Source: Gracilibacteraceae bacterium
GTDB taxonomy: Bacteria > Bacillota > Desulfitobacteriia > Desulfitobacteriales > Syntrophobotulaceae
DNA length: 64,000 nucleotides
Assembly (NCBI GenBank): GCA_031266805.1
Contig: JAISAH010000111.1
Span: 48,605-112,604 of the forward strand
Direction of reading: 5' to 3'
The notes below the pieces were generated by a model that had not been told where the DNA came from, ran no database searches, and saw only the letters and a program-made list of their open reading frames with translations. How positions within the stretch are numbered: the first letter of the stretch is position 1; each line of letters starts with the position of its first letter. Positions 1-64,000 of the stretch are shown piece by piece. A program made the translations under genes and the position numbers.

Positions 1-111
1 CAGCGGGATCTGGTTATCCTCTAAAAGCGCTACGACCGCTTGCAGGCGCTCCAGCCCGGCTTCAAAGGACTCCGCTCTTTTATTGTCTTCCACTCGCTTG
101 TCTCCCGTCAT
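1..111 (-). CDS. xseB: Exodeoxyribonuclease VII small subunit, partial (N-terminal part)
   Basis: The reverse strand reads MTGDKRVEDNKRAESFEAGL and continues to the window edge, so only about 37 N-terminal residues are visible. The pattern of a Phe-Glu-rich first helix followed by LERLQAVVALLEDNQIPL is the small all-helical XseB subunit, which binds XseA to form exonuclease VII. It overlaps the 3' end of xseA, as expected for a coupled xseA-xseB pair. The start is ambiguous: the ATG at 111 has a weak Shine-Dalgarno, while a GTG at 93 sits about 8 nt after GGGAG and may be the true start. It is truncated by the window, not visibly broken. Confidence 0.85.
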   Translation of the reverse strand, partial: MTGDKRVEDNKRAESFEAGLERLQAVVALLEDNQIPL

Positions 112-1381
112 ACTCAAGTTTTCGCGCCGCTTCCACCCGGCAGTCGAGCCGCCCGTCTTTCAGCCGCACCTGTATGGCCTGCCCGGCTCTGGCCGCCTTC
201 GTTTCGGTGATAAGAGCGCCGGATTCGCCATACACAAGACCGTAACCCCGCCCGAGAACGGCCAAAGGACTGAGAGCCTGCAGCCGGGCGCCCAAAAGAG
301 CCGTCTCCCGTTCGCGGACGGCCAGAATCTCGCCGCTTACCGCCTTTATCCGCGCGGCGCCGGCGGCCAGCGCCTGAAACCCCGCTTTTATCCGCCGGCG
401 GCCGGCGGCCGGCAATCGCTCCGCCAGAAAATCCAGTTCCTGTCGCCGGGCGCCGTATATTTCCCGCGGGTGACGCAGGACGCGCGCCGCCTGATATACC
501 GCCAGCGCCTGCCGTTTGCCCGCGATCTGGCGCTCCAGGCGGGCGACAAGCAGTTTTTCCCAATCCGCGCAGCGCTTGCGCAACGTTTCCCGGGCCGGGA
601 TAACGAGTTCCGCCGCGGCGGAAGGCGTGGGGGCGCGCAGATCGGCGACAAAATCCATGATCGTCACATCCGTCTCATGCCCGACGGCGGCGATTATGGG
701 GATAGGCGAAGCGGCGGCGGCGCGGGCTACGATCTCCGTGTTGAAAGGCTGCAGATCTTCCAGCGAACCGCCACCGCGGCCGACGATGAGGACGTCCGGC
801 CCTCCCCAGCGAGCGGCCTGAGAGATCGCCGCGGCAATCGCCGCTGGCGCCGCCGCCCCCTGCACGGCGACCGGCAGCAACACCAGCTGTACCGCCGGAT
901 CACGGCGGCGGGCGACGCGGATAATGTCGTGCAGGGCCGCCCCCGCGGGACTGGTGATAACGCCGACCAGACGGGGGCGGAGGGGCAGTTTTTGCTTGCG
1001 TTCCGGCCGAAAAAGCCCTTCCGCCCCCAGTTTTTGCCGCAACTGTTCAAAAGCCAGCCAATGAGCGCCCTCCCCCGCCAGGCTCAGTTCGCTCACATAG
1101 ACCTGGATATATCCCTCCCGCTCGTAAAAGCGCGTATTGCCGCGCGCCAGAACGCGCAGCCCGTCCTGCGGCAAAAAAGGAACGCCGGCGGCGTCCTCCC
1201 GGAACATGACGACGCGAATCAAGGCCCCGGCGTCTTTCAGCGTAAAATACCAATGACCGGAAGCGCGGTGATTTTTGAAATTGGAGATCTCACCCTCAAA
1301 GCGGATATCCCGCAAATGGGCGTCCTGCCGCAGGACCCGGGCGATTTCCCGGTTCAGGCGCGTGATGCTCCAAATCTCCAT
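80..1381 (-). CDS. xseA: Exodeoxyribonuclease VII large subunit
   Basis: This is the 433-residue catalytic subunit of exonuclease VII, which degrades single-stranded DNA from both ends in repair and recombination. An N-terminal OB-fold (about residues 1-100, with GEISNFKNHRASGHWYFTLK) is followed by the catalytic domain (VGVITSPAGAALHDI, then VGRGGGSLEDLQPFN and AVGHETDVTIMDFVADLRAPT), all XseA signatures. The C-terminus is helical. Length is normal. The ORF track starts at a TTG (1384), but the adjacent ATG at 1381 is 9 nt from AGGAGG and is preferred. It lies just downstream of a CorA-type gene and overlaps xseB, so the two subunits are probably co-translated. Confidence 0.95.
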   Translation of the reverse strand: MEIWSITRLNREIARVLRQDAHLRDIRFEGEISNFKNHRASGHWYFTLKDAGALIRVVMFREDAAGVPFLPQDGLRVLARGNTRFYEREGYIQVYVSELSLAGEGAHWLAFEQLRQKLGAEGLFRPERKQKLPLRPRLVGVITSPAGAALHDIIRVARRRDPAVQLVLLPVAVQGAAAPAAIAAAISQAARWGGPDVLIVGRGGGSLEDLQPFNTEIVARAAAASPIPIIAAVGHETDVTIMDFVADLRAPTPSAAAELVIPARETLRKRCADWEKLLVARLERQIAGKRQALAVYQAARVLRHPREIYGARRQELDFLAERLPAAGRRRIKAGFQALAAGAARIKAVSGEILAVRERETALLGARLQALSPLAVLGRGYGLVYGESGALITETKAARAGQAIQVRLKDGRLDCRVEAARKLEYDGRQASGRQ

Positions 1382-1394
1382 CAAGGCCGTCCTC

Positions 1395-2357
1395 CTACAA
1401 GATTTTGCGGCGTATGAGATAAAACGCGGTTATCCCCGTCAGGAAGACGCAAATGCCGATGACGATCAAAAACCCGTAAGGAGTGCGTTCGCCAAAAGGC
1501 ACGATGACGTTCATGCCCCAAAAACTGGCAATCATCGTCGGGATGGCCAGGATAATGGTCATGGCGGTGAGAAATTTCATCACCATGTTCAAATTGTTCG
1601 AGATAATGGAAGCGAAGGTTTCCATCATCGCGGCGAGGATGCGGCTGTACATTTCCACCATCTGAGTCGCCTGACTGTTTTCGATGATGACGTCCTCCAG
1701 CAAATCCTCGTCCTCCTCATAAACGGGCAGAATATGCGCCGTATGGGCGCTGCTGCGGAGACGGAGCAGCCGGTCGAGCACGACGCCGTTGGAGCGCACG
1801 GAAGCGGAAAAATAAGTCAAGGATTGCTGCAGATCCATGAGCTCAAAAATGCCCTTGTTGTGCATAAAACGGCGCAGATCTTTTTCAATGCGCTCATTGG
1901 CCCGGCTGATCTGACGGATATAACGCAAGTAAAAAGTCGCCGCTTTAAGCAAAATTTGGAATAAAAAACGGGTCCGCTTCGCCGTATTAAAACTGCGTCG
2001 CGTATAATCGTTAAACTCCGTGAACACGGGGTTTTCTTCCAGGCAGACGGTTATGATCAGATCCGGGGTTATGACGATGCCGAGCGGCAGCGTGTCATAA
2101 TTGGTCTCGTTGGTCATGAGCGGAATGTTGACGAGAACCAGAGCGAAATCGTCTTCGACTTCGATGCGCGAACGTTCTTCCTCGTCGAGCGCAGCGCGGA
2201 AAAAATCCATGGGCGCGCCGGTCAAATCAGCCACTCGCGCCAATTCCTGCTCCGTGGGCCTGACCAGACTGATCCAGCAGTTGCGGTCCAGGTCTTCGAT
2301 TTCCAGCGTCTGAAATACGGATCTGTCGTTCTTGAATACATTGAGCAGCGCTCTCAC
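1395..2357 (-). CDS. corA: CorA-family divalent cation (Mg2+/Co2+) transporter
   Basis: About 320 residues: a large acidic, helical cytoplasmic N-terminal domain, then two C-terminal membrane helices (MKFLTAMTIILAIPTMIASFW and GFLIVIGICVFLTGITAFY) separated by the GMN motif in WGMNVIVPFGE. GMN plus two terminal helices defines the CorA/MRS2 pentameric channel family for Mg2+ or Co2+ uptake. The ORF track opens at a GTG at 2387, but a TACAAT box at 2394-2399 would place the transcript start at about that codon. A GTG at 2357 preceded by GGAGAAGAG is therefore preferred. The exact ion is not decided by sequence. Confidence 0.88.
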   Translation of the reverse strand: MRALLNVFKNDRSVFQTLEIEDLDRNCWISLVRPTEQELARVADLTGAPMDFFRAALDEEERSRIEVEDDFALVLVNIPLMTNETNYDTLPLGIVITPDLIITVCLEENPVFTEFNDYTRRSFNTAKRTRFLFQILLKAATFYLRYIRQISRANERIEKDLRRFMHNKGIFELMDLQQSLTYFSASVRSNGVVLDRLLRLRSSAHTAHILPVYEEDEDLLEDVIIENSQATQMVEMYSRILAAMMETFASIISNNLNMVMKFLTAMTIILAIPTMIASFWGMNVIVPFGERTPYGFLIVIGICVFLTGITAFYLIRRKIL

Positions 2358-2393
2358 CTCTTCTCCGCGTGGCCGGCAAAACGTCACGCTTTT

Positions 2394-2399
2394 ATTGTA
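2394..2399 (-). promoter_or_regulatory. Candidate -10 box for the corA-type gene
   Basis: On the minus strand TACAAT lies about 37 nt upstream of the preferred GTG start. No good -35 hexamer is visible, so this is a weak call that mainly helps choose the start codon. Confidence 0.35.
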
Positions 2400-2408
2400 C
2401 GCCGGATG

Positions 2409-3038
2409 TCATTGGGAAATTACGGCCAGCACCCCGGCGCGCAAAGCCGCGCTTTCGCGCCGGAGTTCCTCTCGCTCCAAGCGGACGGGCTCCGTAAACT
2501 CCGGGGCGTCGATCTGAGACAGATTAATATCCACGCTGAGGAGAGCGGATTCCAGCGCCCCGTCCAGGAGACAGGCGGCGACGCCGACGTCGCTTATAGC
2601 GCCCTTGTTGCCAATGGGCGCTAAAGCGACGGCGAGACGCAGGCCGGCCGCGCAGACCCGCGCCAAAGCCAGCGGCGTCAGCGCGGCCGCCCGCGTGGCG
2701 GCGGCAAGAGACAGCCGCCGCCGCGTCGCCGCCGCCGGGGTGTCTTGCGCCGCCTTATACGCGCGCATATAATCCTCAAAAACGCGTATATCCGCGCCTA
2801 CGCCTTCCCGCGCTTTTTCCGTCCCGGCGGCGGCTTCCCGCAAAATCCGGCGAGCCTCGTCCTCCACGGCGCGATATTTTTCCTTGCCGATCGTCAAATT
2901 GGCGACCATACTCAGCATGGCAAAGCCCATCGCCGCCGTATAGGCCGCGATACTGCCGCCGCCGGGCGTCGGGGCGCCGGCGGCGGCCCGGGTCAAAAAT
3001 TCATCCAAGGTCCAATCCAAAGAAAAATCTCCGGTCAT
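2409..3038 (-). CDS. fchA: Cyclodeaminase/cyclohydrolase family protein (FchA-like)
   Basis: A 209-residue all-helical protein of the formiminotransferase-cyclodeaminase C-terminal family. It carries the diagnostic loop APTPGGGSIAAYTAAMG near the N-terminus and a helical body ending KGAISDVGVAACLLDGALES. Stand-alone members act as methenyl-tetrahydrofolate cyclohydrolase (FchA) or formimino-THF cyclodeaminase. The start is the ATG at 3038, 7 nt after GGGGAG; the 20 extra upstream residues in the ORF track are not family-like. It lies 25 nt downstream of folD, so it probably works in one-carbon (C1-THF) interconversion. Which of the two reactions it performs cannot be settled from sequence alone. 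Confidence 0.85.
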   Translation of the reverse strand: MTGDFSLDWTLDEFLTRAAAGAPTPGGGSIAAYTAAMGFAMLSMVANLTIGKEKYRAVEDEARRILREAAAGTEKAREGVGADIRVFEDYMRAYKAAQDTPAAATRRRLSLAAATRAAALTPLALARVCAAGLRLAVALAPIGNKGAISDVGVAACLLDGALESALLSVDINLSQIDAPEFTEPVRLEREELRRESAALRAGVLAVISQ

Positions 3039-3063
3039 AAACGCGCTCCCCGCTCTTTCTATT

Positions 3064-3912
3064 TCAAAGGAGAGTCTTTTTCGCCGCTTGCAGCACATTG
3101 GCCAAGAGCAGCGCCGTGGTCAGAGCGCCTACTCCCCCCGGCGTCGGGGAGATCCAGCCCGCGGTTTCGCCGACCCCGGCAAAGTCCACATCGCCGCGCA
3201 TACCTTTTTCCGTCTGGCTGAGACCGGCGTCGACCACCGCGGCGCCGGGGCGCACCATCTCCCGCGTCACCAGACCGGCCCGTCCCGCCGCCGCGACTAA
3301 AATATCCGCTTGCCGCGTCAGGCGCGGAAGGTCGGGAGTTTGCGAATGACAAACCGTCACGGTCGCGTTTTCGCGTAGCAGGAGAAATATCAGCGGTTTG
3401 CCCACCGTGTCGCCGCGGCCGATAATAACGGCGTGGCGGCCGGCCAGCGGCACGCCGCTCCGTTTGAGCAAAGTGACGCAGCTGCGCGGCGTCGCCGGAT
3501 ACAGTCCGTCCTCGCCGCTCATCAGACGCCCGCGGTTCACCGGGTGGACGCCGTCCGCGTCTTTATCCGGATCAATGGCCGCGGCGACAGCCCGGGCGCC
3601 GATCTGCGGCGGCAAAGGCAGTTCCGCCATTATACCGTGCGTCCGCACATCGGCGTTCAGGCGCTGGATCAGGGCCAGCACTTCCCTCTCCGGCGCCGCG
3701 GCGGCAAAATGAAACAACTCGAACTCAATGCCGATATTTTCCGCTTGCTTTTTTTTCGCTTGCGCGTAAGTCAAAGAAGCCGGGTCGTCGCCGGCCATTA
3801 TAACCGCCAGTTTAGGCCTGACGCCGCGCGCCGCCGCGCGGTCCGTCTCCGACCGCAGTTCTTTTTTTATCTCGGCGGCAATGGTTTTGCCGTCTAATAT
3901 GTCCGCTTTCAC
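3064..3912 (-). CDS. folD: Bifunctional methylene-THF dehydrogenase / methenyl-THF cyclohydrolase
   Basis: A 282-residue cytosolic enzyme interconverting 5,10-methylene-, methenyl- and 10-formyl-tetrahydrofolate. Family marks are the YAQAKKKQAENIGI block with the catalytic Tyr and Lys, ELPLPPQI, DPDKDADGVHPVNRG, the Rossmann loop VIIGRGDTVGKP, and PTPGGVGALTTALLLANVL. The usual GRS of the Rossmann loop reads GRGD here, a mild variation. It heads the folD-fchA pair. A second cyclohydrolase-like gene next to a bifunctional FolD is redundant on paper and may indicate high one-carbon flux (inference). Confidence 0.95.
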   Translation of the reverse strand: MKADILDGKTIAAEIKKELRSETDRAAARGVRPKLAVIMAGDDPASLTYAQAKKKQAENIGIEFELFHFAAAAPEREVLALIQRLNADVRTHGIMAELPLPPQIGARAVAAAIDPDKDADGVHPVNRGRLMSGEDGLYPATPRSCVTLLKRSGVPLAGRHAVIIGRGDTVGKPLIFLLLRENATVTVCHSQTPDLPRLTRQADILVAAAGRAGLVTREMVRPGAAVVDAGLSQTEKGMRGDVDFAGVGETAGWISPTPGGVGALTTALLLANVLQAAKKTLL

Positions 3913-3983
3913 CCGCCGTACCTCCCGCGATCGATCGTGTCATTATATCACGGATCCATTCAATGTGCAAGCCTCCCAAAGCC

Positions 3984-5066
3984 TTAAAATTCAATGGTTC
4001 CGGCACTTCGCGCCCTGCTAAAACTCAGCGGGACGACCGCGGCGGCGGTTAGCCCCGCCAGCAGGCAGAGCCACGCCCAGCCTCCGCCTTGGACAGCCTG
4101 GATCGCGCCGAGAGGCAGCAGCGGCAGAAGCAGCGGCGACGGGAGCGGCAGATTCCATAAACCGCCGCCTAATGTCATGTTGAGCAGAAACCAGGGAATA
4201 AAAATCCATACGGCCCAAGCTCTTTTTCCGGTCAGCGCGAGCAAGGATCCGAGCGCGGCGGCGTAAAAAGCCAGAAGGAGCAGCGCCGCCGTTACCGGAA
4301 GCGGGACGGCGATCCGGTAAAACAAGCGCAATCCGCATATATACAAAATAGTCAGCAGTCCCCATCCCGTCCACACCGCCAGTGCAAAAGCCGCCCGGGC
4401 GCGCGCCGCCGCCCGGCGGTCACGCAGCAGCAGCCGGCGGTTATCCGGGCCGGGCGCCGCCACGGCCGCCTGTAAAAAAGCGAGCAATAAGAACAGCGCC
4501 GGCAGACCAAAAGCCGGCGGAGAGGAAAAAGCCTGCGGCGCGGCGGCCGGGCCTTCGTAGGCTATGGTCAGGATGGGTTCGGCCGTCGCGGTCGGCGGCA
4601 TTTCCGCGACGGGGGCCCGGACCGCCTGCAATTGATTCCGCCGGATGACGTCAGCCCGCAGCATCACCGCCTCCACCGCCAGGAATTCTTTTATCATGGA
4701 GACGTCGCTGACGCCGGGAGCGGGATACAGCAAAACCGCGCCGCCCTGCCCGCCCGCGATCAAGGCGTCAAATTGCGGTGATATAACGGCCAGCCCTTGC
4801 ACGGCGTGGGCGGCAAAAATTTTTTCCCGCTCGACCGGCGGTTCAGCCCGGATTATCCGCAGTTCCGGCGTTTGCTCCAGCGCCCGGATATAACGCCGGG
4901 CCAGAGGACCGTCGCTTTCCACGGCAAGGGCTATGCTCAGTTCCGGTTTTTTTTCGCTCAAAGCCGCGGAACTCATCTCTCCCAGCACAAGCTGACAGGT
5001 TATCAGCAAAATAAACAGCGGCCATTGCCGGCCGACGACGCGCAGATATATCGCAAACAGGCTCAT
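3984..5066 (-). CDS. ABC-2 type transporter permease (second subunit)
   Basis: About 360 residues. An N-terminal membrane helix (WPLFILLITCQLVLG) is followed by an extracytoplasmic region of roughly 150 residues and then five or six C-terminal helices (FGLPALFLLLAFLQAA and WIFIPWFLLNMTLGG among them). This is the layout of ABC-2 family exporter permeases. The ORF track starts much further upstream, but the ATG at 5066 overlaps the stop of the upstream permease as ATGA and has a GGAGG site, so the first 42 track residues are excluded. It is the last gene of a three-gene ABC operon. The substrate is unknown. Confidence 0.75.
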   Translation of the reverse strand: MSLFAIYLRVVGRQWPLFILLITCQLVLGEMSSAALSEKKPELSIALAVESDGPLARRYIRALEQTPELRIIRAEPPVEREKIFAAHAVQGLAVISPQFDALIAGGQGGAVLLYPAPGVSDVSMIKEFLAVEAVMLRADVIRRNQLQAVRAPVAEMPPTATAEPILTIAYEGPAAAPQAFSSPPAFGLPALFLLLAFLQAAVAAPGPDNRRLLLRDRRAAARARAAFALAVWTGWGLLTILYICGLRLFYRIAVPLPVTAALLLLAFYAAALGSLLALTGKRAWAVWIFIPWFLLNMTLGGGLWNLPLPSPLLLPLLPLGAIQAVQGGGWAWLCLLAGLTAAAVVPLSFSRARSAGTIEF

Positions 5067-6229
5067 GCTTTCCTCCAGCCGATCCCGGCGACGAAACCGC
5101 CGGCGGCGGCCGGGGCGGCGAAATACAAGAGCGACGGCAGGAATGGCGCCTGCCCGCCCAAGGTCCATTCGGCCAGCAAATGAGCGAGCCAAGCCGGGTT
5201 AAAGACGCGGAAACTGGCGTCCATCAAGTACACGGGATAAAAGCCGCCTCCGGCAAAGAGCATGAACAGAAGCAGGGTAAAGGCGCCAAGGGCCGTGCGG
5301 GCCGCGGCGGCGTCAGCGGACGTTTCCGCCCGCCGGAAAGCGGCAAAGGCCATGCAGATAAACAGCATGATCAAAGTCAGCAAAGAAGCGGAGAGGAACA
5401 ACCGCGGCGCCGAACAGGGAATATCCCAGGCGGCTAACAGCGGCGTCAGCGCCAGAGAAAAAACCAGCGCCATGCTCAGAGCCAGCAAAGCCTTCGCGGC
5501 GCAGATATGGACGGCGCGGACCCGGCGCGCGGCCAAACGGCGAAAATACCCGGAAGCGAACTGGCGCGCGCTCAGAGCCGCCGCGGTGATCGCCGCGAGC
5601 GCGGCGGTCAGGAACAGCAGCAGCGCCAGCAGCTGGAGATGATAAGGCGCGACAGCCGGGATCACGCTGACATTGCGGGCGCGGCCGATGGCTTCCTGCA
5701 GCAGCGATAGGTTAAAAACCCGTTCCGCCCGGTAAAGCGATTGCCGGTCGCCGTAAAACGGCCGGATGTCGTCATAAAAAGAGAGCGCCGTTTGCTGCAC
5801 CCGGTTCATGGTTTTTACATAGGCGGAGGCCACATCCAAGCTGATAGGACCCGTGAAAGGATCGCGCGCCTCCAGCGTGATTTCCGCCCGTCCGCTGAAA
5901 ATCAGGGCGTCGATCATCCCGGCCGGCATGGTCACGCACACGTCGACGTCGCCGGCGTCCAGCAGCGTCTCCGCTTCCTGTTCGTCGACGACGAGCAATT
6001 TGTCCACCATTTCCAGCCCGGACACCATACCGGCCAGCATTTGGGCCATATCAGCACTGTCGTGATTGACCAAGGCGATGGATATTTTTGGCATATCGCC
6101 GCTGCGCGCGAGTTCCGGCGGCAAGGAAAAGAAAAAAGCGGCGGCGCAAACGAGCAGCCCTCCCGCCAGCAAAGGCAGCCCACGAGCGAGCAGCCGCGCG
6201 TCCGTAAGAAAAACCAGCAGGATCTTCAA
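5063..6229 (-). CDS. ABC-2 type transporter permease (first subunit)
   Basis: A 388-residue membrane protein with the same plan as its downstream partner: an N-terminal helix (GLPLLAGGLLVCAAAFFF), a large extracytoplasmic domain of about 150 residues, then about five helices (LLALLLFLTAALAAITAAAL, LFLSASLLTLIMLFICMAF). It starts at a TTG overlapping the ATPase stop (TTGA) with AGG upstream, so translation is coupled. Two unlike permeases and one ATPase suggest a heterodimeric exporter. Nothing identifies a cargo; the neighbouring tail-anchored protein may be part of the system. Confidence 0.75.
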   Translation of the reverse strand: MKILLVFLTDARLLARGLPLLAGGLLVCAAAFFFSLPPELARSGDMPKISIALVNHDSADMAQMLAGMVSGLEMVDKLLVVDEQEAETLLDAGDVDVCVTMPAGMIDALIFSGRAEITLEARDPFTGPISLDVASAYVKTMNRVQQTALSFYDDIRPFYGDRQSLYRAERVFNLSLLQEAIGRARNVSVIPAVAPYHLQLLALLLFLTAALAAITAAALSARQFASGYFRRLAARRVRAVHICAAKALLALSMALVFSLALTPLLAAWDIPCSAPRLFLSASLLTLIMLFICMAFAAFRRAETSADAAAARTALGAFTLLLFMLFAGGGFYPVYLMDASFRVFNPAWLAHLLAEWTLGGQAPFLPSLLYFAAPAAAGGFVAGIGWRKA

Positions 6230-6837
6230 ATTGGCCTCCGGTCCGCGTCAGGCAAAGTGAGGATGTTTTCACATAATTCCGCAAAATCATCCCGATTATG
6301 AGACACCAGGATCATGGCCGTGCCGGCCTGTTTTTTCTCTAGGAGCAGCTTCCTGACCGAATCGTAGGATTCCCGGTCCAAGCCGCTGAAAGCCTCATCC
6401 AATAGCAGTAATTCCGGCGCGGGCAGCAAAGCCGCCGCAATGGACAAACGGGCGCGCATACCGACGCTGCAGCGCGAGAGAGGCTTATGCCAGAAAGCCA
6501 GAAGATCGCACCGCTCGGCGCATTCCTGCACGCGCTCCCGCGCCGTTTTTCCTGTCAAAGCGCACAAAGCGGCTTCCAGCCGCAAATTATCGCGGCAGGA
6601 AAGCGCCTCCTGGAATCCGTCTTGCTGCATGACATAGCCCAGCGACCCGGCGCGGCTGAATTCACCCGCGTCAGCCTTGACGACGCCGGCGATGATATCC
6701 AGTAAAGTAGTTTTACCGCAGCCGTTGCGGCCGTAAACCCCCAGACCTTCGCCCGGGGCCAGTGCAAAAGAAACCGGTTCAAACAGAGGTGTCCGGCGTA
6801 TTTTCTGGAGACGGCTGACCGTTAAAATCTCATTCAT
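6226..6837 (-). CDS. ABC transporter ATP-binding protein
   Basis: A 203-residue, single nucleotide-binding domain. It has Walker A GRNGCGKTT, a Q-loop region (VMQQDGF), Walker B ELLLLDEAFSGLD and an H-switch in VSHNRDD. The ABC signature is unusual: CSVGMRARLSIAAAL replaces the usual LSGGQ. The start is the ATG at 6837; the 30 residues before it in the ORF track run into the upstream gene and are not family-like. It is short for an ABC ATPase but complete. It energises the two ABC-2 permeases immediately downstream. Confidence 0.88.
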   Translation of the reverse strand: MNEILTVSRLQKIRRTPLFEPVSFALAPGEGLGVYGRNGCGKTTLLDIIAGVVKADAGEFSRAGSLGYVMQQDGFQEALSCRDNLRLEAALCALTGKTARERVQECAERCDLLAFWHKPLSRCSVGMRARLSIAAALLPAPELLLLDEAFSGLDRESYDSVRKLLLEKKQAGTAMILVSHNRDDFAELCENILTLPDADRRPI

Positions 6838-6845
6838 GTACTCGC

Positions 6846-7565
6846 CTAATAAATAAAATACCACCAGACGCCAAACGTAGCCGCCGCCAAGGCGAGCATC
6901 AGCCCCACCAGCTTTGCCCCCCGCCAAATCGAAGAAGGAAGATCGGTTGTTTCTTCCGTCAGTATTTGTTTCATCTCGTTAGCCTGAAAATAAACGGATT
7001 GCGGTTCGGCCTTTTCGGCTTTCATCCAGTCCGGAAAACCGGATTCCGGCAGCGGCCAGAGGATCTCCCGTTCTTCCGGCGTACATTCCCAGGGGTTTTT
7101 CCCCATTTCGGCTCTGTCCGCCGCCGGCGCATCCGCCGTCCCTATCGCTTCCGCCGTGTCAGCCGCCGTCCCCGTCGCCGCGTCAGCCGCCGCTGTTTCC
7201 GCTGTATCATCCGCCGCCATCGTCGCGTCGTCCACCATCGCGGCAGTGCCGTCCGCCGCCCCGGCCACGCCCCGCTCCGCCGGCGCCAGCGCGTCGTCAA
7301 CAGGATCATACTCCGCTGTCCCAACCGCCATCCCCGCCGTCCCATAGACGGCAGCGGCGGGCGGGGTCTCCGGCCCGGCTTGTTCCACTGTTGTTTCCCT
7401 GGCTGAGTACTCCGCTGCCAAAGCTTCCGCCCTGACCCGCGCTTCGGCTCGCGCCCGGTCCGCTTCAACTTCGTGCCAGAGTATGTCGCCCCGCAGAAGC
7501 TTATTTACTTCTTCCCCGGTCAGCCATATCTCGCCTACCGAACCGAACTCTTGTTCTTCCGCCAT
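6846..7565 (-). CDS. Ala/Asp/Thr-rich, C-terminally membrane-anchored protein of unknown function
   Basis: A 239-residue protein I do not recognise. Residues 1-55 are acidic and charged (WLTGEEVNKLLRGDILWHE). The middle (about 60-155) is low complexity, with recurring GTA, DTA and ADD units. A short ordered block follows (NPWECTPEEREILWPLPESG), then a single C-terminal membrane helix (LVGLMLALAAATFGVWWYF), so the protein should be tail-anchored with its bulk in the cytoplasm. It ends 8 nt before the ABC ATPase start, in the same operon direction, and may be an accessory to that exporter. It also follows pilT by about 37 nt. The low-complexity tract probably varies between strains. Confidence 0.6.
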   Translation of the reverse strand: MAEEQEFGSVGEIWLTGEEVNKLLRGDILWHEVEADRARAEARVRAEALAAEYSARETTVEQAGPETPPAAAVYGTAGMAVGTAEYDPVDDALAPAERGVAGAADGTAAMVDDATMAADDTAETAAADAATGTAADTAEAIGTADAPAADRAEMGKNPWECTPEEREILWPLPESGFPDWMKAEKAEPQSVYFQANEMKQILTEETTDLPSSIWRGAKLVGLMLALAAATFGVWWYFIY

Positions 7566-7602
7566 AGTAACCTCTTTGTCCGGCGCTTGACGCCCGAGCA
7601 GC

Positions 7603-8673
7603 TTACTGCTTCATCTTTTTCTGCAATGTATCCGCGTTAGAGGCGAAGGCCAGCGCGTCGCGCTCACTGACGACTCCCGCCTTGAACAGTTTCAGGATAC
7701 TCGCGTCCATGGCCAGCATCCCTTCTCCCGCCGAAGAATAAATCACCGTGTCCAGCTGGTGGACTTTAGACTCGCGGATCATATTGCGCACGGCGCTGTT
7801 GACCAGCATGATCTCGAAAACAACGGCCATTTTGTCGTCAACCGTCGGGATCAGCTGCTGGGAAATGACCGCCTGCAGCACCATCGAAAGCTGGATGCGT
7901 ATTTGCTGCTGCTGACTCGGCGGGAAAGCGTCGATCACCCGGTCGATCGTATTCGCCGCCCCGATGGTATGAAGGGTGGAAATGATCAGATGGCCTGTTT
8001 CCGCCGCCGTCATCGCTACGGTGATGGTTTCGTGATCACGCATTTCCCCGAGCAGGATCACGTCCGGCGCCTGACGCAGCGCCGCCCGCAGAGCGTGGAC
8101 ATAACTGTTGGTGTCGGTAAAGACCTCTCGCTGGCTCACAATGCTCTGCTTGTGACTGTGCAGATATTCCAGCGGATCCTCCAGGGTGATCACATGTTTA
8201 TGGCTGGTCTTATTGATTTCATCGATCATACAGGCCAGCGTCGTAGACTTGCCGCTGCCGGCCGGCCCGGTGACCAGCACCAGCCCTTTGGGCCGGTGAG
8301 CCAGCTGCAGCACCGTCGGCGGAATCCCCAGCTCTCCCGGATCGGGCAGATCAAAAGTCACAACGCGAATGACCGCCGCCAGCGATCCTCTCTGTTTGTA
8401 AGTACTGACGCGAAAACGGGACACTCCGGCCAGAGCGAAGGAAAAATCATCGTCGCCCGCCTTCAAAAACTGCCCGATCTCGCGCCCTCCCGCCATATCG
8501 TAAATCTCGCGCAGAAGAACTTCGGTGTCGCTCGGAGACAGCCGGCCCCCCTCCTGAGTTTCGATGACGCCGCTGAGTTTATAGGCGATCGGCATGCCGG
8601 ATATGAGAAAAATATCCGAAGCGTTCAGATCCACCGCGTTTTGCAGCAATTGGCGGGCGCTCATCCCGTTCAT
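7603..8673 (-). CDS. pilT: PilT-family twitching-motility/retraction ATPase
   Basis: A 356-residue hexameric secretion ATPase. It shows the PAS-like N-terminal domain, Walker A GPAGSGKSTTLACMID, the Asp box VITLEDPLEYLHSHK, Walker B APDVILLGEMRDHETI and the His box GHLIISTLHTIGAANTIDR. The PilT-type C-terminal block appears as SAVRNMIRESK, close to the AIRNLIRE motif of retraction ATPases. These features favour PilT over PilB. Its ATG overlaps the stop of the upstream YlbF gene (ATGA). No other type IV pilus gene lies in the window, so the rest of the machine must be elsewhere. Confidence 0.9.
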   Translation of the reverse strand: MNGMSARQLLQNAVDLNASDIFLISGMPIAYKLSGVIETQEGGRLSPSDTEVLLREIYDMAGGREIGQFLKAGDDDFSFALAGVSRFRVSTYKQRGSLAAVIRVVTFDLPDPGELGIPPTVLQLAHRPKGLVLVTGPAGSGKSTTLACMIDEINKTSHKHVITLEDPLEYLHSHKQSIVSQREVFTDTNSYVHALRAALRQAPDVILLGEMRDHETITVAMTAAETGHLIISTLHTIGAANTIDRVIDAFPPSQQQQIRIQLSMVLQAVISQQLIPTVDDKMAVVFEIMLVNSAVRNMIRESKVHQLDTVIYSSAGEGMLAMDASILKLFKAGVVSERDALAFASNADTLQKKMKQ

Positions 8674-9098
8674 TCCGCTCCCTCACCGGCTGGGGCTTGT
8701 CCGGAAGCGCCGGCTCCCGCGTTACTCTGATCCGGGCCGCAAAGCGTGTCTTCAGCGACGTCCATACCGAAATTAAAGGCGGCCGACAGGACCCCGTCCA
8801 CATTGGACAACAGTTCGCTGAACGCTTTATGGGCGTCAATATACTCCAGCATCAGCGGATGATTTTCCACCTTGGCCTCGATGAACTCCACCGCCCTAGC
8901 GTCCGCTTCCGGCAAATCATCGCCGGCGGCCAAGATCTCGCTGACCCGGTTATAGACCTTATGCCATCTTTGGGCCAGATTGCGCGCCACCCCGTCACTT
9001 TTTACCGCGGCTTCCGCTTCGCGAAACCGCAGCCCTTCCTTGCTTTCCGCGATGGCGCTCGCCAGTTCGCTCGCTTTCAGATAAATACCAGCGTCCAT
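8670..9098 (-). CDS. YlbF/YmcA family protein
   Basis: A 142-residue helical protein resembling the Com_YlbF family (ASELASAIAESKEGLRFREAEAAV, then HPLMLEYIDAHKAFSELLSNVDGVL). In Bacillus, family members YlbF, YmcA and YaaT form a complex that influences RNase Y-dependent RNA processing, competence and biofilm formation. The gene sits directly downstream of miaB, as ymcA does in Bacillus, which supports the assignment. The last 20 residues (GAGASGQAPAGEGAE) are a disordered tail. It is translationally coupled to pilT. Confidence 0.75.
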   Translation of the reverse strand: MDAGIYLKASELASAIAESKEGLRFREAEAAVKSDGVARNLAQRWHKVYNRVSEILAAGDDLPEADARAVEFIEAKVENHPLMLEYIDAHKAFSELLSNVDGVLSAAFNFGMDVAEDTLCGPDQSNAGAGASGQAPAGEGAE

Positions 9099-9108
9099 GT
9101 TAAGCCTC

Positions 9109-10428
9109 CTAATTTCTGGTAATTTCGCCGAACATCGTCCAGGAGTTGACTTCTTTGATCAGCACCGGGGCCAATGTGCCCACATCCGCCGGCCCGCCCG
9201 GAAAAACCGTGATTTCCCGTCCGGCGGTCTGCCCGCTTAACAAAGCGGCGTCGCTTTTGCTGGGTCCGGTCACAAGCACTTCCTGACGGGAGCCCACCAG
9301 AGAGCGCCGCCAGGCCAGACTCATTTCCGCCTGCAAGGCCATCAGGCGCCGCAGACGTTCCCGCTTCACTTCCCGCGGCACCTGTCCCGGCAGCGCCGCC
9401 GCCGCCGTGCCGGACCGCCGCGAATACATGAAGGTAAAAGCCTGAGAAAAGCAAATTTCCCGCGTGAGATCCATCGTCGCGGCAAAGTCTTCCTCCGTCT
9501 CGCCCGGGAAACCGACGATGATGTCAGTGGAGATCCGCGCTTCCGGCAAAGCCCGCCGTATCGCCCGCGCCTGCTCCAGATAATAAGCCGCCGTATATCC
9601 CCGGTTCATAGCCCGCAGTATCCGGTCGGAACCGGCTTGCAGCGGCAGATGAAAATGCGGGCAAACCGCCGGCTCCTCCGCTGCCGCCGCGATGAGAGCG
9701 TCCGTCATATCCCGCGGATGAGAGGTGGTGAAACGCACCCTCCATAAACCGGGCGTCCGCGCCACTTCCCTGAGCAACCAGGCAAAATCTTCCCGCCACC
9801 CTTCCGCTTTCCCGTAAGAATTGACGTTCTGGCCCAGCAGCACCACTTCCCTGACGCCGGAGTCCGCCAAACGCCGCGTTTCCTCCAGCACGTCCCGCGG
9901 CGGCCGGCTGCGCTCCGGCCCGCGCACCAGCGGTACGACGCAGTAAGCGCAATGATTATCACAGCCGTAGATGATATTCACGTTGGCGCTGAGTTTCCCC
10001 CGTTCGGCCAGCGGCGCCGGCTCGACCGGCGGGCCGGCGGGCGGCGCCGCGGCGACGGCGGCGCCCGGTTTTCCCTCCCGCAGCAAATCGGTAAACCGTT
10101 CCTGTTCAAAGGCGCCCAGCCAAATATCCACATGGGGCGCCCGGCGGCGAAGCCGCTCCAGCGCGCCCTCCTGCTGTACCAAACATCCCGCCACCGCTAA
10201 TATCCGCCCCGGTTTTTGCCTTTTCCAGCGACTGAGATGGCCGATATTGCCCATGATGCGATTTTCCGCGCTTTCCCGCACACAGCAGGTGGTGACCACC
10301 ACCAAATCCGCGTCTTCGCGTTCCGTGGTCGTCACATAACCGCAACCTTCCGCCATGGCGCGAAATGTTGCGCCGTCCCGCTCCGACATCTGACAGCCGT
10401 ATATCTGAATGTAGACTTTTTTGTTCAT
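9109..10428 (-). CDS. miaB: tRNA-2-methylthio-N6-dimethylallyladenosine synthase
   Basis: A radical-SAM methylthiotransferase of about 439 residues that converts i6A37 to ms2i6A37 in tRNAs reading UNN codons. The N-terminal UPF0004 domain carries the auxiliary cluster cysteines (IYGCQMSERD, TTCCVRESAENRI, AVAGCLVQQ). The radical-SAM cluster is YGCDNHCAYC (CxxxCxxC). The C-terminus contains a TRAM domain ending at VNSWTMFGEI. The ATG at 10428 (MNKKVYIQIYGC) fits the family; the GTG at 10443 lacks a Shine-Dalgarno, though the ATG has only a poorly spaced GGAAG. It precedes the YlbF gene by 10 nt. Confidence 0.93.
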   Translation of the reverse strand: MNKKVYIQIYGCQMSERDGATFRAMAEGCGYVTTTEREDADLVVVTTCCVRESAENRIMGNIGHLSRWKRQKPGRILAVAGCLVQQEGALERLRRRAPHVDIWLGAFEQERFTDLLREGKPGAAVAAAPPAGPPVEPAPLAERGKLSANVNIIYGCDNHCAYCVVPLVRGPERSRPPRDVLEETRRLADSGVREVVLLGQNVNSYGKAEGWREDFAWLLREVARTPGLWRVRFTTSHPRDMTDALIAAAAEEPAVCPHFHLPLQAGSDRILRAMNRGYTAAYYLEQARAIRRALPEARISTDIIVGFPGETEEDFAATMDLTREICFSQAFTFMYSRRSGTAAAALPGQVPREVKRERLRRLMALQAEMSLAWRRSLVGSRQEVLVTGPSKSDAALLSGQTAGREITVFPGGPADVGTLAPVLIKEVNSWTMFGEITRN

Positions 10429-10450
10429 CTTCCGTATGGGCACGGGTATA

Positions 10451-11857
10451 TTACAGATAATTCAGCGGGTTGACCGCGTTACCGTTGATGATGATTTCAA
10501 AATGCAGATGCGAGCCGGTCGAGCGGCCGGTGGAACCCACCAGACCGATATTCTGTCCCTTCGTCACCTTGTCGCCGGCTTTTACCAGCAACTGGGAAGC
10601 GTGGGCGTAACGGGTCGTCACCCCGTCGCCGTGATCGACCAAAATGCAGTAGCCGTATGAACCCATCCAACCGGCGGAGGAAACCGTTCCCGTTCCCGCG
10701 GCGTAGAAGGGCTGTCCCGTGACGCCGTCGATATCAATGCCCGTATGCCGGCGGCCTCCGCCGAAATAAGACGTTATATTACCGGAAAGCGGCCAGCCGA
10801 TGCCGGTGACATTGCCGCTGCCTCTGGAGGCCGCGACTGATACGGCTATGGCCGCCGGCCCTCTGGCTACGATCTGGTCCACCGGTTCGGAAACGATGTT
10901 TTCCTCGATCACTTCTTTTTCCACGGTGCGGCCGTTCTTTTCCACGAACGAATACGTCACATTCTTCACGCCGGTAACTCCGGCCTGCCGGATAACGCTG
11001 GAACCGGGCGTCACGGTGTTGTCCTCTTTAGTCACCACCGTGTAAGGAATGACTTCTTCCTGGACGCTCACGCCCGTGGCCACCACTGTCAGGAACGGGC
11101 GCTCCTCGTTCAGATACAGCTCCTGACCCGGGTGGATCATGGAATCTTCCGTTAAACCGTCGTTCGACTTCAGAATATCCTCGACGGTCATATCATTTTT
11201 CCGCGCTATGATCCACAGCGATTCCCCAGCTTGCACCGTATGCCGGCTCACTTCGCCGCCGCCCAGCAAAAGGCGGTTCAGCGCCTCGTCTTTCGGCGCC
11301 ACTTCCTGAGGATGAAGTTCCATCGCCAGCTTGGCGAAACTGTCCTGTATCTCCGCCGACTCGACTACTTTGCTCGCGCCGGGCTGAACATAATGATCCA
11401 CATAAGTTTGCAGCACATCATCCAGGATTTCTTCTGACGCGACTTTGAAAAGCACCTGCTCGCCTATCGCCAGCGCGTAGCCGTTAACATACGGCGTTAT
11501 CGCCGCCGTCACGTTTTCCTGCGTGAGCGGCGTGCGGTCCTCGATGCGTATGCGCAAGGACTCGTAAGAAACCTCGTCTTTACTCAGGACCGGAAAGCCG
11601 TACTCCGCGCTGTAATGGCGCAAAGCGACCCTCACCATGGCCTCCGCTTCCGTCTGCTCCGCTACGACGCCCATCACCTGACCGTTAATGCTCACGCGCA
11701 CGGTCTGCTCGGTCGTCCCGTAATAAACCGCGGTATAGCATAAAATGAAAAAAGCGACAGCCGTAACAATAAGCGGCAAAAACCCTCGCCGCGACGCCCC
11801 TCTTTTTTTCAGCAACGACCTCTGGCTTGCGGCAAAAGCCTCAAAAGCGGATATCAC
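10451..11857 (-). CDS. M23 family metallopeptidase with LysM and G5 domains, membrane-anchored
   Basis: A 468-residue envelope protein. An uncleaved N-terminal membrane helix (FLPLIVTAVAFFILCYTAVYY) is followed by a presumed helical extracytoplasmic region, a LysM peptidoglycan-binding repeat (HTVQAGESLWIIARKNDMTVEDILKSN, about residues 207-250), a G5-like domain (about 255-335) and a C-terminal M23/LytM domain. The M23 zinc motifs are intact: HTGIDIDG and HLHFEIIING. The domain order matches clostridial and Negativicutes cell-wall endopeptidases that trim peptidoglycan cross-links. The GTG at 11857 has AAGG directly against it, so the start is uncertain. It has its own upstream region with a candidate promoter and structured leader. 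Confidence 0.9.
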   Translation of the reverse strand: MISAFEAFAASQRSLLKKRGASRRGFLPLIVTAVAFFILCYTAVYYGTTEQTVRVSINGQVMGVVAEQTEAEAMVRVALRHYSAEYGFPVLSKDEVSYESLRIRIEDRTPLTQENVTAAITPYVNGYALAIGEQVLFKVASEEILDDVLQTYVDHYVQPGASKVVESAEIQDSFAKLAMELHPQEVAPKDEALNRLLLGGGEVSRHTVQAGESLWIIARKNDMTVEDILKSNDGLTEDSMIHPGQELYLNEERPFLTVVATGVSVQEEVIPYTVVTKEDNTVTPGSSVIRQAGVTGVKNVTYSFVEKNGRTVEKEVIEENIVSEPVDQIVARGPAAIAVSVAASRGSGNVTGIGWPLSGNITSYFGGGRRHTGIDIDGVTGQPFYAAGTGTVSSAGWMGSYGYCILVDHGDGVTTRYAHASQLLVKAGDKVTKGQNIGLVGSTGRSTGSHLHFEIIINGNAVNPLNYL

Positions 11858-11992
11858 CTTAAAGTTTTCATTGTTTTTATGTTCCTCCAGAAAGCGTCAT
11901 TCCTCCCTCCGCGTCACCCTTCAGAGTGCCTGAGACCGGCAGCCCCGCATCGGTAATATACGTTTCCGCAAAAGACCATCTCTCAGATTGTA
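11858..11992 (-). promoter_or_regulatory. Promoter and possible structured 5' leader of the M23 gene
   Basis: A TACAAT box (11987-11992, minus strand) lies about 130 nt upstream of the coding start. The transcript would carry at least two compact hairpins, TGCC-GGTCTCA-GGCA and CACTC-TGAA-GGGTG, followed by two G-rich segments (GCGGAGGGAGG and CTGGAGG). A five-codon ORF (MKTLR) ends on the M23 start codon. No riboswitch class fits by eye. The long leader and back-to-back hairpins are what is seen; any regulatory role is inference. Confidence 0.4.
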
Positions 11993-12043
11993 GCACATTT
12001 CATCATTGAATTCCAGTGATTTTGAAAAAAAATTGTCCGGATA

Positions 12044-13180
12044 TCAGCGCAAACCCCTCTTTATGCGCTGCAAAAAGGCGACGATGCCTGACGGTTTCGC
12101 GGCGGCGGCCGCTGTCGCAGCCGGCGGCGCCGTTATCGACTGACCCGTGAGACGGCCGGCTATTTCCAGCACCCGGCGCGCGTATTCCCCGTCCGGTTCG
12201 CACAGGAGCAGCGGATTCTGGTTTTTCAGCGATTGGGTCACTTTTTTATCTTCATATATCCAGCCCAGCATTTCCGGATTGATCCGGCCCTGCATTTCCG
12301 GGTTGGCCTGGAAGAACTGTCCCGTGGCCCGATGGATCTTTTCCAGGCATCGCCGGGCTTCGTCTTCGGAATCACAGCGATTGAAGACCATGAGCGGATT
12401 GAGCGGGCTGCCGCGCAAAGCGAGGGCTTTGGCCGCGGAATAAGTATCCATCAGGGCGTGCGGTTCCGGCGTGGTGGTGAGGATGAGCGAGTCCGCCGCT
12501 TCCAGGAATTTGAGCACGAGTTCGGAAATACCGGCGCCTGTGTCGACCACAAAGATATCAAAATCATCCTCCACGTCGGCGAACCCGGAAATAATACGGT
12601 TAAACCGCAGCAGATCCCAGGAAGTCAAAGAGGATATCCCGCTGGATCCCGGGATTATCTTCAGACCGCCGGGCGCTTCCGTAATCACGTCCCGCAGACT
12701 GCATTCCCCATTCAGCACATCGGTCAGGTTGCGCGGCGCGTTAAGCTTCAACAGCACTTCCACGTTGGCCATGCCGATATCGGCGTCCAGCAGCAGCACT
12801 CTTTTGCCCAGACGGCAGAGCGCCAGACTCAGATTGATGCTGAGAGTGGTTTTGCCGACGCCGCCTTTGCCGCTGCCGATAGCTATGACCTGAGTCCGGT
12901 GTTCCCGCCGCTCCAAGCGCGGCACACTGACGCTCCAAATCTTTTCCGCCGTCCGCCGGGCGACGACTTGAGCGGTCAGCGTATGCGCGCCGCTGGGGTG
13001 GAGGATGCGCAGCGCGGCGCCGACGGGGATTAGCAGTAAATAACCCTTGTGCAAAGGGATTTTTAAGTCGAGACGATCTGGAAAAACGCCGGCGATCCGC
13101 GTTCTGTAGATATCGCGATATTGCTCGCAGTCTGTTGTAAAAACCAGCTTCCGTCCGGCTTGCAACCAATCTTCCCGCAT
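12044..13180 (-). CDS. FlhG/MinD-like ParA-family ATPase with N-terminal YcgR-N (PilZN)-like domain
   Basis: A 378-residue protein in three parts. Residues about 1-95 look like the N-terminal beta-domain of YcgR/YpfA flagellar-brake proteins and end in RLERREHR, which resembles the RxxxR start of a PilZ domain. The second PilZ motif, (D/N)xSxxG, is absent. From about residue 96 a complete deviant-Walker ATPase follows: GSGKGGVGKTTLSINLSLAL, then DADIGMANVEVLL, VVDTGAG, and LMVFNRC. An Ala/Pro linker and a short amphipathic C-terminus (IVAFLQRIKRGLR) resemble a MinD-type membrane-targeting helix. FlhG/YlxH proteins set flagellum or pilus number and position. No flagellar genes are nearby; pilT lies 4 kb downstream on the same strand. 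It starts 10 nt after pyk. Confidence 0.78.
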   Translation of the reverse strand: MREDWLQAGRKLVFTTDCEQYRDIYRTRIAGVFPDRLDLKIPLHKGYLLLIPVGAALRILHPSGAHTLTAQVVARRTAEKIWSVSVPRLERREHRTQVIAIGSGKGGVGKTTLSINLSLALCRLGKRVLLLDADIGMANVEVLLKLNAPRNLTDVLNGECSLRDVITEAPGGLKIIPGSSGISSLTSWDLLRFNRIISGFADVEDDFDIFVVDTGAGISELVLKFLEAADSLILTTTPEPHALMDTYSAAKALALRGSPLNPLMVFNRCDSEDEARRCLEKIHRATGQFFQANPEMQGRINPEMLGWIYEDKKVTQSLKNQNPLLLCEPDGEYARRVLEIAGRLTGQSITAPPAATAAAAAKPSGIVAFLQRIKRGLR

Positions 13181-13190
13181 GGCTCCTCGC

Positions 13191-14921
13191 TTAAATCATC
13201 ATGACCGCGCCCTCGTATACCACGCCGGTCAAAGCGTCAACCGTGAGCGTAGCGCCGTTTTTCATATTGAGTACCGCGTCCTGGACGCCGACGATCGTCG
13301 GGATCCCGAATTGCAGAGCGGCGATGGCGGCGTGCGACGTCAGCCCGCCTGTTTCCACCACGACCGCGCCGGCTTTGGACATGACGGAAATATGCTCCAT
13401 ATCCGTGTAAGGGACGACGAGGATATCGCCGGCCTGAAATTCATCCGGGTCCAGCGAAGTGTTGACGGCGCCGGTATAACGCTCGCGGCCGATGCCAAGC
13501 CCCCGACCCAGAACATTGCCGACCACCTGCACCTTGATCAGATTGGTGGCGCCCACTCTGCCTACGGGCACCCCCGCCGTCAAAACCACGACGTCGCCCG
13601 TTTTGACATATTTCTTCGCCAGGGCCTCGTTGACGGACACGGAAAGCAGTTCGTCCGTTTCGTGGATCTCCGGGATCAATACGGTAAAAACACCCCAATT
13701 GATGCTGAGACTGCGAGCCGTAGCCGCCAGCGGCGTCGCCGCCACCACCGGCGCTTTGCTGCGGAATTTGGAGATCATGCGGGCCGTGATGCCGCTCTGG
13801 GTCGGGGTGATGATGGCGGAAGCGTTGAGATCCCGCGCTATGGTATTGCTGGCGTGACCGATGGCTTCGGCGACATTCGGATGATAAGACACCCGCGGCG
13901 TCTCTTTCTGAAACATGATCTCCTCTGTCCGGCAGGCTATCTTGGCCATGGTTTCCAGCGACTTGAGCGGATACATGCCGGCCGCCGTTTCCCCCGAAAG
14001 CATGATCGCGTCGGTCCCGTCGATGATGGCGTTCGCGACGTCGCTGGTTTCCGCTCTGGTCGGCCGCGGATTGCGCATCATGGAATCAAGCATCTGCGTG
14101 GCGACGACGACCGGTTTTCCGGCGTCATTGCATTTGCGGATGATTTCTTTTTGAAAAATCGGCACTTCCTCGACGGGTATCTCCACGCCGAGATCTCCGC
14201 GCGCCACCATGACGCCGTCGGACACCTCTATGATCTGGTCGATATTGGCGATCCCCTCGCGGTTTTCTATCTTAGCGATTATCTTGATGTTGGCGCCGCG
14301 CTGTTCCACCACCGTGCGCACTTCCAGTATATCGGCCGCCTTGCGGGTAAAAGAGGCGGCGATGAAGTCCACCTGCTGCTCGATACCGAAGATTATATCC
14401 GCCCGGTCTTTTTCTGTCAGCGCCGGCAGCTGAATGGCTACATTTGGCACGTTCACGCCTTTACGCGATTTTAGTCTCCCGCCGTTCAGCACTTCGGTCA
14501 GTATTTCCCCGTCCCGGGCGGAGAGGACCACGAGTTCGATCAGACCGTCGTCCAGCAGGATACTGTCGCCTTCTTTCACATCCCGCCACAGATCGACATA
14601 AGTGACGGATACCCTGGAGACGGAGCCGATCTCATCCGTCAGATCCAAGGTGAACTCCTGTCCGGCCGCGAGATCGACTCCGTCGTCTGTCATCAGGCCG
14701 GTGCGGATCTCCGGCCCTTTCGTGTCCAGCAGGATACCGAGGTCGCAGTCGGCCTTCAGCGCTTCCATGCGGAGCGTGTGTATCCGCTTCGCGTGCTCCT
14801 CATGGCTGCCGTGGGAAAAATTCAGCCGGGCGATATTCATGCCTGCTTCTATCATTTTGCCAACAATTTCCGGCGAGTCGGAAGCGGGTCCCATCGTGCA
14901 GATGATTTTTGTCCGGCGCAT
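13191..14921 (-). CDS. pyk: Pyruvate kinase with C-terminal PEP-utilising-type domain
   Basis: A 576-residue enzyme converting phosphoenolpyruvate and ADP to pyruvate and ATP. The N-terminal TIM barrel opens with RRTKIICTMGPASDSPEIV and contains ARGDLGVEIP, the ATQMLDSMMRNPRPTRAE signature and the Mg2+-binding region. An allosteric C domain follows (about 350-470). The last 100 residues form the extra PEP-utilising mobile-like domain of many Firmicutes enzymes (GGLTSHAAIAALQFGIPTIVG). AAGGAGG precedes the ATG. It lies 40 nt downstream of gap, separated by a terminator-like hairpin, and forms a lower-glycolysis pair with it. Confidence 0.96.
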   Translation of the reverse strand: MRRTKIICTMGPASDSPEIVGKMIEAGMNIARLNFSHGSHEEHAKRIHTLRMEALKADCDLGILLDTKGPEIRTGLMTDDGVDLAAGQEFTLDLTDEIGSVSRVSVTYVDLWRDVKEGDSILLDDGLIELVVLSARDGEILTEVLNGGRLKSRKGVNVPNVAIQLPALTEKDRADIIFGIEQQVDFIAASFTRKAADILEVRTVVEQRGANIKIIAKIENREGIANIDQIIEVSDGVMVARGDLGVEIPVEEVPIFQKEIIRKCNDAGKPVVVATQMLDSMMRNPRPTRAETSDVANAIIDGTDAIMLSGETAAGMYPLKSLETMAKIACRTEEIMFQKETPRVSYHPNVAEAIGHASNTIARDLNASAIITPTQSGITARMISKFRSKAPVVAATPLAATARSLSINWGVFTVLIPEIHETDELLSVSVNEALAKKYVKTGDVVVLTAGVPVGRVGATNLIKVQVVGNVLGRGLGIGRERYTGAVNTSLDPDEFQAGDILVVPYTDMEHISVMSKAGAVVVETGGLTSHAAIAALQFGIPTIVGVQDAVLNMKNGATLTVDALTGVVYEGAVMMI

Positions 14922-14933
14922 TTTTTCCTCCTT

Positions 14934-14961
14934 AAAAACCAGAGAATGGCCGTTTTCTCTG
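14934..14961 (-). terminator. Intercistronic terminator/attenuator between gap and pyk
   Basis: Immediately after the gap stop codon the minus strand reads CAGAGAA-AACGGCCA-TTCTCTG (7-bp stem) followed by GGTTTTTAAG. This resembles a rho-independent terminator and would lower pyk expression relative to gap. With only five Ts, read-through is likely. Confidence 0.5.
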
Positions 14962-15972
14962 TTAATAGCCTTTGGCGGCGCAGTACTTCACGAGATCGAT
15001 CACCCGGTTGGAATATCCCCACTCGTTATCGTACCAGGCAAATACTTTCAGCATGTCGCCGCCGAGCACCATCGTGGAAAGACCGTCCACAATGGAACTG
15101 TGCGCGTCGCCGTTAAAATCACGGGAAACCAGCGGCAGTTCCGTATAGGCTAAAATACCCCGGAGCGGTCCGGCGGCCGCGGCTTGTAATTTGGCGTTTA
15201 CTTCTTCTTTCGTCACTTTGCCGCTCGTGACGACGACCAGATCCACCAGCGAAACATTCGGGGTCGGCACTCGCACCGACAGCCCGTTCATTTTGCCTTG
15301 CAGCTCCGGCAGGACAAGAGACACGGCCTTGGCCGCGCCCGTCGTCGTCGGCACCATCGACTGAAAAGCTCCGCGCGCCCGCCGCCAGTCCTTGTGTTCC
15401 AAGTCCAGGATACGCTGATCATTGGTAACGGAATGCGTCGTCGTCATCATGCCTTTTTCAATGCCGAATTCCTGGAGGATGACTTTGGCGACGGGGGCCA
15501 GGCAGTTCGTCGTGCAGGAGGCGTTGGATATAACGTGATGCTTGGCCGGATCATATTTTTCTTCATTCACGCCCATGACGACGGTGATGTCTTCTTCTTT
15601 GGCCGGAGCGGAAATGACCACTTTTTTCGCGCCCGCTTCCAAATGTTTGGCCGCGTCTTTGCGCGCCGTGAACCGTCCGGTGGACTCGATCACGATATCC
15701 GCGCCTAGTTCTTTCCAGGGCAGCGCGGCCGGCTCTCTCTCCGACAGAAGTTTAATGCTTTGGCCGCCCACTTTCATCACGCCGCCCTGTACTTCCACGT
15801 CTTCCGCCAGAATGCCGTGCGTCGAATCGTATTTCAATAAATGCGCCAGCAAATCGGCGGCGCCCAGATCGTTTACGGCCACGACCTCAATGTCGCCCGG
15901 CGAAGACAGGATTGCCCGCAAACACAACCGACCGATTCTGCCAAACCCGTTAATAGCCACCTTTGTCGCCAT
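14962..15972 (-). CDS. gap: Type I glyceraldehyde-3-phosphate dehydrogenase
   Basis: A 336-residue NAD(P)-dependent glycolytic enzyme that oxidises and phosphorylates glyceraldehyde 3-phosphate. It has the Rossmann entry VAINGFGRIGRLCLRA, the catalytic SNASCTTNCLAPVAKV and the C-terminal WYDNEWGYSNRVIDL. AGGAGGAAAATACC precedes the ATG. It is followed by pyk behind a hairpin. The intergenic region to larB (15973-16116) shows GC-rich inverted repeats but no clear promoter. Confidence 0.97.
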   Translation of the reverse strand: MATKVAINGFGRIGRLCLRAILSSPGDIEVVAVNDLGAADLLAHLLKYDSTHGILAEDVEVQGGVMKVGGQSIKLLSEREPAALPWKELGADIVIESTGRFTARKDAAKHLEAGAKKVVISAPAKEEDITVVMGVNEEKYDPAKHHVISNASCTTNCLAPVAKVILQEFGIEKGMMTTTHSVTNDQRILDLEHKDWRRARGAFQSMVPTTTGAAKAVSLVLPELQGKMNGLSVRVPTPNVSLVDLVVVTSGKVTKEEVNAKLQAAAAGPLRGILAYTELPLVSRDFNGDAHSSIVDGLSTMVLGGDMLKVFAWYDNEWGYSNRVIDLVKYCAAKGY

Positions 15973-16116
15973 GGTATTTTCCTCCTAAAATGTTTTATTC
16001 AGGCAATAGCCCTTGGGATTTGTCCTTGCGTTAACTATGTTATTTTCGCTTTTTGCCGCCGAATTCCTGCCGCCGCGGCAGTAAAATAGCATGCCGCGCG
16101 ACGGCGGAAAAAAGAT

Positions 16117-16872
16117 TCACTGCTCCGTTCCCTCGTTCAGGTTGATGAGCGCCGCCGCGTATCCGGCGCCGAAGCCGTTGTCGATATTGACCACCGTGAC
16201 GCCGGTGGCGCAGCTGTTTAACATGGCCAGCAAAGGGGCCAGCCCCTGAAAATTCGCTCCGTAACCTACGCTGGTCGGCACGGCGACGACCGGTCGGGGC
16301 ACGAGTCCGGCCACCACGCTCGGTAAAGCGCCGTCCATGCCGGCCGCCACGATCACCACCCGCGCGGCTTGCAGCAGATCGATATGCGCCATCAGCCGGT
16401 GCAGACCGGCCACGCCGACGTCAGCCAAAGACTCGGCCCGGCAGCCCATGGCTCTGGCGGTGATCAGCGCCTCTTCCGCTACTGGCCAGTCCGCGGTGCC
16501 GGCGGAAACGACCAAAACATTGCCCTGCTCGCGCCGCTCTTCCCCCGGCAGCAATATGAGCCGGGAAAGAGGATAGTATACGGCGTCCGGCAAAGCGTCC
16601 CGCACCGCGGCGAAAATTTCCCCGCTCGCCCGCGTAGCCAAAATATTGCCGCCGCCCGCCCGGCGCAGTTCCCGCGCGATGGCCGTCACCTGCTCCGCTG
16701 ATTTGCCGGGGCAGTAGATCGCTTCCGCAAAACCTTTGCGGTAACGGCGATGCGTGTCCACCAGCGCGAATCCCATATCGCTGTAATAGAGCGCGCGCAG
16801 TTCCCGCTCCGCGGCCGCGGCTTCCAGTTCGCCGCTTCGTACTTTTTGCAGAATATTCAGGATATTATCCAT
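16117..16872 (-). CDS. larB: LarB, nickel-pincer cofactor biosynthesis (pyridinium-3,5-bisthiocarboxylic acid pathway)
   Basis: A 251-residue protein of the PurE-like (NCAIR mutase) family. The N-terminal helical part contains ILQKVRSGELEAAAAERELRAL. The PurE-like core has VVSAGTADWPVAEEAL, GVAGLHRL, AAGMDGALPSVVAGL and PTSVGYGANFQGLAPLL, which is the LarB pattern. LarB carboxylates and hydrolyses nicotinic acid adenine dinucleotide in the first step towards the nickel-pincer cofactor of lactate racemase and related racemases/epimerases. The ATG at 16872 was chosen because the 62 preceding ORF-track residues overlap the upstream gene and are not family-like. No larC, larE or larA is visible in the window. 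Confidence 0.85.
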   Translation of the reverse strand: MDNILNILQKVRSGELEAAAAERELRALYYSDMGFALVDTHRRYRKGFAEAIYCPGKSAEQVTAIARELRRAGGGNILATRASGEIFAAVRDALPDAVYYPLSRLILLPGEERREQGNVLVVSAGTADWPVAEEALITARAMGCRAESLADVGVAGLHRLMAHIDLLQAARVVIVAAGMDGALPSVVAGLVPRPVVAVPTSVGYGANFQGLAPLLAMLNSCATGVTVVNIDNGFGAGYAAALINLNEGTEQ

Positions 16873-16877
16873 CTTTT

Positions 16878-17888
16878 TTACTCCGCTTCCAGGCAGCGGA
16901 TGAGCAAATCGCGCGCCATGAGGATATCCGTTTTGGCCGCCGTTTCCGCCGGACTGTGGATATAGCGCGTCGGCACGGCCAGACCGGCGGTGGCTACCCC
17001 GCCGCGGGAGAGGTGCACGGGGCCGGCGTCCGTTCCGCCTTTGTCGATGATCTCCCACTGAAAAGGGATGCCGGCGTCCCGCGCCAGGGCCGCCACCGCC
17101 TCCCGGCGTTCGGGCGCGATAATCACGCTGCGGTCCATGACTTTAATGGCGGGGCCGCCGCCCAGACGCAGGGTGACCACCGGGTTGCGCGGTATATCGT
17201 CGGCGACGGTGGCGTCGACGATATAAGCCATATCCGGTTCCAGACCGAAAACCGCCGCCTTGGCGCCGCGCAGCCCCACTTCCTCCTGGACCGAAAAAAC
17301 AAAGTACAGGTCATGCCGGGATCGGACGCGCCGCAAAGTCTCCAAGAGGATAAAACAGCCGACGCGGTTATCCAGGGCTTTACCGGAAACGGTGTCCGCG
17401 GTCTCGGTCATCTCCGTCCCCAACACGGCCATGTCGCCGGGGCCGACGCCGCAAGCGGCGACGGCCGCCGCGCCGAGACCGGCGTCCAAATAAAACCGGC
17501 GGGTTTCTTTTTTGTCCCGGCCGGGTTCCGTATACTGGAGGGCCAGCGCCGCCGCCAGCCCGGACTGAAAGCGCAGGCGCTGCCCCTCCAGCCGCTCGGC
17601 GTGAAAACCGCCGACCGGCGCGAAACGCATGAATCCGTTATCATCGACATGTGTGACCATGATGCCGATCTCATCCATATGCGCGCAGACCATGACCCGC
17701 CGGCCGGTCGGGGCGGCCGCGGCCCGGCGCGACACTATCAGGTTGCCAAGCGTGTCTTCCCGCGTTTCGTCAGCGTAAAGCGCGGCCGTGGCCGCGATAA
17801 GACGGCGGATCTCGTCTTCCCGGCCGGAAGGGCCGAAAGCGGCGGTCAATTCCCGCAGGAGCCGCCAGTTTTCCTCTGAGGCACTCAT
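16878..17888 (-). CDS. M42 family metallopeptidase (paralogue 1)
   Basis: A 336-residue cytosolic aminopeptidase of the FrvX/PepA (glutamyl aminopeptidase, TET-type) family. Di-metal ligands and the catalytic Glu are recognisable: CAHMDEIG, GKALDNRVG, QEEVGLRGAK, the D of IVDATVAD and the final His in YIHSPAE. The start is the ATG at 17888, overlapping the upstream stop by one base (TAATG); the ORF-track extension of 27 residues is upstream coding sequence in another frame. It is the last of three consecutive M42 genes, each only moderately similar to the others. Confidence 0.9.
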   Translation of the reverse strand: MSASEENWRLLRELTAAFGPSGREDEIRRLIAATAALYADETREDTLGNLIVSRRAAAAPTGRRVMVCAHMDEIGIMVTHVDDNGFMRFAPVGGFHAERLEGQRLRFQSGLAAALALQYTEPGRDKKETRRFYLDAGLGAAAVAACGVGPGDMAVLGTEMTETADTVSGKALDNRVGCFILLETLRRVRSRHDLYFVFSVQEEVGLRGAKAAVFGLEPDMAYIVDATVADDIPRNPVVTLRLGGGPAIKVMDRSVIIAPERREAVAALARDAGIPFQWEIIDKGGTDAGPVHLSRGGVATAGLAVPTRYIHSPAETAAKTDILMARDLLIRCLEAE

Positions 17889-18934
17889 TATCTTTCGGGT
17901 TCCTTTCCTGTCTCGAATCCCGTCAGGCCGCTCTGCCGGTCGATCAAATTCTTTACTAGTTTTTTCCAATTAGCGTAATCCGCCCTGCTCGCCACGCTGT
18001 GCATGGTGTGGATATAGCGGCAAGGGAGGCTGAGAGTTATGACTTTCAGGCCGGCCCCGGCCGTCTGCAGGGCGCCGGCGTCGCTCACGCCCGCCGCGCC
18101 GCGCCGGTACTGCAGCGGGATTCCCGCCTCCCGCGCGCAATCCGTGACCGCTTTTATCAATTCGGGCGGGTAAATCGTTCCCGCGTCCATCAAAGAGCAT
18201 ACCGGCCCCTGCCCCAGCCGCGTCACGGTTTCTTCCGGCTCCGTCTCCAGCACGTCCAGAGCCGCCGTGGCCTCCAGCACGACGACCAGATCGGCCTGCG
18301 CTCTGTGAGCCAGCGCCTGGGCGCCGCGCAGTCCTATTTCTTCCTGAGCGGTAAAAGCGCCGGTCACAGAGCAAGGATGTTCCGCCGCCAGCAGTTCCAG
18401 CAGCAGAGCGCAGCCGGCGCGGTCGTCCAACGCCTTGCCCATCACCAGATCCTGACCGAATTCCTGCCAGCCGCTCTCAAAACAAGCCATGTCGCCGAGC
18501 TTCACCTGTTTTTCCGCGTCTTCCCGGCTGACGGCGCCGATATCGATGTAAAAGGCGCCTGTTTCCGGCAGTTTCTTCCGTTCTTCCGCTTTTTGCAGAT
18601 GAATGGCCTTGATACCGACGACGCCGGGCAAATCGCCGTGAAGGCGCACCCTTTTCGCCGGCAGGACGGCGGGATCCACGCCGCCGACAGGGCTGAACTT
18701 CAAGTAGCCCTCCGCTGTTATTTCCGTGATCAGCAGCCCCACCTCATCCATATGGGCGCACAGCAGCGCGTGGAACGGCCGGGCCGCGCCCGCCGGGTCG
18801 CGCCGGGCGGTAATATTGCCGATGCGGTCGGTCTCCGGCCTGAGACCGATTTCCCGCAGCCGGGCGGCGACGACCTCTCCGACCATTTTTTCCTGACCGG
18901 CTACGCCGTCCAAGCGGCTCAAGATTTCCAGCAT
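17888..18934 (-). CDS. M42 family metallopeptidase (paralogue 2)
   Basis: A 348-residue member of the same family. Metal-site motifs are CAHMDEVGLL, GKALDDRAGC, TAQEEIGLRGAQ, LEATAALDV (Glu at the Asp/Glu ligand position) and YIHTMHSVAS. The ATG follows GAGGAT by 7 nt. It is coupled by a one-base overlap to paralogue 1 and lies 10 nt after paralogue 3. Such enzymes assemble as large dodecamers that finish proteolysis by trimming short peptides. Confidence 0.9.
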   Translation of the reverse strand: MLEILSRLDGVAGQEKMVGEVVAARLREIGLRPETDRIGNITARRDPAGAARPFHALLCAHMDEVGLLITEITAEGYLKFSPVGGVDPAVLPAKRVRLHGDLPGVVGIKAIHLQKAEERKKLPETGAFYIDIGAVSREDAEKQVKLGDMACFESGWQEFGQDLVMGKALDDRAGCALLLELLAAEHPCSVTGAFTAQEEIGLRGAQALAHRAQADLVVVLEATAALDVLETEPEETVTRLGQGPVCSLMDAGTIYPPELIKAVTDCAREAGIPLQYRRGAAGVSDAGALQTAGAGLKVITLSLPCRYIHTMHSVASRADYANWKKLVKNLIDRQSGLTGFETGKEPER

Positions 18935-18944
18935 CTGATCATCC

Positions 18945-20000
18945 TCAATACATAAACTCCAATTCCCGCAGTTCCGGGCTCAGACCGGCGACGGCCGCGG
19001 CCAGCAGTTTTCCCGCCAGCAGCACGTCGGGCGCGGATATCGTCTCCACCAGCGTGTGCATGTAGCGCAGCGGCACGGAAACCAAAGCCGTCGGGGTTCC
19101 CGGCCCGGCGAGCTGCAACGCGCGCGCGTCCGTGCCGGTGGGGCGGGGGGAAACTTCCGTCTGGAAAGGGATGCGCTCGTCCCGCGCTTTGTTTTCCATA
19201 TATTCGGTCAGCAGCGGGTGCAGATTCGGGCCGCGGGCGATAACCGGGCCTTTGCCCAGCTGGACCGCTACCTGTTTGGCGTCCGGGCTCTGGGCGTGCG
19301 TTACGTCAACGGCGACCGCCGCGGCGGGCCGCACCTGAAAAGCCGCGGTCTCCGCTCCCCGGCAGCCCACTTCCTCCTGCGCGGTCGCCACGGCCACCAC
19401 GTCATGCTCATGCGCGCGCCCCTGCAATTCCCGCAGACAAACAGCGAGCGTCACCAAACCGGCGCGGTCGTCCAGGGCTTTGCCTGTGCCCGTATGATTC
19501 AGCAGCATCCGGAACTCCCGGGAAAAACTGATAACGTCGCCCGGGCGCGTCCGCGCCAAGACGTCTTCCCGGCCGAAGCCCACATCCACCGCCAGCTCCC
19601 TGAGCGGGACCGGTTTGCCGGCCCGGCGCTTAGACGGGGCGTGACAGATAACGCCCACCATGTCGCTCCGTCCATGCACCGTGACCACCTGAGCCAGCAG
19701 GGCGCGCTCATCCACCCCGCCCACGGGCGCGAAGCGAATGAAACCGTTCTTATCGACCGCCGTGACCAGAAGACCGATCTCATCGGCGTGAGCCGCGAGC
19801 AGGATCTTACCCCCGCTGTTTTTCCCCGGTTTGAGGAAAAACCGGTTGCCGGTGATATCCGTCCGGTTCTCCGCGCAGTACGGGCCCCATATTTTAGCCA
19901 GAAAAGCGCTCAGGCCCGTCTCATGAGCGCTGACACCGCAAAGGCCGCTCCCTTCGGCCAGCATTTCCTCCACCCAAGGAAGAAGACTGTTTTGTTCCAT
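18945..20000 (-). CDS. M42 family metallopeptidase (paralogue 3, first gene of the cluster)
   Basis: A 351-residue M42 enzyme with AAHADEIGLL, GKALDDRAGL, TAQEEVGCRGAE, AVDVTHAQSPD and RYMHTLVETIS as the metal-binding and catalytic landmarks. The Asp-to-Ala change in the first motif (HADE instead of HMDE) keeps the metal His and Asp. The ATG at 20000, after GGGGTGATGAAACG, was chosen over the more distant track start. It heads the M42-M42-M42-larB run and is transcribed divergently from the BTAD regulator, whose product could control it (inference). Confidence 0.9.
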   Translation of the reverse strand: MEQNSLLPWVEEMLAEGSGLCGVSAHETGLSAFLAKIWGPYCAENRTDITGNRFFLKPGKNSGGKILLAAHADEIGLLVTAVDKNGFIRFAPVGGVDERALLAQVVTVHGRSDMVGVICHAPSKRRAGKPVPLRELAVDVGFGREDVLARTRPGDVISFSREFRMLLNHTGTGKALDDRAGLVTLAVCLRELQGRAHEHDVVAVATAQEEVGCRGAETAAFQVRPAAAVAVDVTHAQSPDAKQVAVQLGKGPVIARGPNLHPLLTEYMENKARDERIPFQTEVSPRPTGTDARALQLAGPGTPTALVSVPLRYMHTLVETISAPDVLLAGKLLAAAVAGLSPELRELEFMY

Positions 20001-20050
20001 CGTTTCATCACCCCAGGTAATTTTACCATTCGCGCCCGCGGAATACAAGG

Positions 20051-20075
20051 AGTCATAATAAAGTCATAAAGTCAT
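20051..20075. promoter_or_regulatory. Three AGTCAT direct repeats in the M42/BTAD divergent promoter region
   Basis: AGTCAT occurs at 20051, 20062 and 20070 (spacings 11 and 8), between the M42 cluster and the divergent BTAD regulator and upstream of that gene's -35. Regulators with OmpR-type winged helices, including BTAD/SARP proteins, typically bind short direct repeats near one helical turn apart. This is a plausible autoregulatory operator, unproven. Confidence 0.4.
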
Positions 20076-20102
20076 GAAAGAAAAAATTTTCTCTAAAATA
20101 TG

Positions 20103-20131
20103 TGGACTTTGACCGCGCGATAATGTATACT
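20103..20131 (+). promoter_or_regulatory. Predicted promoter of the BTAD regulator
   Basis: TGGACT (20103-20108), a 17-nt spacer and TATACT (20126-20131) lie about 38 nt before the GTG start, with AAGGAGG as the ribosome-binding site. This is a good match to a housekeeping sigma promoter. Confidence 0.55.
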
Positions 20132-20168
20132 CATTGTGACTTTCACTTAAACCCAAGGAGGCGTAAAA

Positions 20169-21401
20169 GTGGAACCGGAAAGAAAAACGGGGCAGCCGGC
20201 CGCTGTTTTGCAAGTGAAGATGCTAGGCGGATTTTCCCTCTCCTACGGGCAGCGGGGGATCATAGAGGATGAGGGCCGCAGCCGTAAAGTATGGACTTTG
20301 CTGGAATATCTGCTGATCAACCGCCGCCGGGAGTTGAGTCAGGACGATTTGATCGAATTGCTCGTCAAAGACGACCACAGCGTCAACCCCGGCAATATCA
20401 TCAAAAATATCGTTTACCGCCTGCGCAATGTTTTGGATGAGTACGGGCTGCCGTCCAAACAGTATATACTGTGCAAAAAAAGCGTTTATTCCTGGAATAC
20501 GTCCGTCCCCTGCGATGTGGACGTCGAATTGTTTGAAAACAAATGGAAAAAAGCCGGGCAGCCTGATATCAGCGACGAGGAAAAAATCCAGCTTTATTCC
20601 GAGGCGATAGATCTCTACAAAGGCCGTTTTCTGCCGCGCGCCGCCTACGAGGAATGGGCGGTGCCGTATTCGTCATTTTACCATCGCGTTTTCAGCGAAT
20701 GTGTGCATAAGGTATACCGGCTGCTGAAACAAAGGGAGAAATATGAGCAGATCCTGGAAATCTGCTCCCATGCCGTAAATATTGATCCCTATGACGAAGG
20801 CTTTTATGAAATGCTGATAACGGCTTTCATCCGTCTCGGCCGGCACAAAGAGGCTCTGACGGCTTATGAGACCATAACGGGCCGCCTGTTCAACGAACTC
20901 GGCGTCAATCCTTCAGAGGGCGTGATCGCGCTTTACCGCGATATCATGAAAACGATCAAGAGCGTGGAGCGCGACCTCCTGATTATCAAGGACAACCTGA
21001 ATGAAGCCACGCTGAAACAAGGCGCCTACTCCTGCAATTATGAAATATTCAAGGACGTGTACCGCTTTATCGCCCGCGGCGTGGAGCGCACGGGCCAGTC
21101 GGTCTACGTCATGCTGCTCACGCTGACCGATTTGGACGATGATCTGCCGCAGGCGGAATACATCGGGGAATATATGGAAAAACTACATGGGGTTATAGCC
21201 ATGCATCTGCGGCGCGGCGACCTGTTCGCCCGTTACAGCAGCACGCAGTATGTGGCGCTTCTGCCGGGCACTTCCTATGAAAACGGCTGTAAGATCGGGG
21301 AGCGCATTTCCCTCAGCTTCAGCAAGATCAACCGGCGCAAAAGCTACATCAAACTCCATTACAAACTCCAGCCTCTCGACCCGACCGACCAAAGGAGATA
21401 A
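20169..21401 (+). CDS. BTAD-domain transcriptional regulator with degenerate GGDEF C-terminus
   Basis: A 410-residue protein. Residues about 15-110 form an OmpR-like winged helix (VKMLGGFSLSYGQRGI, then LLEYLLINRRRELSQDDLIELL). Residues about 115-265 form the helical bacterial transcriptional activation domain (FYEMLITAFIRLGRHKEALTAYE...LFNELGVNPSEG). The C-terminus resembles a GGDEF domain (RRGDLFARY, then YVALLPGTSYENGCKIGERI), but the GG(D/E)EF tetrad is replaced by SSTQY, so cyclase activity is not expected. It may sense a nucleotide or only mediate dimerisation. The start is a GTG with AAGGAGG. It is followed, with a one-base stop/start overlap, by a carbonic anhydrase-like gene and is divergent to the M42 cluster. 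Confidence 0.8.
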   Translation: MEPERKTGQPAAVLQVKMLGGFSLSYGQRGIIEDEGRSRKVWTLLEYLLINRRRELSQDDLIELLVKDDHSVNPGNIIKNIVYRLRNVLDEYGLPSKQYILCKKSVYSWNTSVPCDVDVELFENKWKKAGQPDISDEEKIQLYSEAIDLYKGRFLPRAAYEEWAVPYSSFYHRVFSECVHKVYRLLKQREKYEQILEICSHAVNIDPYDEGFYEMLITAFIRLGRHKEALTAYETITGRLFNELGVNPSEGVIALYRDIMKTIKSVERDLLIIKDNLNEATLKQGAYSCNYEIFKDVYRFIARGVERTGQSVYVMLLTLTDLDDDLPQAEYIGEYMEKLHGVIAMHLRRGDLFARYSSTQYVALLPGTSYENGCKIGERISLSFSKINRRKSYIKLHYKLQPLDPTDQRR

Positions 21402-21403
21402 TG

Positions 21404-21928
21404 ATGATCCACACCTTTGCCGGCTTAATACCAACGCTGGGAGAAAATGTGTTTATCGCCCCCGGAGCGCATGTCATCGGCAGCGTTATCCTCGGAGACT
21501 GTTCCAGCGTCTGGCATGGCGCCGTCCTGCGCGGCGACACTGATACGATCGTCATAGGTTCGCGCACTAACATACAGGATTTGAGCGTTTTGCACACGGA
21601 CCGCGGTATCGTGGTGCATGTGGGAGACGATGTGACGATCGGCCACGCCTGCGTGCTGCACGGCTGTGAAATCGGCGGCGGCTCGCTGATCGGCATCGGG
21701 GCCGTTATCATGAATCGCGCCGTTATCGGGGAACATTGTCTCGTCGCCGCCCGTGCTTTGGTCACCGAAGGAAAAACATTCCCCTCGCATACGCTGATCA
21801 AGGGCAGCCCGGCGCGCGTGGCGCGGGAACTCACGCTGCAGGAACTGAATAAATTGGAAAGCAGCGCGGCGGAATATGTAATACGCGCCGCCAATCATCA
21901 AGCGGCAGCCGGCGCGCGCGGCGACTGA
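21404..21928 (+). CDS. Gamma-class carbonic anhydrase family protein
   Basis: A 174-residue left-handed beta-helix (hexapeptide repeat) protein. It shows the family landmarks SVWHGAVLRGDTDTIVIG, TNIQDLSVLHTD, VTIGHACVLHGCEIGG and IGIGAVIMNRAVIGE, including His residues in the zinc positions (H of LHTD, IGHA and LHGC). Proteins of this YrdA/PaaY/Cam type bind zinc as trimers; many have weak or no carbonic anhydrase activity. The second of two adjacent ATGs (21404) has better spacing from GGAG. It overlaps the BTAD gene stop and is probably co-transcribed with it. Confidence 0.85.
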   Translation: MIHTFAGLIPTLGENVFIAPGAHVIGSVILGDCSSVWHGAVLRGDTDTIVIGSRTNIQDLSVLHTDRGIVVHVGDDVTIGHACVLHGCEIGGGSLIGIGAVIMNRAVIGEHCLVAARALVTEGKTFPSHTLIKGSPARVARELTLQELNKLESSAAEYVIRAANHQAAAGARGD

Positions 21929-21958
21929 GGCTGTAATAAAAATCCAGGGGGGAGCTAT

Positions 21959-22351
21959 ATGGGACTGACGCCCTCAAACTTTCAGGAAACCGTGGGAGAG
22001 ACGCTTGTACAGCATCAGAGCATTATCGACATTCTTTCCAAAGGACATGAGGCATCCGCCAAAGTGAACCGGGCCGTGACCAAAGCCGTGACTAAATGCG
22101 GCTGTTTGGAGATTCACGCCGTCAAGCCGGAAATACCGGCGGAAGCGTCGCTGTCCGATTTGAAACAGCTGCTGAACCATCACCTGTCCGGCACGCTCTG
22201 CCCTGACTGCCGCGAAGTGATCGAAAGCGAGCTGGGCAGACAGGCTTTCTATCTGGCCGCGCTCTGCAACGCGCTCGGGCTTTCCCTCCAGAACGTCATG
22301 GAGCGCGAACAGGATAAACTCAAAACCCTGACCATATTCAATCTCCGCTGA
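21959..22351 (+). CDS. Conserved hypothetical protein with two cysteine motifs
   Basis: A 130-residue soluble protein that I cannot name. A helical N-terminal part (QETVGETLVQHQSIIDILSK, SAKVNRAVTKAVTKCGCLEI) contains a CGC motif. A CPDC motif follows (SGTLCPDCREVIESELGR), and a helical C-terminus (YLAALCNALGLSLQNVMER) loosely recalls the last helix of MazG-like pyrophosphohydrolases. I recall similar sequences from clostridia but cannot assign a family. GGGGGAGC precedes the ATG. It follows the carbonic anhydrase by 30 nt and is convergent with radA, whose stop overlaps its 3' end by 14 nt. Confidence 0.65.
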   Translation: MGLTPSNFQETVGETLVQHQSIIDILSKGHEASAKVNRAVTKAVTKCGCLEIHAVKPEIPAEASLSDLKQLLNHHLSGTLCPDCREVIESELGRQAFYLAALCNALGLSLQNVMEREQDKLKTLTIFNLR

Positions 22352-23687
22352 TCAGCGCAATCAGTTCCCCGACGTCTCTGACATCCAGCATCTTTATCCC
22401 GTCGAACTCCAGCCCGTCGCGCCCCGCCGGCGGGATTACGCATGACTTGAAACCGAATTTCGCCGCTTCCCGCACGCGGGCCGCTAGGTGAGCCACGCCG
22501 CGCACTTCGCCGGTCAGGCCGATTTCCCCGATAAAAGCCGCCGGTTCGACCGCCGTGTCGCGCAGGCCGGAAAACAGCGCCGCCGCCACGGCCAGATCCG
22601 CGGCCGGTTCGTCGATACTGAGTCCGCCGGCTATGTTGACAAAAACGTCCTTGCCCTGAAAAGCCGCGTTGACGCGTTTATCCAGCACGGCCAGCAGCAT
22701 GAGCAAGCGGTGATGATCCATGCCGTTCACGGTGCGGCGCGGCGGATAACCGCCCGCCGTGATCAGCGCCTGCACTTCAAGCAGCAGAGGGCGCGTGCCT
22801 TCCATCGTCACCGCCACGGCGGAACCGGTGGCCGGTCGTTCCCTTTCCCCGATAAAGAGAGCGGAGGGATTTTCCACTTCCCGCAAACCGTCGCCGCGCA
22901 TCTCGAAGACGCCTATCTCGCCCGCGGGGCCAAAGCGGTTTTTGACCGTGCGCAGCAAGCGGTACATATGATGGCTGTCCCCCTCGAACGATAAAACCGC
23001 GTCCACCATATGCTCCAGCACGCGCGGCCCGGCCACCGCCCCGTCCTTGGTCACGTGGCCGACCAGAAAAACGGTGATCTCATTTTCCTTCGCCAATTGC
23101 AGGAAAGCGGCCGCGCTCTCTCTGACCTGCCCGACGCCGCCCGCCGACGAATCCAGGGTTTCCACAAAAACCGTCTGGATGGAATCGACAAACACCGCCC
23201 GGTAATCTCCGGCCAGCGTTTCGTCCTTGATGAGACTGAAGGACGTTTCTGTCAAAATATGGAATTCAGCGGTATCCAGTCCCAGTCGCTCCGCGCGCAA
23301 ACGGATCTGGCGCGCCGACTCCTCGCCTGATACATAAAGCACCTTTTGGCTGCGCGCCAGAAAAGCCGCCGTCTGCAGCACCAGCGTCGATTTGCCGATA
23401 CCGGGGTCGCCGCTGAGCAAGAGGAATGAACCCGGTAAAAAGCCGCCGCCCAGCACGCGATCCAGTTCGCGGCTGCCGCTGGGCATCCGCTCCCCTTCTT
23501 CCATGGGCACGGCGGAAAGCGGCACGGGCCGCGCCGCCGCTTTCCGCCCGCGGGCTTTGGTCCCGGTTTTAGGGACCGCGGTCTCCGCCAAAGTGTTCCA
23601 AGCGCCGCAAGCCGAGCATTTGCCGTGCCAGCGATAACTCTCATGCCCGCATTCCCCGCAAACAAACACGGTTTTTTCTTTCGTCAT
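22338..23687 (-). CDS. radA: DNA repair protein RadA/Sms
   Basis: A 449-residue RecA-like ATPase that drives branch migration in recombinational repair. The N-terminal zinc finger is FVCGECGHESYRWHGKCSACGAW. Walker A reads GDPGIGKST, the RadA-specific KNRFGPAGEIGVFEM motif is present, and a Lon-protease-like C-terminal domain follows (VFVNIAGGLSIDEPAADLAVA). The ATG at 23687 shares one base with the clpC stop (TGATG), so the gene is coupled to clpC, as in many Firmicutes class III heat-shock operons. Confidence 0.96.
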   Translation of the reverse strand: MTKEKTVFVCGECGHESYRWHGKCSACGAWNTLAETAVPKTGTKARGRKAAARPVPLSAVPMEEGERMPSGSRELDRVLGGGFLPGSFLLLSGDPGIGKSTLVLQTAAFLARSQKVLYVSGEESARQIRLRAERLGLDTAEFHILTETSFSLIKDETLAGDYRAVFVDSIQTVFVETLDSSAGGVGQVRESAAAFLQLAKENEITVFLVGHVTKDGAVAGPRVLEHMVDAVLSFEGDSHHMYRLLRTVKNRFGPAGEIGVFEMRGDGLREVENPSALFIGERERPATGSAVAVTMEGTRPLLLEVQALITAGGYPPRRTVNGMDHHRLLMLLAVLDKRVNAAFQGKDVFVNIAGGLSIDEPAADLAVAAALFSGLRDTAVEPAAFIGEIGLTGEVRGVAHLAARVREAAKFGFKSCVIPPAGRDGLEFDGIKMLDVRDVGELIALISGD

Positions 23688-26143
23688 CAAATTTTCACAA
23701 TTTTCGCAAATTTCAGGGCATTACCCGGCTCATCAAAACTCACTTCGATCGCGTCTCCGGTTGAAAATTCACCGGCTAGGATCTTTTCCGAAAGCGGGTC
23801 TTCCACCATTTTTTGGATAGCCCGGCGCAGCGGCCGCGCCCCGTATGTCAGATCGCCGCCTTCCCGAATGATATACTCCAAGGCCTGATCCGCCGCTGTT
23901 ATGACAAAACCCTGCTCCGCCGTGCGGTCGCTCACCTCCCGGAAGAGAATACGCGCTATGGCCTTCATGTCCGAGTCATTCAGCTGCCGGAACACGATCG
24001 TTTCATCTATCCGGTTCAAAAATTCCGGTTTAAAAGTTCGTTTCACTTCCTCCATGATGGTGGAACTCATGGTTTTGTGGTCGCTTTTCGCGTCCCGTGC
24101 GGCCGCGAAACCAAGGGTTTCTTTTTTCAGCTGCGTCGCCCCGATATTGGAGGTCATGATGAGCGCCGTATTGCGAAAATCAACGGCCCGCCCCTGTGAA
24201 TCCGTCAGCCGCCCGTCCTCCAAGACCTGAAGCAGGATGTTGAAAACATCGGGATGCGCTTTTTCGATCTCATCAAACAAAATAACGCTATAAGGTTTGC
24301 GCCGGACCACTTCCGTGAGCTGGCCGCCGTCGTCGTGCCCGATATAACCGGGCGGAGAGCCAACCATGCGGGAAACCGCGTGTTTTTCCATATATTCGGA
24401 CATATCGATGCGCACAAGCGCCGTTTCACTGCCGAACATGGCCTCCGCCAGCGTTTTGGCCAATTGGGTCTTGCCGACTCCGGTCGGGCCGAGGAAAACA
24501 AAGGAGCCGATGGGGCGCTTGGGGTCTTTCAGCCCGGAGCGCGCGCGGCGGATCGCTCTAGCGACGGCGCTGACCGCCTCGCTTTGCCCGACGACGCGTT
24601 CCTCCAAAATGCTTTCCAATTTTAATAAACGGGCGCTTTCTGTTTCTTCCAACCGGGTGACCGGCACGCCTGTCCAGCTGGAAACTATCTCCGCGATATC
24701 GCCGGGATCGACGACCAGCTGGTCTTTCTCCCGGCTGGCTTCCCATCCCTCGCGCAAATCGGCGATCTGCGCGCGCAGTTTCTGCTCCCGGTCGCGGATG
24801 GCGGCGGCGTTTTCAAACTCCTGCCGCTTGACGGCATCCTCTTTTTCTTTTTTCAGGCTGTCCGCCTCATCCTCCATCTCTTTAAGCCCTTCCGGCGTCG
24901 TCAGGCTTTTCATGCGCACCCGCGAAGCCGCTTCGTCGATAAGGTCGATGGCCTTGTCCGGGAGAAAACGGTCGGAAATGTAGCGGATAGCCAGCTTCAC
25001 CGCCGCACGGATAGCCTCGTCCGTTATTTGCACCCGATGATGGGCCTCATAGCGGTCACGCAGACCGGCGAGAATGGCGATCGCCTCTTCTTCCGTCGGC
25101 TCGCCCACATTGATCGGCTGAAAACGGCGCTCCAAAGCGGCGTCTTTCTCGATATGCTTGCGATACTCGTCCAGGGTCGTCGCGCCGACGCACTGAATCT
25201 CTCCGCGCGCCAGGGCCGGTTTCAGTATATTGGCGGCGTCGATCGCTCCTTCCGCCGCTCCGGCGCCGATAAGCGTATGCAGCTCGTCGATAAAAACGAT
25301 CACGTTATTGGCGGAGCGGAGTTCTTCCAGCACGCGCTTCATGCGCTCCTCAAATTCCCCCCGATATTTCGTGCCGGCCACTATGCCGGAAAGATCCAGC
25401 GCCAAAACCCGTTTGTCCAGCAAAAGCTCCGGCACGTCGCCCTCGATGATGCGCTGGGCCAGGCCTTCCACAATGGCCGTTTTGCCGACGCCCGGCTCGC
25501 CGATCAGCACGGGGTTATTTTTAGTGCGCCGGCTCAAAACCTGAATGACGCGCTCAATTTCCTGCCGCCGGCCGACCACCGGGTCGAGTTTGCGTTCCTC
25601 GGCCATGATCGTCAGATCGCGGGCGAACTCATTCAGGGCGGGCGTGTTGCCGTAAGAGCCGCCTCGCCCGTTGTAGGCGCCGGCGCCCAGGACCGGCGGC
25701 GGTCCCTCGATTTCGCCACCCATGAGGCGCATGACCTGTTCCCACAGTTTTTCCGGGTTGATCTTCAAGTCGGACAGGATACGGGCGGCGACGCCCTCGC
25801 CTTCCATCAGCATCCCGAGCAGCAGGTGCTCCGTGCCGACATAGTTCAAACCTTGGCGCTGCGCCTCCTCTACCGCTATCTGCACCACGCGCTTCATGCG
25901 CGGCGAAGGCGAGACGGCGCCTTTGAAAGCCCCTCCCTTGCCGACGATAGTCGATATGCGCTGCTTTATCTTCGCCGGGTCGGCGTTTAAAGCGCGCAGG
26001 GCCTGAGCGGCGATACATTCTCCCTCTTCGAGCAGCGCCAATAGCAGATGTTCGGTTCCGATGACGTTATGCCCCATTTTTTGCGCGATGCTTTCCGCGA
26101 TCCCCACCACTTTTTGCGCGTTTTTGGTAAAATTTTCCGGCAT
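23687..26143 (-). CDS. clpC: ATP-dependent Clp protease ATP-binding subunit ClpC
   Basis: An 818-residue HSP100 unfoldase that feeds ClpP. Two Clp-N repeats occupy about residues 1-145. The first AAA+ module has [16 protein letters not shown] and [19 protein letters not shown]-containing middle domain follows ([18 protein letters not shown]). The second AAA+ module has [16 protein letters not shown], and the ClpP-binding loop appears as [10 protein letters not shown]. The C-terminus is full length. It lies in the order ctsR-mcsA-mcsB-clpC-radA under CtsR control. McsB-phosphorylated substrates are its known targets. Confidence 0.97.
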
Positions 26144-26152
26144 ATTGCCTCC

Positions 26153-27199
26153 TTATTCTCCGTTGACGGCCGCGCGTAAATAGTCCGCTCTGGCCACATT
26201 TAATTGTTCTTCGTTCATTTCTTTGCCGCTGTTGTACCGCAGGCCCGCGGGCAGCAGATTCAGGAACAGGGCGGCAAAACTTTCGCTGTGCGGCTGCAAA
26301 AAGTTCATGTCAATGCCCAACCGGTCCTCGGAAACAAGGCGAAACGCTTCCTCCGCCGGCATGATCCTGGCGCTGCCCAGAATTCCGCGCGCGCGCCACA
26401 CTTTGTCCTCAAGCGCGCCGCGTCCGGCGAGCATCATCTGCCGGGCCTTATTTTCCAGTTCGCAGATCTGCTGCGTCACCGCTTCAATATTGACCAGCGT
26501 GTCCTCCTCTGATTTGCCGAGCGTCACCTGATTCGATATTTGGAAAATATTTCCCCAGGCTTTGGAGCCCTCGCCGTACAAGCCGCGTATGGCCAGCCCC
26601 AGAGGCGACAGAGCGTTCAATACCTGCTGCATTTGTTTGGTCATGACCAGAGCCGGCAAATGCATCATGGTAGAAACACGCATTCCCGTGCCGACGTTCG
26701 TGGGGCAGGAGGTCAGATAGCCATATCTTTCCTGAAAAGCAAAATCCAGTTTCGCCTCCAAAAAATCGTCCAGCTGATCCGCCAGACGAAACGCTTCCTG
26801 TAAAGCGACGCCCGGCAGGATGACCTGCATCCGGATATGGTCTTCCTCGTTGACCATGACCGCCAGCCGGTGTTCCGGTGAAAGGGCGATGCCGCGTCCG
26901 GCGCCGAGCGCGGCCAAGGCGGGGCTGATCAGGTGCCTTTCCACCAGAACCGATTTTTCCATGTCGTCCATGTCTTTCAATGACAGATACTGCAGCGATA
27001 AGTCCTCCGCACTTTCTGTTTCCAGCGCCGCGGCTATTTCCGCTTCGGTCTCCTCCGCCGTCTCCGAGTTCAGCGCCGTAGGGAACGGCCGGTCAGCCAG
27101 ATTGCGGGCCAGACGGACCCTCGTGCTTAAGACGATCGGATGCCGGCTTTGCGCGGTCAGCCAATAACTCCTCCGCGCCAGCACTTCAGTCACATTCAT
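26153..27199 (-). CDS. mcsB: Protein arginine kinase McsB
   Basis: A 348-residue phosphagen-kinase-like enzyme that phosphorylates arginines on misfolded proteins and on CtsR, marking them for ClpCP. The block STRVRLARNLADRPFP, the active-site region VMVNEEDHIRMQVI and the C-terminal catalytic domain (TSCPTNVGTGMR with the catalytic Cys) are typical. It overlaps mcsA by ATGA and precedes clpC by 9 nt. The last 20 residues extend slightly past the family core. Confidence 0.96.
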   Translation of the reverse strand: MNVTEVLARRSYWLTAQSRHPIVLSTRVRLARNLADRPFPTALNSETAEETEAEIAAALETESAEDLSLQYLSLKDMDDMEKSVLVERHLISPALAALGAGRGIALSPEHRLAVMVNEEDHIRMQVILPGVALQEAFRLADQLDDFLEAKLDFAFQERYGYLTSCPTNVGTGMRVSTMMHLPALVMTKQMQQVLNALSPLGLAIRGLYGEGSKAWGNIFQISNQVTLGKSEEDTLVNIEAVTQQICELENKARQMMLAGRGALEDKVWRARGILGSARIMPAEEAFRLVSEDRLGIDMNFLQPHSESFAALFLNLLPAGLRYNSGKEMNEEQLNVARADYLRAAVNGE

Positions 27200-27708
27200 T
27201 CGCCCTCGCCTCCCTGCGCCGTTTCCATACTCCGAATGCGGTCACGCAGGACAGCCGCTTCTTCAAACGCTTCCCGCCGCACCAGTTCCTGCAGTTCTGT
27301 CTTAAGCGACCTCATCTCGTTTTGCCGGCGAATGCCGCTGCCGCCGCGGCGGGGGACCTTGCCCACATGGCGGCTGGCGCCGTGCAAACGGCGCAGCAGA
27401 AAATCCATTTGCGGTTCGAATGTCTCATAGCAATGATGACAACCCGCCCGGCCCGCTTTTTGGATCTGCGCGTAAGTCAAGCCGCAGACCGGACAGCGCG
27501 AAGCCGCCTGCTGCCCGTCCGGTCCGCCTTTCAGCGTAAAGAGCGCCTGCATGAAGTCCGACACCAAACCGGGGAAAATCTTCGTGTTATGATACTGCTG
27601 CGCGCATTCTTTGCATAAATTTATCTGCGTGGCTTGTCCGTTTTCGATTTTCGTTACACGCACCACAGCTTCCTTTTTTTTACAATTTTGGCAGAGCATT
27701 TGATTCAC
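27196..27708 (-). CDS. mcsA: McsA, zinc-finger activator of McsB
   Basis: A 170-residue protein. Two CxxC pairs form the N-terminal zinc fingers (MLCQNCKKKEAVVRV and LCKECAQQ), a second set follows (CPVCGLTY, GCHHCYETF), and a UVR motif ends the protein (ELVRREAFEEAAVLRDRIRSME). McsA binds McsB and stimulates arginine phosphorylation. It is 7 nt downstream of ctsR and overlaps mcsB. Confidence 0.95.
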   Translation of the reverse strand: MNQMLCQNCKKKEAVVRVTKIENGQATQINLCKECAQQYHNTKIFPGLVSDFMQALFTLKGGPDGQQAASRCPVCGLTYAQIQKAGRAGCHHCYETFEPQMDFLLRRLHGASRHVGKVPRRGGSGIRRQNEMRSLKTELQELVRREAFEEAAVLRDRIRSMETAQGGEGE

Positions 27709-27715
27709 CTCGATT

Positions 27716-28192
27716 TCATTCGTCCGGGTTCAAGTCGTCCCGGCAGACGGTCGTAAGAACTTCTTTGAGCAGCGCCGCTCGCAGCCGCCGGGGATGCGGC
27801 GTGAAAACCGCCAGTTTTTCCGAGGTGACGCCCTTGATCAGGGCGCATTCCCTCTTGGTCAGGACTTCTTCCTCCTCCAGCCGCGCGATAATATGGCTGC
27901 ATCTGTCCAGCGTCAGTTCGTCGCCAATCAGGTCTGACATGACATGCCGAAAATTGCCTTCCGCGTCCAGCCCCAGCCGCACGATGCGCAGATAACCGCC
28001 GCCGCCGCGTCTGCTCTCCACCAAATAGCCCCGCTCCACGGTGAAGCGGGTGGTCAGAACATAATTGATCTGAGACGGCGCGCAGGAAAAAATATGGGCC
28101 AGCGTTCCCCGCTGCAGCACCACAAACCCTTCCGCCGTCTTGCCCAACATGTCCTTCAGGTAACGTTCGATCTTATCCGCCAGATTAGCCAT
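27716..28192 (-). CDS. ctsR: CtsR, class III stress gene repressor
   Basis: A 158-residue dimeric repressor of clp genes. The N-terminal winged helix contains APSQINYVLTTRFTVERGYLVESRRGGGGYLRI, whose Arg/Gly-rich wing inserts in the DNA minor groove and is a known McsB target. The C-terminal four-helix domain is complete. It is the first gene of the ctsR-mcsA-mcsB-clpC-radA operon. Two matching CtsR operators and a promoter lie directly upstream, so it autoregulates. Confidence 0.96.
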   Translation of the reverse strand: MANLADKIERYLKDMLGKTAEGFVVLQRGTLAHIFSCAPSQINYVLTTRFTVERGYLVESRRGGGGYLRIVRLGLDAEGNFRHVMSDLIGDELTLDRCSHIIARLEEEEVLTKRECALIKGVTSEKLAVFTPHPRRLRAALLKEVLTTVCRDDLNPDE

Positions 28193-28212
28193 TTGCCAAT
28201 CACTCCGTTTCG

Positions 28213-28247
28213 TTTGACCATTTTTGACTTTATGACCTTCCCTGACC
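28213..28247 (-). promoter_or_regulatory. Two tandem CtsR operators
   Basis: Four GGTCA-type heptads in direct orientation (minus strand GGTCAGGgaaGGTCATA, then AGTCAAAaatGGTCAAA) match the known CtsR consensus of two GGTCAAA heptads with a 3-nt gap. The repeats start 10, 8 and 10 nt apart. They cover the region just downstream of the -10 box, ideal for repression. Confidence 0.85.
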
Positions 28248-28254
28248 TTCTTAT

Positions 28255-28283
28255 ACTATAACTCATTCCGCCCGGATTTGCAA
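28255..28283 (-). promoter_or_regulatory. Promoter of the ctsR operon
   Basis: On the minus strand, TTGCAA (-35, 28278-28283), a 17-nt spacer and TATAGT (-10, 28255-28260) lie directly upstream of the CtsR operators, as expected for a sigma-A promoter repressed by CtsR. Confidence 0.7.
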
Positions 28284-28296
28284 ACGCTTTTTCGGA

Positions 28297-28330
28297 AAAA
28301 ATAAAACCAGCGGTTTCTCGTCCCCGCTGG
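28297..28330 (-). terminator. Rho-independent terminator after the HD-domain gene
   Basis: The minus strand reads CCAGCGG-GGACGAGAAA-CCGCTGG (7-bp perfect stem) followed by TTTTATTTTTT. It separates the HD gene from the ctsR promoter. Confidence 0.85.
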
Positions 28331-28369
28331 ATTGCTAAGTAATTTAAAAGTTTGTATTGACCGCCCTGT

Positions 28370-28876
28370 TCAGCGCCCGGCGTACAGCAGGCAGCAAGAA
28401 TAAACAAAGGCAAAGGCGCCGGCCCTCTCGCCGTACTCGGCCGCCGCGGATATTTTATCCATGACGGAAACCGCCCACGCCTCCCGCGAACGCGGCAAGC
28501 CGACCGGAAACATATGATGCGCGATGATATCCCGCTCCGCGGCGTTCAACTCAAAAAAAGCCTCCGCGTTATACAGCGCGATGCGCGGATGCAGCCGTGA
28601 ATGCCGCAGTCCTTCCAGACAAACATTGTGATGCTCGCGGCGCCGGAATTTGTAAAGGTAAAAATCGTGCAGCAACCCGCCGCGAATAATGCTCCGGCAA
28701 TCAAGTCCCAGTTTTTTCCCGATCTGATAAGCGCCGTAGGCCACATCGACACAATGGTCAAAAACGGTGCCGCTGTGATGTTTTATCTCCTTCATCTGCT
28801 GATATACTTCGTGTTCCAGGATCGGACGGGCCACTTCCATAAAATAGGGATCATACACGTGATATTGTTTGCTCAA
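28370..28876 (-). CDS. HD-domain phosphohydrolase
   Basis: A 168-residue stand-alone HD-domain protein. Metal ligands are visible in order: the His of TVFDHCVDVAYGAYQ, the HD pair in GGLLHDFYLY, HH in IIAHHMFPVG, and the final Asp in VMDKISAAAEYGER. Such short HD proteins hydrolyse phosphate esters of nucleotides or nucleic acids; the substrate is not predictable. It starts at a TTG with GGAGGATTCTC upstream, has a strong promoter and a terminator of its own, and so is monocistronic. Confidence 0.8.
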   Translation of the reverse strand: MSKQYHVYDPYFMEVARPILEHEVYQQMKEIKHHSGTVFDHCVDVAYGAYQIGKKLGLDCRSIIRGGLLHDFYLYKFRRREHHNVCLEGLRHSRLHPRIALYNAEAFFELNAAERDIIAHHMFPVGLPRSREAWAVSVMDKISAAAEYGERAGAFAFVYSCCLLYAGR

Positions 28877-28921
28877 GAGAATCCTCCATATCCGGTCTCA
28901 TTTTGATTATTTGCCGCGATA

Positions 28922-28950
28922 ATTATCGCTCACATGATACCGGTTGTCAA
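28922..28950 (-). promoter_or_regulatory. Promoter of the HD-domain gene
   Basis: The minus strand has TTGACA (28945-28950), a 17-nt spacer and GATAAT (28922-28927), a near-consensus housekeeping promoter about 45 nt before the TTG start. Confidence 0.75.
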
Positions 28951-29014
28951 CCCCTTTTGTTAAAATATTTAAGGATTAGGAACCGCCGACAAAATAAAGT
29001 GCCGGCAATCCCTA

Positions 29015-30010
29015 TCACAAATGTGCGCTCAGGATCGCCGCGCATAAATCACCGGCGCGGCGGCAGGCGTTTCCTGCCGCCGCGCCGGCCGCGTGTTCCG
29101 ATAAATATACCTCTACCGCCCGGACGGCCGCGCCGTCAAAAGCCTCGGCCGGGTGAAGGGCGACTTTTTCCAGATAGGCGGCGATCAAAGCGAACGGGTC
29201 GTCATAAGCGCCAATGCCCAGGCAGTAAGTCTCATCCAGCAGGGCGGTCATGACGGCGTTCATGCCGGCCATTTCTTCCGCGCTCCCGCCGGCGCGGCGC
29301 AGAAATCCGGGCAAGTCGCCGTGGATCGCGCAGGAAAGGGCGGTGTAAGAAGGGGAAACGATATTTTGCCAGCCGTAACAGAGCAGCCAGCGTTCGATTT
29401 CCGGTGTTAGCGCTTCCAAATTTTCCACGGCGAAGATCCGTCCCCAGCCGTGACAATTTTTCGCCAATTGCCAGATATAGGCGTTTCCGTCCGGCCAGTC
29501 CCGGATATTGAAAAGACAGAACAGGGTGAATTCCTCGTGTAATCCTGTTTTGAGTAGCATCTCCCGCGCCGGTTGATCCCGCCCGGTATCAAACATTTCC
29601 AGCAGGGCCAAGCCGAATTTGACGACCTCCGTTTCCGCCGCCTCCGTCGCCAGCGAAAGCGCCAGCGAGTAAATATCCCCCTGAGAAAGGCCGTCTCCTT
29701 CGCGCGTTATCCACGTCTGGACCGGTTCCATGACTTCTATGGCGGTCCGGGTCAGAAAAAAATCGCGCAGCTTCGCGCGGGCGGCGATTTCCAGCTCCTC
29801 GTCCCAGCAGTCGCGCAGAACTCCGCACAGCGGGGAAATATCCACCGGATCCTCAGCCGCGTTTCTCAGCCCGGCAAAATAATACCCGCCGTCGGCGGCG
29901 CCGGGCAGAGCGCCGCCTCGCCCCAGATCCAGATCAGCGTCCGCCGGCCGGCCTCTTTGCAAATTGCGGCATATGCGTTTGAAAATAGGTCGTCTCCGTC
30001 GGAACAGCAT
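29015..30010 (-). CDS. Hypothetical helical (HEAT-like?) protein
   Basis: A 331-residue, mainly alpha-helical protein without signal peptide or membrane helix after a basic N-terminus (MLFRRRRPIFKRICRNLQ). Recurring helical pairs (SLALSLATEAAETEVVKFGLALLE, HGWGRIFAVENLEALTPEIERWLL) suggest a HEAT-like scaffold. I recall a similar WGRI-AVE-L pattern from uncharacterised Firmicutes proteins but no function. The ATG follows TTGAGGATGCC. It lies 23 nt downstream of the SprA-like gene and is probably co-transcribed with it. Confidence 0.6.
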   Translation of the reverse strand: MLFRRRRPIFKRICRNLQRGRPADADLDLGRGGALPGAADGGYYFAGLRNAAEDPVDISPLCGVLRDCWDEELEIAARAKLRDFFLTRTAIEVMEPVQTWITREGDGLSQGDIYSLALSLATEAAETEVVKFGLALLEMFDTGRDQPAREMLLKTGLHEEFTLFCLFNIRDWPDGNAYIWQLAKNCHGWGRIFAVENLEALTPEIERWLLCYGWQNIVSPSYTALSCAIHGDLPGFLRRAGGSAEEMAGMNAVMTALLDETYCLGIGAYDDPFALIAAYLEKVALHPAEAFDGAAVRAVEVYLSEHAAGAAAGNACRRAGDLCAAILSAHL

Positions 30011-30033
30011 GGCATCCTCAACGCCGAATTTTC

Positions 30034-30570
30034 CTAGGCTTTGGCGTTCAAAGCCTCACCCGCCGGAGCGCTGCCGGTCTGAAAATTATTTTTCCAGACC
30101 GGTTCCGCGTCTTTTTCTCTGGTCACGGTCGTCGTCGTCCCGCCTGAGATATATACCGCCCCGCACTCGGGGCAAACAGCCGTATGCAGGATGACGGCCT
30201 GACTTATCACTTCCTGGTCTTCCCTGCTCGCTTTAGCCTGCTCCCGCCCGACATGCTCCTGTTCATGCGCGCGCACCGCAAAAGCCGCTTCTTCCGGCGA
30301 CAACTCGGTCGGAGTCTGAAAAGAAACGCCGGGATCGTTCGAACCGTCCACATATTTGCGCGCCTTACATGTCTGGCACTCCTGGGCGGCGTTCCGGCGC
30401 GAATCATTATCAGCTTTGCGGGGAACGTTCACAGGCGCGTCCTGCGTCTGCGGCAATTCTTCCGCTTCATATTGCACGGCGCTCAGAGCCGTTTTACCCA
30501 CGGACTCACTTTGCCCCGCCGTGTAAACCGGCGCCGGATTGCCCAGCGCCGGAGCTATTGGCTGCACCAT
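30034..30570 (-). CDS. SprA-related putative metalloprotease
   Basis: A 178-residue protein with a disordered N-terminus, a CxxC pair in ECQTCKARKYVDGSNDPGV, a zinc-protease-like HExxH in VRAHEQEHVGREQAKA, and a second CxxC in TAVCPECGAVYISGGTTTT. This combination is the SprA-related family common in clostridia. HEQEH fits the zincin HExxH consensus, but a third ligand is not evident, so activity is inferred. AGGTGATGAT precedes the ATG. Its biological role is unknown. Confidence 0.75.
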   Translation of the reverse strand: MVQPIAPALGNPAPVYTAGQSESVGKTALSAVQYEAEELPQTQDAPVNVPRKADNDSRRNAAQECQTCKARKYVDGSNDPGVSFQTPTELSPEEAAFAVRAHEQEHVGREQAKASREDQEVISQAVILHTAVCPECGAVYISGGTTTTVTREKDAEPVWKNNFQTGSAPAGEALNAKA

Positions 30571-30686
30571 ATCATCACCTCATAGCATGAGTTTATATGC
30601 TCCTATATAGATTATTCGGATAAAAAGCCGGAAAATTTACAATCTGCGCGGATGGATACGCTGCAGTTCAATCCACACGTGAGAGC

Positions 30687-30968
30687 CTAAAGAGCGGTCC
30701 CCGAGGCCGATTCAGGGTTCGCCCGTTCGTATTCACTCAACACTCTGGTCTGGATTTTTTCCCGCGCCGCAGAAGAAATAGGATGCGCAATGTCCCGGAA
30801 CTCGCCTTCCGGGGTTTTGCGGCTTGGCATGGCGACAAAAAGCCCGTTTGTCCCGTCCACCACTTTGATGTCATGCACGACAAACTCATCGTCAAAGGTC
30901 ACAGAAACGACCGCTTTCATCTTCCCATCCGCGCTTACCTTGCGTACCCGCACATCTGTAATATCCAT
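30687..30968 (-). CDS. spoVG: SpoVG, septation/regulatory RNA- and DNA-binding protein
   Basis: A 93-residue protein with the SpoVG beta-fold ([57 protein letters not shown]). SpoVG affects asymmetric septation and virulence or envelope genes in Firmicutes through nucleic-acid binding. Its presence supports a Firmicutes origin but does not by itself show sporulation. Length is typical. It is transcribed away from the SucC gene. Confidence 0.96.
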
Positions 30969-31220
30969 ACATTTCGCCCTCTCTTTGGCTGATTTGACTG
31001 TCGTACTACTTCTGCCTTAACTTACTGAATTCCTTCTATATTCAGTCTTAATATCCATAAATAAATATTTTTTTACCGTATTTCGCGCGGTCAGGGGGTG
31101 TTTTGTGATTTCGATCAGCTATATCATATTTTATATGAAGCGCGCGGCCGGAAGATGATTATAACCCGCTTTCAGGGGTGAAAGGCCTGGTCGTCGATTC
31201 TGAGTATTTAGAGGTGTCCT
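30969..31220. other. Divergent intergenic region between spoVG and the sucC-like gene
   Basis: About 250 nt, AT-richer than its surroundings. It holds a short palindrome TCATAT-TTT-ATATGA near 31126-31140 and, on the spoVG side, an AAGGAATT element that only loosely recalls sigma-H -35 sequences. I see no confident promoter hexamer pair for either gene, although both must start here. Confidence 0.4.
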
Positions 31221-32528
31221 ATGGCAAAACTGCTTGAATTCCAGGGGAAACACTGGCTGAGTCAGGCCGGGCTGCCCGTGCCCAAAGGCCGCGCGGCCGA
31301 AACGGCCGCCGAAGCCGAGAACGCCGCGCAGTGGCTGAACGCGCCGGTGGTGGTCAAAGGACAAGTCCAGACAGGCGGACGCGGCAAAGCCGGCATGGCG
31401 CGGATAGCCGGTACCCCGGCGGAAGCCGCCAGAGCCGCCGCGGAAATTCTGGCCGGCGCGATCGGAGGGATTCCCGCGCGCCGGGTCTTGGTCGAACAAA
31501 AACTGGATATAGTCAAAGAATATTATTGCGCTATAGTGTTAAACAGCGCCCGCGCGGCGAGAAGCCCCATGCTCGTTTTCAGCCCGGACGGCGGCGCGGA
31601 TATCGAGGACGTGCCGGAAAACCGCGTCCGCTGCTTTAATATAGACCCTCTTTTCGGACTGCGCGCCTATGAAGCCTTGGCGGTATGTATCCAAAGCGGC
31701 GTCCCGGCGGAAGAAACGGTTCGTTTGGCGGATATCATGGTCAAACTGGCGGCGGCCTATACCCGTTACGACTGCCGGACTATAGAGATCAACCCGCTGG
31801 TTTTGACCGCCGACGGGCGTTTTTGCTGCGCCGGCTGCAAAATGGATATCGACAACGCCGCCGTATATCGCCAGCCGCAGTTTGAGATCAAAATAGCCCG
31901 CGATCTACCCGGCGAGCCGACCGATTTCGATGAGATCGGCTGGATGATCGAAGAAATGGACGAGCGCGGGACCGGATTTCTCATGAGCATGGATTATGAC
32001 GAAAAAAGCCCGGGTTACGTCGGCTATCACCCCATCGGCGGCGGATCGGCGATGATGGGGCTGGACGCCCTGAATTACGCGGGCCTGAAGCCGGCCAACT
32101 ACGCCGACACCAGCGGCAACCCCGTGGCGGCGAAAATATATCGCGTGGCGAAATGCGTGCTGACGCAGCCGGGCATCGAAGGTTATTTGCTCGGCGGGTT
32201 TATGATGGCCAATCAGGAACAATGGCACCACGCGCACGCCGTCGTCAAGGCCCTGCGAGAAATCCTGCCGCTGAAACCCGGTCTGCCCTGCGTTCTCCTT
32301 TTGTGCGGCAACAAAGAGGAAGAATCGCTGCAAATATTGCGCGAAGGGCTGAAAGATCTGATGCGTCCGGACCAGGCTGGGCAGCGCGTGGAGATCTACG
32401 GCCGGGATCATGTGTCGGACACCAAATTCATCGGCGGCAGGCTGGCGGTCTTGTGCCAGGAATATCGCAAAGAGAGAAGCTGTGTATATAATCAAGGAAA
32501 AAACGATCATCATTTCTATAGATACTGA
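31221..32528 (+). CDS. Succinate-CoA ligase beta-subunit-like protein (ATP-grasp)
   Basis: A 435-residue SucC homologue. The ATP-grasp half has MAKLLEFQGKHWLSQAGLPVPKG, VVVKGQVQTGGRGKAG, VLVEQKLDIVKEYY and the metal-binding region TIEINPLVLTADG. The C-terminal ligase half contains YHPIGGGSAMMGLDALNYAG. It is somewhat longer than typical SucC, and the last 16 residues overlap the next gene and look non-conserved. With the alpha-like gene downstream it should form a nucleotide-dependent acyl-CoA ligase. The acid substrate (succinate or another) cannot be told from this sequence. GAGGTG precedes the ATG. Confidence 0.8.
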   Translation: MAKLLEFQGKHWLSQAGLPVPKGRAAETAAEAENAAQWLNAPVVVKGQVQTGGRGKAGMARIAGTPAEAARAAAEILAGAIGGIPARRVLVEQKLDIVKEYYCAIVLNSARAARSPMLVFSPDGGADIEDVPENRVRCFNIDPLFGLRAYEALAVCIQSGVPAEETVRLADIMVKLAAAYTRYDCRTIEINPLVLTADGRFCCAGCKMDIDNAAVYRQPQFEIKIARDLPGEPTDFDEIGWMIEEMDERGTGFLMSMDYDEKSPGYVGYHPIGGGSAMMGLDALNYAGLKPANYADTSGNPVAAKIYRVAKCVLTQPGIEGYLLGGFMMANQEQWHHAHAVVKALREILPLKPGLPCVLLLCGNKEEESLQILREGLKDLMRPDQAGQRVEIYGRDHVSDTKFIGGRLAVLCQEYRKERSCVYNQGKNDHHFYRY

Positions 32529-32775
32529 GAAATGTGAAACTTGCGCGAGCAAAGCCTGTATTGACGCCTGCCGGAAATACGCCCGCGGGATCTTGGCCCC
32601 GGACAGCCAGGGGGCGCCCTCCGTGGCGCACCTGTCCGAAGCGGAGACGCTGCGGCTCGGTACGGAATGTCTGGCCTGTGAATACGCCTGCAACACGAGG
32701 GGGCGCAAGGCGGTGACAATCGAGGCGCCGATCGAGGGCCTTTTGGCGTATTTAGCCAAAAGACTTGGGGCCTGA
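32482..32775 (+). CDS. Cysteine-rich ferredoxin-like protein between sucC- and sucD-like genes
   Basis: A 97-residue protein in the frame VYIIKEKTIIISIDTEKC. Two cysteine clusters are present: CETCASKACIDAC (Cx2Cx4Cx3C) and CLACEYAC (Cx2Cx3C). This is enough for one or two iron-sulfur clusters, though the spacing is not the classic CxxCxxCxxxC. The GTG at 32482 with AGAGAGAAGCT upstream is the likely start; earlier ORF-track residues overlap sucC coding in another frame. It overlaps the sucC-like gene by 47 nt and ends 13 nt before the sucD-like gene, so it belongs to the same operon and probably to the same complex. Confidence 0.65.
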   Translation: MYIIKEKTIIISIDTEKCETCASKACIDACRKYARGILAPDSQGAPSVAHLSEAETLRLGTECLACEYACNTRGRKAVTIEAPIEGLLAYLAKRLGA

Positions 32776-32788
32776 AAGGCGGCGAGCA

Positions 32789-33685
32789 ATGGGAATATTG
32801 ATAAATAAAGAAACTAAAGTGGCGGTGCAGGGCGTCACGGGCCGCGAGGGCAGCGTCCGGACAAAATATATGAAAGAGTACGGCACAAAAGTAGTCGGCG
32901 GCGTCAGTCCCGGCAAACGCGGCGAGAACGTGCACGGGGTGCCTGTTTACAATACGGTGGCGGAAATCGTCCGTGAGCGGGGCAAATTGGATTTCAGCGT
33001 GATCTTCGTTCCGGGCCGCGCTTTGAAAACGGCGGTGACGGAAGCGGCGGACGCCGGCGTCGCCAATATCATCCCTTGCGTGGAAGGCGCGCCCGTTCAC
33101 GATATCATGGTCATGGCCGCGTATTGCCGGCTCAGAGGCGTCCGCCTGTTCGGCCCCGGCTCCATCGGCGTCATCACGCCCGGCGAGGCGGTGGTCGGCT
33201 GGTTGGGCGGCAACGTGGACTGGGCCAACCGTTTTTTTGAGAGCGGCTGCATAGGCGTATTTTCACGCAGCGGCGGTCAGTCCGGCACGATCCCCTGGGT
33301 GCTCAGGGAAGGCGGTTTCGGCGTCAGCACGGTCGTGCATACGGGAACGGAATCAATAGTCGGAACGTCCATGGCGGATTTGCTGCCGCTGTTCGAGGCC
33401 GACCCCCAAACGGCCGGGGTGGCGGTCTACGCGGAGATTGGCGGCTCGCAGGAGGAGGAATGTGCGGAAGTGATCGCCGCCGGCCGGTTCACCAAACCGT
33501 TCGTCATATATGTCGCCGGCAATCGCGCCCCGGAAGGACAGCGTTTTTCTCACGCCTCCAACATCGTGGAGCGCGGGCGCGGGTCGGCCAAAAGCAAAAT
33601 GGACGCCGTCGTCGGCGCCGGCGGCTTTGTGGCGGAAACCCCCAGGGACATCCCGCTCATTTTACGGGAGAAACTAAAATTCTAA
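32789..33685 (+). CDS. Succinate-CoA ligase alpha-subunit-like protein
   Basis: A 298-residue SucD homologue. The CoA-binding Rossmann part begins MGILINKETKVAVQGVTGREG and contains GVSPGKRGENVHGVPVYNTV and PCVEGAPVHDIMVM. The ligase part has FSRSGGQSGTIPWVL. The phosphorylated-His loop is present as PEGQRFSHASNI, corresponding to the RMGHAGAI loop of canonical SucD. The ATG at 32789, after AAGGCGGCGAGCA, was chosen over an upstream in-frame start. It completes the beta/Fe-S/alpha operon. Confidence 0.82.
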   Translation: MGILINKETKVAVQGVTGREGSVRTKYMKEYGTKVVGGVSPGKRGENVHGVPVYNTVAEIVRERGKLDFSVIFVPGRALKTAVTEAADAGVANIIPCVEGAPVHDIMVMAAYCRLRGVRLFGPGSIGVITPGEAVVGWLGGNVDWANRFFESGCIGVFSRSGGQSGTIPWVLREGGFGVSTVVHTGTESIVGTSMADLLPLFEADPQTAGVAVYAEIGGSQEEECAEVIAAGRFTKPFVIYVAGNRAPEGQRFSHASNIVERGRGSAKSKMDAVVGAGGFVAETPRDIPLILREKLKF

Positions 33686-33690
33686 ATTCG

Positions 33691-33712
33691 TCAGCGGCGT
33701 CAGCTGATTTTT
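33691..33712 (+). terminator. Weak terminator after the sucD-like gene
   Basis: TCAGC-GGCGTCA-GCTGA followed by TTTTT just after the stop codon. The stem is only 5 bp, so efficiency is doubtful. Confidence 0.4.
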
Positions 33713-33726
33713 CTCTGATTTTTTTC

Positions 33727-33755
33727 TTGACAAACCCTTTTCAACTGGATATAAT
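33727..33755 (+). promoter_or_regulatory. Consensus promoter of tRNA-Leu
   Basis: TTGACA (33727-33732), a 17-nt spacer and TATAAT (33750-33755) form a perfect housekeeping promoter ending 11 nt before the mature tRNA 5' end. Confidence 0.9.
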
Positions 33756-33766
33756 CAATATCGCGG

Positions 33767-33853
33767 GCGGTCGTGGCGGAACTGGCAGACGCGCTAGATT
33801 CAGGTTCTAGTGCTCTAACGGGCGTGGAGGTTCAAGTCCTCTCGACCGCACCA
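33767..33853 (+). tRNA. tRNA-Leu (anticodon CAG)
   Basis: An 87-nt class II tRNA with encoded CCA. The acceptor stem is GCGGTCG/CGACCGC, the anticodon stem CTAGA/TCTAG encloses loop TTCAGGT with anticodon CAG at 33801-33803, and a variable arm and GTTCAAGTC T-loop are present. It reads CUG leucine codons. The TolC-like gene begins 36 nt downstream. Confidence 0.95.
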
Positions 33854-33888
33854 CTTTTTTTGTCTCTTTTTGCACAGGAAAGGAATGC

Positions 33889-35079
33889 GTGAATATTATT
33901 ATGAAGAAAAAAATCGCTTTGTTGCTTATCGCCCTGCTCATCCTGACGGCTGTGCCGGCCGCTGTCTGGGCCAGAGTGGAAATACTGCCGGACACCAACC
34001 CCGAAATAATAGACACGCTGGAATTCAAGGATATACCTTCTTTGGTCTATAATCGCAATAGCATGTTCATCGCCGCCGAAAACTCGCTGTATACGCCGGG
34101 CAGCGGCGGGGCGGGCGCCGCTTTCGCCGGCATGATCGCCCAATTGCAGACAGCCAGCAACACTTATCTCACCCCTCAACCGGACGGCTCTTACGCTTTT
34201 GGTTTTGGGAATCCGGGATCGGATACCTACAAAGTCGCTTATGACGTTTTTGTCCTGCTGAACACCCAGATCGCGACCGTGCAGATGCAGGCGGCCAGTC
34301 TTTCCGCCACGATGAGTTCCGTTTCCGGCCAGCTGGACTCCGCTTCCCTCAGCGTGGAAAAAGCCGGCGACAGCATGGTCAACGCGATGGAGAGTCTCTA
34401 TATTACTTATAATTCCCTGCGGGAGCGGCGTCTGGCGCTGGAAGCCAAGAGAGCTCTGGCGGAAAAAGGTCTCACGATCGCCAGGCTCCAGCAACAGCTG
34501 GGCATGAATCTCGACGTTGACATCACGCTGGCCGAGATCTCGCTGCGGGAGCTGGACGACGGGCTCCGTCAGCTGCGCAACAGTGAGGAAACCTTGATCC
34601 GCCAGCTGAACGTGAATATCGGTCAGGACGCCGGCCACACTATGCGTATCAGCGAAGTGCCGGTGATCAGCGGCGACGCGGCTTCCCGTCTGGACTGGGA
34701 AGCGGACGCGGAAAAATATTCCGACCAGAGTTATGACGTGCGCAGCGCGGTGCAGGCCGACGACGACCACGGCATGGCGTACGCCCGGGCCGGCTATAAG
34801 GAAAGTATGCGCGGGCTGCATTTGACGCTGACGGACAAACAGCAGGCCTTCTCCCTCGCGAGCGCCAAACACACGGCCGCTCAGCGGCAATTCTCTTTCG
34901 CCGAACTCAAGTATCAGCTCGGCATGATGGCCGAAGTGCAGTATCTCGCGGAGAGAAGCACATACCGGGACGCGGAATCCGCTTATAAATCCGCTTATAA
35001 CGATTTTTATCAGGCTTATAATAATTACGAATGGGGCACGCTTGGGCTCGTCGTTTCTTCCGGCGGAGGCGCCGGTTGA
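33889..35079 (+). CDS. TolC-family-like (outer membrane efflux-type) secreted coiled-coil protein
   Basis: A 396-residue protein with an N-terminal signal peptide (KKKIALLLIALLILTAVPAAVWA). The body is long amphipathic helices arranged as two repeats, as in TolC-type trimeric channels (LRERRLALEAKRALAEKGLTIARLQ, then KHTAAQRQFSFAELKYQLGMMAEVQYL). TolC proteins span the periplasm and outer membrane, so an intact homologue in a Firmicutes gene context hints at a diderm lineage. Monoderm species also carry exported TolC-like proteins. The GTG at 33889 follows AGGAAAGG. It is coupled by TTGA to galU. Confidence 0.75.
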   Translation: MNIIMKKKIALLLIALLILTAVPAAVWARVEILPDTNPEIIDTLEFKDIPSLVYNRNSMFIAAENSLYTPGSGGAGAAFAGMIAQLQTASNTYLTPQPDGSYAFGFGNPGSDTYKVAYDVFVLLNTQIATVQMQAASLSATMSSVSGQLDSASLSVEKAGDSMVNAMESLYITYNSLRERRLALEAKRALAEKGLTIARLQQQLGMNLDVDITLAEISLRELDDGLRQLRNSEETLIRQLNVNIGQDAGHTMRISEVPVISGDAASRLDWEADAEKYSDQSYDVRSAVQADDDHGMAYARAGYKESMRGLHLTLTDKQQAFSLASAKHTAAQRQFSFAELKYQLGMMAEVQYLAERSTYRDAESAYKSAYNDFYQAYNNYEWGTLGLVVSSGGGAG

Positions 35080-35960
35080 GGCGGATCACCAAAGCGGTTA
35101 TTCCGGCGGCGGGTCTAGGAACGCGGTTTTTGCCGGCCACGAAAGCCCAGCCCAAGGAAATGCTGCCTGTAGTCGACAAGCCCACGATCCAGTATATCGT
35201 GGAAGAAGCCTTGGAAGCGGGCGTCGAGGATATCCTCATCGTCACGGGCCGCGGCAAGTCGATGATCATGGATCATTTCGACAAATCCTTCGAGCTGGAG
35301 ACGACTTTGGTCCAGCGCGGCAAAGAAGAACTGTACCGGGAGGTCGATAAGATCTCCCGGTTAGCCAATATATTCACCATCAGGCAGAAAGAGCCGCTGG
35401 GTCTGGGACACGCGGTGCTGTGCGCCAGAACTTTTGCCGGCAACGAACCTTTCGCCCTCATGCTGGGGGATAATTTCGTCTTGGGCGAACGCCCCTGTCT
35501 GGCCCAATTGGCGGAGATATTCGCGGAAACCGGGCGGACGGTGATCGGCCTGATGGAAGTGGACGAAAGCGAGGTTTCCCGCTACGGCATCGTGCGGACG
35601 CGCGAGGCGGCGGCCGGCAAGGTGATGATCGAGGCTCTGGTGGAAAAACCGCTGCCGGCGGAAGCCCCTTCCCGGCTGGCGATCATGGGCCGCTACATTT
35701 TGACCCCGGAAATTTTTTCCGTATTGGAGACGCTGCCGCCGGATCAGGGCGGCGAAATTCAGCTTACGGACGGGATCAGCCGTTTGCGCCGGACACAGCC
35801 TGTTTACGGTTGCGTCATCGAGGGCGAGAATTTTGACGTCGGCGACCGCATGGGATTCATCCGCGCCAATGTGGAAATGGCCTTGCGGCGACCGGATTTG
35901 CGCGGAGAGATGCTGGAGTATCTCGCCGATTTGGGAGCAAGGGTTCGACATGAAAAATAA
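35076..35960 (+). CDS. galU: UTP-glucose-1-phosphate uridylyltransferase
   Basis: A 294-residue nucleotidyltransferase making UDP-glucose for glycans and glycolipids. It has the nucleotide loop KAVIPAAGLGTRFLPATKA, the PKEMLPVVDKPTIQYIVEEA signature, GLGHAVLCA, LMLGDNF and VEKPLPAEAPS. It starts at the TTG at 35076, six nt after GGAGG and overlapping the TolC stop (TTGA); ORF-track residues before it are TolC-gene sequence in another frame. Its 3' end overlaps the next gene by 11 nt. Confidence 0.95.
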   Translation: MRRITKAVIPAAGLGTRFLPATKAQPKEMLPVVDKPTIQYIVEEALEAGVEDILIVTGRGKSMIMDHFDKSFELETTLVQRGKEELYREVDKISRLANIFTIRQKEPLGLGHAVLCARTFAGNEPFALMLGDNFVLGERPCLAQLAEIFAETGRTVIGLMEVDESEVSRYGIVRTREAAAGKVMIEALVEKPLPAEAPSRLAIMGRYILTPEIFSVLETLPPDQGGEIQLTDGISRLRRTQPVYGCVIEGENFDVGDRMGFIRANVEMALRRPDLRGEMLEYLADLGARVRHEK

Positions 35961-36453
35961 CCCGTTAGCTGGAAAAATATGGTGGTTCGCCGTAGCCTTG
36001 CTATGTTTCATCGCATTGCTGTCCGGTTGCGCCGACAACGGGCCGGCGATTGAAGTTCCGCCTGTTGAAAGCGGGGAGATCGCTACTCCCGCGACAGATC
36101 CTGCGGCGCCGGCAGATAGTAGCGATGATGTTTTAGCTCGGCTGTTTGAACAAAAAGAGAGTGACGTTCAGGTTGAGGGCAGCGGCGTTGTGTCAATGCT
36201 GCTTTCTGACGATAACGATGGCGACAGGCATCAACGCTTCATTCTTGAACTCGCGAGCGGGCAGACGCTCCTGATCGCGCACAATATTGATATTGCGCCG
36301 CGCCTTGACGGACTTGCCGCCGGCGACACAGTTGAGTTTTACGGCGAATATTATTATAACGAGCAAGGCGGCGGCATACATTGGACACACCGCGACCCAG
36401 GCGGCAAACACACCGATGGTTGGCTTAAATGGGACGGGGAGATATATCAATGA
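35950..36453 (+). CDS. DUF3465 lipoprotein
   Basis: A 167-residue exported lipoprotein. The signal ends in a lipobox (VALLCFIALLSGCADNG), followed by a disordered acidic linker and a DUF3465 domain of about 90 residues, recognisable from HQRFILELASGQTLLIAHNI and IHWTHRDPGGKHTDGWLKW. DUF3465 proteins are small secreted beta-domains of unknown role. The ATG at 35950 overlaps galU by 11 nt. It is convergent with vanX. Confidence 0.8.
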   Translation: MKNNPLAGKIWWFAVALLCFIALLSGCADNGPAIEVPPVESGEIATPATDPAAPADSSDDVLARLFEQKESDVQVEGSGVVSMLLSDDNDGDRHQRFILELASGQTLLIAHNIDIAPRLDGLAAGDTVEFYGEYYYNEQGGGIHWTHRDPGGKHTDGWLKWDGEIYQ

Positions 36454-36472
36454 CGAGGGTGACGCAAATCCC

Positions 36473-37081
36473 CTATGAAACCGGGAAATCAAAATAGCTG
36501 TCGGGGTACGGTTCCTTTTTCAGTACATAATGCCACCATTCGCAGTCATACGGTTTAAATCCGCTGTTTTCCATGATAGCCCGCAAAATCCGGCGATTTC
36601 GCGTTTCCGCGCCTGAAATTCCTTTAGCCGCGTGATGAGAGCGTTCATCCATTAAGTCGAAATCGCCTCCCATGGAAATAAGCGCGCCTGTATCCAAGCG
36701 GTAAAGCGTCAGATCGATCGCGCTCCCGCGGCTGTGGCTGGACTTCGCCGCCACATATCCTTTTGTGATCATCGCGGCCCGGTCGACGCGCGGATAGTAT
36801 CTTTTCTTGGCGCGGCCGTCCTCAGGCTGCTCCGACCAGCGCAAAAAACAGTTGACCGCGCGCTGCGGCCGGTATCCGTCCCAGAGCAGGAGTCCGTACC
36901 CCTGAACGGCGGCCGACTCCCGTGCCCGCGAAAGCGCGGCGGCCAGTTCACGGCTTCCCGCGACGCGGTTTACCTCGTATCCTTCCACTGGCCGGCCGGT
37001 GAAATTGTCCCATGTGGCGTATTTGGCGTCCCAGCGCACACCGATGAGTATTTCATCCAGAAAAACGAACCCTTTTTCCAT
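36473..37081 (-). CDS. vanX: D-Ala-D-Ala dipeptidase VanX
   Basis: A 202-residue zinc dipeptidase that removes D-Ala-D-Ala so that only D-Ala-D-Lac enters peptidoglycan precursors. Active-site motifs are intact: LLLWDGYRPQRAVNCF, the zinc-binding SSHSRGSAIDLTL (SxHxxGxAxD) and EWWHYVL. The sequence closely follows the VanX of the enterococcal vanA operon as I remember it (for example MDERSHHAA and the PYPDSYFDFPV ending). It lies 2 nt after the ligase, forming the last gene of vanR-vanS-vanA-vanX. Confidence 0.93.
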   Translation of the reverse strand: MEKGFVFLDEILIGVRWDAKYATWDNFTGRPVEGYEVNRVAGSRELAAALSRARESAAVQGYGLLLWDGYRPQRAVNCFLRWSEQPEDGRAKKRYYPRVDRAAMITKGYVAAKSSHSRGSAIDLTLYRLDTGALISMGGDFDLMDERSHHAAKGISGAETRNRRILRAIMENSGFKPYDCEWWHYVLKKEPYPDSYFDFPVS

Positions 37082-37083
37082 AC

Positions 37084-38121
37084 TCAGCCTCCTATCGCCA
37101 AGGCGATCAAACGGTCAATGACCTCGGAAAGCGTTATCCCGGCGGCGGCCATCATGCGGGGATACCGGCTGTATGACGTGAATCCCGGCAGCGTATTGAC
37201 TTCATTGAATATAACACGGCCGTCTTCTCGCAAAAACATATCCACCCGGGCCAACCCCCCGCAGCCGAGCGCCTGATAAACCGATTTCGCGGTTTCCTGT
37301 ATTTGCGCCCGTTTTTCCGGCGGCAAGTCCGCGGGAACGGTTATGACCGAGTTTTCAGAGCCTGTTTCCGGGCTGCTCTCCTGATGGATACGGAAAAATC
37401 CATGCGTCAGCGTTATTTGATCCACTTCGCCGACCGTCAGCTCTGAGCCGTTTCCCAGTACGGCGCAGCCGATTTCGCTGCCGGAAACAGCTTGCTCGAT
37501 GATGATTTTACTGTCATACCGCCTGGCCAGTTCGATGGCGGGAGCCAGTTCGTCCTCCCGGTTTACTCTGGTGACGCCGAAGGAGGAACCGGAACGCGCC
37601 GGTTTAACAAAAACGGGGCAGGCCGGCATATCCGCGCCCGGCCTATCGCCGCGCCGCAAAACCCGAAATTCGGGGACGGCCAGGCCGGCCTCTTTTACGA
37701 CCAGATAGGCGAGGGATTTGTCCATGCAGACCGCCGAGCTTTGAATGTCACAGCCTACGCGGGGAATACCGGATAATTCCAACAGGCCCTGGATCGCCCC
37801 GTCCTCGCCTGTTTTGCCGTGTAAAACGGGAAAGACCGCATCGAGACGGAGAGAGCGCCATTCGCCGTTTTGCAGCAACAGCAGCCCTCGCGTTTTTTTA
37901 TCCGGGGAGATCACCGCCGGACGGCAGTTTCCCTTTTCCCAGTCCGGGCGGGGTTTTTCACATGTCAGCCAAACGCCGAAACGCGTGATCCCAATGTATA
38001 TCGGTTCGTATTTCTCCGGGTCGATATGCCCGGCGATCTCCCGCGCCGATTTTATCGACACGTCGTGTTCCTCCGAGCAGCCTCCAAACAGAACGGCGAT
38101 TTTTAATTTTGATCTGCTCAC
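37084..38121 (-). CDS. vanA: VanA-type D-alanine-D-lactate ligase
   Basis: A 345-residue ATP-grasp ligase forming D-Ala-D-Lac, the vancomycin-insensitive precursor terminus. N-terminal KIAVLFGGCSEEHDVSIKSA, HGKTGEDGAIQGLLELSGIP, FVKPARSGSSFGVTRV and NEVNTLPGFTSYSRYPRMM follow the VanA/B/D/F lineage. The omega-loop reads GFFRIHQE, with the His that in VanA selects lactate, rather than the Tyr of ordinary Ddl enzymes. The start is a GTG after AGGAGAAAAGC. No vanH-type D-lactate dehydrogenase lies beside it, unlike the usual vanHAX order. Confidence 0.92.
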   Translation of the reverse strand: MSRSKLKIAVLFGGCSEEHDVSIKSAREIAGHIDPEKYEPIYIGITRFGVWLTCEKPRPDWEKGNCRPAVISPDKKTRGLLLLQNGEWRSLRLDAVFPVLHGKTGEDGAIQGLLELSGIPRVGCDIQSSAVCMDKSLAYLVVKEAGLAVPEFRVLRRGDRPGADMPACPVFVKPARSGSSFGVTRVNREDELAPAIELARRYDSKIIIEQAVSGSEIGCAVLGNGSELTVGEVDQITLTHGFFRIHQESSPETGSENSVITVPADLPPEKRAQIQETAKSVYQALGCGGLARVDMFLREDGRVIFNEVNTLPGFTSYSRYPRMMAAAGITLSEVIDRLIALAIGG

Positions 38122-38145
38122 GCTTTTCTCCTTTTCTTTTGGAAA

Positions 38146-38204
38146 ATAATAACAAAAACAGCTCGTTTGACGATATTAAGTCTACCGCAAAGGAACAAGC
38201 TGTT
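38146..38204 (-). terminator. Bidirectional terminator-like hairpin in the vanS-vanA gap
   Basis: AACAGCTCGTT (38157-38167) and AACAAGCTGTT (38194-38204) pair over 11 bp with one imperfect position around a 26-nt loop. T-rich tracts follow on both strands (minus TTTTTGTTATTATTTT, plus TTTTTT). It could terminate vanRS transcripts or attenuate vanAX, because any vanAX promoter must lie at or before it. Confidence 0.5.
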
Positions 38205-38223
38205 TTTTAATATTCACTTATTG

Positions 38224-38233
38224 ATTTCTTAAG
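38224..38233 (-). promoter_or_regulatory. Candidate VanR-binding site upstream of vanAX
   Basis: CTTAAGAAAT on the minus strand, inside the palindrome TTTCTTAAGAAA, lies 28 nt after the vanS stop. It shares CTTANGAAAT with a site before vanR and resembles the VanR consensus (TCGTANGAAANT) that I recall for enterococcal van operons. Confidence 0.45.
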
Positions 38234-38261
38234 AAAAAGCGGAGATAAGCCTCATCTTTTA

Positions 38262-39458
38262 TTATTCTTCTTGGGGTTCGCGCGGAAGCTCCACTGTAAA
38301 GGACGTTTGCTCGCCGTCGCTGTCCGCGTAAACGCGCCCGCCGTGTAAAACGGCTATTTCCTTCGCTACCGCCAGCCCAAGTCCCGCGCCGCCGGCAGCG
38401 GCGGAACGGGCGGAATCTAACCGGTAAAATTTGTCAAAAATAGACGCGAGTTTATCTTCAGGAATTCCGCCGGCGTTGGTAAAAACGACGGATACCATAT
38501 CGGCTATGGCCGCCGCCGTTATATCGATAACGCTGCTGTCCGGGCTGTAGGCCACGGCGTTTTTCAGGATATTGTTAAAGACTCGCGCCAGTTTATCGGG
38601 GTCGCCGTATATCGTCAAATCCTCGGGAGCGTGAAGCGCGGCCTGTTTTCCATCCGCGGCCAGCAGCGGGTAAAATTCCTCTGTCATTTGCGCCAGCATA
38701 TAGTATAAGTCTATCTTTTCCTTCGTCAGCGCAATCGTTTGCAGGTTATAGCGCGTGATCTCGAAAAACTCGTCGATAAGTTCTTCGAGCCGATAGGCCT
38801 TGTCCAGCGTGATGCGCGCGTATTTGGCCTTTTGCTCCGCCGGCATATCAGGCGCTTCGTCCAGCAAGCTCAAATAGCCGATGACAGAGGTGAGCGGGGT
38901 TTTAACGTCATGCGCCAGATACATGACCAAATCATTTTTTCGCTGCTCGGCCAGCTTCGCCTCCTGCTCGCGTTTTTCCAGCGTCTGTTTCAGCGCGTTC
39001 AGCTTTTGTTCCATAAAAGCCATTTCCGCGGAAAGTTCAATTTGCGTGTTCTCACCCTGAATAAGCGAATCTATACCGGTGTTTACCTCATCAAAATATC
39101 TCATAAAGCGAGAGAATATCACGCGGCATAAAAAGAAAAAGCATAAAGCGACCGCGGCGTATAAAATAATTTCCATATTATTCCGCACAACGTACTGATA
39201 TATCGTCATGGCGTCCCGGTGGCTGAAATGAAAGCTTTTTTCCAGAAAATCAACGATCCGGTCTCCGACGTCTCCCCGGAAAAATTGGCGCAGCAGGGCG
39301 ACAAACAGGGCGGCCGCTATTATCGCCATCAGGACGTACGCGTAAAGTTTGCGTTTTATTTTGGAATAATCAGCTTTTCTGTTTGCTTTTTTAGTTTTCA
39401 ATTTTATAGCCGATCCCCCATACCGTTTTGATGTATTTCGGTTTGTCGGCGGCGTCAT
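38262..39458 (-). CDS. vanS: VanS-type sensor histidine kinase
   Basis: Up to 398 residues. Two membrane helices (LYAYVLMAIIAAALFVALL and IILYAAVALCFFFLCRVIF) flank a short extracellular loop. A linker and dimerisation domain follow with the phospho-acceptor in YLAHDVKTPLTSVIGYLSLLDEAPDMP, then HATPase boxes N (RVFNNILKNAVAYS) and G (GGAGLGLAVAKEI). It tracks VanS of the vanA operon closely. The start is uncertain: the ATG at 39458 overlaps vanR by 68 nt, and a TTG at 39401 (LKTKKAN) would match enterococcal VanS length better. It senses glycopeptide stress and phosphorylates VanR. Confidence 0.92.
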   Translation of the reverse strand: MTPPTNRNTSKRYGGSAIKLKTKKANRKADYSKIKRKLYAYVLMAIIAAALFVALLRQFFRGDVGDRIVDFLEKSFHFSHRDAMTIYQYVVRNNMEIILYAAVALCFFFLCRVIFSRFMRYFDEVNTGIDSLIQGENTQIELSAEMAFMEQKLNALKQTLEKREQEAKLAEQRKNDLVMYLAHDVKTPLTSVIGYLSLLDEAPDMPAEQKAKYARITLDKAYRLEELIDEFFEITRYNLQTIALTKEKIDLYYMLAQMTEEFYPLLAADGKQAALHAPEDLTIYGDPDKLARVFNNILKNAVAYSPDSSVIDITAAAIADMVSVVFTNAGGIPEDKLASIFDKFYRLDSARSAAAGGAGLGLAVAKEIAVLHGGRVYADSDGEQTSFTVELPREPQEE

Positions 39459-40089
39459 TCATCTTTTCCCGCAAATGCCGAATATGCACGGTGATGGTAT
39501 TATTGCTTTTGCTGAAATACTCGTCGCCCCATATTTCATGAAAAAGCCGCTCCGAGCTGACTACATTGCCTTTATTCTCACAGAGTATGCGCAGGATAGA
39601 AAATTCGGTGGGAGTAAGCGTGAGCGGTTTTTCGTTCAGCCATACTTCGCGCGCGTTCGTATTGACGACGAGACCGGCGTGAGCGATAATCCCGGCGTCG
39701 CCTTTTTCACCCGCGCCGCTGTATTTCTTGTAACGGCGCAGTTGGGCCTTGACCCGCGCCACCAGTTCCAGCGGGCGGAACGGTTTGGTCATATAGTCGT
39801 CCGCCCCGAGCGTCAGCCCCGTGATCTTATCCGTTTCCGCGTCTTTCGCGGTCAGCATGATTATGGGGTAAGTATGCCCGCCCCGTATCTTTTGACAGAT
39901 CGAGAGACCGTCCGTACCGGGCAGCATAATATCCAAAACAGCGAGGTCAAGGTCGGTTTTATCGATACATTCCAGCGCTTCCCGCGCGGTATAATATTTG
40001 AAAACCGTATAGTTTTCGTTTTGCAGGTATAACTCTATCAGGTCGGCGATTTCCCGCTCGTCATCCACGATAAGTATTTTATCACCCAA
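39391..40089 (-). CDS. vanR: VanR-type response regulator
   Basis: A 232-residue OmpR-family regulator. The receiver domain has GDKILIVDDEREIADLIELY, the phospho-Asp in AVLDIMLPGTDGL and the conserved Lys in DDYMTKPFRPLELVARVK. The C-terminal winged helix contains LTPTEFSILRILCENKGNVV and SNNTITVHIRHLREKMND. It is strikingly like enterococcal VanR. The TTG at 40089, 9 nt after AAGGAG, gives the start LGDKILIVDD, matching the known MSDKILIVDD; the ATG three codons upstream abuts the Shine-Dalgarno. It is the first gene of the van cluster. Confidence 0.94.
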   Translation of the reverse strand: MGDKILIVDDEREIADLIELYLQNENYTVFKYYTAREALECIDKTDLDLAVLDIMLPGTDGLSICQKIRGGHTYPIIMLTAKDAETDKITGLTLGADDYMTKPFRPLELVARVKAQLRRYKKYSGAGEKGDAGIIAHAGLVVNTNAREVWLNEKPLTLTPTEFSILRILCENKGNVVSSERLFHEIWGDEYFSKSNNTITVHIRHLREKMNDAADKPKYIKTVWGIGYKIEN

Positions 40090-40183
40090 AAATGGCATCT
40101 CCTTCCGTGTATTTGTGGCGCCATAATATTTTAGCAAAACAAAACGAATTGTTTATTATTTATTTCGGCAGAAAAGATTAAGA

Positions 40184-40193
40184 ATTTCCTAAG
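40184..40193 (-). promoter_or_regulatory. Candidate VanR-binding site upstream of vanR
   Basis: CTTAGGAAAT on the minus strand about 95 nt before the vanR start matches the CTTANGAAAT site preceding vanAX. An extended -10-like TGCTAAAAT lies between it and vanR. The pairing suggests VanR autoregulation. Confidence 0.42.
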
Positions 40194-40246
40194 GAAGAAG
40201 CATCATGACATCCTCCTCTGAACATTGATGAGGCATTATTTGGGAT

Positions 40247-40276
40247 TTGACAAGCTTTGCTGATTATTAACATAAT
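40247..40276 (+). promoter_or_regulatory. Promoter of the XRE regulator, with overlapping inverted repeat
   Basis: TTGACA (40247-40252), an 18-nt spacer and CATAAT (40271-40276). The -10 is embedded in ATTATT-AACAT-AATAAT, a likely operator for a repressor. Confidence 0.6.
40251..40260. repeat. Direct repeat CAAGCTTTGC, copy 1
   Basis: CAAGCTTTGCTGATTATTA here and CAAGCTTTGCTTATTATAG at 40641 bracket the XRE gene about 390 nt apart. The first 10 nt are identical and the next ones similar. They could be operators or traces of an insertion. Confidence 0.4.
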
Positions 40277-40335
40277 AATAGATTTGATTTGTGCTAATGT
40301 CAAGCAAATGAGAAGCGCCTAAAAGAGGATGGGTT

Positions 40336-40617
40336 ATGAAGATATACGATTACGAAGGTAAGAAAAACCTTTGCGGAAAACGCCTGCGTGAGGCTCGGGT
40401 GAAACAGCGTATTTCGCAAGCTGATTTAGCCGCGCGTCTGCAAGTAGCCGGAGTCAGGATCGAGCGGGACAGCGTCAGTCGAATGGAAACAGGCGCCAGG
40501 TTCGTCGCGGATTTTGAATTGCTGGCCTTGGCCGATATACTTAAAGTGCCGGTCGTTTGGCTTTTAGGGATCGAAAACGACGCAAGCGAGACGCCGGCAA
40601 AAAAACCGGAGCGTTAG
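40336..40617 (+). CDS. XRE-family helix-turn-helix transcriptional regulator
   Basis: A 93-residue single-domain DNA-binding protein. The HTH is clear: GKRLREARVKQRISQADLAARLQ, with recognition helix IERDSVSRMETGARFVADFELLALADILKVPVVWLLG. It carries only a short charged tail (ENDASETPAKKPER) after the HTH, so no ligand domain. Its promoter overlaps an inverted repeat, suggesting autorepression. It is monocistronic and transcribed away from vanR; no functional link to the van genes is shown. Confidence 0.85.
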   Translation: MKIYDYEGKKNLCGKRLREARVKQRISQADLAARLQVAGVRIERDSVSRMETGARFVADFELLALADILKVPVVWLLGIENDASETPAKKPER

Positions 40618-40640
40618 ACCGCAATAATTTTCAGTTTATT

Positions 40641-40650
40641 CAAGCTTTGC
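40641..40650. repeat. Direct repeat CAAGCTTTGC, copy 2
   Basis: Second copy of the repeat flanking the XRE gene. The following 100 nt up to the next gene contain a short reading frame (MMTEHGCEPLFAQEIELLIID) that may be a gene remnant. Confidence 0.35.
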
Positions 40651-40767
40651 TTATTATAGCAAAACCAGCCGGTTCATGTTTATAACAAATGATGACAGAA
40701 CATGGCTGCGAGCCGCTGTTTGCCCAGGAAATCGAACTACTGATCATTGACTGAACCGTCGCCCGCG

Positions 40768-41280
40768 TCAGGCGCTTTTGGGCTCCTGTTTCTTTGCGCC
40801 GGCCTTGCCCGGCTTGTAGACCGAAAGGATATACATCACGGTCAGGAGCGCGATATGGCCAGCCAAAGCCAGCAAGACGCCGCCTCCGTCCGCCAGACCG
40901 CCGATATAGGCCCCGCTCTGGGCCCGCGCCAGCGCCGCCTGCATCTGGCCGATACAGCCCGCCCCGATCAAGGGACCGTTGGCGAGAAACAGCAGCCACT
41001 TGGCCAGCAGCCATTTATGCCGGAAAAACCCCCATTTTGTCAGGAAGCCGTAGTATAATCCTTCCAGCAGACTGGCAACCGCCACCGGCAGCAGAAAATG
41101 CGGAAAAATCCAAAGCACCAGAGGCGCCGCCTGAATAAAGCCGGCGGCATCCAAACCGAAGGCGCGAATGGTCAGCGCGAAGACGCAGGCCACGCCTCCC
41201 AGCCATAAAGTCACGGTCAGCAAATGGATCACGTGCAAAAAACGCACCCGCGCGGGCGAACTGTTTCTATCCTTGTTCAT
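40768..41280 (-). CDS. Four-helix integral membrane protein (CopD/DUF2269-like?)
   Basis: A 170-residue membrane protein with four predicted helices: FLHVIHLLTVTLWLGGVACVF, PLVLWIFPHFLLPVAVASLL, WLLAKWLLFLANGPLIGAG and LLALAGHIALLTVMYILSVY. A His in the first helix and WLGG recall CopD/DUF2269-type proteins, but the match is not secure. It lies 21 nt downstream of glutathione peroxidase and is probably co-transcribed with it. The C-terminal tail is Lys-rich. Confidence 0.6.
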   Translation of the reverse strand: MNKDRNSSPARVRFLHVIHLLTVTLWLGGVACVFALTIRAFGLDAAGFIQAAPLVLWIFPHFLLPVAVASLLEGLYYGFLTKWGFFRHKWLLAKWLLFLANGPLIGAGCIGQMQAALARAQSGAYIGGLADGGGVLLALAGHIALLTVMYILSVYKPGKAGAKKQEPKSA

Positions 41281-41301
41281 GAATACCTCCGCTTCAGTCG
41301 C

Positions 41302-41838
41302 TTACTTCAGCAAATTTTCGATCTCCGTCTCAAGCTGCTCCGGCCTATAAGTCGGAGTGTAACGCGCATGGACGGCGCCTTCTTTGTTGATGAGAAACTT
41401 TCCAAAGTTCCATTTAATGTCGCTTGGAGCATTATCAAGTGTAAACTGTTTAACCCTTTCTTCAAAAGCAACGGAAGCTTCATCTCTCTGATCTTCCGGC
41501 GCTTGCTCTTTAAGCCATATATAAAGCGGATCGGCATCTTTCCCGTTTACGTCAATTTTGCCAAAACGCGGAAATGTTGTGCCGTAAGTTAAGGCGCAGA
41601 ACTGCGAGATTTCCTCGTCCGTCCCTGGCGCTTGACTCAGAAATTGATTACAGGGGAAATCCAGGATTTCAAACCCCTGAGCCTTATATTTTTTATACAA
41701 CGCTTCCAAGGCGTCATATTGCGGGGTCAAACCGCATTTTGTGGCGGTGTTGACGATGAGCAGCACCTTGCCGCGATATTCGGATAATGACGCGATATCG
41801 CCTTTATTGTTTTTAACTGAGAAATCATATACCTGCAT
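41302..41838 (-). CDS. Glutathione peroxidase family (thiol peroxidase) protein
   Basis: A 178-residue thioredoxin-fold peroxidase. The peroxidatic Cys sits in LIVNTATKCGLTPQYDALEAL; the other family blocks are LDFPCNQFLSQAPGTDEEI and DIKWNFGKFLINKEG. It is a Cys rather than Sec enzyme, and bacterial members usually take electrons from thioredoxin. The ATG at 41838 (MQVYDFSVKN), 8 nt after GGAGG, is better placed than the track start. It lies 50 nt downstream of the ABC-2 permease. Confidence 0.92.
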   Translation of the reverse strand: MQVYDFSVKNNKGDIASLSEYRGKVLLIVNTATKCGLTPQYDALEALYKKYKAQGFEILDFPCNQFLSQAPGTDEEISQFCALTYGTTFPRFGKIDVNGKDADPLYIWLKEQAPEDQRDEASVAFEERVKQFTLDNAPSDIKWNFGKFLINKEGAVHARYTPTYRPEQLETEIENLLK

Positions 41839-41887
41839 CTCGTTTTCCTCCATTACATTCTTATTTTTACCCTATTGTATCATAAGT

Positions 41888-42706
41888 CTACCTGTTTTTC
41901 TCCGTCTGGGCGAATAAATATGTCCCCGCGATCAGGCAGGCCGCGGTCAAAACCGCTATGGCGACGAAGTTCACCCTCGGATCGAACAGGACGACGTTCG
42001 CGTAATCCTCCGTTCCCGCGTACACGATCGCCCGGACCAAGTCGAGACAGTAGGTCATCGGCATCAGGCGGGAGAGGACCAGCAAAATGCCGCTGGAGTT
42101 ACCGATGGGGATGATCGCGCCCGACAGGAACATCTGCGGCATCGTGATCAGCATCAGGGCGGTGTTGGCGGTCCTGGTGTTTTTGACGACGCCGATGACC
42201 ATCATGCCCAGCGCCCCGGCCGACAGACACATGAGCGGCGCCAAGGCCAGTATCAGCAGCAGTTGTCCCAGGCTGAGCGTGATGCCCATCATCAGCCCGA
42301 CGATGATCGTACCGCACATGCTGGCGACCGCGGTGAAAGACGAGCCGAAAATTTTACCGATCACGATCGAATAACGGGAAACCGGCGAAACCATCATTTC
42401 CTGCGTAAAATCGGTCATGCGGTCCTCGACCAGCGAGCCAAGGCCCATAGTCGTCGCCATGAACAGCATGTTGACCATCATGCCGACCATCATGAACTGA
42501 CCGTAGTCGAACGAGAGGCCCTCCGCCATATTCTGCGCCAGACTGCCGCCCAGCATACCCATCATGACCAGTGGCATGGCGAAACTGGTGATCAGCACCC
42601 CGGGCGATTTGAGCGCCAGCGTTATATCCCGCGCGGTTATGGTGAGGATCGCGTTCAGTTCACGGAAAAATCTTGATCGGTCCCCCGGAAAAATAAGCTC
42701 ATTCAC
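41888..42706 (-). CDS. ABC-2 type permease (DrrB/daunorubicin-resistance-like)
   Basis: A 272-residue permease with six membrane helices (PGVLITSFAMPLVMMGMLGG, IFGSSFTAVASMCGTIIVGLMMGI, ALMLITMPQMFLSGAIIPIG, NFVAIAVLTAACLIAGTYLF) and the FLSGAIIPIG loop usual for DrrB/NodJ permeases. With the upstream ATPase, coupled by ATGA, it forms a multidrug or lipid exporter. The substrate is not indicated. Confidence 0.88.
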   Translation of the reverse strand: MNELIFPGDRSRFFRELNAILTITARDITLALKSPGVLITSFAMPLVMMGMLGGSLAQNMAEGLSFDYGQFMMVGMMVNMLFMATTMGLGSLVEDRMTDFTQEMMVSPVSRYSIVIGKIFGSSFTAVASMCGTIIVGLMMGITLSLGQLLLILALAPLMCLSAGALGMMVIGVVKNTRTANTALMLITMPQMFLSGAIIPIGNSSGILLVLSRLMPMTYCLDLVRAIVYAGTEDYANVVLFDPRVNFVAIAVLTAACLIAGTYLFAQTEKNR

Positions 42707-43650
42707 GCGGCTTTCCCTCCTGTTTTCAGCAAATATTCCACATAGGCGTCCTCCAAAGTGGGTTCCTGGATCTTCAAAGTGGTCAGCGTCGTTTGCAGGC
42801 GGGCGATGACCTCCTGTGCGCTCAAATCCTGATAAGGCACGACGACATGCTCACCGACGCGGTGAAAAAGCCCCATGCCGGAAAGTTCATTGATGAGCTC
42901 TCCCCTGTCCTCCGCGTCCAAAATGAGTTCGCGCTTGCGCAGGCTGCTCTTTATCTCGTCCGGCGCGCCGGAGAGGACGATCCGCCCCTGGTTGATAACG
43001 CAGACCTTATCCACCTGTTCGGCCTCGTCGATATAGTGGGTGGTGAGAAAAACCGTCGTCCCGTATCGCTGGCGGGTCTCGTTGATGTATTCCCAAAGGC
43101 TGCGGCGGCTCACGGCGTCGAGCCCCTGCGTCGGCTCGTCGAGAAACAAAACGGACGGCGTGTGGATGAGACTGCGGATAATTTCCAGCTTGCGCTGCAT
43201 CCCGCCTGAGAGCTTTTTCACGGGCCGGAACAGCGCGTCCTCTATTCCGACGATTTCCGCCAGCTCCGTCACGCGGGTTTTATATGAAGCGGGCATCAGG
43301 GCGAAAGACGGGCGGTAGCCGAACATCCCGTACAGACAGGCATGGAAGCGTATATTTTCTTCCGCCGTGAGATTCGGGTCGAGACTGGGCTGCTGAAAAA
43401 TAATGCCCACCTTTTCCCGCACGAGCCGCGCCTGTTTTTCCACGTCGCAGCCGGCGATGGTCACGCTGCCGGACGTTTTGCTCAGCGTGGTGGTCAATAT
43501 GGAGATGGTAGTCGTTTTGCCCGCGCCGTTCGGGCCGAGAAACGCAAAAAATTCCCCCTCGTTTACCGTGAAGCTCACGCCTTTCACCGACGGCTCCTTG
43601 GCCTTGCCGTATTGCTTGACGAGTTCGTTTACCGCGATCATGGCTTCCAT
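42703..43650 (-). CDS. ABC transporter ATP-binding protein (DrrA-like)
   Basis: A 315-residue ATPase: Walker A GPNGAGKTTTISIL, Q-loop FQQPSLDPNLTAEENI, signature KLSGGMQRKLEII, Walker B VLFLDEPTQGLD, H-loop LTTHYIDEAEQ, and the C-terminal DrrA extension ending in LEDAYVEYLLKTGG. The ATG at 43650, 6 nt after GGGGGG, is preferred over the track GTG. The gene sits behind four TAAACG repeats that may control it. It works with the permease immediately downstream. Confidence 0.9.
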   Translation of the reverse strand: MEAMIAVNELVKQYGKAKEPSVKGVSFTVNEGEFFAFLGPNGAGKTTTISILTTTLSKTSGSVTIAGCDVEKQARLVREKVGIIFQQPSLDPNLTAEENIRFHACLYGMFGYRPSFALMPASYKTRVTELAEIVGIEDALFRPVKKLSGGMQRKLEIIRSLIHTPSVLFLDEPTQGLDAVSRRSLWEYINETRQRYGTTVFLTTHYIDEAEQVDKVCVINQGRIVLSGAPDEIKSSLRKRELILDAEDRGELINELSGMGLFHRVGEHVVVPYQDLSAQEVIARLQTTLTTLKIQEPTLEDAYVEYLLKTGGKAA

Positions 43651-43708
43651 GGCGATCCCCCCGTTCACTCATATATATTTTTTTACAGCCCCTATCTTAG
43701 CGCGACAA

Positions 43709-43753
43709 GTTAAACGGAGGTTAAACGGAGTTTAAACGCAAGGTAAACGGAAT
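43709..43753 (-). promoter_or_regulatory. Four TAAACG direct repeats with exact 11-bp periodicity
   Basis: TAAACG occurs at 43711, 43722, 43733 and 43744, within units GTTAAACGGAG, GTTAAACGGAG, TTTAAACGCAAG and GTAAACGGAAT. The array lies about 60 nt upstream of the DrrA-like gene. Such helical-phase direct repeats typify binding of OmpR/PhoB-type winged-helix regulators. No matched promoter is clear; TAAGAT just downstream is a weak -10 candidate. Confidence 0.65.
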
Positions 43754-43855
43754 ACCCTACGCCGTTAATTATTTTACATAATCTGAAAACGGTCATATAA
43801 TATTAGAAAATTCTCAAACCAATCCACATTTTGATGATATTTTATCTTAGACGTC

Positions 43856-43884
43856 TTGCGCGGCAAAGCTCCATTTGCTATAAT
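43856..43884 (+). promoter_or_regulatory. Promoter of the diguanylate cyclase gene
   Basis: TTGCGC (43856-43861), a 17-nt spacer, and an extended -10 TGCTATAAT (TATAAT at 43879-43884). Confidence 0.75.
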
Positions 43885-43919
43885 GTAAAACATATTTACT
43901 TATAACGAAAGGCGCGCGC

Positions 43920-45011
43920 ATGGGAAAATTTGTACAAAATTTAATCGTTTCCAATCTTATGCGTAAAACGTTTGCCGATAATAACCAAATGTGCCTGTAC
44001 CTGCAAATAATAACCGCTACCCTCATCTGCGCCGCCACACATTTGTATATGTTGGTTTTTTTCATTTTAACCGGTTCGTTGGTTTTTTCGATTTACAATG
44101 TATTTTCTCTGCTGTTTTACACTACAATGTTCTTGCTGCTCCCCAGACATCATTTTACTTTGATCGGCTTATTGGAAACATCGGAAGTTCTGTTATACGG
44201 CGTATTTTTTTGCGTGCTTACCGGTCTTGCCACCTATGGCCTGACATATTTTGTGCTAATCATCATCATGCAGCAAATAGTTCCCTATGGTTCGATCCGC
44301 CTGCGCACCGGATTGCTCGCGACCGGACTGGTACTCGGTCTCGCTTGCGTGGCCGTTAATTATTATGTGCCGCCGCCTGTGACTTTCAGCGACTCTGTCA
44401 ACCACTTACTCATGGTTTCCAATATCGTTCTCTTGCTGTGCGGAGTGGTCATTGAGCTTTATATTCGCGCCGTGACGGAGTTGATCGTGGAAAATGTTGA
44501 CAACGCCTATGTCAGAGAATTATCCAGTCAGGCGTACACCGACCCGCTGACCGGCTTGTATAACCGGCGTTACGCCGAAAAACATTTTGAAAAAGCCGCT
44601 CTGAAAGGCGAACAGCCGCATTGCTGCGTCGCGATGATCGATATCGACGACTTCAAGCAAATAAACGACACTTACGGCCATGGCTGCGGCGACGACGTGC
44701 TGGTTTTTCTGGCCGGTTTCCTCCGCATGAGCCTGCGCAAAACCGACGTGGTTTTCCGCTGGGGCGGCGAGGAATTTCTCATCATCTTGGAAGATGTGGA
44801 AATCGCGCAGGCAAGCGATGTCATGGACGGACTGCGGGACCGTCTGGCCGGCGCCGTTATCGCCACCCGGCAGGGGGATTTGCGCATCACCGTCACTATC
44901 GGTCTCGCCAAACTGAGCTACGCTTCGGTGGCGGAAAGCATTGAAATATGCGACGCCCGGCTGTATGAAGGCAAACGCTCCGGAAAAAACCGCGTCGTGA
45001 CCCAGTTTTAG
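43920..45011 (+). CDS. Membrane-bound diguanylate cyclase (GGDEF)
   Basis: A 363-residue protein. The N-terminal half has about five or six membrane helices (LIVSNLMRKTF, LQIITATLICAATHLYMLVFF, GLTYFVLIIIMQQIV, LLMVSNIVLLLCGVVIELYI). The C-terminal GGDEF domain has DPLTGLYNRRYAEKHF, MIDIDDFKQINDTYGHGCGDDVL and the active-site RWGGEEFLIIL, so it should make c-di-GMP from two GTP. An RxxD inhibitory site (RKTD) sits five residues before GGEEF, so product inhibition is likely. No PilZ receptor with complete motifs is visible in the window; the FlhG-like fusion has only a partial one. GAAAGGCGCGCGC precedes the ATG. Confidence 0.92.
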   Translation: MGKFVQNLIVSNLMRKTFADNNQMCLYLQIITATLICAATHLYMLVFFILTGSLVFSIYNVFSLLFYTTMFLLLPRHHFTLIGLLETSEVLLYGVFFCVLTGLATYGLTYFVLIIIMQQIVPYGSIRLRTGLLATGLVLGLACVAVNYYVPPPVTFSDSVNHLLMVSNIVLLLCGVVIELYIRAVTELIVENVDNAYVRELSSQAYTDPLTGLYNRRYAEKHFEKAALKGEQPHCCVAMIDIDDFKQINDTYGHGCGDDVLVFLAGFLRMSLRKTDVVFRWGGEEFLIILEDVEIAQASDVMDGLRDRLAGAVIATRQGDLRITVTIGLAKLSYASVAESIEICDARLYEGKRSGKNRVVTQF

Positions 45012-45062
45012 AGACGCCCCTGCACCCTTGCCGTAGGACTTCCATTAGGCCGCGCCTTATGC

Positions 45063-45068
45063 TATACT
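45063..45068 (+). promoter_or_regulatory. Extended -10 promoter before nadD
   Basis: TGCTATACT with no good -35, about 40 nt before the nadD ATG. It would drive nadD, the EamA-MurT fusion and gatD. Confidence 0.45.
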
Positions 45069-45108
45069 GTTGTCTGTGATTTACAGGAACGGGAGAGCAG
45101 TCGCGGGT

Positions 45109-45714
45109 ATGGAAAACGAGATTCTGACCGAATGCGGCGGCGCGGAACGAATTGTCATATGGGGCGGGAGTTTCGACCCCGTTCACTGCGGCCATCTGGC
45201 CGCGGCGGAGGCGGCGCGCGCGGCGCTGGCCCCGGCCGCCGTTCTTTTTGTGCCGGCGGCCCGCTCGCCTTATAAGCGGCGCGCCCACGCCCCGGCGGCG
45301 GAGCGCTTGCGCATGATCGGGCTGGCCATAGCGGCGCGGGAAGGATTCTCTGTCACGGGGCTGGAAATTGAGCGCGGCGGCCCCAGTTTTACAGTGGACA
45401 CTCTGCGGCTGCTCCGGAAATATTTCCCGCGGCCGGAATTGTGGCTGGCGCTCGGCGCCGACGCGACAGCGGCTCTGCCGGCCTGGAAAGGAGCGGAGGA
45501 CATAAAGCGTCTGGCCCGTCTGGCCTGCGTCTGCCGCCCCGGATATTCCCTCGCTGTCGCCGCCGGCTGGGACATAAAGATTATCAAAACCGAGACGCCG
45601 GATATCTCGTCTTCGCGGATCCGCGCTCTGGCGCGCGCGGGAGATTCGCTGGCCGGGCTGACGCCGGAAGCGGTGGAGCGTTACATCAAGGCCAAGGGGT
45701 TGTACCGTTCATGA
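45109..45714 (+). CDS. nadD: Nicotinate-nucleotide adenylyltransferase
   Basis: A 201-residue HIGH-family nucleotidyltransferase making NaAD from NaMN and ATP in NAD synthesis. It has IVIWGGSFDPVHCGHLAAAE (HxGH as HCGH), RSPYKRRAHAPAAERLRM, ALGADATAALPAWKG and the C-terminal ISSSRIRALARAGDSL. The ATG at 45109 is used because a promoter-like -10 overlaps the earlier track start; its Shine-Dalgarno is poor. Its stop overlaps the next start (ATGA). NaAD, its product, is also the substrate of LarB at 16.1 kb. Confidence 0.92.
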   Translation: MENEILTECGGAERIVIWGGSFDPVHCGHLAAAEAARAALAPAAVLFVPAARSPYKRRAHAPAAERLRMIGLAIAAREGFSVTGLEIERGGPSFTVDTLRLLRKYFPRPELWLALGADATAALPAWKGAEDIKRLARLACVCRPGYSLAVAAGWDIKIIKTETPDISSSRIRALARAGDSLAGLTPEAVERYIKAKGLYRS

Positions 45715-47912
45715 AGCTGGGAATATTTTTCATGATCCTGGCGGGGATTCTTTGGAGTACCGCCGGCGTGCTGGTAAAATATATCTCTTGGTCGCCGCTG
45801 GCCGTCGTTTGCCTGCGCAGCTTTTTTGCCTCCGGTCTCCTTCTGCTCTATGTCCGCCAAAAGAACGGCCTGCGGTTCAAACTGTCCAGGCCGGTCGTCG
45901 CTGCCGCCTTATGCATGATGGCCACAATGATCCTCTATATCAGCGCCATCAAACTGACGATCGCCGCCAACGCCGTCTTGCTGCAATATACGGCCCCCGC
46001 CTTTATCGTCATTTACACGGCTCTATTTCGGCGCGTGCGCCCGCATCTTTTGGAAATTATTACCTGCACGCTTATTTTTGCCGGCGTGGCGCTGCTTTTT
46101 CTGGATAAAATAGGCGGAGGGCATTGGCTGGGCAATCTTCTGGGGCTGCTTTCCGGCGTCGCTTTCGGCGCGGTTTGTTTCGCCAATACCCAGAAAGGCG
46201 CCGACCCGCCGGCCGCGACGCTGCTCGGCAACGCCGGTCTTTTGCTCCTGCTGCCGTTTGTATTCGCCGACCCGGCGGTGTGGGCGGCCGGCCGGCATGA
46301 ATGGCTCGCGATAATTATTCTGGGCGTGTGTCAGCTGGGCGGCGGTTACCTGTTTTTCTGCGAGGGGATCAGCCGGGTACCGGCTTTCACGGCGGCGGTG
46401 ACAGCCACCCTGGAGCCGGTGCTCACGCCGGTCTGGGTGTTCGCGGCCATGGGGGAAAAACCCGGTTCCATGTCCTTGCTGGGCGGCGCCTTCGTGATCG
46501 TTGTTATTTTAGTCTACAATTTATTGCGGGCGGAGCGGGAACAGCCGGGCAGCGTCTCTTTTTGGCCGGCGCTCTGGGCGGGGCGGCTGACGGCTCTCGC
46601 CCTTAAACTGGCCGGCCGCCGGGGGACGACTTTGCCGGGGGCGGTGGCTCGGCGCCTATGCCGGCAACTCCCGTCCCGCCTGGGCAGCGCTTATCGGGAC
46701 GGGGTGGTGGTGATCACGGGAACGAACGGAAAAACCACCACCAATAATATTCTGGCCGCGGTTTTGGCCGCGGCGGGAAAAAAAGCGGCTTTTAACAGCG
46801 AGGGGGCAAATATGCAGAGCGGCATCTGTACGGCGCTGCTCCGGGACGCGACATGGCTGGGCCGCGTCCGCGGCGATATTCTGCTCGCGGAAGTGGACGA
46901 GGGCAGTCTGCCGGAATTTTGCCGGGAGATAAGACCGCGTCTGGCGGTAGTGACAAATTTCTTCCGGGATCAGTTGGATCGCTACGGCGAATTAGACGCC
47001 ACGATAGCCAAAGTGCGAGCCTCTCTGCCGCCGAAGACGGCGCTGCTCCTCAACGCGGACGATCCGCTCGCGGCGCGGCTGGCCGCCGGCCGGGAAGAAG
47101 CCCTGTTTTACGGAGCGGCGGCTCTGCCTGTCAGCGGCGGCGCGGGCGGGGAAAACCGGGAAGGAAGATTTTGCCCCCATTGCGGTTCCCCGCTTGATTA
47201 TACGCTGTTTCACTACGGACATTTGGGAATATATGCCTGCAGTGCCTGCGATTTTCGCCGCCCGGTTCCGGAAGCGGAAGCGACGCGGGTCAGCGCCGGG
47301 GAGAACGGGATTGCCTTTACGGTTTGGGGGCGGGAATATACGGCGCCGCTCCGGGGTTTCTATAATCTGTATAACGCTTTGGCGGCGCTGGCGGCGGCCG
47401 AGTGGCTCGGCGTTCCGCCCGAGGCCGGCCGGGCCGCTCTCAATGTTTTCACGGCGCGGGACGGACGGATGGAGGAATTTCACCTTGACGGCGGTCTCAC
47501 CCTCATACTGGTGAAAAACCCCGCCGGTTTTAACGCGGCGCTGGAGGCGGTAACCGCCGCCGACGGCCCGCTGCGTCTGCTGATCGCCATAAACGATAAC
47601 GCGGCGGACGGGCGGGATATATCCTGGCTGTGGGATGTGGATTTTGAAAGGCTGGCCGCCTGCGGCCCGCGCTTGCGCCAGGTCGTCTGCGGCGGCGTCC
47701 GGGGCGCGGATATGCTGCTCCGGCTTAAATACGCCGGGGTGAGCAAAGAGACGCTGCTTTGCGCGCCGGATCTCGCCGTAGCGCTGGCCGCGCTGCGGCG
47801 GTTTAACGGCGAGCGGGGCGGCCGCGTTTATGTGCTGCCCACCTATACGGCGCTGGCGCCGCTCCGCGCTTTGCTGCGCGCCGCCGAGCGGGCGGAAGGA
47901 GGGCGGGCGTGA
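45711..47912 (+). CDS. EamA/DMT transporter fused to MurT (lipid II isoglutaminyl synthase ligase subunit)
   Basis: One uninterrupted 733-residue frame. Residues 1 to about 290 are a ten-helix EamA-type drug/metabolite transporter (GIFFMILAGILWSTAGVLVKYI, FTAAVTATLEPVLTPVWVF). After a short linker, residues about 300-733 are a full MurT: Mur-ligase P-loop VVVITGTNGKTTTNNIL, VDEGSLPEFCREI, VTNFFRDQLDRYGELD, a zinc ribbon FCPHCGSP...CSACDF, and the C-terminal domain. MurT with GatD amidates the alpha-carboxyl of D-Glu in lipid II. The ATG at 45711 overlaps the nadD stop; gatD follows with GTGA overlap. No stop or strong internal ribosome site separates the parts, so this looks like a true fusion, pending read-level checks. 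Confidence 0.85.
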   Translation: MKLGIFFMILAGILWSTAGVLVKYISWSPLAVVCLRSFFASGLLLLYVRQKNGLRFKLSRPVVAAALCMMATMILYISAIKLTIAANAVLLQYTAPAFIVIYTALFRRVRPHLLEIITCTLIFAGVALLFLDKIGGGHWLGNLLGLLSGVAFGAVCFANTQKGADPPAATLLGNAGLLLLLPFVFADPAVWAAGRHEWLAIIILGVCQLGGGYLFFCEGISRVPAFTAAVTATLEPVLTPVWVFAAMGEKPGSMSLLGGAFVIVVILVYNLLRAEREQPGSVSFWPALWAGRLTALALKLAGRRGTTLPGAVARRLCRQLPSRLGSAYRDGVVVITGTNGKTTTNNILAAVLAAAGKKAAFNSEGANMQSGICTALLRDATWLGRVRGDILLAEVDEGSLPEFCREIRPRLAVVTNFFRDQLDRYGELDATIAKVRASLPPKTALLLNADDPLAARLAAGREEALFYGAAALPVSGGAGGENREGRFCPHCGSPLDYTLFHYGHLGIYACSACDFRRPVPEAEATRVSAGENGIAFTVWGREYTAPLRGFYNLYNALAALAAAEWLGVPPEAGRAALNVFTARDGRMEEFHLDGGLTLILVKNPAGFNAALEAVTAADGPLRLLIAINDNAADGRDISWLWDVDFERLAACGPRLRQVVCGGVRGADMLLRLKYAGVSKETLLCAPDLAVALAALRRFNGERGGRVYVLPTYTALAPLRALLRAAERAEGGRA

Positions 47913-48673
47913 CCATACGGATAGCGCATCTTTACCCGGATCTGCTCAACCTTTACGGAGACAGAGGCAATGTCATGACCCTCATGGCCCGCTGCCGCTG
48001 GCGCGGGATCGACTGCGTCCTAGAGCGGGTCTCCATAGGCGCGGCCTGGGACCCGGCGGATACGGACATCGTCTTCTTTGGCGGCGGTTCCGACCGGGAA
48101 CAGGGGATTTTGACGCGGGATCTGAGCGGACGGGCGCCGGCTCTGCGCTCCGCTTTGGCGGACGGGCTTGTCCTTCTGGCGGTTTGCGGCGGTTTACAAA
48201 TGCTGGGATCGCATTACCGGACGCCGGCGGGCGAGGAATATCCGGGACTCAGTCTGCTGGACCTGTATACAGAAGCGGGAGACAAGCGTCTCATCGGCGA
48301 CGTGCGGGCTGATTTGACGCCGGAGACGGCGGCGGCGGCGGCGCGCGCCTGTCCGGGCGCCGAAGGTTTGACGACGCTGGTGGGTTTTGAAAATCACGGC
48401 GGCCGCACCTGGCTCGGCCCCGGCCTGCCGCCGCTGGCCCGGACGCGGCCGGGCGCGGGCGGCGGCAATAACGGCCGGGACGGCGGGGAAGGCGTGCGCT
48501 GGCGGAATGTGTTCGGCACATATTTGCACGGCCCGCTGCTGCCGAAAAACCCGCATATCGCCGACTTGCTGCTGTCGCTGGCTTTGGCCCGGCAGGGTCA
48601 GCCGGCTGAACTGCCGCCCCTGGACGACGCGGAAGAAATCATGGCCCACAAGGCAAGGTTAGGGAAGCGGTAA
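47909..48673 (+). CDS. gatD: GatD, lipid II isoglutaminyl synthase glutaminase subunit
   Basis: A 254-residue class I glutamine amidotransferase-like protein (CobB/CobQ type) supplying ammonia to MurT. It starts IRIAHLYPDLLNLYGDRGNV and has the nucleophile Cys in LLAVCGGLQMLG and the His in FGTYLHGPLLPKNP. A Gly-rich insertion (GAGGGNNGRDGGEG) precedes the His block. The GTG start overlaps the MurT stop (GTGA). Together with the fusion upstream it should convert lipid II D-Glu to D-isoGln, which is needed for efficient cross-linking. Confidence 0.94.
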   Translation: MTIRIAHLYPDLLNLYGDRGNVMTLMARCRWRGIDCVLERVSIGAAWDPADTDIVFFGGGSDREQGILTRDLSGRAPALRSALADGLVLLAVCGGLQMLGSHYRTPAGEEYPGLSLLDLYTEAGDKRLIGDVRADLTPETAAAAARACPGAEGLTTLVGFENHGGRTWLGPGLPPLARTRPGAGGGNNGRDGGEGVRWRNVFGTYLHGPLLPKNPHIADLLLSLALARQGQPAELPPLDDAEEIMAHKARLGKR

Positions 48674-48710
48674 TATCCACCCCTTTACAAATTTTCACAA
48701 AATATTGTAG

Positions 48711-48739
48711 TTGCGTTCCGTTCTCGGATATAATATAAT
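48711..48739 (+). promoter_or_regulatory. Promoter of the LRR protein gene
   Basis: TTGCGT (48711-48716), a 17-nt spacer and TATAAT (48734-48739); an overlapping alternative is TTGTAG with TATAAT at 48729. Confidence 0.65.
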
Positions 48740-48797
48740 TATTTTATCTAAGGAAGCTCTAAGGATTTTCATCGCGGTCGAAACATGGAGGGTAATT

Positions 48798-50360
48798 ATG
48801 CCGTTAGTGTCGGGCCAATGCTCGCGGTGCGGCGCGATTGGCCAAGTGGACTCCGGGAAGGAAGCATATGTTTGCGCGAACTGCGGCGAGCCGGTCAGCA
48901 CGGAAAGAGCCGTTCGCCTGTATGAGGCGCGGGCGGAAGAAAACGCCGCGCCGGTGGTGATAGCGGAATACGACCGGCGCAAGTTTCGCGTGGAAAACGG
49001 CGTGCTTATCAAGTATTTTGGCGGCGATCACAAGGCGGAAGTGCCTTTTGGCGTGACGGGCATCGGCGAGGAAGCTTTCAGCGACTGCCAGATCCTCTTG
49101 GAAGTGGTTTTGCCGCCCACCGTCATGGAAATCGGGGCGAAAGCTTTTTCCAATTGCGCCAATCTCGCCAAAGTCATGATAGCGGAAGGAACGCGCGTCG
49201 TCGGGCCCTGGGCGTTTTTTGGCTGCATCAGCCTTACGGAAGTCACGCTGCCGGAAAGCGTTACCACCATAGAACCGTGGGCTTTTTACGGGTGTACGAG
49301 TTTGCGGAAAGTGCATCTGCCTTCTACTCTCACAGTGTTAAAGGAAAAATCTTTTTCCGGCTGTAACGGCTTAAAAACCATTGATTTGCCGGCTGCGCTG
49401 CTGGAAATCGGCGATTGGGCGTTTTTTGGCTGCCGCGGTCTGGAAGCGCTGACCATACCCCCGGATGTGCATACGATTGGCGCCTGGGCGTTTTTTGGCT
49501 GTCTCAGCCTCACCGGCGTCGTCATTCCCGACAGCGTTACGACGATCAGGGAATCGGCTTTTCAGGATTGCATGGAATTAGCCGCGCTGACCGTGCCCGC
49601 CCATTTGACCGTGCAGAGCGATGAGAACAAAAACCGGGTCAGCGTGGTAAAATTCGCTTTCAAAGGCTGCAGCAACCTGACTCTTACGACGGTCGCTCCC
49701 GGGGCAACGGAACTGCCCGCTAACGCTTTTTATGAATGCACGGCTTTAAGGTCGGTTGAATTGCCGGCGAGCCTGAAAAAAATAGGCCGCTTCGCTTTCC
49801 AGGGCTGTTCGTCCCTGCGGCGCCTTGACCTGCCGCCGGGCCTTGAGGAGATCGAGTCTTTCGCTTTTGCCGGCTGCTCGTCGCTAATGTCTTTGACGCT
49901 GCCCGACGGGATAACCGGCATAGCGGACAGCACGTTCGCCGGCTGCCAGTCCCTGAAAAACATCGATTTGCCCGCTTCACTCCAGACTGTCGGCGCCGAC
50001 GCCTTTTCCGGCTGCGTCAAACTGAATGACGTCCTGCTGCCGCGGGAAATCACCGGGATCGGCCCGCGGGCTTTCGCAAGCTGCGCCGCTCTGACCGGCG
50101 TCAGTTTGGGGCCGGCGCTGCAAGAGATCGGCGAAAGAGCCTTTGAGGGCTGTATTTCTTTGAATACCGCAGGCATGCCGGAGGAAACGCGGCAAAACGC
50201 CGAATTGATAGAAAAAGTGTTTCGCGGCACGCCGTTTTTCCGCGAGTATACAAGCGAGATGGCGCGTTCTCAATGGCGCAAGCAGGGGCGCTGCGTGCAT
50301 TGCGGCGGCCAGCTGGCATTTTTTGGAAAAACCTGTAAGCAATGCGGAAGAAAAAACTAA
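48798..50360 (+). CDS. Leucine-rich-repeat (BspA/LRR_5-type) protein with zinc ribbons at both ends
   Basis: A 520-residue protein. The N-terminal zinc ribbon is CSRCGAIGQVDSGKEAYVCANCGE. About sixteen BspA-type repeats of 23 residues follow with the pattern IGxxAFxxCxxLxxVxLPxxLxx. The C-terminus has a second ribbon, CVHCGGQLAFFGKTCKQCGRKN. No signal peptide is seen, so it is probably cytoplasmic, whereas many BspA-like proteins are secreted. The ATG at 48798 follows GGAGGGTAATT; the track start overlaps the promoter. The role is unknown; protein-protein interaction is the usual guess for such repeats. Confidence 0.82.
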   Translation: MPLVSGQCSRCGAIGQVDSGKEAYVCANCGEPVSTERAVRLYEARAEENAAPVVIAEYDRRKFRVENGVLIKYFGGDHKAEVPFGVTGIGEEAFSDCQILLEVVLPPTVMEIGAKAFSNCANLAKVMIAEGTRVVGPWAFFGCISLTEVTLPESVTTIEPWAFYGCTSLRKVHLPSTLTVLKEKSFSGCNGLKTIDLPAALLEIGDWAFFGCRGLEALTIPPDVHTIGAWAFFGCLSLTGVVIPDSVTTIRESAFQDCMELAALTVPAHLTVQSDENKNRVSVVKFAFKGCSNLTLTTVAPGATELPANAFYECTALRSVELPASLKKIGRFAFQGCSSLRRLDLPPGLEEIESFAFAGCSSLMSLTLPDGITGIADSTFAGCQSLKNIDLPASLQTVGADAFSGCVKLNDVLLPREITGIGPRAFASCAALTGVSLGPALQEIGERAFEGCISLNTAGMPEETRQNAELIEKVFRGTPFFREYTSEMARSQWRKQGRCVHCGGQLAFFGKTCKQCGRKN

Positions 50361-50375
50361 ATTGAAAGAACTAAA

Positions 50376-51335
50376 TTGAGAAATCTGCTGATAATATTTT
50401 TCGCCGTGGCCGCCATGGCGGTGGTTTATGTGTTCCAGCTACGCGAAGCTTGGCTGACGCGCGACCTGACTTATGAGAGAGCGCGCGAGGGCTATGTGAG
50501 CCATGACGAGATCCTGCCGGCTGTGTTTGCCCGTTCGGAGATCCTGATTTACGCGGCCGACGCCGGCGCGGTTTCTTTTATTGTTCCCGACGGGAAAAGA
50601 GCGCAAAAAGGGGAAACCGTCGCCCGGGTTGACGGGAGAGAAGCCCGATACTTGACGGCGCCCGCCGCCGGTCTTGTCTGCGCCCGGACGGACGGACTGG
50701 AGGAGATTCTCACTCCGGCGGCTCTGCTGGAAGCCGATCTGGCGGAACTGTTCGCCAGATGCGGAGGAGCGGAGGAAGCGGCGTTTAAGAGAAATCCGGC
50801 GGGCGCGCCCACGGCGGTTGAGTCGGACACCCCGCCGGCGGGAGAGCCGCCGGCGGAAGAGCGGAGTTTTGTGCAGGCGGGCGGAGCGGCGGGAAAAATA
50901 ATAAATAATTTGCAGCCGGTCTGGGCTTATATCGCCGCGGGAAACACGCAGGGCGTCCTCAAAGGAGACCGGCTTTTTATAAACGTGGACGGAGCGGTCC
51001 GCGCCTGCACGGTGGAGCGCGTGGGCGCGCCGGGACTTGGTTTGGTGGTTTCTTTTCCGCAGTATATAAATTCCGTGACGAACACGCGCGTCAAAGAGGT
51101 AGGTTGGCGCAAAGAGACGCCGACATACGGAGTGGTCGTTCCGGCGGCGGCTTTGTTCGCGCAGGGCGAGGAAGTCGGCGTTTACGCGGTCGAAAGCGGC
51201 ATAATCAATTTTCGCCGCGTCAAAATACTGGATCGGAACGGGTCTTTCGCCAGCGTGGACAATCTGCAGTCCGGTTACACCGTGGTGACGAATCCGCGGG
51301 AGGGGCTGCAGGGAGTGTCGGCTGACAGCTATTGA
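50376..51335 (+). CDS. HlyD-family-like membrane-anchored protein
   Basis: A 319-residue protein with one N-terminal membrane helix (NLLIIFFAVAAMAVVYVFQL), a lipoyl/biotinyl-like half (IYAADAGAVSFIVPDGKRAQKGETVARVDG), an Ala/Pro/Glu-rich linker, and a second beta domain (VWAYIAAGNTQGVLKGDRLFI). The layout is that of HlyD-type adaptor proteins found before yggS-sepF in clostridia. A TTG start follows 15 nt after the LRR gene, without a strong Shine-Dalgarno. A secretion role is inferred from the fold only; its genomic position suggests an envelope or division function. Confidence 0.72.
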   Translation: MRNLLIIFFAVAAMAVVYVFQLREAWLTRDLTYERAREGYVSHDEILPAVFARSEILIYAADAGAVSFIVPDGKRAQKGETVARVDGREARYLTAPAAGLVCARTDGLEEILTPAALLEADLAELFARCGGAEEAAFKRNPAGAPTAVESDTPPAGEPPAEERSFVQAGGAAGKIINNLQPVWAYIAAGNTQGVLKGDRLFINVDGAVRACTVERVGAPGLGLVVSFPQYINSVTNTRVKEVGWRKETPTYGVVVPAAALFAQGEEVGVYAVESGIINFRRVKILDRNGSFASVDNLQSGYTVVTNPREGLQGVSADSY

Positions 51336-51447
51336 GCATAGATTTTTATTATGAAAATTGTGGAAAACAAAGATATAAAAGAAGGATTTTTTCAATGCGC
51401 GTAGAAGAAATGTGGGATAAGGCTGATTTTAAGCCTTTGGAGGCGAT

Positions 51448-52158
51448 ATGGATATCAGTGGCAGATGGCGGACGATAAAAGAAAGGATCGCCGCGGCGGA
51501 AAAACGCGCCGGCCGCCCGACCGGTTCAGTAAGCCTGTTGGCTGTGACCAAGACTTTTGGACCGGAAGAAGTTTTAGCCGCCTATAAGGCCGGGCAGCGG
51601 GATTTTGGTGAAAACCGCGTGCAGGAATGGCAAGGTAAAGCGCCTTTTTTGCCGGAAGATTGCCGCTGGCATATAATAGGCCGTCTGCAGACCAACAAAG
51701 TCAAGTATCTTGACGAGCGCGTCCGCCTTATTCATTCGCTTGACCGTTTTCCGTTACTGCAGGCCTTGCAGACCGCCGGAGAAAAAAAAGGTCTGATCTG
51801 GCCGGTGCTCCTTGAGGTGAACATCGCCGGCGACGAGGCCAAAGCCGGACTGGCGCCGGAAGAAGTCGGCGATTTTCTGACAGCTGCGGCGGATTATTCC
51901 GCGGTGGATATCAGGGGATTTATGACCATCGGTCCTTTTGCCGCGCCGGAGGCGGAGATGAGAGAGGTGTTTCGCCGTTTGCGTCTCCTGCGGGATGAGA
52001 CGCGGGCGCGGGGGATCCCGGGCGCGGCGGGGCTTGACGCCCTGTCGATGGGTATGAGCCAGGATTTTGAGACGGCGGTGGAAGAAGGAGCGACAATAGT
52101 AAGAGTGGGCAGCCTCTTGTTTGGGGAGAGGCGACAGGACGACAGGGAGGAAGCGTGA
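51448..52158 (+). CDS. YggS/YlmE family PLP-binding homeostasis protein
   Basis: A 236-residue alanine-racemase-fold protein that binds pyridoxal phosphate and buffers B6 levels. Motifs are SLLAVTKTFGPEEVLAAY (PLP Lys), DFGENRVQEW, WHIIGRLQTNKVKYL, VNIAGDEAKAGL, GFMTIGPFA and LSMGMSQDFETAVEEGATIVRVGSLLFG. It sits directly before sepF, as ylmE does in the Firmicutes division cluster. GGAGGCGAT precedes the ATG, and a 27-codon reading frame of doubtful status overlaps its start. Confidence 0.94.
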   Translation: MDISGRWRTIKERIAAAEKRAGRPTGSVSLLAVTKTFGPEEVLAAYKAGQRDFGENRVQEWQGKAPFLPEDCRWHIIGRLQTNKVKYLDERVRLIHSLDRFPLLQALQTAGEKKGLIWPVLLEVNIAGDEAKAGLAPEEVGDFLTAAADYSAVDIRGFMTIGPFAAPEAEMREVFRRLRLLRDETRARGIPGAAGLDALSMGMSQDFETAVEEGATIVRVGSLLFGERRQDDREEA

Positions 52159-52677
52159 ATGAGTAAAATAACGGATTGGTTTCTCGGCGTTAGCGACGAC
52201 AGTGAAGACGACAACGAAGAGATTGTGGAGCGGGAAGAAGATGAAAGGAAGTCTCGCCGGCGCGGCAAGGCCGAACCGGAACCGGCGGCGGTAAAGGAAA
52301 CCGAAGCGGGAGGGGGACTTTTCGGGGGCAACCCGTTTCAGAGCGCGGCAGCCGCTAAAAAGCCGGCTTCGGTGGTAAATGTGTATTCCCAAAAGCAGTA
52401 TAAAGTTATCGTTTTTAAACCATGCCAGTTCAGCGAGGCGGAAAGCATCGCCAGGCATCTGAAAGAGCGGAATTCCGTCATTATCAATCTGGAAAAAACC
52501 GACGGAGATCTGTGGCAGCGGATCATTGACTTTATCAGCGGCACCACTTTCGCGCTGGAAGGCAAAATGCAAAAAATAGGCGAGGGCATCTTCATGTTTG
52601 TTCCCAGCAATGTGGACATCAACGATGAACTCAGCATTTATTCGGAACGGGAAATGCCCTGGCAGATGAACCGTTAA
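52159..52677 (+). CDS. sepF: Cell division protein SepF
   Basis: A 172-residue protein. The N-terminal membrane-binding amphipathic helix (MSKITDWFLGVSDDSEDD) is followed by an acidic linker and the SepF core (VNVYSQKQYKVIVFKPCQFSEAESIARHLKERNSVIINLEK, FISGTTFALEGKMQKIGEGIFMFVPSNVDI). SepF tethers FtsZ to the membrane and shapes the septum in Firmicutes. It begins immediately at the yggS stop. Length is typical. Confidence 0.96.
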   Translation: MSKITDWFLGVSDDSEDDNEEIVEREEDERKSRRRGKAEPEPAAVKETEAGGGLFGGNPFQSAAAAKKPASVVNVYSQKQYKVIVFKPCQFSEAESIARHLKERNSVIINLEKTDGDLWQRIIDFISGTTFALEGKMQKIGEGIFMFVPSNVDINDELSIYSEREMPWQMNR

Positions 52678-52693
52678 CCGGCGCCGCTTTCAG

Positions 52694-52739
52694 AACGCAA
52701 ACAGTAAACACATCAACACCTGATGCGTTTATTTGCGTT
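52694..52739 (+). repeat. Long imperfect hairpin between sepF and yggT
   Basis: AACGCAAA ... TTTGCGTT (8 bp) encloses AAAC-A-CATCA ... TGATG-C-GTTT. No T-tract follows, so it is more likely an mRNA-stability or processing element, or a dispersed repeat, than a terminator. Confidence 0.5.
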
Positions 52740-52762
52740 GTTAAGGGACTTTCAAAGGAGGG

Positions 52763-53029
52763 TTGATTCTGATATTATTGATACAATTGGTGCATTGGTT
52801 TTTTGAACTGCTCATTTTGCTGATTTTTGCCCGGTTCATCGTTTCCTGGCTGCCGGTTGACCCGCATCACCAATTGATCGGGCTCCTGCGGCAGGTCACG
52901 GATCCGCTGCTTAAACCTTTTAGCTTTGCCCGGACCGGTATGCTTGATTTTTCCCCGCTGCTGGCGATAATATTGCTGCAGCTCGCGGACAGGATCATTG
53001 TTACCGGGCTGGTTCGCCTGTTTCATTAG
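52763..53029 (+). CDS. YggT family membrane protein
   Basis: An 88-residue protein with two hydrophobic helices ([19 protein letters not shown] and [19 protein letters not shown]) separated by the conserved [20 protein letters not shown]. YggT proteins are found with sepF in division clusters and affect osmotic and division phenotypes. The TTG track start lies directly against GGAGGG; a CTG at 52769 would have better spacing, so the start is uncertain by a few codons. Confidence 0.88.
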
Positions 53030-53058
53030 AGGACACCTCTAAAAACGCGCAGAAAGGA

Positions 53059-55833
53059 TTGATCATAACTTTGGATTACCGCGATACTTTGAATCTGCCG
53101 CGGACCGATTTTCCGATGCGCGGCAATCTCGCCGAGCGGGAACCGGAAATACTGCGCCACTGGGAAGAAATGGATATTTATGCCCAAGTGCGAGCGGCGC
53201 GGGAGGGACAGCCGAAATTCGTGTTGCATGACGGCCCCCCGTACGCCAACGGCGGCATCCATCTCGGGCACGCCCTGAATAAGGTGCTGAAGGATATCAT
53301 CGTCCGCTATAAGACGATGGCCGGGTTTGACGCCCCTTATGTGCCGGGCTGGGATACTCACGGCCTGCCGATCGAGCAGCAGGTGCTCAAGACTTTGGGC
53401 GTGAGCAGACACAGTGTTTCCGTTGTGGATTTTCGCCGGCTGTGCCGTCAGTACGCGGAAAAATATGTGGAGATCCAGCGCGATGAATTCAAACGTCTCG
53501 GGGTGCGCGGCGACTGGGATCATCCTTACCTCACGCTGCGCGGCGCTTACGAGGCGCGGCAGATAGAAGTTTTCGGCAAAATGGCAAAAAAAGGTTATAT
53601 TTACAAGGGATTGAAATCCGTGCATTGGTGCCCGTCCTGCGAAACCGCTTTGGCCGAAGCGGAAATCGATTACGCCGACACCAAATCGTCGGCTATTTTC
53701 GTAAAATTTCCTCTAAGGGACGGTTTGGGGCGCATTAAGCCGGAGGGCGCTTCTTTTGTCGTCTGGACGACGACGCCTTGGACGATCCCGGCCAATATGG
53801 CCGTGGCCGTCAATCCGGAATTTGTGTACGCCGTCGTCAGCGACGGGGCTGAGCGCTATATCATCGCCAAAGAGTTCGTCCCCTCTCTTTCCGCGCAATG
53901 GGAGCGGAGACTCTTACCGGAGGAGGAATTCAAAGGCGAGGAACTGGAAGGGATGATTTGCCGTCATCCGCTGATAGGGCGCGATTCCCCCATCGTGCTG
54001 GGCGAACACGTCACTTTGGAGCAAGGGACCGGCTGTGTGCATACGGCGCCGGGACACGGCGAGGAAGATTTTGCCGTCGGCGCGCGCTACGGTTTGCCGG
54101 TGCTGTGTCCCGTGGACCATCGGGGCCGATTCACCGAGGAAGCGGGAGCCTACGCCGGGCTGGGGGTTTTTCAGGCGGACGAGCGCGTAATCGCCGATTT
54201 GCGAGAGGCCGGCGCGCTGATCAAAGCGGAAAAGATCACCCACAGTTATCCGCATTGCTGGCGCTGTAAAAACAAGACCATTTTCCGGGCGACGGAGCAA
54301 TGGTTCGCTTCGATAGACGGCTTCCGCTCCCCCGCTCTCGCCGCTATTGACGGCGTGCGCTGGATCCCGGCCTGGGGGCGGGACCGGATCTATAATATGG
54401 TAAGCGACCGGGGCGACTGGTGTATTTCCCGGCAGCGGACCTGGGGCGTGCCCATCCCTATTTATTACTGTGAAAACTGCGGCCGCCAGCATATCAACGA
54501 CGCGACGATCGCCCGTCTGGGGGCTGTATTTGAGGCCGAGGGCTCGGACGCCTGGTTTGAGCGGCCGGCGGCCGAATTGCTGCCGCCGGGTTACGTCTGC
54601 GATTGCGGCGGCGGCGAGTTTCGCAAGGAGACGGACATAATGGACGTCTGGTTCGATTCCGGCACGAGCCACGCGGCGGTGCTGCGCGAGCGTCCGGAGT
54701 TGACTTTTCCCGCCGATATGTATCTGGAAGGTTCGGACCAGCATCGCGGCTGGTTTAATTCCTCGCTGAGCACTTCGGTGGCCGTTTATGGCGAGGCGCC
54801 TTACCGCGCGGTCCTGACGCATGGATTCCTCATAGATGAAAAAGGCCGTAAAATGAGCAAATCGGCCGGCAACGGCGTCGACCCGCAGGACGTCGTCGCC
54901 CAAAAAGGCGCGGATATCCTGCGGCTGTGGGTTTCTTCCGCCGATTACCGCGGCGACGTGGCCGTGTCGGCTAAGATCATGAACCAAATGACGGAATCCT
55001 ACCGCAAGATCCGCAACACTTTGCGTTTTATGCTCGGCAATCTCCACGATTTCCGGCCCGCGACGGACGCCGTCCCCTACGAGAGCCTGCAGGAGATCGA
55101 TCACTGGATCCTGCACCGGCTGGACGAACTCATCCGCCGCGTGCGCAAGGCTTACGACGACTATGAGTTCCATGTGCTCTACCACGCGGTCAATAATTTC
55201 TGCGCGGTGGAATTAAGCGCCATATATCTCGACATCGTCAAAGACCGCGCCTATGTGGAAGCGCAAAATTCACTCTCGCGCCGCGGCGTCCAGACGGTTA
55301 TGCAGGAGATCCTTCGTTCCGTCGTCCTTTTGCTCGCGCCCGTCTTGGTTTTTACCGCCGATGAGATATGGGCGCATTTGACCGGCGAAGACGGCGCGCG
55401 GGTGCAAACGGAAGATATGCCGGCGGCCCGGGATGAATGGCGGCGGCCGGAGCTGGGGGCCAAGTGGGATAAAATCCTGGCCTGGCGCGGCGACGTGACC
55501 AGAGCGCTGGAAAAAGCGCGCCAGGAAAAGATCATCAGCCATTCTCTGACCGCCCGCGTGGATGTCTATCCGGACGCGGAGACCATTGAGCTTTTGCGCC
55601 TGATTCCGAACCCGGCGGAAATAGTCATCGTTTCACGTCTGGAGACGCATGAGGCGAGTGAGGCCGCTCCGCCCGGCGCCGTGGCGGGCGAAGCTCTGCC
55701 GGAGATGAAAATACTCGTGCGTCCGGCTGACGGACAAAAATGCGAACGCTGCTGGATGTACAGTGAGGAAACCGGCAAAGATCCGGATTATCCGGATCTT
55801 TGCCCTCGCTGCGCCGCGATCATAAAGGAGTAG
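53059..55833 (+). CDS. ileS: Isoleucyl-tRNA synthetase
   Basis: A 924-residue class I synthetase. HIGH motif [16 protein letters not shown] in [13 protein letters not shown], an editing (CP1) domain with [16 protein letters not shown], and a C-terminal zinc finger [12 protein letters not shown]...CPRCAAI. It loads tRNA-Ile and edits Val-tRNA. It starts at a TTG ([23 protein letters not shown] is the usual Firmicutes N-terminus), 30 nt after yggT. No T-box leader is present, so it must be expressed from the upstream operon or a promoter I cannot see. Confidence 0.97.
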
Positions 55834-55837
55834 ATCT

Positions 55838-57250
55838 ATGCTGGTCCTGGCTTCCGCGTCGCCGCGCCGCCGCTTTTTGCTGACGGAATGGGGATATGAT
55901 TTCGCGGTGGTGGATCCGGCTGCTGACGAGAGCTGGCCGCCGGGCGCCGGGCCGGAAGCGGGAGCGGGGATCCTCGCGGAGCGCAAAGCCGCCGCCGGCC
56001 GCCGCCTGTGGCAAAAGCAGGGCGGCGCCTCCGGGGACGTAATCCTCGGCGCGGACACCGTCGTCGAGCTGGGCGGGCATATTTACGGCAAACCGGCGGA
56101 CGAAGCTGACGCGGAGCGGATGCTGGCGGAATTAAGCGGGCGGACGCATAAAGTCGTGACCGGGTTTGCGATCATATACGCGGACGGCGGCGCGACCCGC
56201 GTCGTCAAAGACAGCGTGACCTCGATGGTGCGGTTCCACAAACTGACGGCCGCCCAGATCCGCGCCTATGTCGCGGGCGGCGAGCCGCTGGATAAAGCCG
56301 GCGCCTACGCCTGTCAGGGGGATGGGCGCAAGTTTGTGCAGCGGATCGACGGCTCGGAGGAAAATGTTATCGGCCTGCCGATGGAGACTCTGTGTTCTTC
56401 TTTGTTCGCCTGCGGCATATCTCCCGCCGCCGGAGAATCGTCTGTCAGAGAGCCGTCTGTCATGGAACCCGCCGCTGCCAGAGCCAAAGTATCCGCCGGT
56501 TCGCCGGCACCGGCGCCCGCTCCAGCCCGGCCGCCCAAGGCGCACAAGGCAGACCGGGCCGGAGCGAACGGACTCCGCGTCACGGATATGCCGGCAGAGC
56601 TCAAACCGCGGGAACGCGCCGTCCGTTACGGCGTCGGGGCTCTCTCGAACGGCGAGCTGCTCGCCCTCCTGCTGCGAGTGGGCACACAGGGCGAAAACGC
56701 CCTCCGGCTGGCGGAACATATCCTGACGGAGACCGGCGGCTTGCGCGCTCTGGCGAAAATCACCTTGCCGGAGCTGACCAAAACGCGCGGCGTCGGCCAG
56801 GCCAAGGCGCTCCTGCTGCTCGCGGCTTTTGAATTGGGACGGCGAACCGCGGAAGACACAGACGACCCAGACAGAGTGGTCGTCACCAAGCCGGAGGACG
56901 CGGTCACACTGCTTAACGACATGCGCAGTCTGGACCGAGAGCATTTTCGCGTCATTTTTCTGAATACCAAAAACAAAGTGCTGGGCAGCGAGTCAATATC
57001 GGTCGGCTCTTTGAATTCTTCGATCGTTCACCCGCGGGAATGTTTCAAGGGAGCGCTGCGTTACGGCGCGAACGCCGTGATCCTCGCCCACAATCACCCG
57101 AGCGGCGACCCGACTCCCAGCCGGCAGGACCTCGCGCTGACGCAGCGCCTTGTCGACAGCGGCAAGATATTGGGAATAGAAGTGCTTGACCATATCATCG
57201 TCGGTGAGAAAAATTTTATCAGCTTGAAGGAAAGCGGCGACATGAAGTGA
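55838..57250 (+). CDS. Maf nucleotide pyrophosphatase fused to RadC (JAMM) protein
   Basis: A single 470-residue frame. Residues 1 to about 195 are Maf (LVLASASPRRRFLL, ILGADTVVELGGHIYGKP, TGFAIIYADGG, CQGDGRKFVQRIDGSEENVIGLPMETL), which hydrolyses dTTP/UTP or modified nucleotides. Residues about 195-245 are a Pro/Ala-rich linker. The rest is a full RadC: ELKPRERAVRYGVGALSNGELLALLL, a helix-hairpin-helix region (ITLPELTKTRGVGQAKA) and the JAMM motif HNHPSGDPTPSRQD. Maf and radC are separate neighbours in many Firmicutes; here they are joined with no stop. ATG after AAGGAGTAGATCT. Confidence 0.9.
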   Translation: MLVLASASPRRRFLLTEWGYDFAVVDPAADESWPPGAGPEAGAGILAERKAAAGRRLWQKQGGASGDVILGADTVVELGGHIYGKPADEADAERMLAELSGRTHKVVTGFAIIYADGGATRVVKDSVTSMVRFHKLTAAQIRAYVAGGEPLDKAGAYACQGDGRKFVQRIDGSEENVIGLPMETLCSSLFACGISPAAGESSVREPSVMEPAAARAKVSAGSPAPAPAPARPPKAHKADRAGANGLRVTDMPAELKPRERAVRYGVGALSNGELLALLLRVGTQGENALRLAEHILTETGGLRALAKITLPELTKTRGVGQAKALLLLAAFELGRRTAEDTDDPDRVVVTKPEDAVTLLNDMRSLDREHFRVIFLNTKNKVLGSESISVGSLNSSIVHPRECFKGALRYGANAVILAHNHPSGDPTPSRQDLALTQRLVDSGKILGIEVLDHIIVGEKNFISLKESGDMK

Positions 57251-57324
57251 AATATTACGTTTGACGGCATTATGCCAGACGAGTGGTCAATCAGCGCTTC
57301 CTCAGCGGAAGGATGAACGAAAAA

Positions 57325-58341
57325 ATGTTTATGACAAGGGATTTGGGTATTGACCTGGGCACGGCGAACACGCTCGTGCATATGAAAGGCAAGGGCATCG
57401 TCGTCCGTGAGCCCTCGGTCGTGGCGATGGATATAGAACGCAAAGAACCGCTGGCCGTGGGCGCGCACGCCAAAGAGATGATAGGTCGCACGCCGAGCAA
57501 TATCGTGGCCATCCGTCCTTTGAAAGACGGAGTCATCTCCGATTTCAACATCACGCAGAAGATGCTGAAATACTTTATCAGCAGAGCCATGGGCTCCAGG
57601 ATCCAGTTCGCGCGGCCGCGGGTCGTCATTTGCGTTCCCTCCGGCGTGACGGCCGTAGAGGAAAGAGCGGTCAAAGAGGCGGCCGTAGCCGCCGGCGCCC
57701 GCGACCCCATTATCATGGAAGAGCCGATGGCGGCGGCGATCGGGGCGGGGATGCCGGTCAACGAACCCACGGGCAATATGATAGTCGATATCGGCGGCGG
57801 CACCACGGAAGTAGGCGTCATTTCCATGGGCGGCATAGTCACGGCCTGCTCGATCCGCACCGCCGGAGACGAGATGGACGAATCGATTATCGCCTATGTG
57901 AAAAAAATGTATAATCTCTTTGTCGGATACCAGTCCGCCGAAGAAATCAAGCACCGGATCGGTTCGGCTTTCGACCCGCCCCGCGGCGCCACTTATGATA
58001 TCAAGGGGCGGGATCTTCTGACCGGGCTGCCCAAAACAGTGACCATCACATCGGAAGAAATTCGCGACGCGCTTTCCGAGCCGGTGGCGGAGATCGTGGA
58101 GGCAGTCAAGTCCTGCCTGGAAAAGACGCCGCCGGAACTGGCGGCGGATATTATCGACCGGGGCGTCATCATGGCCGGCGGCGGTTCCCTTTTGCAAAAC
58201 CTCGACCGGCTGCTTATGAACGAAACCGGCATCCCCGTGCATATAGCGGAAGATCCCCTGTCCTGCGTCGCGCTCGGCGCCGGCAAAGTGTTGGATAATG
58301 AGGAAATCATGAGAAATCTGGCTGAACTGCAGAAAAACTGA
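57325..58341 (+). CDS. mreB: Rod-shape-determining protein MreB
   Basis: A 338-residue actin homologue that organises lateral wall synthesis. It has the phosphate-1 loop [62 protein letters not shown] and [16 protein letters not shown]. The ATG at 57325 ([10 protein letters not shown]) fits the usual N-terminus; the in-frame ATG at 57313 has GGAAGG too close. The 74-nt gap after maf-radC may contain a promoter that is not evident. It heads mreB-mreC-mreD-mrdA. Confidence 0.96.
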
Positions 58342-58358
58342 CCGTCGGAGGCGCAAAG

Positions 58359-59222
58359 ATGAAAAAACGGATAAGTCCGCTGGTTTGGGCTGTCATCATC
58401 TTTGCCGCGTTCTTTGTCATATTGACCGCCATTCGCCTGAGCGGCGCCGGGGCCGGGTTGCCCAACCCGGTAGGGGGCGCGCTCCGGGCGGCGCTGGCGC
58501 CGGTGGAACGGGTGATCTGGCTCTGCGGCGAGGGTTTGAAAAACAATTTTCAAGCCTTGTGGCGTTTCCGGGAAGTGCAGGCGGAAAACGAATCGCTGCG
58601 CGAACAAGTGGAAACGCTGACGGATGAAAATCTTCGTCTCAAGGAAGACGTGCTGGCCGCTTTGCGTTACAGCGACTGGCAAGAAGTATTCGAGAACCCG
58701 GTGCTGGCCGATTATGAAAAAATCGGCGCTCAGGTCGTCATGCGCAATCCCGTCACATGGTATCGCATGCTCACGCTGAACAGAGGTTCGTCTGACCGCG
58801 TCGGCGTGAATGACGCGGTGGTCGGGCGACTGGGGCTGGTGGGCAAGGTCGTGGCCGTCACGCCTACGACGGCGGATGTGATGCTGCTGACCGACGGAGA
58901 CGGACAGGTGGCCGCTCTGACGCGGGATAAAAACGGGACGGCTGTTTTTGGGGTGGTGCGCGGCGATTATCATCAGGGCAGTATCTTTGATATGGAGAGC
59001 GCGCTGGAGATGGAATTCCGCCGGGAAGAGCCGGTCGAGACCGGCGAGGTGGTTTATACTTCCGGCCTGGGAGGGATTTACCCCCGGGGGCTGCCGATAG
59101 GCGTCGTCACGGACATCCAGATGAGCGGCGCCGGCATGCTTCAGGTGGCCGTGATCGAACCGCTGGCTGATTTTGCCGCGCTGGAGGAAGTGATCATCAT
59201 CAAACCGGCGGCGGCGAACTAG
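58359..59222 (+). CDS. mreC: Rod-shape-determining protein MreC
   Basis: A 287-residue bitopic protein: one N-terminal membrane helix (SPLVWAVIIFAAFFVILTAI), a periplasmic coiled coil (EVQAENESLREQVETLTDENLRLKEDVLA) and a two-lobed beta-barrel domain (VVMRNPVTWYRMLTLNRGSSD, VGLVGKVVAVTPTTADVMLLTD). It links MreB to PBP2 outside the membrane. GGAGGCGCAAAG precedes the ATG. Its stop overlaps the mreD start by one base. Confidence 0.95.
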   Translation: MKKRISPLVWAVIIFAAFFVILTAIRLSGAGAGLPNPVGGALRAALAPVERVIWLCGEGLKNNFQALWRFREVQAENESLREQVETLTDENLRLKEDVLAALRYSDWQEVFENPVLADYEKIGAQVVMRNPVTWYRMLTLNRGSSDRVGVNDAVVGRLGLVGKVVAVTPTTADVMLLTDGDGQVAALTRDKNGTAVFGVVRGDYHQGSIFDMESALEMEFRREEPVETGEVVYTSGLGGIYPRGLPIGVVTDIQMSGAGMLQVAVIEPLADFAALEEVIIIKPAAAN

Positions 59223-59737
59223 TGTTAAGATATGTGTGGATGTTTCTCATATGGTGCGCCTGCCTTGTTCTCACGGGCACCGTGTTTGAAATGCTCGCCT
59301 GGGGCGCGGTCAAGCCGGATATGGTCATGCTATGGGCGATCTACGTCGCTTTGCACCACACGCCGGCTCGGGGCGCGGCCTGCGGTTTTGTCTCCGGCCT
59401 GCTGTTTGATTTCTACCTTGGACGCTATTTTGGCGTTTACGCCGTCGTCTTGCCGCTCATATCCTTGTTAAGCGGCATTTTGCAAAAAAAATGGTACCGC
59501 GAAAACATCCCGCTCACTATAGTCCTGGTGTTCCTGCTCACCTGCATCGGCCAGAGCGCGGTCGCGGCTCTGAATCTGGCGGGCGGCGCCGCTCTCTATC
59601 TGCGCGATGTTCTGCCGCTTATAGCGGGGATCGCTTTTTATAACGCGCTGCTGACCCCGCTGACCTATCCCTGGCTGCACAAGGCTTTCACGCTCGGTTT
59701 CCTGCGACGAAAGCTGAAATGGGAAGAAGAACGCTAA
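59222..59737 (+). CDS. mreD: Rod-shape-determining protein MreD
   Basis: A 171-residue, mostly hydrophobic protein with about five membrane helices and the MreD pattern GAACGFVSGLLFDFYLGRYFGVYAVVLPLI. It starts at a GTG overlapping the mreC stop (TAGTG). It is a component of the elongasome with MreC and PBP2. Confidence 0.9.
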   Translation: MLRYVWMFLIWCACLVLTGTVFEMLAWGAVKPDMVMLWAIYVALHHTPARGAACGFVSGLLFDFYLGRYFGVYAVVLPLISLLSGILQKKWYRENIPLTIVLVFLLTCIGQSAVAALNLAGGAALYLRDVLPLIAGIAFYNALLTPLTYPWLHKAFTLGFLRRKLKWEEER

Positions 59738-59750
59738 AAGGGTGGTGAAC

Positions 59751-61811
59751 ATGGAAAAACAAAGCAGGCATAAGATCCAAACGCGTCTCTCCGTCCTAGG
59801 CGTCGTCGTCGTCCTCTGTTTTTTTGTGCTGGGCGCGAACCTCTGGCGGCTGCAGATCGCCGGCGCCGAATATTACGCGGAGATGGCCGAGGGCAATGTG
59901 CTTAAAAATGTGAGCACCTCTCCGGTGCGCGGGGAGATCGTCGACGCCGGCGGTACGGTGCTGGCGCGCAGCGAGCCGGTTTTTGCCGTGACGCTGGATT
60001 GGACGGATCTGCGCGATCTCAATAAAAACCGGGAAGAAGTCGTCAGCCGCCTGGCCGGGTATATCGAGCCCTACTGGCCTTACGCCAACCAATCGGTGGA
60101 ATTGATCACCGAGGACATTCTGGTCATGATCCAAAACCAACAGCGGCAGAATTATCAGTCCGCCGTTATCCTGGAAAATATTCCCTCGGAATTGCGCGCC
60201 GTCCTGGCCGAACACAGCAACGAACTGCCGGGGGTAAACGTGACGGCGCTGCCGGAAAGGGTCTATCCCCAGGGCACGCGGCTGGGTCAGGTCCTTGGTT
60301 ATGTGCGCGAGATCAGCGAGGAGGAAATGACGCAGTTCAACGCGGACGGCGACTTTGAATACCGGCCGGGAGATTTTGTCGGCAAGATGGGCGTGGAAAA
60401 AAGTTATGACGCGTGGCTGCGCGGCGAGCGCGGCTTGGAACGGGTCAGCATCGACGGGCAGGGGCGGCCCATCGACAAGGAAACTTTGATCGAGGCCAAA
60501 CCCGGTTATACCGTGCAGCTCACGGTCGATCTGGAGCTGCAGAAAACGTTGGAAGACGCGCTGGACAAAGTTGTGAAGGAGATACAAAAAAAGAATCCCA
60601 AAGCGCAGGTCGGCGCGGCGGTCGTGCTGGACGTCAAGACGGGCGGTATTTTGGCGATGGCCTCCCGCCCCTATATGGATCCGAACGAACTCATCGGTAA
60701 TATTTCCGAGGAAACAGCGGAAAGATATTTTAACAGCGAAGAAGCGGCCTCCTTCAATCGGGCGCTGACGGGCCTGTACGCGCCGGGATCCACTTTTAAG
60801 ATGCTGGTCGGCATGGCCGGCCTGGAAACCGGCGTGGTGACCGAAGATACTTATTTTAACGACGTGCTTTACTCTCTGGGCGGAGCGGGGATCATGGCTC
60901 AGGGCGTGCCGGAGTGGGGCGGCAATAATTTTGGCCGCGTCAATATTTACAGCGCGCTGGCTCATTCTTCCAACATCTATTTTCAGATAGTCGGCCGGCG
61001 CACGGTGGAAAAGGAACCGGAGTTCATACGCCAGCTCTGCCTGGAATTTGGGCTTGGCGCCATGTCCGGCGTGGATCTGCCCGGAGAAGCGGAGGGGATC
61101 GCCCCGTCTCCTTCCTGGAAAAACGAGTATTTTAAACCATATTATGATAGGCAATATGAGGCGAATGTCAAAAGCATTGAGGAAAAATACGCGGCCCTTC
61201 TGCAAGAGACCGCAGGCGATCAGGAAAAAAGGGATGTGGAGTACCAGCGCGCCGACGATTTGCGGCGGGCGCAGCAGCTGTATGAGAGCCAGATAGATTT
61301 TAACGTGAATTGGCGTCCGGCGGACAGTTTTTACAACGCTATCGGGCAGAGCTACAATTCTTACACCATTTTGCAATTAGCCAACTATGTGGCGGCAATT
61401 GTAAACGGCGGGTATCATTATCGCCCGCATGTGGTGGACCGCGTCCTTGACCCTTTTACCGGGGAAACGGTCTGGACTTTTGAGCCGGAAGTCCTGAATC
61501 AGGTCTCCGTCTCGCCGCGCGTCCTCGCGATCGTCAAAGAAGGGATGGCCGGAGTCACGCGGCCTGGAGGCACGGCCGGCAGTCTGTTCGCGGATACGCC
61601 GCAGTTTTCCGGCGGCGGGAAAACGGGCACAGCGCAACAGGGTTCCAAGGACACGGCTTTCGGCAAAACCTATAACGGGATGTTCGTCGCTTTTGCTCCT
61701 TATGACGATCCGCAGATTGCTTTCGCCAGCGTCATTGAGTTTGGGGACAGCGGCGGCGGCACGTCCGGTCTCGTGGCCAAGGAAGTGTTCAAACAGTATT
61801 TTGGCTGGTAG
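59751..61811 (+). CDS. mrdA: Penicillin-binding protein 2 (elongation-specific transpeptidase)
   Basis: A 686-residue class B PBP. It has one N-terminal membrane helix (LSVLGVVVVLCFFVLGANLW), a PBP dimerisation domain (VRGEIVDAGGTVLARSEPVF) and a transpeptidase domain with SxxK in GLYAPGSTFKMLVGMAGLE, SxN in ALAHSSNIYF and KTG in GGKTGTAQQG. A helical insertion of about 70 residues before the late motifs (YDRQYEANVKSIEEKYAALLQ) is longer than I expect. The ATG at 59751 lies after GGGTGGTG. It cross-links lateral wall peptidoglycan with MreBCD. It should also meet the amidated lipid II made by MurT-GatD. Confidence 0.95.
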   Translation: MEKQSRHKIQTRLSVLGVVVVLCFFVLGANLWRLQIAGAEYYAEMAEGNVLKNVSTSPVRGEIVDAGGTVLARSEPVFAVTLDWTDLRDLNKNREEVVSRLAGYIEPYWPYANQSVELITEDILVMIQNQQRQNYQSAVILENIPSELRAVLAEHSNELPGVNVTALPERVYPQGTRLGQVLGYVREISEEEMTQFNADGDFEYRPGDFVGKMGVEKSYDAWLRGERGLERVSIDGQGRPIDKETLIEAKPGYTVQLTVDLELQKTLEDALDKVVKEIQKKNPKAQVGAAVVLDVKTGGILAMASRPYMDPNELIGNISEETAERYFNSEEAASFNRALTGLYAPGSTFKMLVGMAGLETGVVTEDTYFNDVLYSLGGAGIMAQGVPEWGGNNFGRVNIYSALAHSSNIYFQIVGRRTVEKEPEFIRQLCLEFGLGAMSGVDLPGEAEGIAPSPSWKNEYFKPYYDRQYEANVKSIEEKYAALLQETAGDQEKRDVEYQRADDLRRAQQLYESQIDFNVNWRPADSFYNAIGQSYNSYTILQLANYVAAIVNGGYHYRPHVVDRVLDPFTGETVWTFEPEVLNQVSVSPRVLAIVKEGMAGVTRPGGTAGSLFADTPQFSGGGKTGTAQQGSKDTAFGKTYNGMFVAFAPYDDPQIAFASVIEFGDSGGGTSGLVAKEVFKQYFGW

Positions 61812-61846
61812 GCGTCTGTCTGCCGGGTCAATGATGAGGAGGACGT

Positions 61847-63022
61847 ATGAGTAAGGAATTGGAACTGAAATACGGTTGCAATCCGAACCAGAAACCGGCG
61901 CGTATCTTCAGCCCGGCAAGCGAACTGCCGCTCAGGGTGTTAAACGGCAATCCGGGTTATATCAATTTTTTGGACGCTTTGAACGGCTGGCAGCTGGCGC
62001 GGGAACTGAAGGCGGCGACAGGTCTGCCGGCGGCGGCCTCGTTTAAGCATGTCAGCCCGGCGGGCGCCGCGATCGGGCTGCCGCTGCCCCTTGATTTGCA
62101 AAAGAGCTGTTTTGTGGACGACCTGCCGCTCAGCCCTTTGGCGGCGGCCTATGCCCGGGCCCGCGGCGCGGACCGCGTTTCCTCCTACGGAGATTTTATC
62201 GCCCTGTCAGACGACTGCGACCGGGCAACGGCGGCGCTGATCGCCAGGGAAGTTTCGGACGGCGTCATAGCGCCGGGTTACGAGCCGGAAGCGCTGTCCA
62301 TCCTGAAGGGCAAGCGGCAGGGCCGTTACAATATCGTGCAGATTGACGCCGGTTACAGGCCGCCGCCTGTCGAGCGCAAAGAGGTGTTCGGCGTCGTTTT
62401 TGAGCAGGGGCGCAACGATATCGTCATCGACGGCTCTCTGCTGCGGAACTTCCCCACCCGGAAGAAAGAACTGCCGGAAACGGCGCGGCGCGACCTGCTC
62501 GTGGCCCTCGTCACCCTCAAATACACCCAGTCCAACTCCGTCTGTTACGCGGCGGACGGGCAGGCGATCGGCGTGGGCGCCGGCCAGCAGTCCCGCATCC
62601 ATTGCACGCGGCTGGCCGGGGATAAGGCGGATCTGTGGCAATTGCGCCGGCATCCCCGCGCGCTGGAACTGCCGTTTCGCCCGGACATCAGCCGGCCGGA
62701 GCGGGATAACCTGATCGACCTCTATCTTTCGGACGGGTTCGAGGATTTATTGGGCGGCGGCGCCTGGGACCGGGTTTTTACCCGGCGGCCGCAGCCGCTC
62801 TCCGCGGCGGAAAAAGGCGATTGGCTGGCGGCGGTTGACGGCGTGTCTCTGGCCTCGGACGCGTTTTTCCCTTTCGGCGATAACATAGAACGGGCGCGCC
62901 GGAGCGGTGTGCGCTATATAGCGCAGACGGGCGGCTCCATACGGGACGACCATGTGATAGAGGCTTGCGACCGTTTGGGCATAACGATGGCGCTCACCGG
63001 GGTCCGGCTTTTCCATCATTAA
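61847..63022 (+). CDS. Stand-alone AICAR formyltransferase (PurH C-terminal domain only)
   Basis: A 391-residue enzyme of the AICARFT/IMPCHase family lacking the N-terminal IMP cyclohydrolase (MGS-like) domain. It begins at the transferase part (LELKYGCNPNQKPARIFSP, NFLDALNGWQLARELK), carries the catalytic Lys-His pair in ASFKHVSPAGAA, and ends QTGGSIRDDHVIEACDRLGITMALTGVRLFHH. It transfers the formyl group of 10-formyl-THF to AICAR in purine synthesis. An IMP cyclohydrolase must be encoded elsewhere. It uses the folate pool served by FolD. GAGGAGGACGT precedes the ATG. Confidence 0.9.
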   Translation: MSKELELKYGCNPNQKPARIFSPASELPLRVLNGNPGYINFLDALNGWQLARELKAATGLPAAASFKHVSPAGAAIGLPLPLDLQKSCFVDDLPLSPLAAAYARARGADRVSSYGDFIALSDDCDRATAALIAREVSDGVIAPGYEPEALSILKGKRQGRYNIVQIDAGYRPPPVERKEVFGVVFEQGRNDIVIDGSLLRNFPTRKKELPETARRDLLVALVTLKYTQSNSVCYAADGQAIGVGAGQQSRIHCTRLAGDKADLWQLRRHPRALELPFRPDISRPERDNLIDLYLSDGFEDLLGGGAWDRVFTRRPQPLSAAEKGDWLAAVDGVSLASDAFFPFGDNIERARRSGVRYIAQTGGSIRDDHVIEACDRLGITMALTGVRLFHH

Positions 63023-63039
63023 AGGAAGCAGATTAATTC

Positions 63040-63069
63040 CGTCATTGCGAGCAGAGCGAAGCAATCCAG
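63040..63069. repeat. CGTCATTGCGAGC...GAAGCAATCC dispersed-repeat fragment
   Basis: CGTCATTGCGAGCAGAGCGAAGCAATCCAG matches a palindromic repeat type that I recall as scattered widely in bacterial genomes. ATTGC/GCAAT pair as a short stem. It lies in the convergent gap between the AICAR formyltransferase and the dCMP deaminase. Confidence 0.65.
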
Positions 63070-63081
63070 CAAAACCTGTGT

Positions 63082-63534
63082 TTACTCGCCGGTAAAACGG
63101 ATATTGCGCGTCTGCCCCTGGGCGTCGCGATAAACGACCCGCCGCAAAAAAGCGTTGCGGATCACCCGTCTGCACATGAGGCACGGCTCACCGGAAGCGA
63201 GAGCGCCGTCCGCTTCAAATCCGGCTATATATATGATACCGCCGTTCATTTGGACGGGATCGCCCGCGATGATCGCGTTCTGCTCCGCGTGGACGGCTAC
63301 GCAAAGCTCGTAGCGCTCGCCTTTGGGCACGTTATGCCGCTGGCGCGCGCATACGCCGGTATCGACGCAGTTTTCCTCGCCGCGGGCTGAACCGTTGTAG
63401 CCTGTGCTGACGATGATATTGTCCTTGACGATGACGGCGCCGTAGCGCCGGCGCAGGCAGGTGGAGCGAGAAGAAACGACGGAAGCCAGTTCCAGGAAAT
63501 ATTCGTCCCAAGAAGGCCGGCGCCATGGATCCAT
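63082..63534 (-). CDS. dCMP deaminase (ComEB family)
   Basis: A 150-residue zinc deaminase turning dCMP into dUMP for thymidylate synthesis. The catalytic zinc site is CVAVHAEQNAIIAG (HAE) with GEPCLMCRRVIRNA (PCxxC), and a further Cys/His set lies in CLRRRYGAVIVKDN ... NCVDTGVCARQRHNVPKGE. The ATG at 63534 (MDPWRRPSWDEYF) is preferred: an upstream in-frame ATG sits against a TATAAT box at 63572-63577 and has no ribosome site. AAGGGCGTGTTTAT precedes it. ComEB in Bacillus lies in a competence operon, but no such genes are here. Confidence 0.92.
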   Translation of the reverse strand: MDPWRRPSWDEYFLELASVVSSRSTCLRRRYGAVIVKDNIIVSTGYNGSARGEENCVDTGVCARQRHNVPKGERYELCVAVHAEQNAIIAGDPVQMNGGIIYIAGFEADGALASGEPCLMCRRVIRNAFLRRVVYRDAQGQTRNIRFTGE

Positions 63535-63939
63535 ATAAACACGCCCTTTCAACTGAACGACTTTGCCTTTCATTATATCACAGTTTGCGGCGGCGCAAAA
63601 CGTATGCCGGTATGACGGGTGCATGTCAGGAATGTTTGAAAGCGCTACGATTAAGGAAAAGAACCATGTGCGAAAAGCGTCGCCCATAGTTCTTTTTTGT
63701 TTGCCCCGTCTATCATCCTCTATCCGCCAGTCTTTTGGCGCTGCTCATGTATATTTTCTTCGCGAGGGGTGCATGACAAATTTGTGGGGTCCCGTCATTC
63801 CGGGCGTCACCCGGGAGACCCCTCCGCCGCTTCGCGGCACTGTTGGCAAGACCGCCTAAGCGCCTGTGGCGCAAGGCGCTCTAAGGAATCGTAACTAAAT
63901 AAACTGGACATTCATGCAAATATACGCTATACTGTATGC
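63535..63939. other. Gene-free stretch with repeat debris
   Basis: About 400 nt with no credible coding region; the 98- and 65-codon track ORFs have no recognisable protein features. It holds the dCMP deaminase -10 box (TATAAT at 63572-63577, minus strand), a cluster of GC-rich hairpins at 63790-63892, and the promoter of the gene running off the window end. Confidence 0.55.
63790..63892. repeat. Cluster of GC-rich hairpins (possible dispersed repeat)
   Basis: Three hairpins lie in a row: CCGGG-CGTCA-CCCGG, GCCGC-TTC-GCGGC and AGCGCCT-GTGGCGCA-AGGCGCT, after GTCATTCCGGGC, a sequence common in genomic dispersed repeats. No coding potential is seen. Confidence 0.5.
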
Positions 63940-63944
63940 ATGAA
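63905..63944 (+). promoter_or_regulatory. Promoter and palindromic operator of the last gene
   Basis: TGGACA (63905-63910), a 17-nt spacer and TATACT (63928-63933). Arms TTCATGCA (63911-63918) and TGCATGAA (63937-63944) are a perfect 8-bp inverted repeat flanking the -10 and covering the ATG. A dimeric repressor bound here would block initiation. Confidence 0.65.
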
Positions 63945-64000
63945 GAATATTGATGAAAATGCGCTCAAGAAACGCATAGAGAATGTATTGCCAACACTAA
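63940..64000 (+). CDS. Partial unknown CDS at window edge
   Basis: The frame ATG AAG AAT ATT GAT gives MKNIDENALKKRIENVLPTL, about 20 residues before the window ends. The ATG lies 7 nt after the -10, so the mRNA may be leaderless. The basic helical start and the palindromic operator would suit a small autoregulated regulator or a toxin-antitoxin component, but nothing more can be said. Confidence 0.45.
   Translation, partial: MKNIDENALKKRIENVLPTL

Follow-up and report, generated by a model that had tools for sequence, protein, structure and literature searches.

What would a bacterial cell gain by joining a membrane transporter to a cell-wall enzyme in a single polypeptide? This question is raised by a locus in the 64,000-nucleotide stretch of Gracilibacteraceae DNA that was analyzed here as a whole (the window), where a reading frame that begins with an EamA-type transporter continues into MurT. 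MurT-GatD is a cell-wall enzyme that is essential or critical for fitness in several bacteria, and it has been proposed as an antibiotic target. An earlier note on this DNA regarded the fusion as not known from described systems. Our search of open-licence papers likewise yielded no account of an EamA-MurT fusion, and such an absence is not proof because only this portion of the literature was covered. We consider it likely that the gene encodes one 733-residue, membrane-tethered lipid II amidase that also carries a probably still working small-molecule transporter.

Organization of the fusion gene

The open reading frame at window positions 45711 to 47912 (+ strand) runs from ATG to TGA through 733 codons without an internal stop. 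As the earlier note proposed, this one frame covers both proteins. In Pfam, two EamA stretches (E 2e-28) are followed by Mur_ligase_M (residues 335-466) and MurT_C (residues 600-715; E 1.6e-33). The calculated mass of 78.2 kDa agrees with the approximately 78 kDa that had been anticipated. The parts of the gene and its closest neighbors are as follows:

45109..45714, + strand: nadD, upstream of the fusion; its TGA overlaps the EamA ATG, giving one run of overlapping genes
45711..46526, + strand: transporter half of the EamA type (DMT superfamily), covering residues 1-272; PF00892 in two stretches and ten predicted helices
46527..46556, + strand: linker, residues 273-282 (RAEREQPGSV), about 10 residues; from a four-species codon alignment, predicted cytoplasmic by topology
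46557..47909, + strand: MurT half, residues about 283-733, from Pfam/NCBIfam, alignment with S. aureus and S. pneumoniae MurT, and a structural model; contains an N-terminal helix, the P-loop (337-343), Glu394, a zinc ribbon (Cys488/491/510/513), Asp636 and MurT_C
47910..47912, + strand: stop codon of the fusion, read from the sequence; 4-base overlap with the gatD start
47909..48673, + strand: gatD, glutaminase subunit; from Pfam GATase_3, NCBIfam GatD and alignment with S. aureus GatD

The GTG start codon of gatD lies inside the TGA of the fusion, and this GTGA overlap is accompanied by a strong upstream Shine-Dalgarno sequence, GGAAGGAGG, with energies for this start of -10.6 to -14.8 kcal/mol. 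These features fit the translational coupling of gatD to MurT that was suggested previously. For nadD, the longest frame opens at TTG 45070 (window 45070-45114), and the ATG at 45109 has the better Shine-Dalgarno sequence and lies approximately where the alignment of relatives begins. A start at 45109 is likelier than one at 45070.

Just 3′ of gatD is a gene for a BspA-type leucine-rich-repeat protein of 520-549 amino acids (window 48711-50360), for which no match was found in the other three loci from the genus, two of whose contigs end soon after gatD. About 3 kb 3′ of gatD is a cell-division pair comprising an alanine-racemase-like (YggS-type) gene and sepF (window 51448-52677).

Conservation of the fusion within its genus

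The genome that includes the window is a draft of 152 contigs, and a sequencing or assembly error that erased a stop codon or moved the frame might create the appearance of a fused gene. Comparison with related genomes argues strongly otherwise. Among five genomes of the genus, four carry the fusion as one frame, including that of the window; the other three are the metagenome-assembled genomes Gracilibacteraceae Gx485_bin213, Ct408_bin101 and Nc350_bin127, whose names alone suggest a termite-gut origin. Their proteins carry the identical in-frame fusion and share 94, 79 and 73% identity with the protein from the window. The fifth genome (67% complete) is uninformative because its contig begins inside gatD. 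All four fusion-bearing genomes keep the gene order nadD, EamA-MurT, gatD. No frameshift or stop codon occurs near the join in any of them, and the only length change in the linker between species is an indel of three whole codons in the four-species codon alignment.

Synonymous divergence among these genes reaches about 0.9 per site, and four assemblies that nonetheless agree on one architecture form a pattern that sequencing or assembly error would not produce. On the basis of these comparisons, both types of error are effectively excluded, and we assign them a vanishingly small probability. The dN/dS values (0.09-0.26 for the EamA half and 0.22-0.26 for the MurT half) indicate that both halves are under purifying selection. 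Both component families are known, and their combination appears to be a new architecture that is conserved at the level of the genus, a small one within the Bacillota.

One protein is favored over two

A single frame could still yield separate proteins if MurT were also, or mainly, produced on its own through internal initiation or through cleavage of the linker. GTG and TTG codons are indeed present in frame near the join, and cleavage of the hydrophilic linker is conceivable. We scored the in-frame start-like codons in this region by Shine-Dalgarno energy in all four species. The natural site for a separate MurT start, TTG272, has essentially no Shine-Dalgarno sequence and is replaced by CTG in the most distant species. 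Within residues 250-330, the sole start-like codon common to all four species is GTG262, whose Shine-Dalgarno energy is at background level and which falls within the final helix of the transporter. The strongest site, GTG334, follows a strong purine stretch in one species; because it is positioned at the strand of the P-loop, a product initiated there would be missing approximately the first 50 residues of MurT.

No conserved and usable internal start was found near the join among the four species, and no separate EamA gene adjoining murT was seen in close relatives; either finding would have spoken for two genes. Judging from these sequence features, one protein is much likelier than two as the product, and we regard the production of a separate MurT as rather improbable.

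The MurT half is a predicted lipid II amidation enzyme

Both the Mur ligase middle domain and MurT_C score above their Pfam gathering thresholds in the second half of the protein. The NCBIfam MurT model covers residues 285-723 (E 7e-86), where the scores of 289 and 272 bits (NF052464 and NF045635) fall below an equivalog cut-off of 800 bits. This shortfall concerns a strict equivalog label, with one of the models being named for Staphylococcus, whereas the Pfam domains, the fold and the key residues support membership in the wider MurT family. S. aureus MurT can be aligned from residue 285 onward (E 1e-79), and S. pneumoniae MurT from residue 287. The structural model of this half has pLDDT values that are mostly 80-96, and its top Foldseek matches are all MurT proteins of GatD/MurT complexes.

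The catalytic features of S. aureus GatD/MurT include residues E108 and D349 and the Cys4 ribbon (PMC6113224). By alignment, Glu394 and Asp636 of the fusion are equivalent to S. aureus Glu108 and Asp349, and the Cys4 ribbon is matched as well. These residues, together with the P-loop GTNGKTT at 337-343, are invariant across 35 MurT sequences. The description of this half as a complete MurT with P-loop, zinc ribbon and C-terminal domain therefore stands. The adjacent gatD encodes conserved Cys93 and His207, as judged by alignment to S. aureus GatD. A second MurT was not found in the genome, in which the fusion is the single match, so the fused protein probably carries all MurT activity. Together, these comparisons lead us to predict that the MurT half is an active lipid II amidation enzyme. 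In one species, represented by genome G002 (L038 / L055), the zinc ribbon of the MurT half is immediately preceded by an insert of about 30 residues that is repetitive and rich in Gly, Asp and Ser (GDGDSGDGDSGSGDSGSGDNGEG).

Distribution and origin of the fusion

In a survey of 83 genomes of the class, MurT is present in all 54 of those that are of good quality and is fused only in this genus. Nearly all other MurT proteins of the class align from about residue 281 of the fusion, and their open frames are about 450-520 amino acids long. A phylum survey with MurT_C identified MurT in 135 of 399 genomes, and the sole other frame exceeding 650 amino acids (G448) is a spurious upstream reading. 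Two additional classes, surveyed in 63 and 20 genomes, contained no EamA-MurT fusion, and none beyond the genus occurs among the best 80 loci of the genome collection. Judging from these surveys, MurT stands alone outside the genus in every case seen.

Four long open frames (G448, G440, G014 and G057) were read out, and a fifth (G490, 728 amino acids) was left out. In G448 (735 amino acids) and G440 (618 amino acids), sequence that appears non-coding precedes a normal MurT start. The G014 frame (668 amino acids) begins with MurT, and the G057 frame (713 amino acids) crosses a run of N before continuing into GatD. The alignments from G187, G062, L067 and G011 that reach back to residues 204-260 extend through unrelated upstream sequence; that of G011 was not read further. 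In G187, which belongs to another class, the upstream element is a separate MFS-like gene that abuts murT with 27 bases between them (L199:1041-2327 and 2355-3947), and this pair is an independent transporter-murT neighborhood. In G448, what precedes murT looks like this MFS-like gene read in the wrong frame.

In other members of the family, a gene for an RNA-binding protein comes after nadD, accompanied where readable by a yqeK-like gene (named from sequence), and an EamA gene was not seen directly upstream of murT in any of the other family loci read. The differing neighbors of nadD, combined with the absence of EamA upstream of murT, point to a rearrangement at the base of the genus. This event probably brought together nadD, an EamA gene and murT-gatD, after which the two middle genes became one.

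The transporter half and its possible roles

The EamA half has the two PF00892 repeats and ten helices of a DMT protein. Two attempts to model its tertiary structure gave unusable results (pLDDT mostly below 50), and the models were read by DSSP for helices only. A positive-inside count gives 13 K/R residues in the loops on the side of the N and C termini versus 5 on the other side, which supports a cytoplasmic location for both ends. A related ten-helix DMT protein, mCST, likewise has its termini on one side, which is thought to be cytoplasmic (PMC6508934). MurT would consequently be held on the side of the membrane where lipid II is presented to it.

Is this half now only a means of attachment? 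A passive anchor that merely holds MurT at the membrane, with transport lost, has the appeal that tethering by itself would explain retention of the fusion. Yet the dN/dS ranges given above show roughly equal constraint on the EamA half and on MurT, which counts against a dead anchor. Moreover, stand-alone EamA proteins of the class align with the EamA half over its full length at 31-39% identity, and the motifs that they share are kept throughout. We consider the loss of transport unlikely, and most likely the EamA half still moves its own small substrate.

The same purifying selection might instead reflect functional coupling, an idea also raised in the earlier note, wherein transport and amidation are linked mechanically or kinetically. 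The EamA half would then move either an amino acid of the reaction (glutamine or glutamate) or an intermediate of cell-wall synthesis that is linked to a lipid, or the carrier of such an intermediate. The best family-level match, the 2A78 carboxylate/amino acid/amine transporter model TIGR00950, is compatible with this idea, and ArnE/ArnF provide a precedent in which small DMT-related proteins flip an undecaprenyl-linked sugar (PMC9574504). However, the TIGR00950 match is far below its cut-off (83.7 bits versus a curated value of 230), such that the EamA half is not assigned to this family, and the YddG model also matches well below its cut-off. These nearest models, all with matches below cut-off, describe amino-acid and amine exporters rather than lipid flippases. 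In addition, the genes beside stand-alone EamA homologues at the two loci examined, which are among the nearest in the class, provide no hint of a substrate, and cell-wall genes do not adjoin them. A fusion of this kind is also absent from all other lineages surveyed. Coupling thus appears doubtful. A full transporter-enzyme machine, in which a cell-wall substrate or product (a lipid-linked precursor, a carrier, or the glutamine/glutamate pair of GatD) is moved and there is mutual control between transport and the amidation of lipid II, would be very unlikely.

A probable membrane-tethered amidase

The arrangement that we favor, a tethered amidase with a transporter that continues to function, would operate as follows. 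The gene would be expressed as one inner-membrane protein of 733 residues. Residues 1-272 would make up the EamA/DMT transporter, with ten helices and with its two ends on the cytoplasmic side. The remaining approximately 450 residues, the only MurT of the genome, would be kept at the cytoplasmic face of the membrane and would pair with GatD made by coupled translation. The MurT-GatD pair would then amidate the D-Glu of lipid II by using ATP and glutamine-derived ammonia. Tethering is the most likely gain, since it would place the enzyme at its membrane-bound substrate in a fixed ratio, and the transporter half most likely continues to move its own small substrate. The membrane side, the enzymatic activity, the benefit of tethering and the continuing transport are all aspects that we infer.

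Known features of MurT are consistent with this proposal. The substrates of GatD/MurT are lipid-bound precursors (PMC3266927). MurT is without the UDP-binding N-terminal Mur domain, for which a steric conflict with the membrane would be likely (PMC6113224), which makes the N-terminus of MurT a plausible point of attachment on the membrane side. The fusion therefore joins the membrane protein to the end of MurT that is expected to be nearest the bilayer.

Soluble MurT functions elsewhere without a tether, which counts against the tethering account. Regarding the previous proposal that the transporter fixes MurT at the membrane, the physical join and its conservation are supportive and the predicted cytoplasmic side fits an action on lipid II of the inner leaflet, whereas the fixing itself is a prediction.

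The published MurT-GatD structures that were examined do not make visible how the enzyme and lipid II come together at the membrane. With MurT pinned by its N-terminus, a naturally occurring fusion would offer a direct constraint on orientation, and structural studies could use it as a construct. Should the substrate of the transporter half prove to be related to the cell wall, a large and poorly assigned transporter family would also gain a pointer to its function.

Comparison with known systems

The fusion shares with the known MurT-GatD complexes from S. aureus (6gs2/6h5e/7q8e), S. pneumoniae (6fqb) and S. pyogenes (9sq9/9sqj) all domains of MurT, the residues of the ATP site and the triad, and the zinc ribbon, and its locus likewise includes a coupled gatD with the Cys and His residues. 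The MurT proteins known so far are soluble and have no transporter attached, whereas here the chain opens with a ten-helix transporter and continues into MurT.

Similarly, the EamA half shares two repeats, ten helices and putative cytoplasmic termini with the EamA/DMT transporters (PF00892; TIGR00950; YddG, PDB 5i20). The characterized members are only distantly related to it, and the fusion differs from them in bearing a C-terminal enzyme. ArnE/ArnF, a glycolipid flippase of the SMR family that moves an undecaprenyl-linked precursor of the cell envelope (PMC9574504), belong to the same wider transporter group, but these are four-helix subunits with no enzyme attached, in contrast to the ten-helix EamA half that is continuous with MurT.
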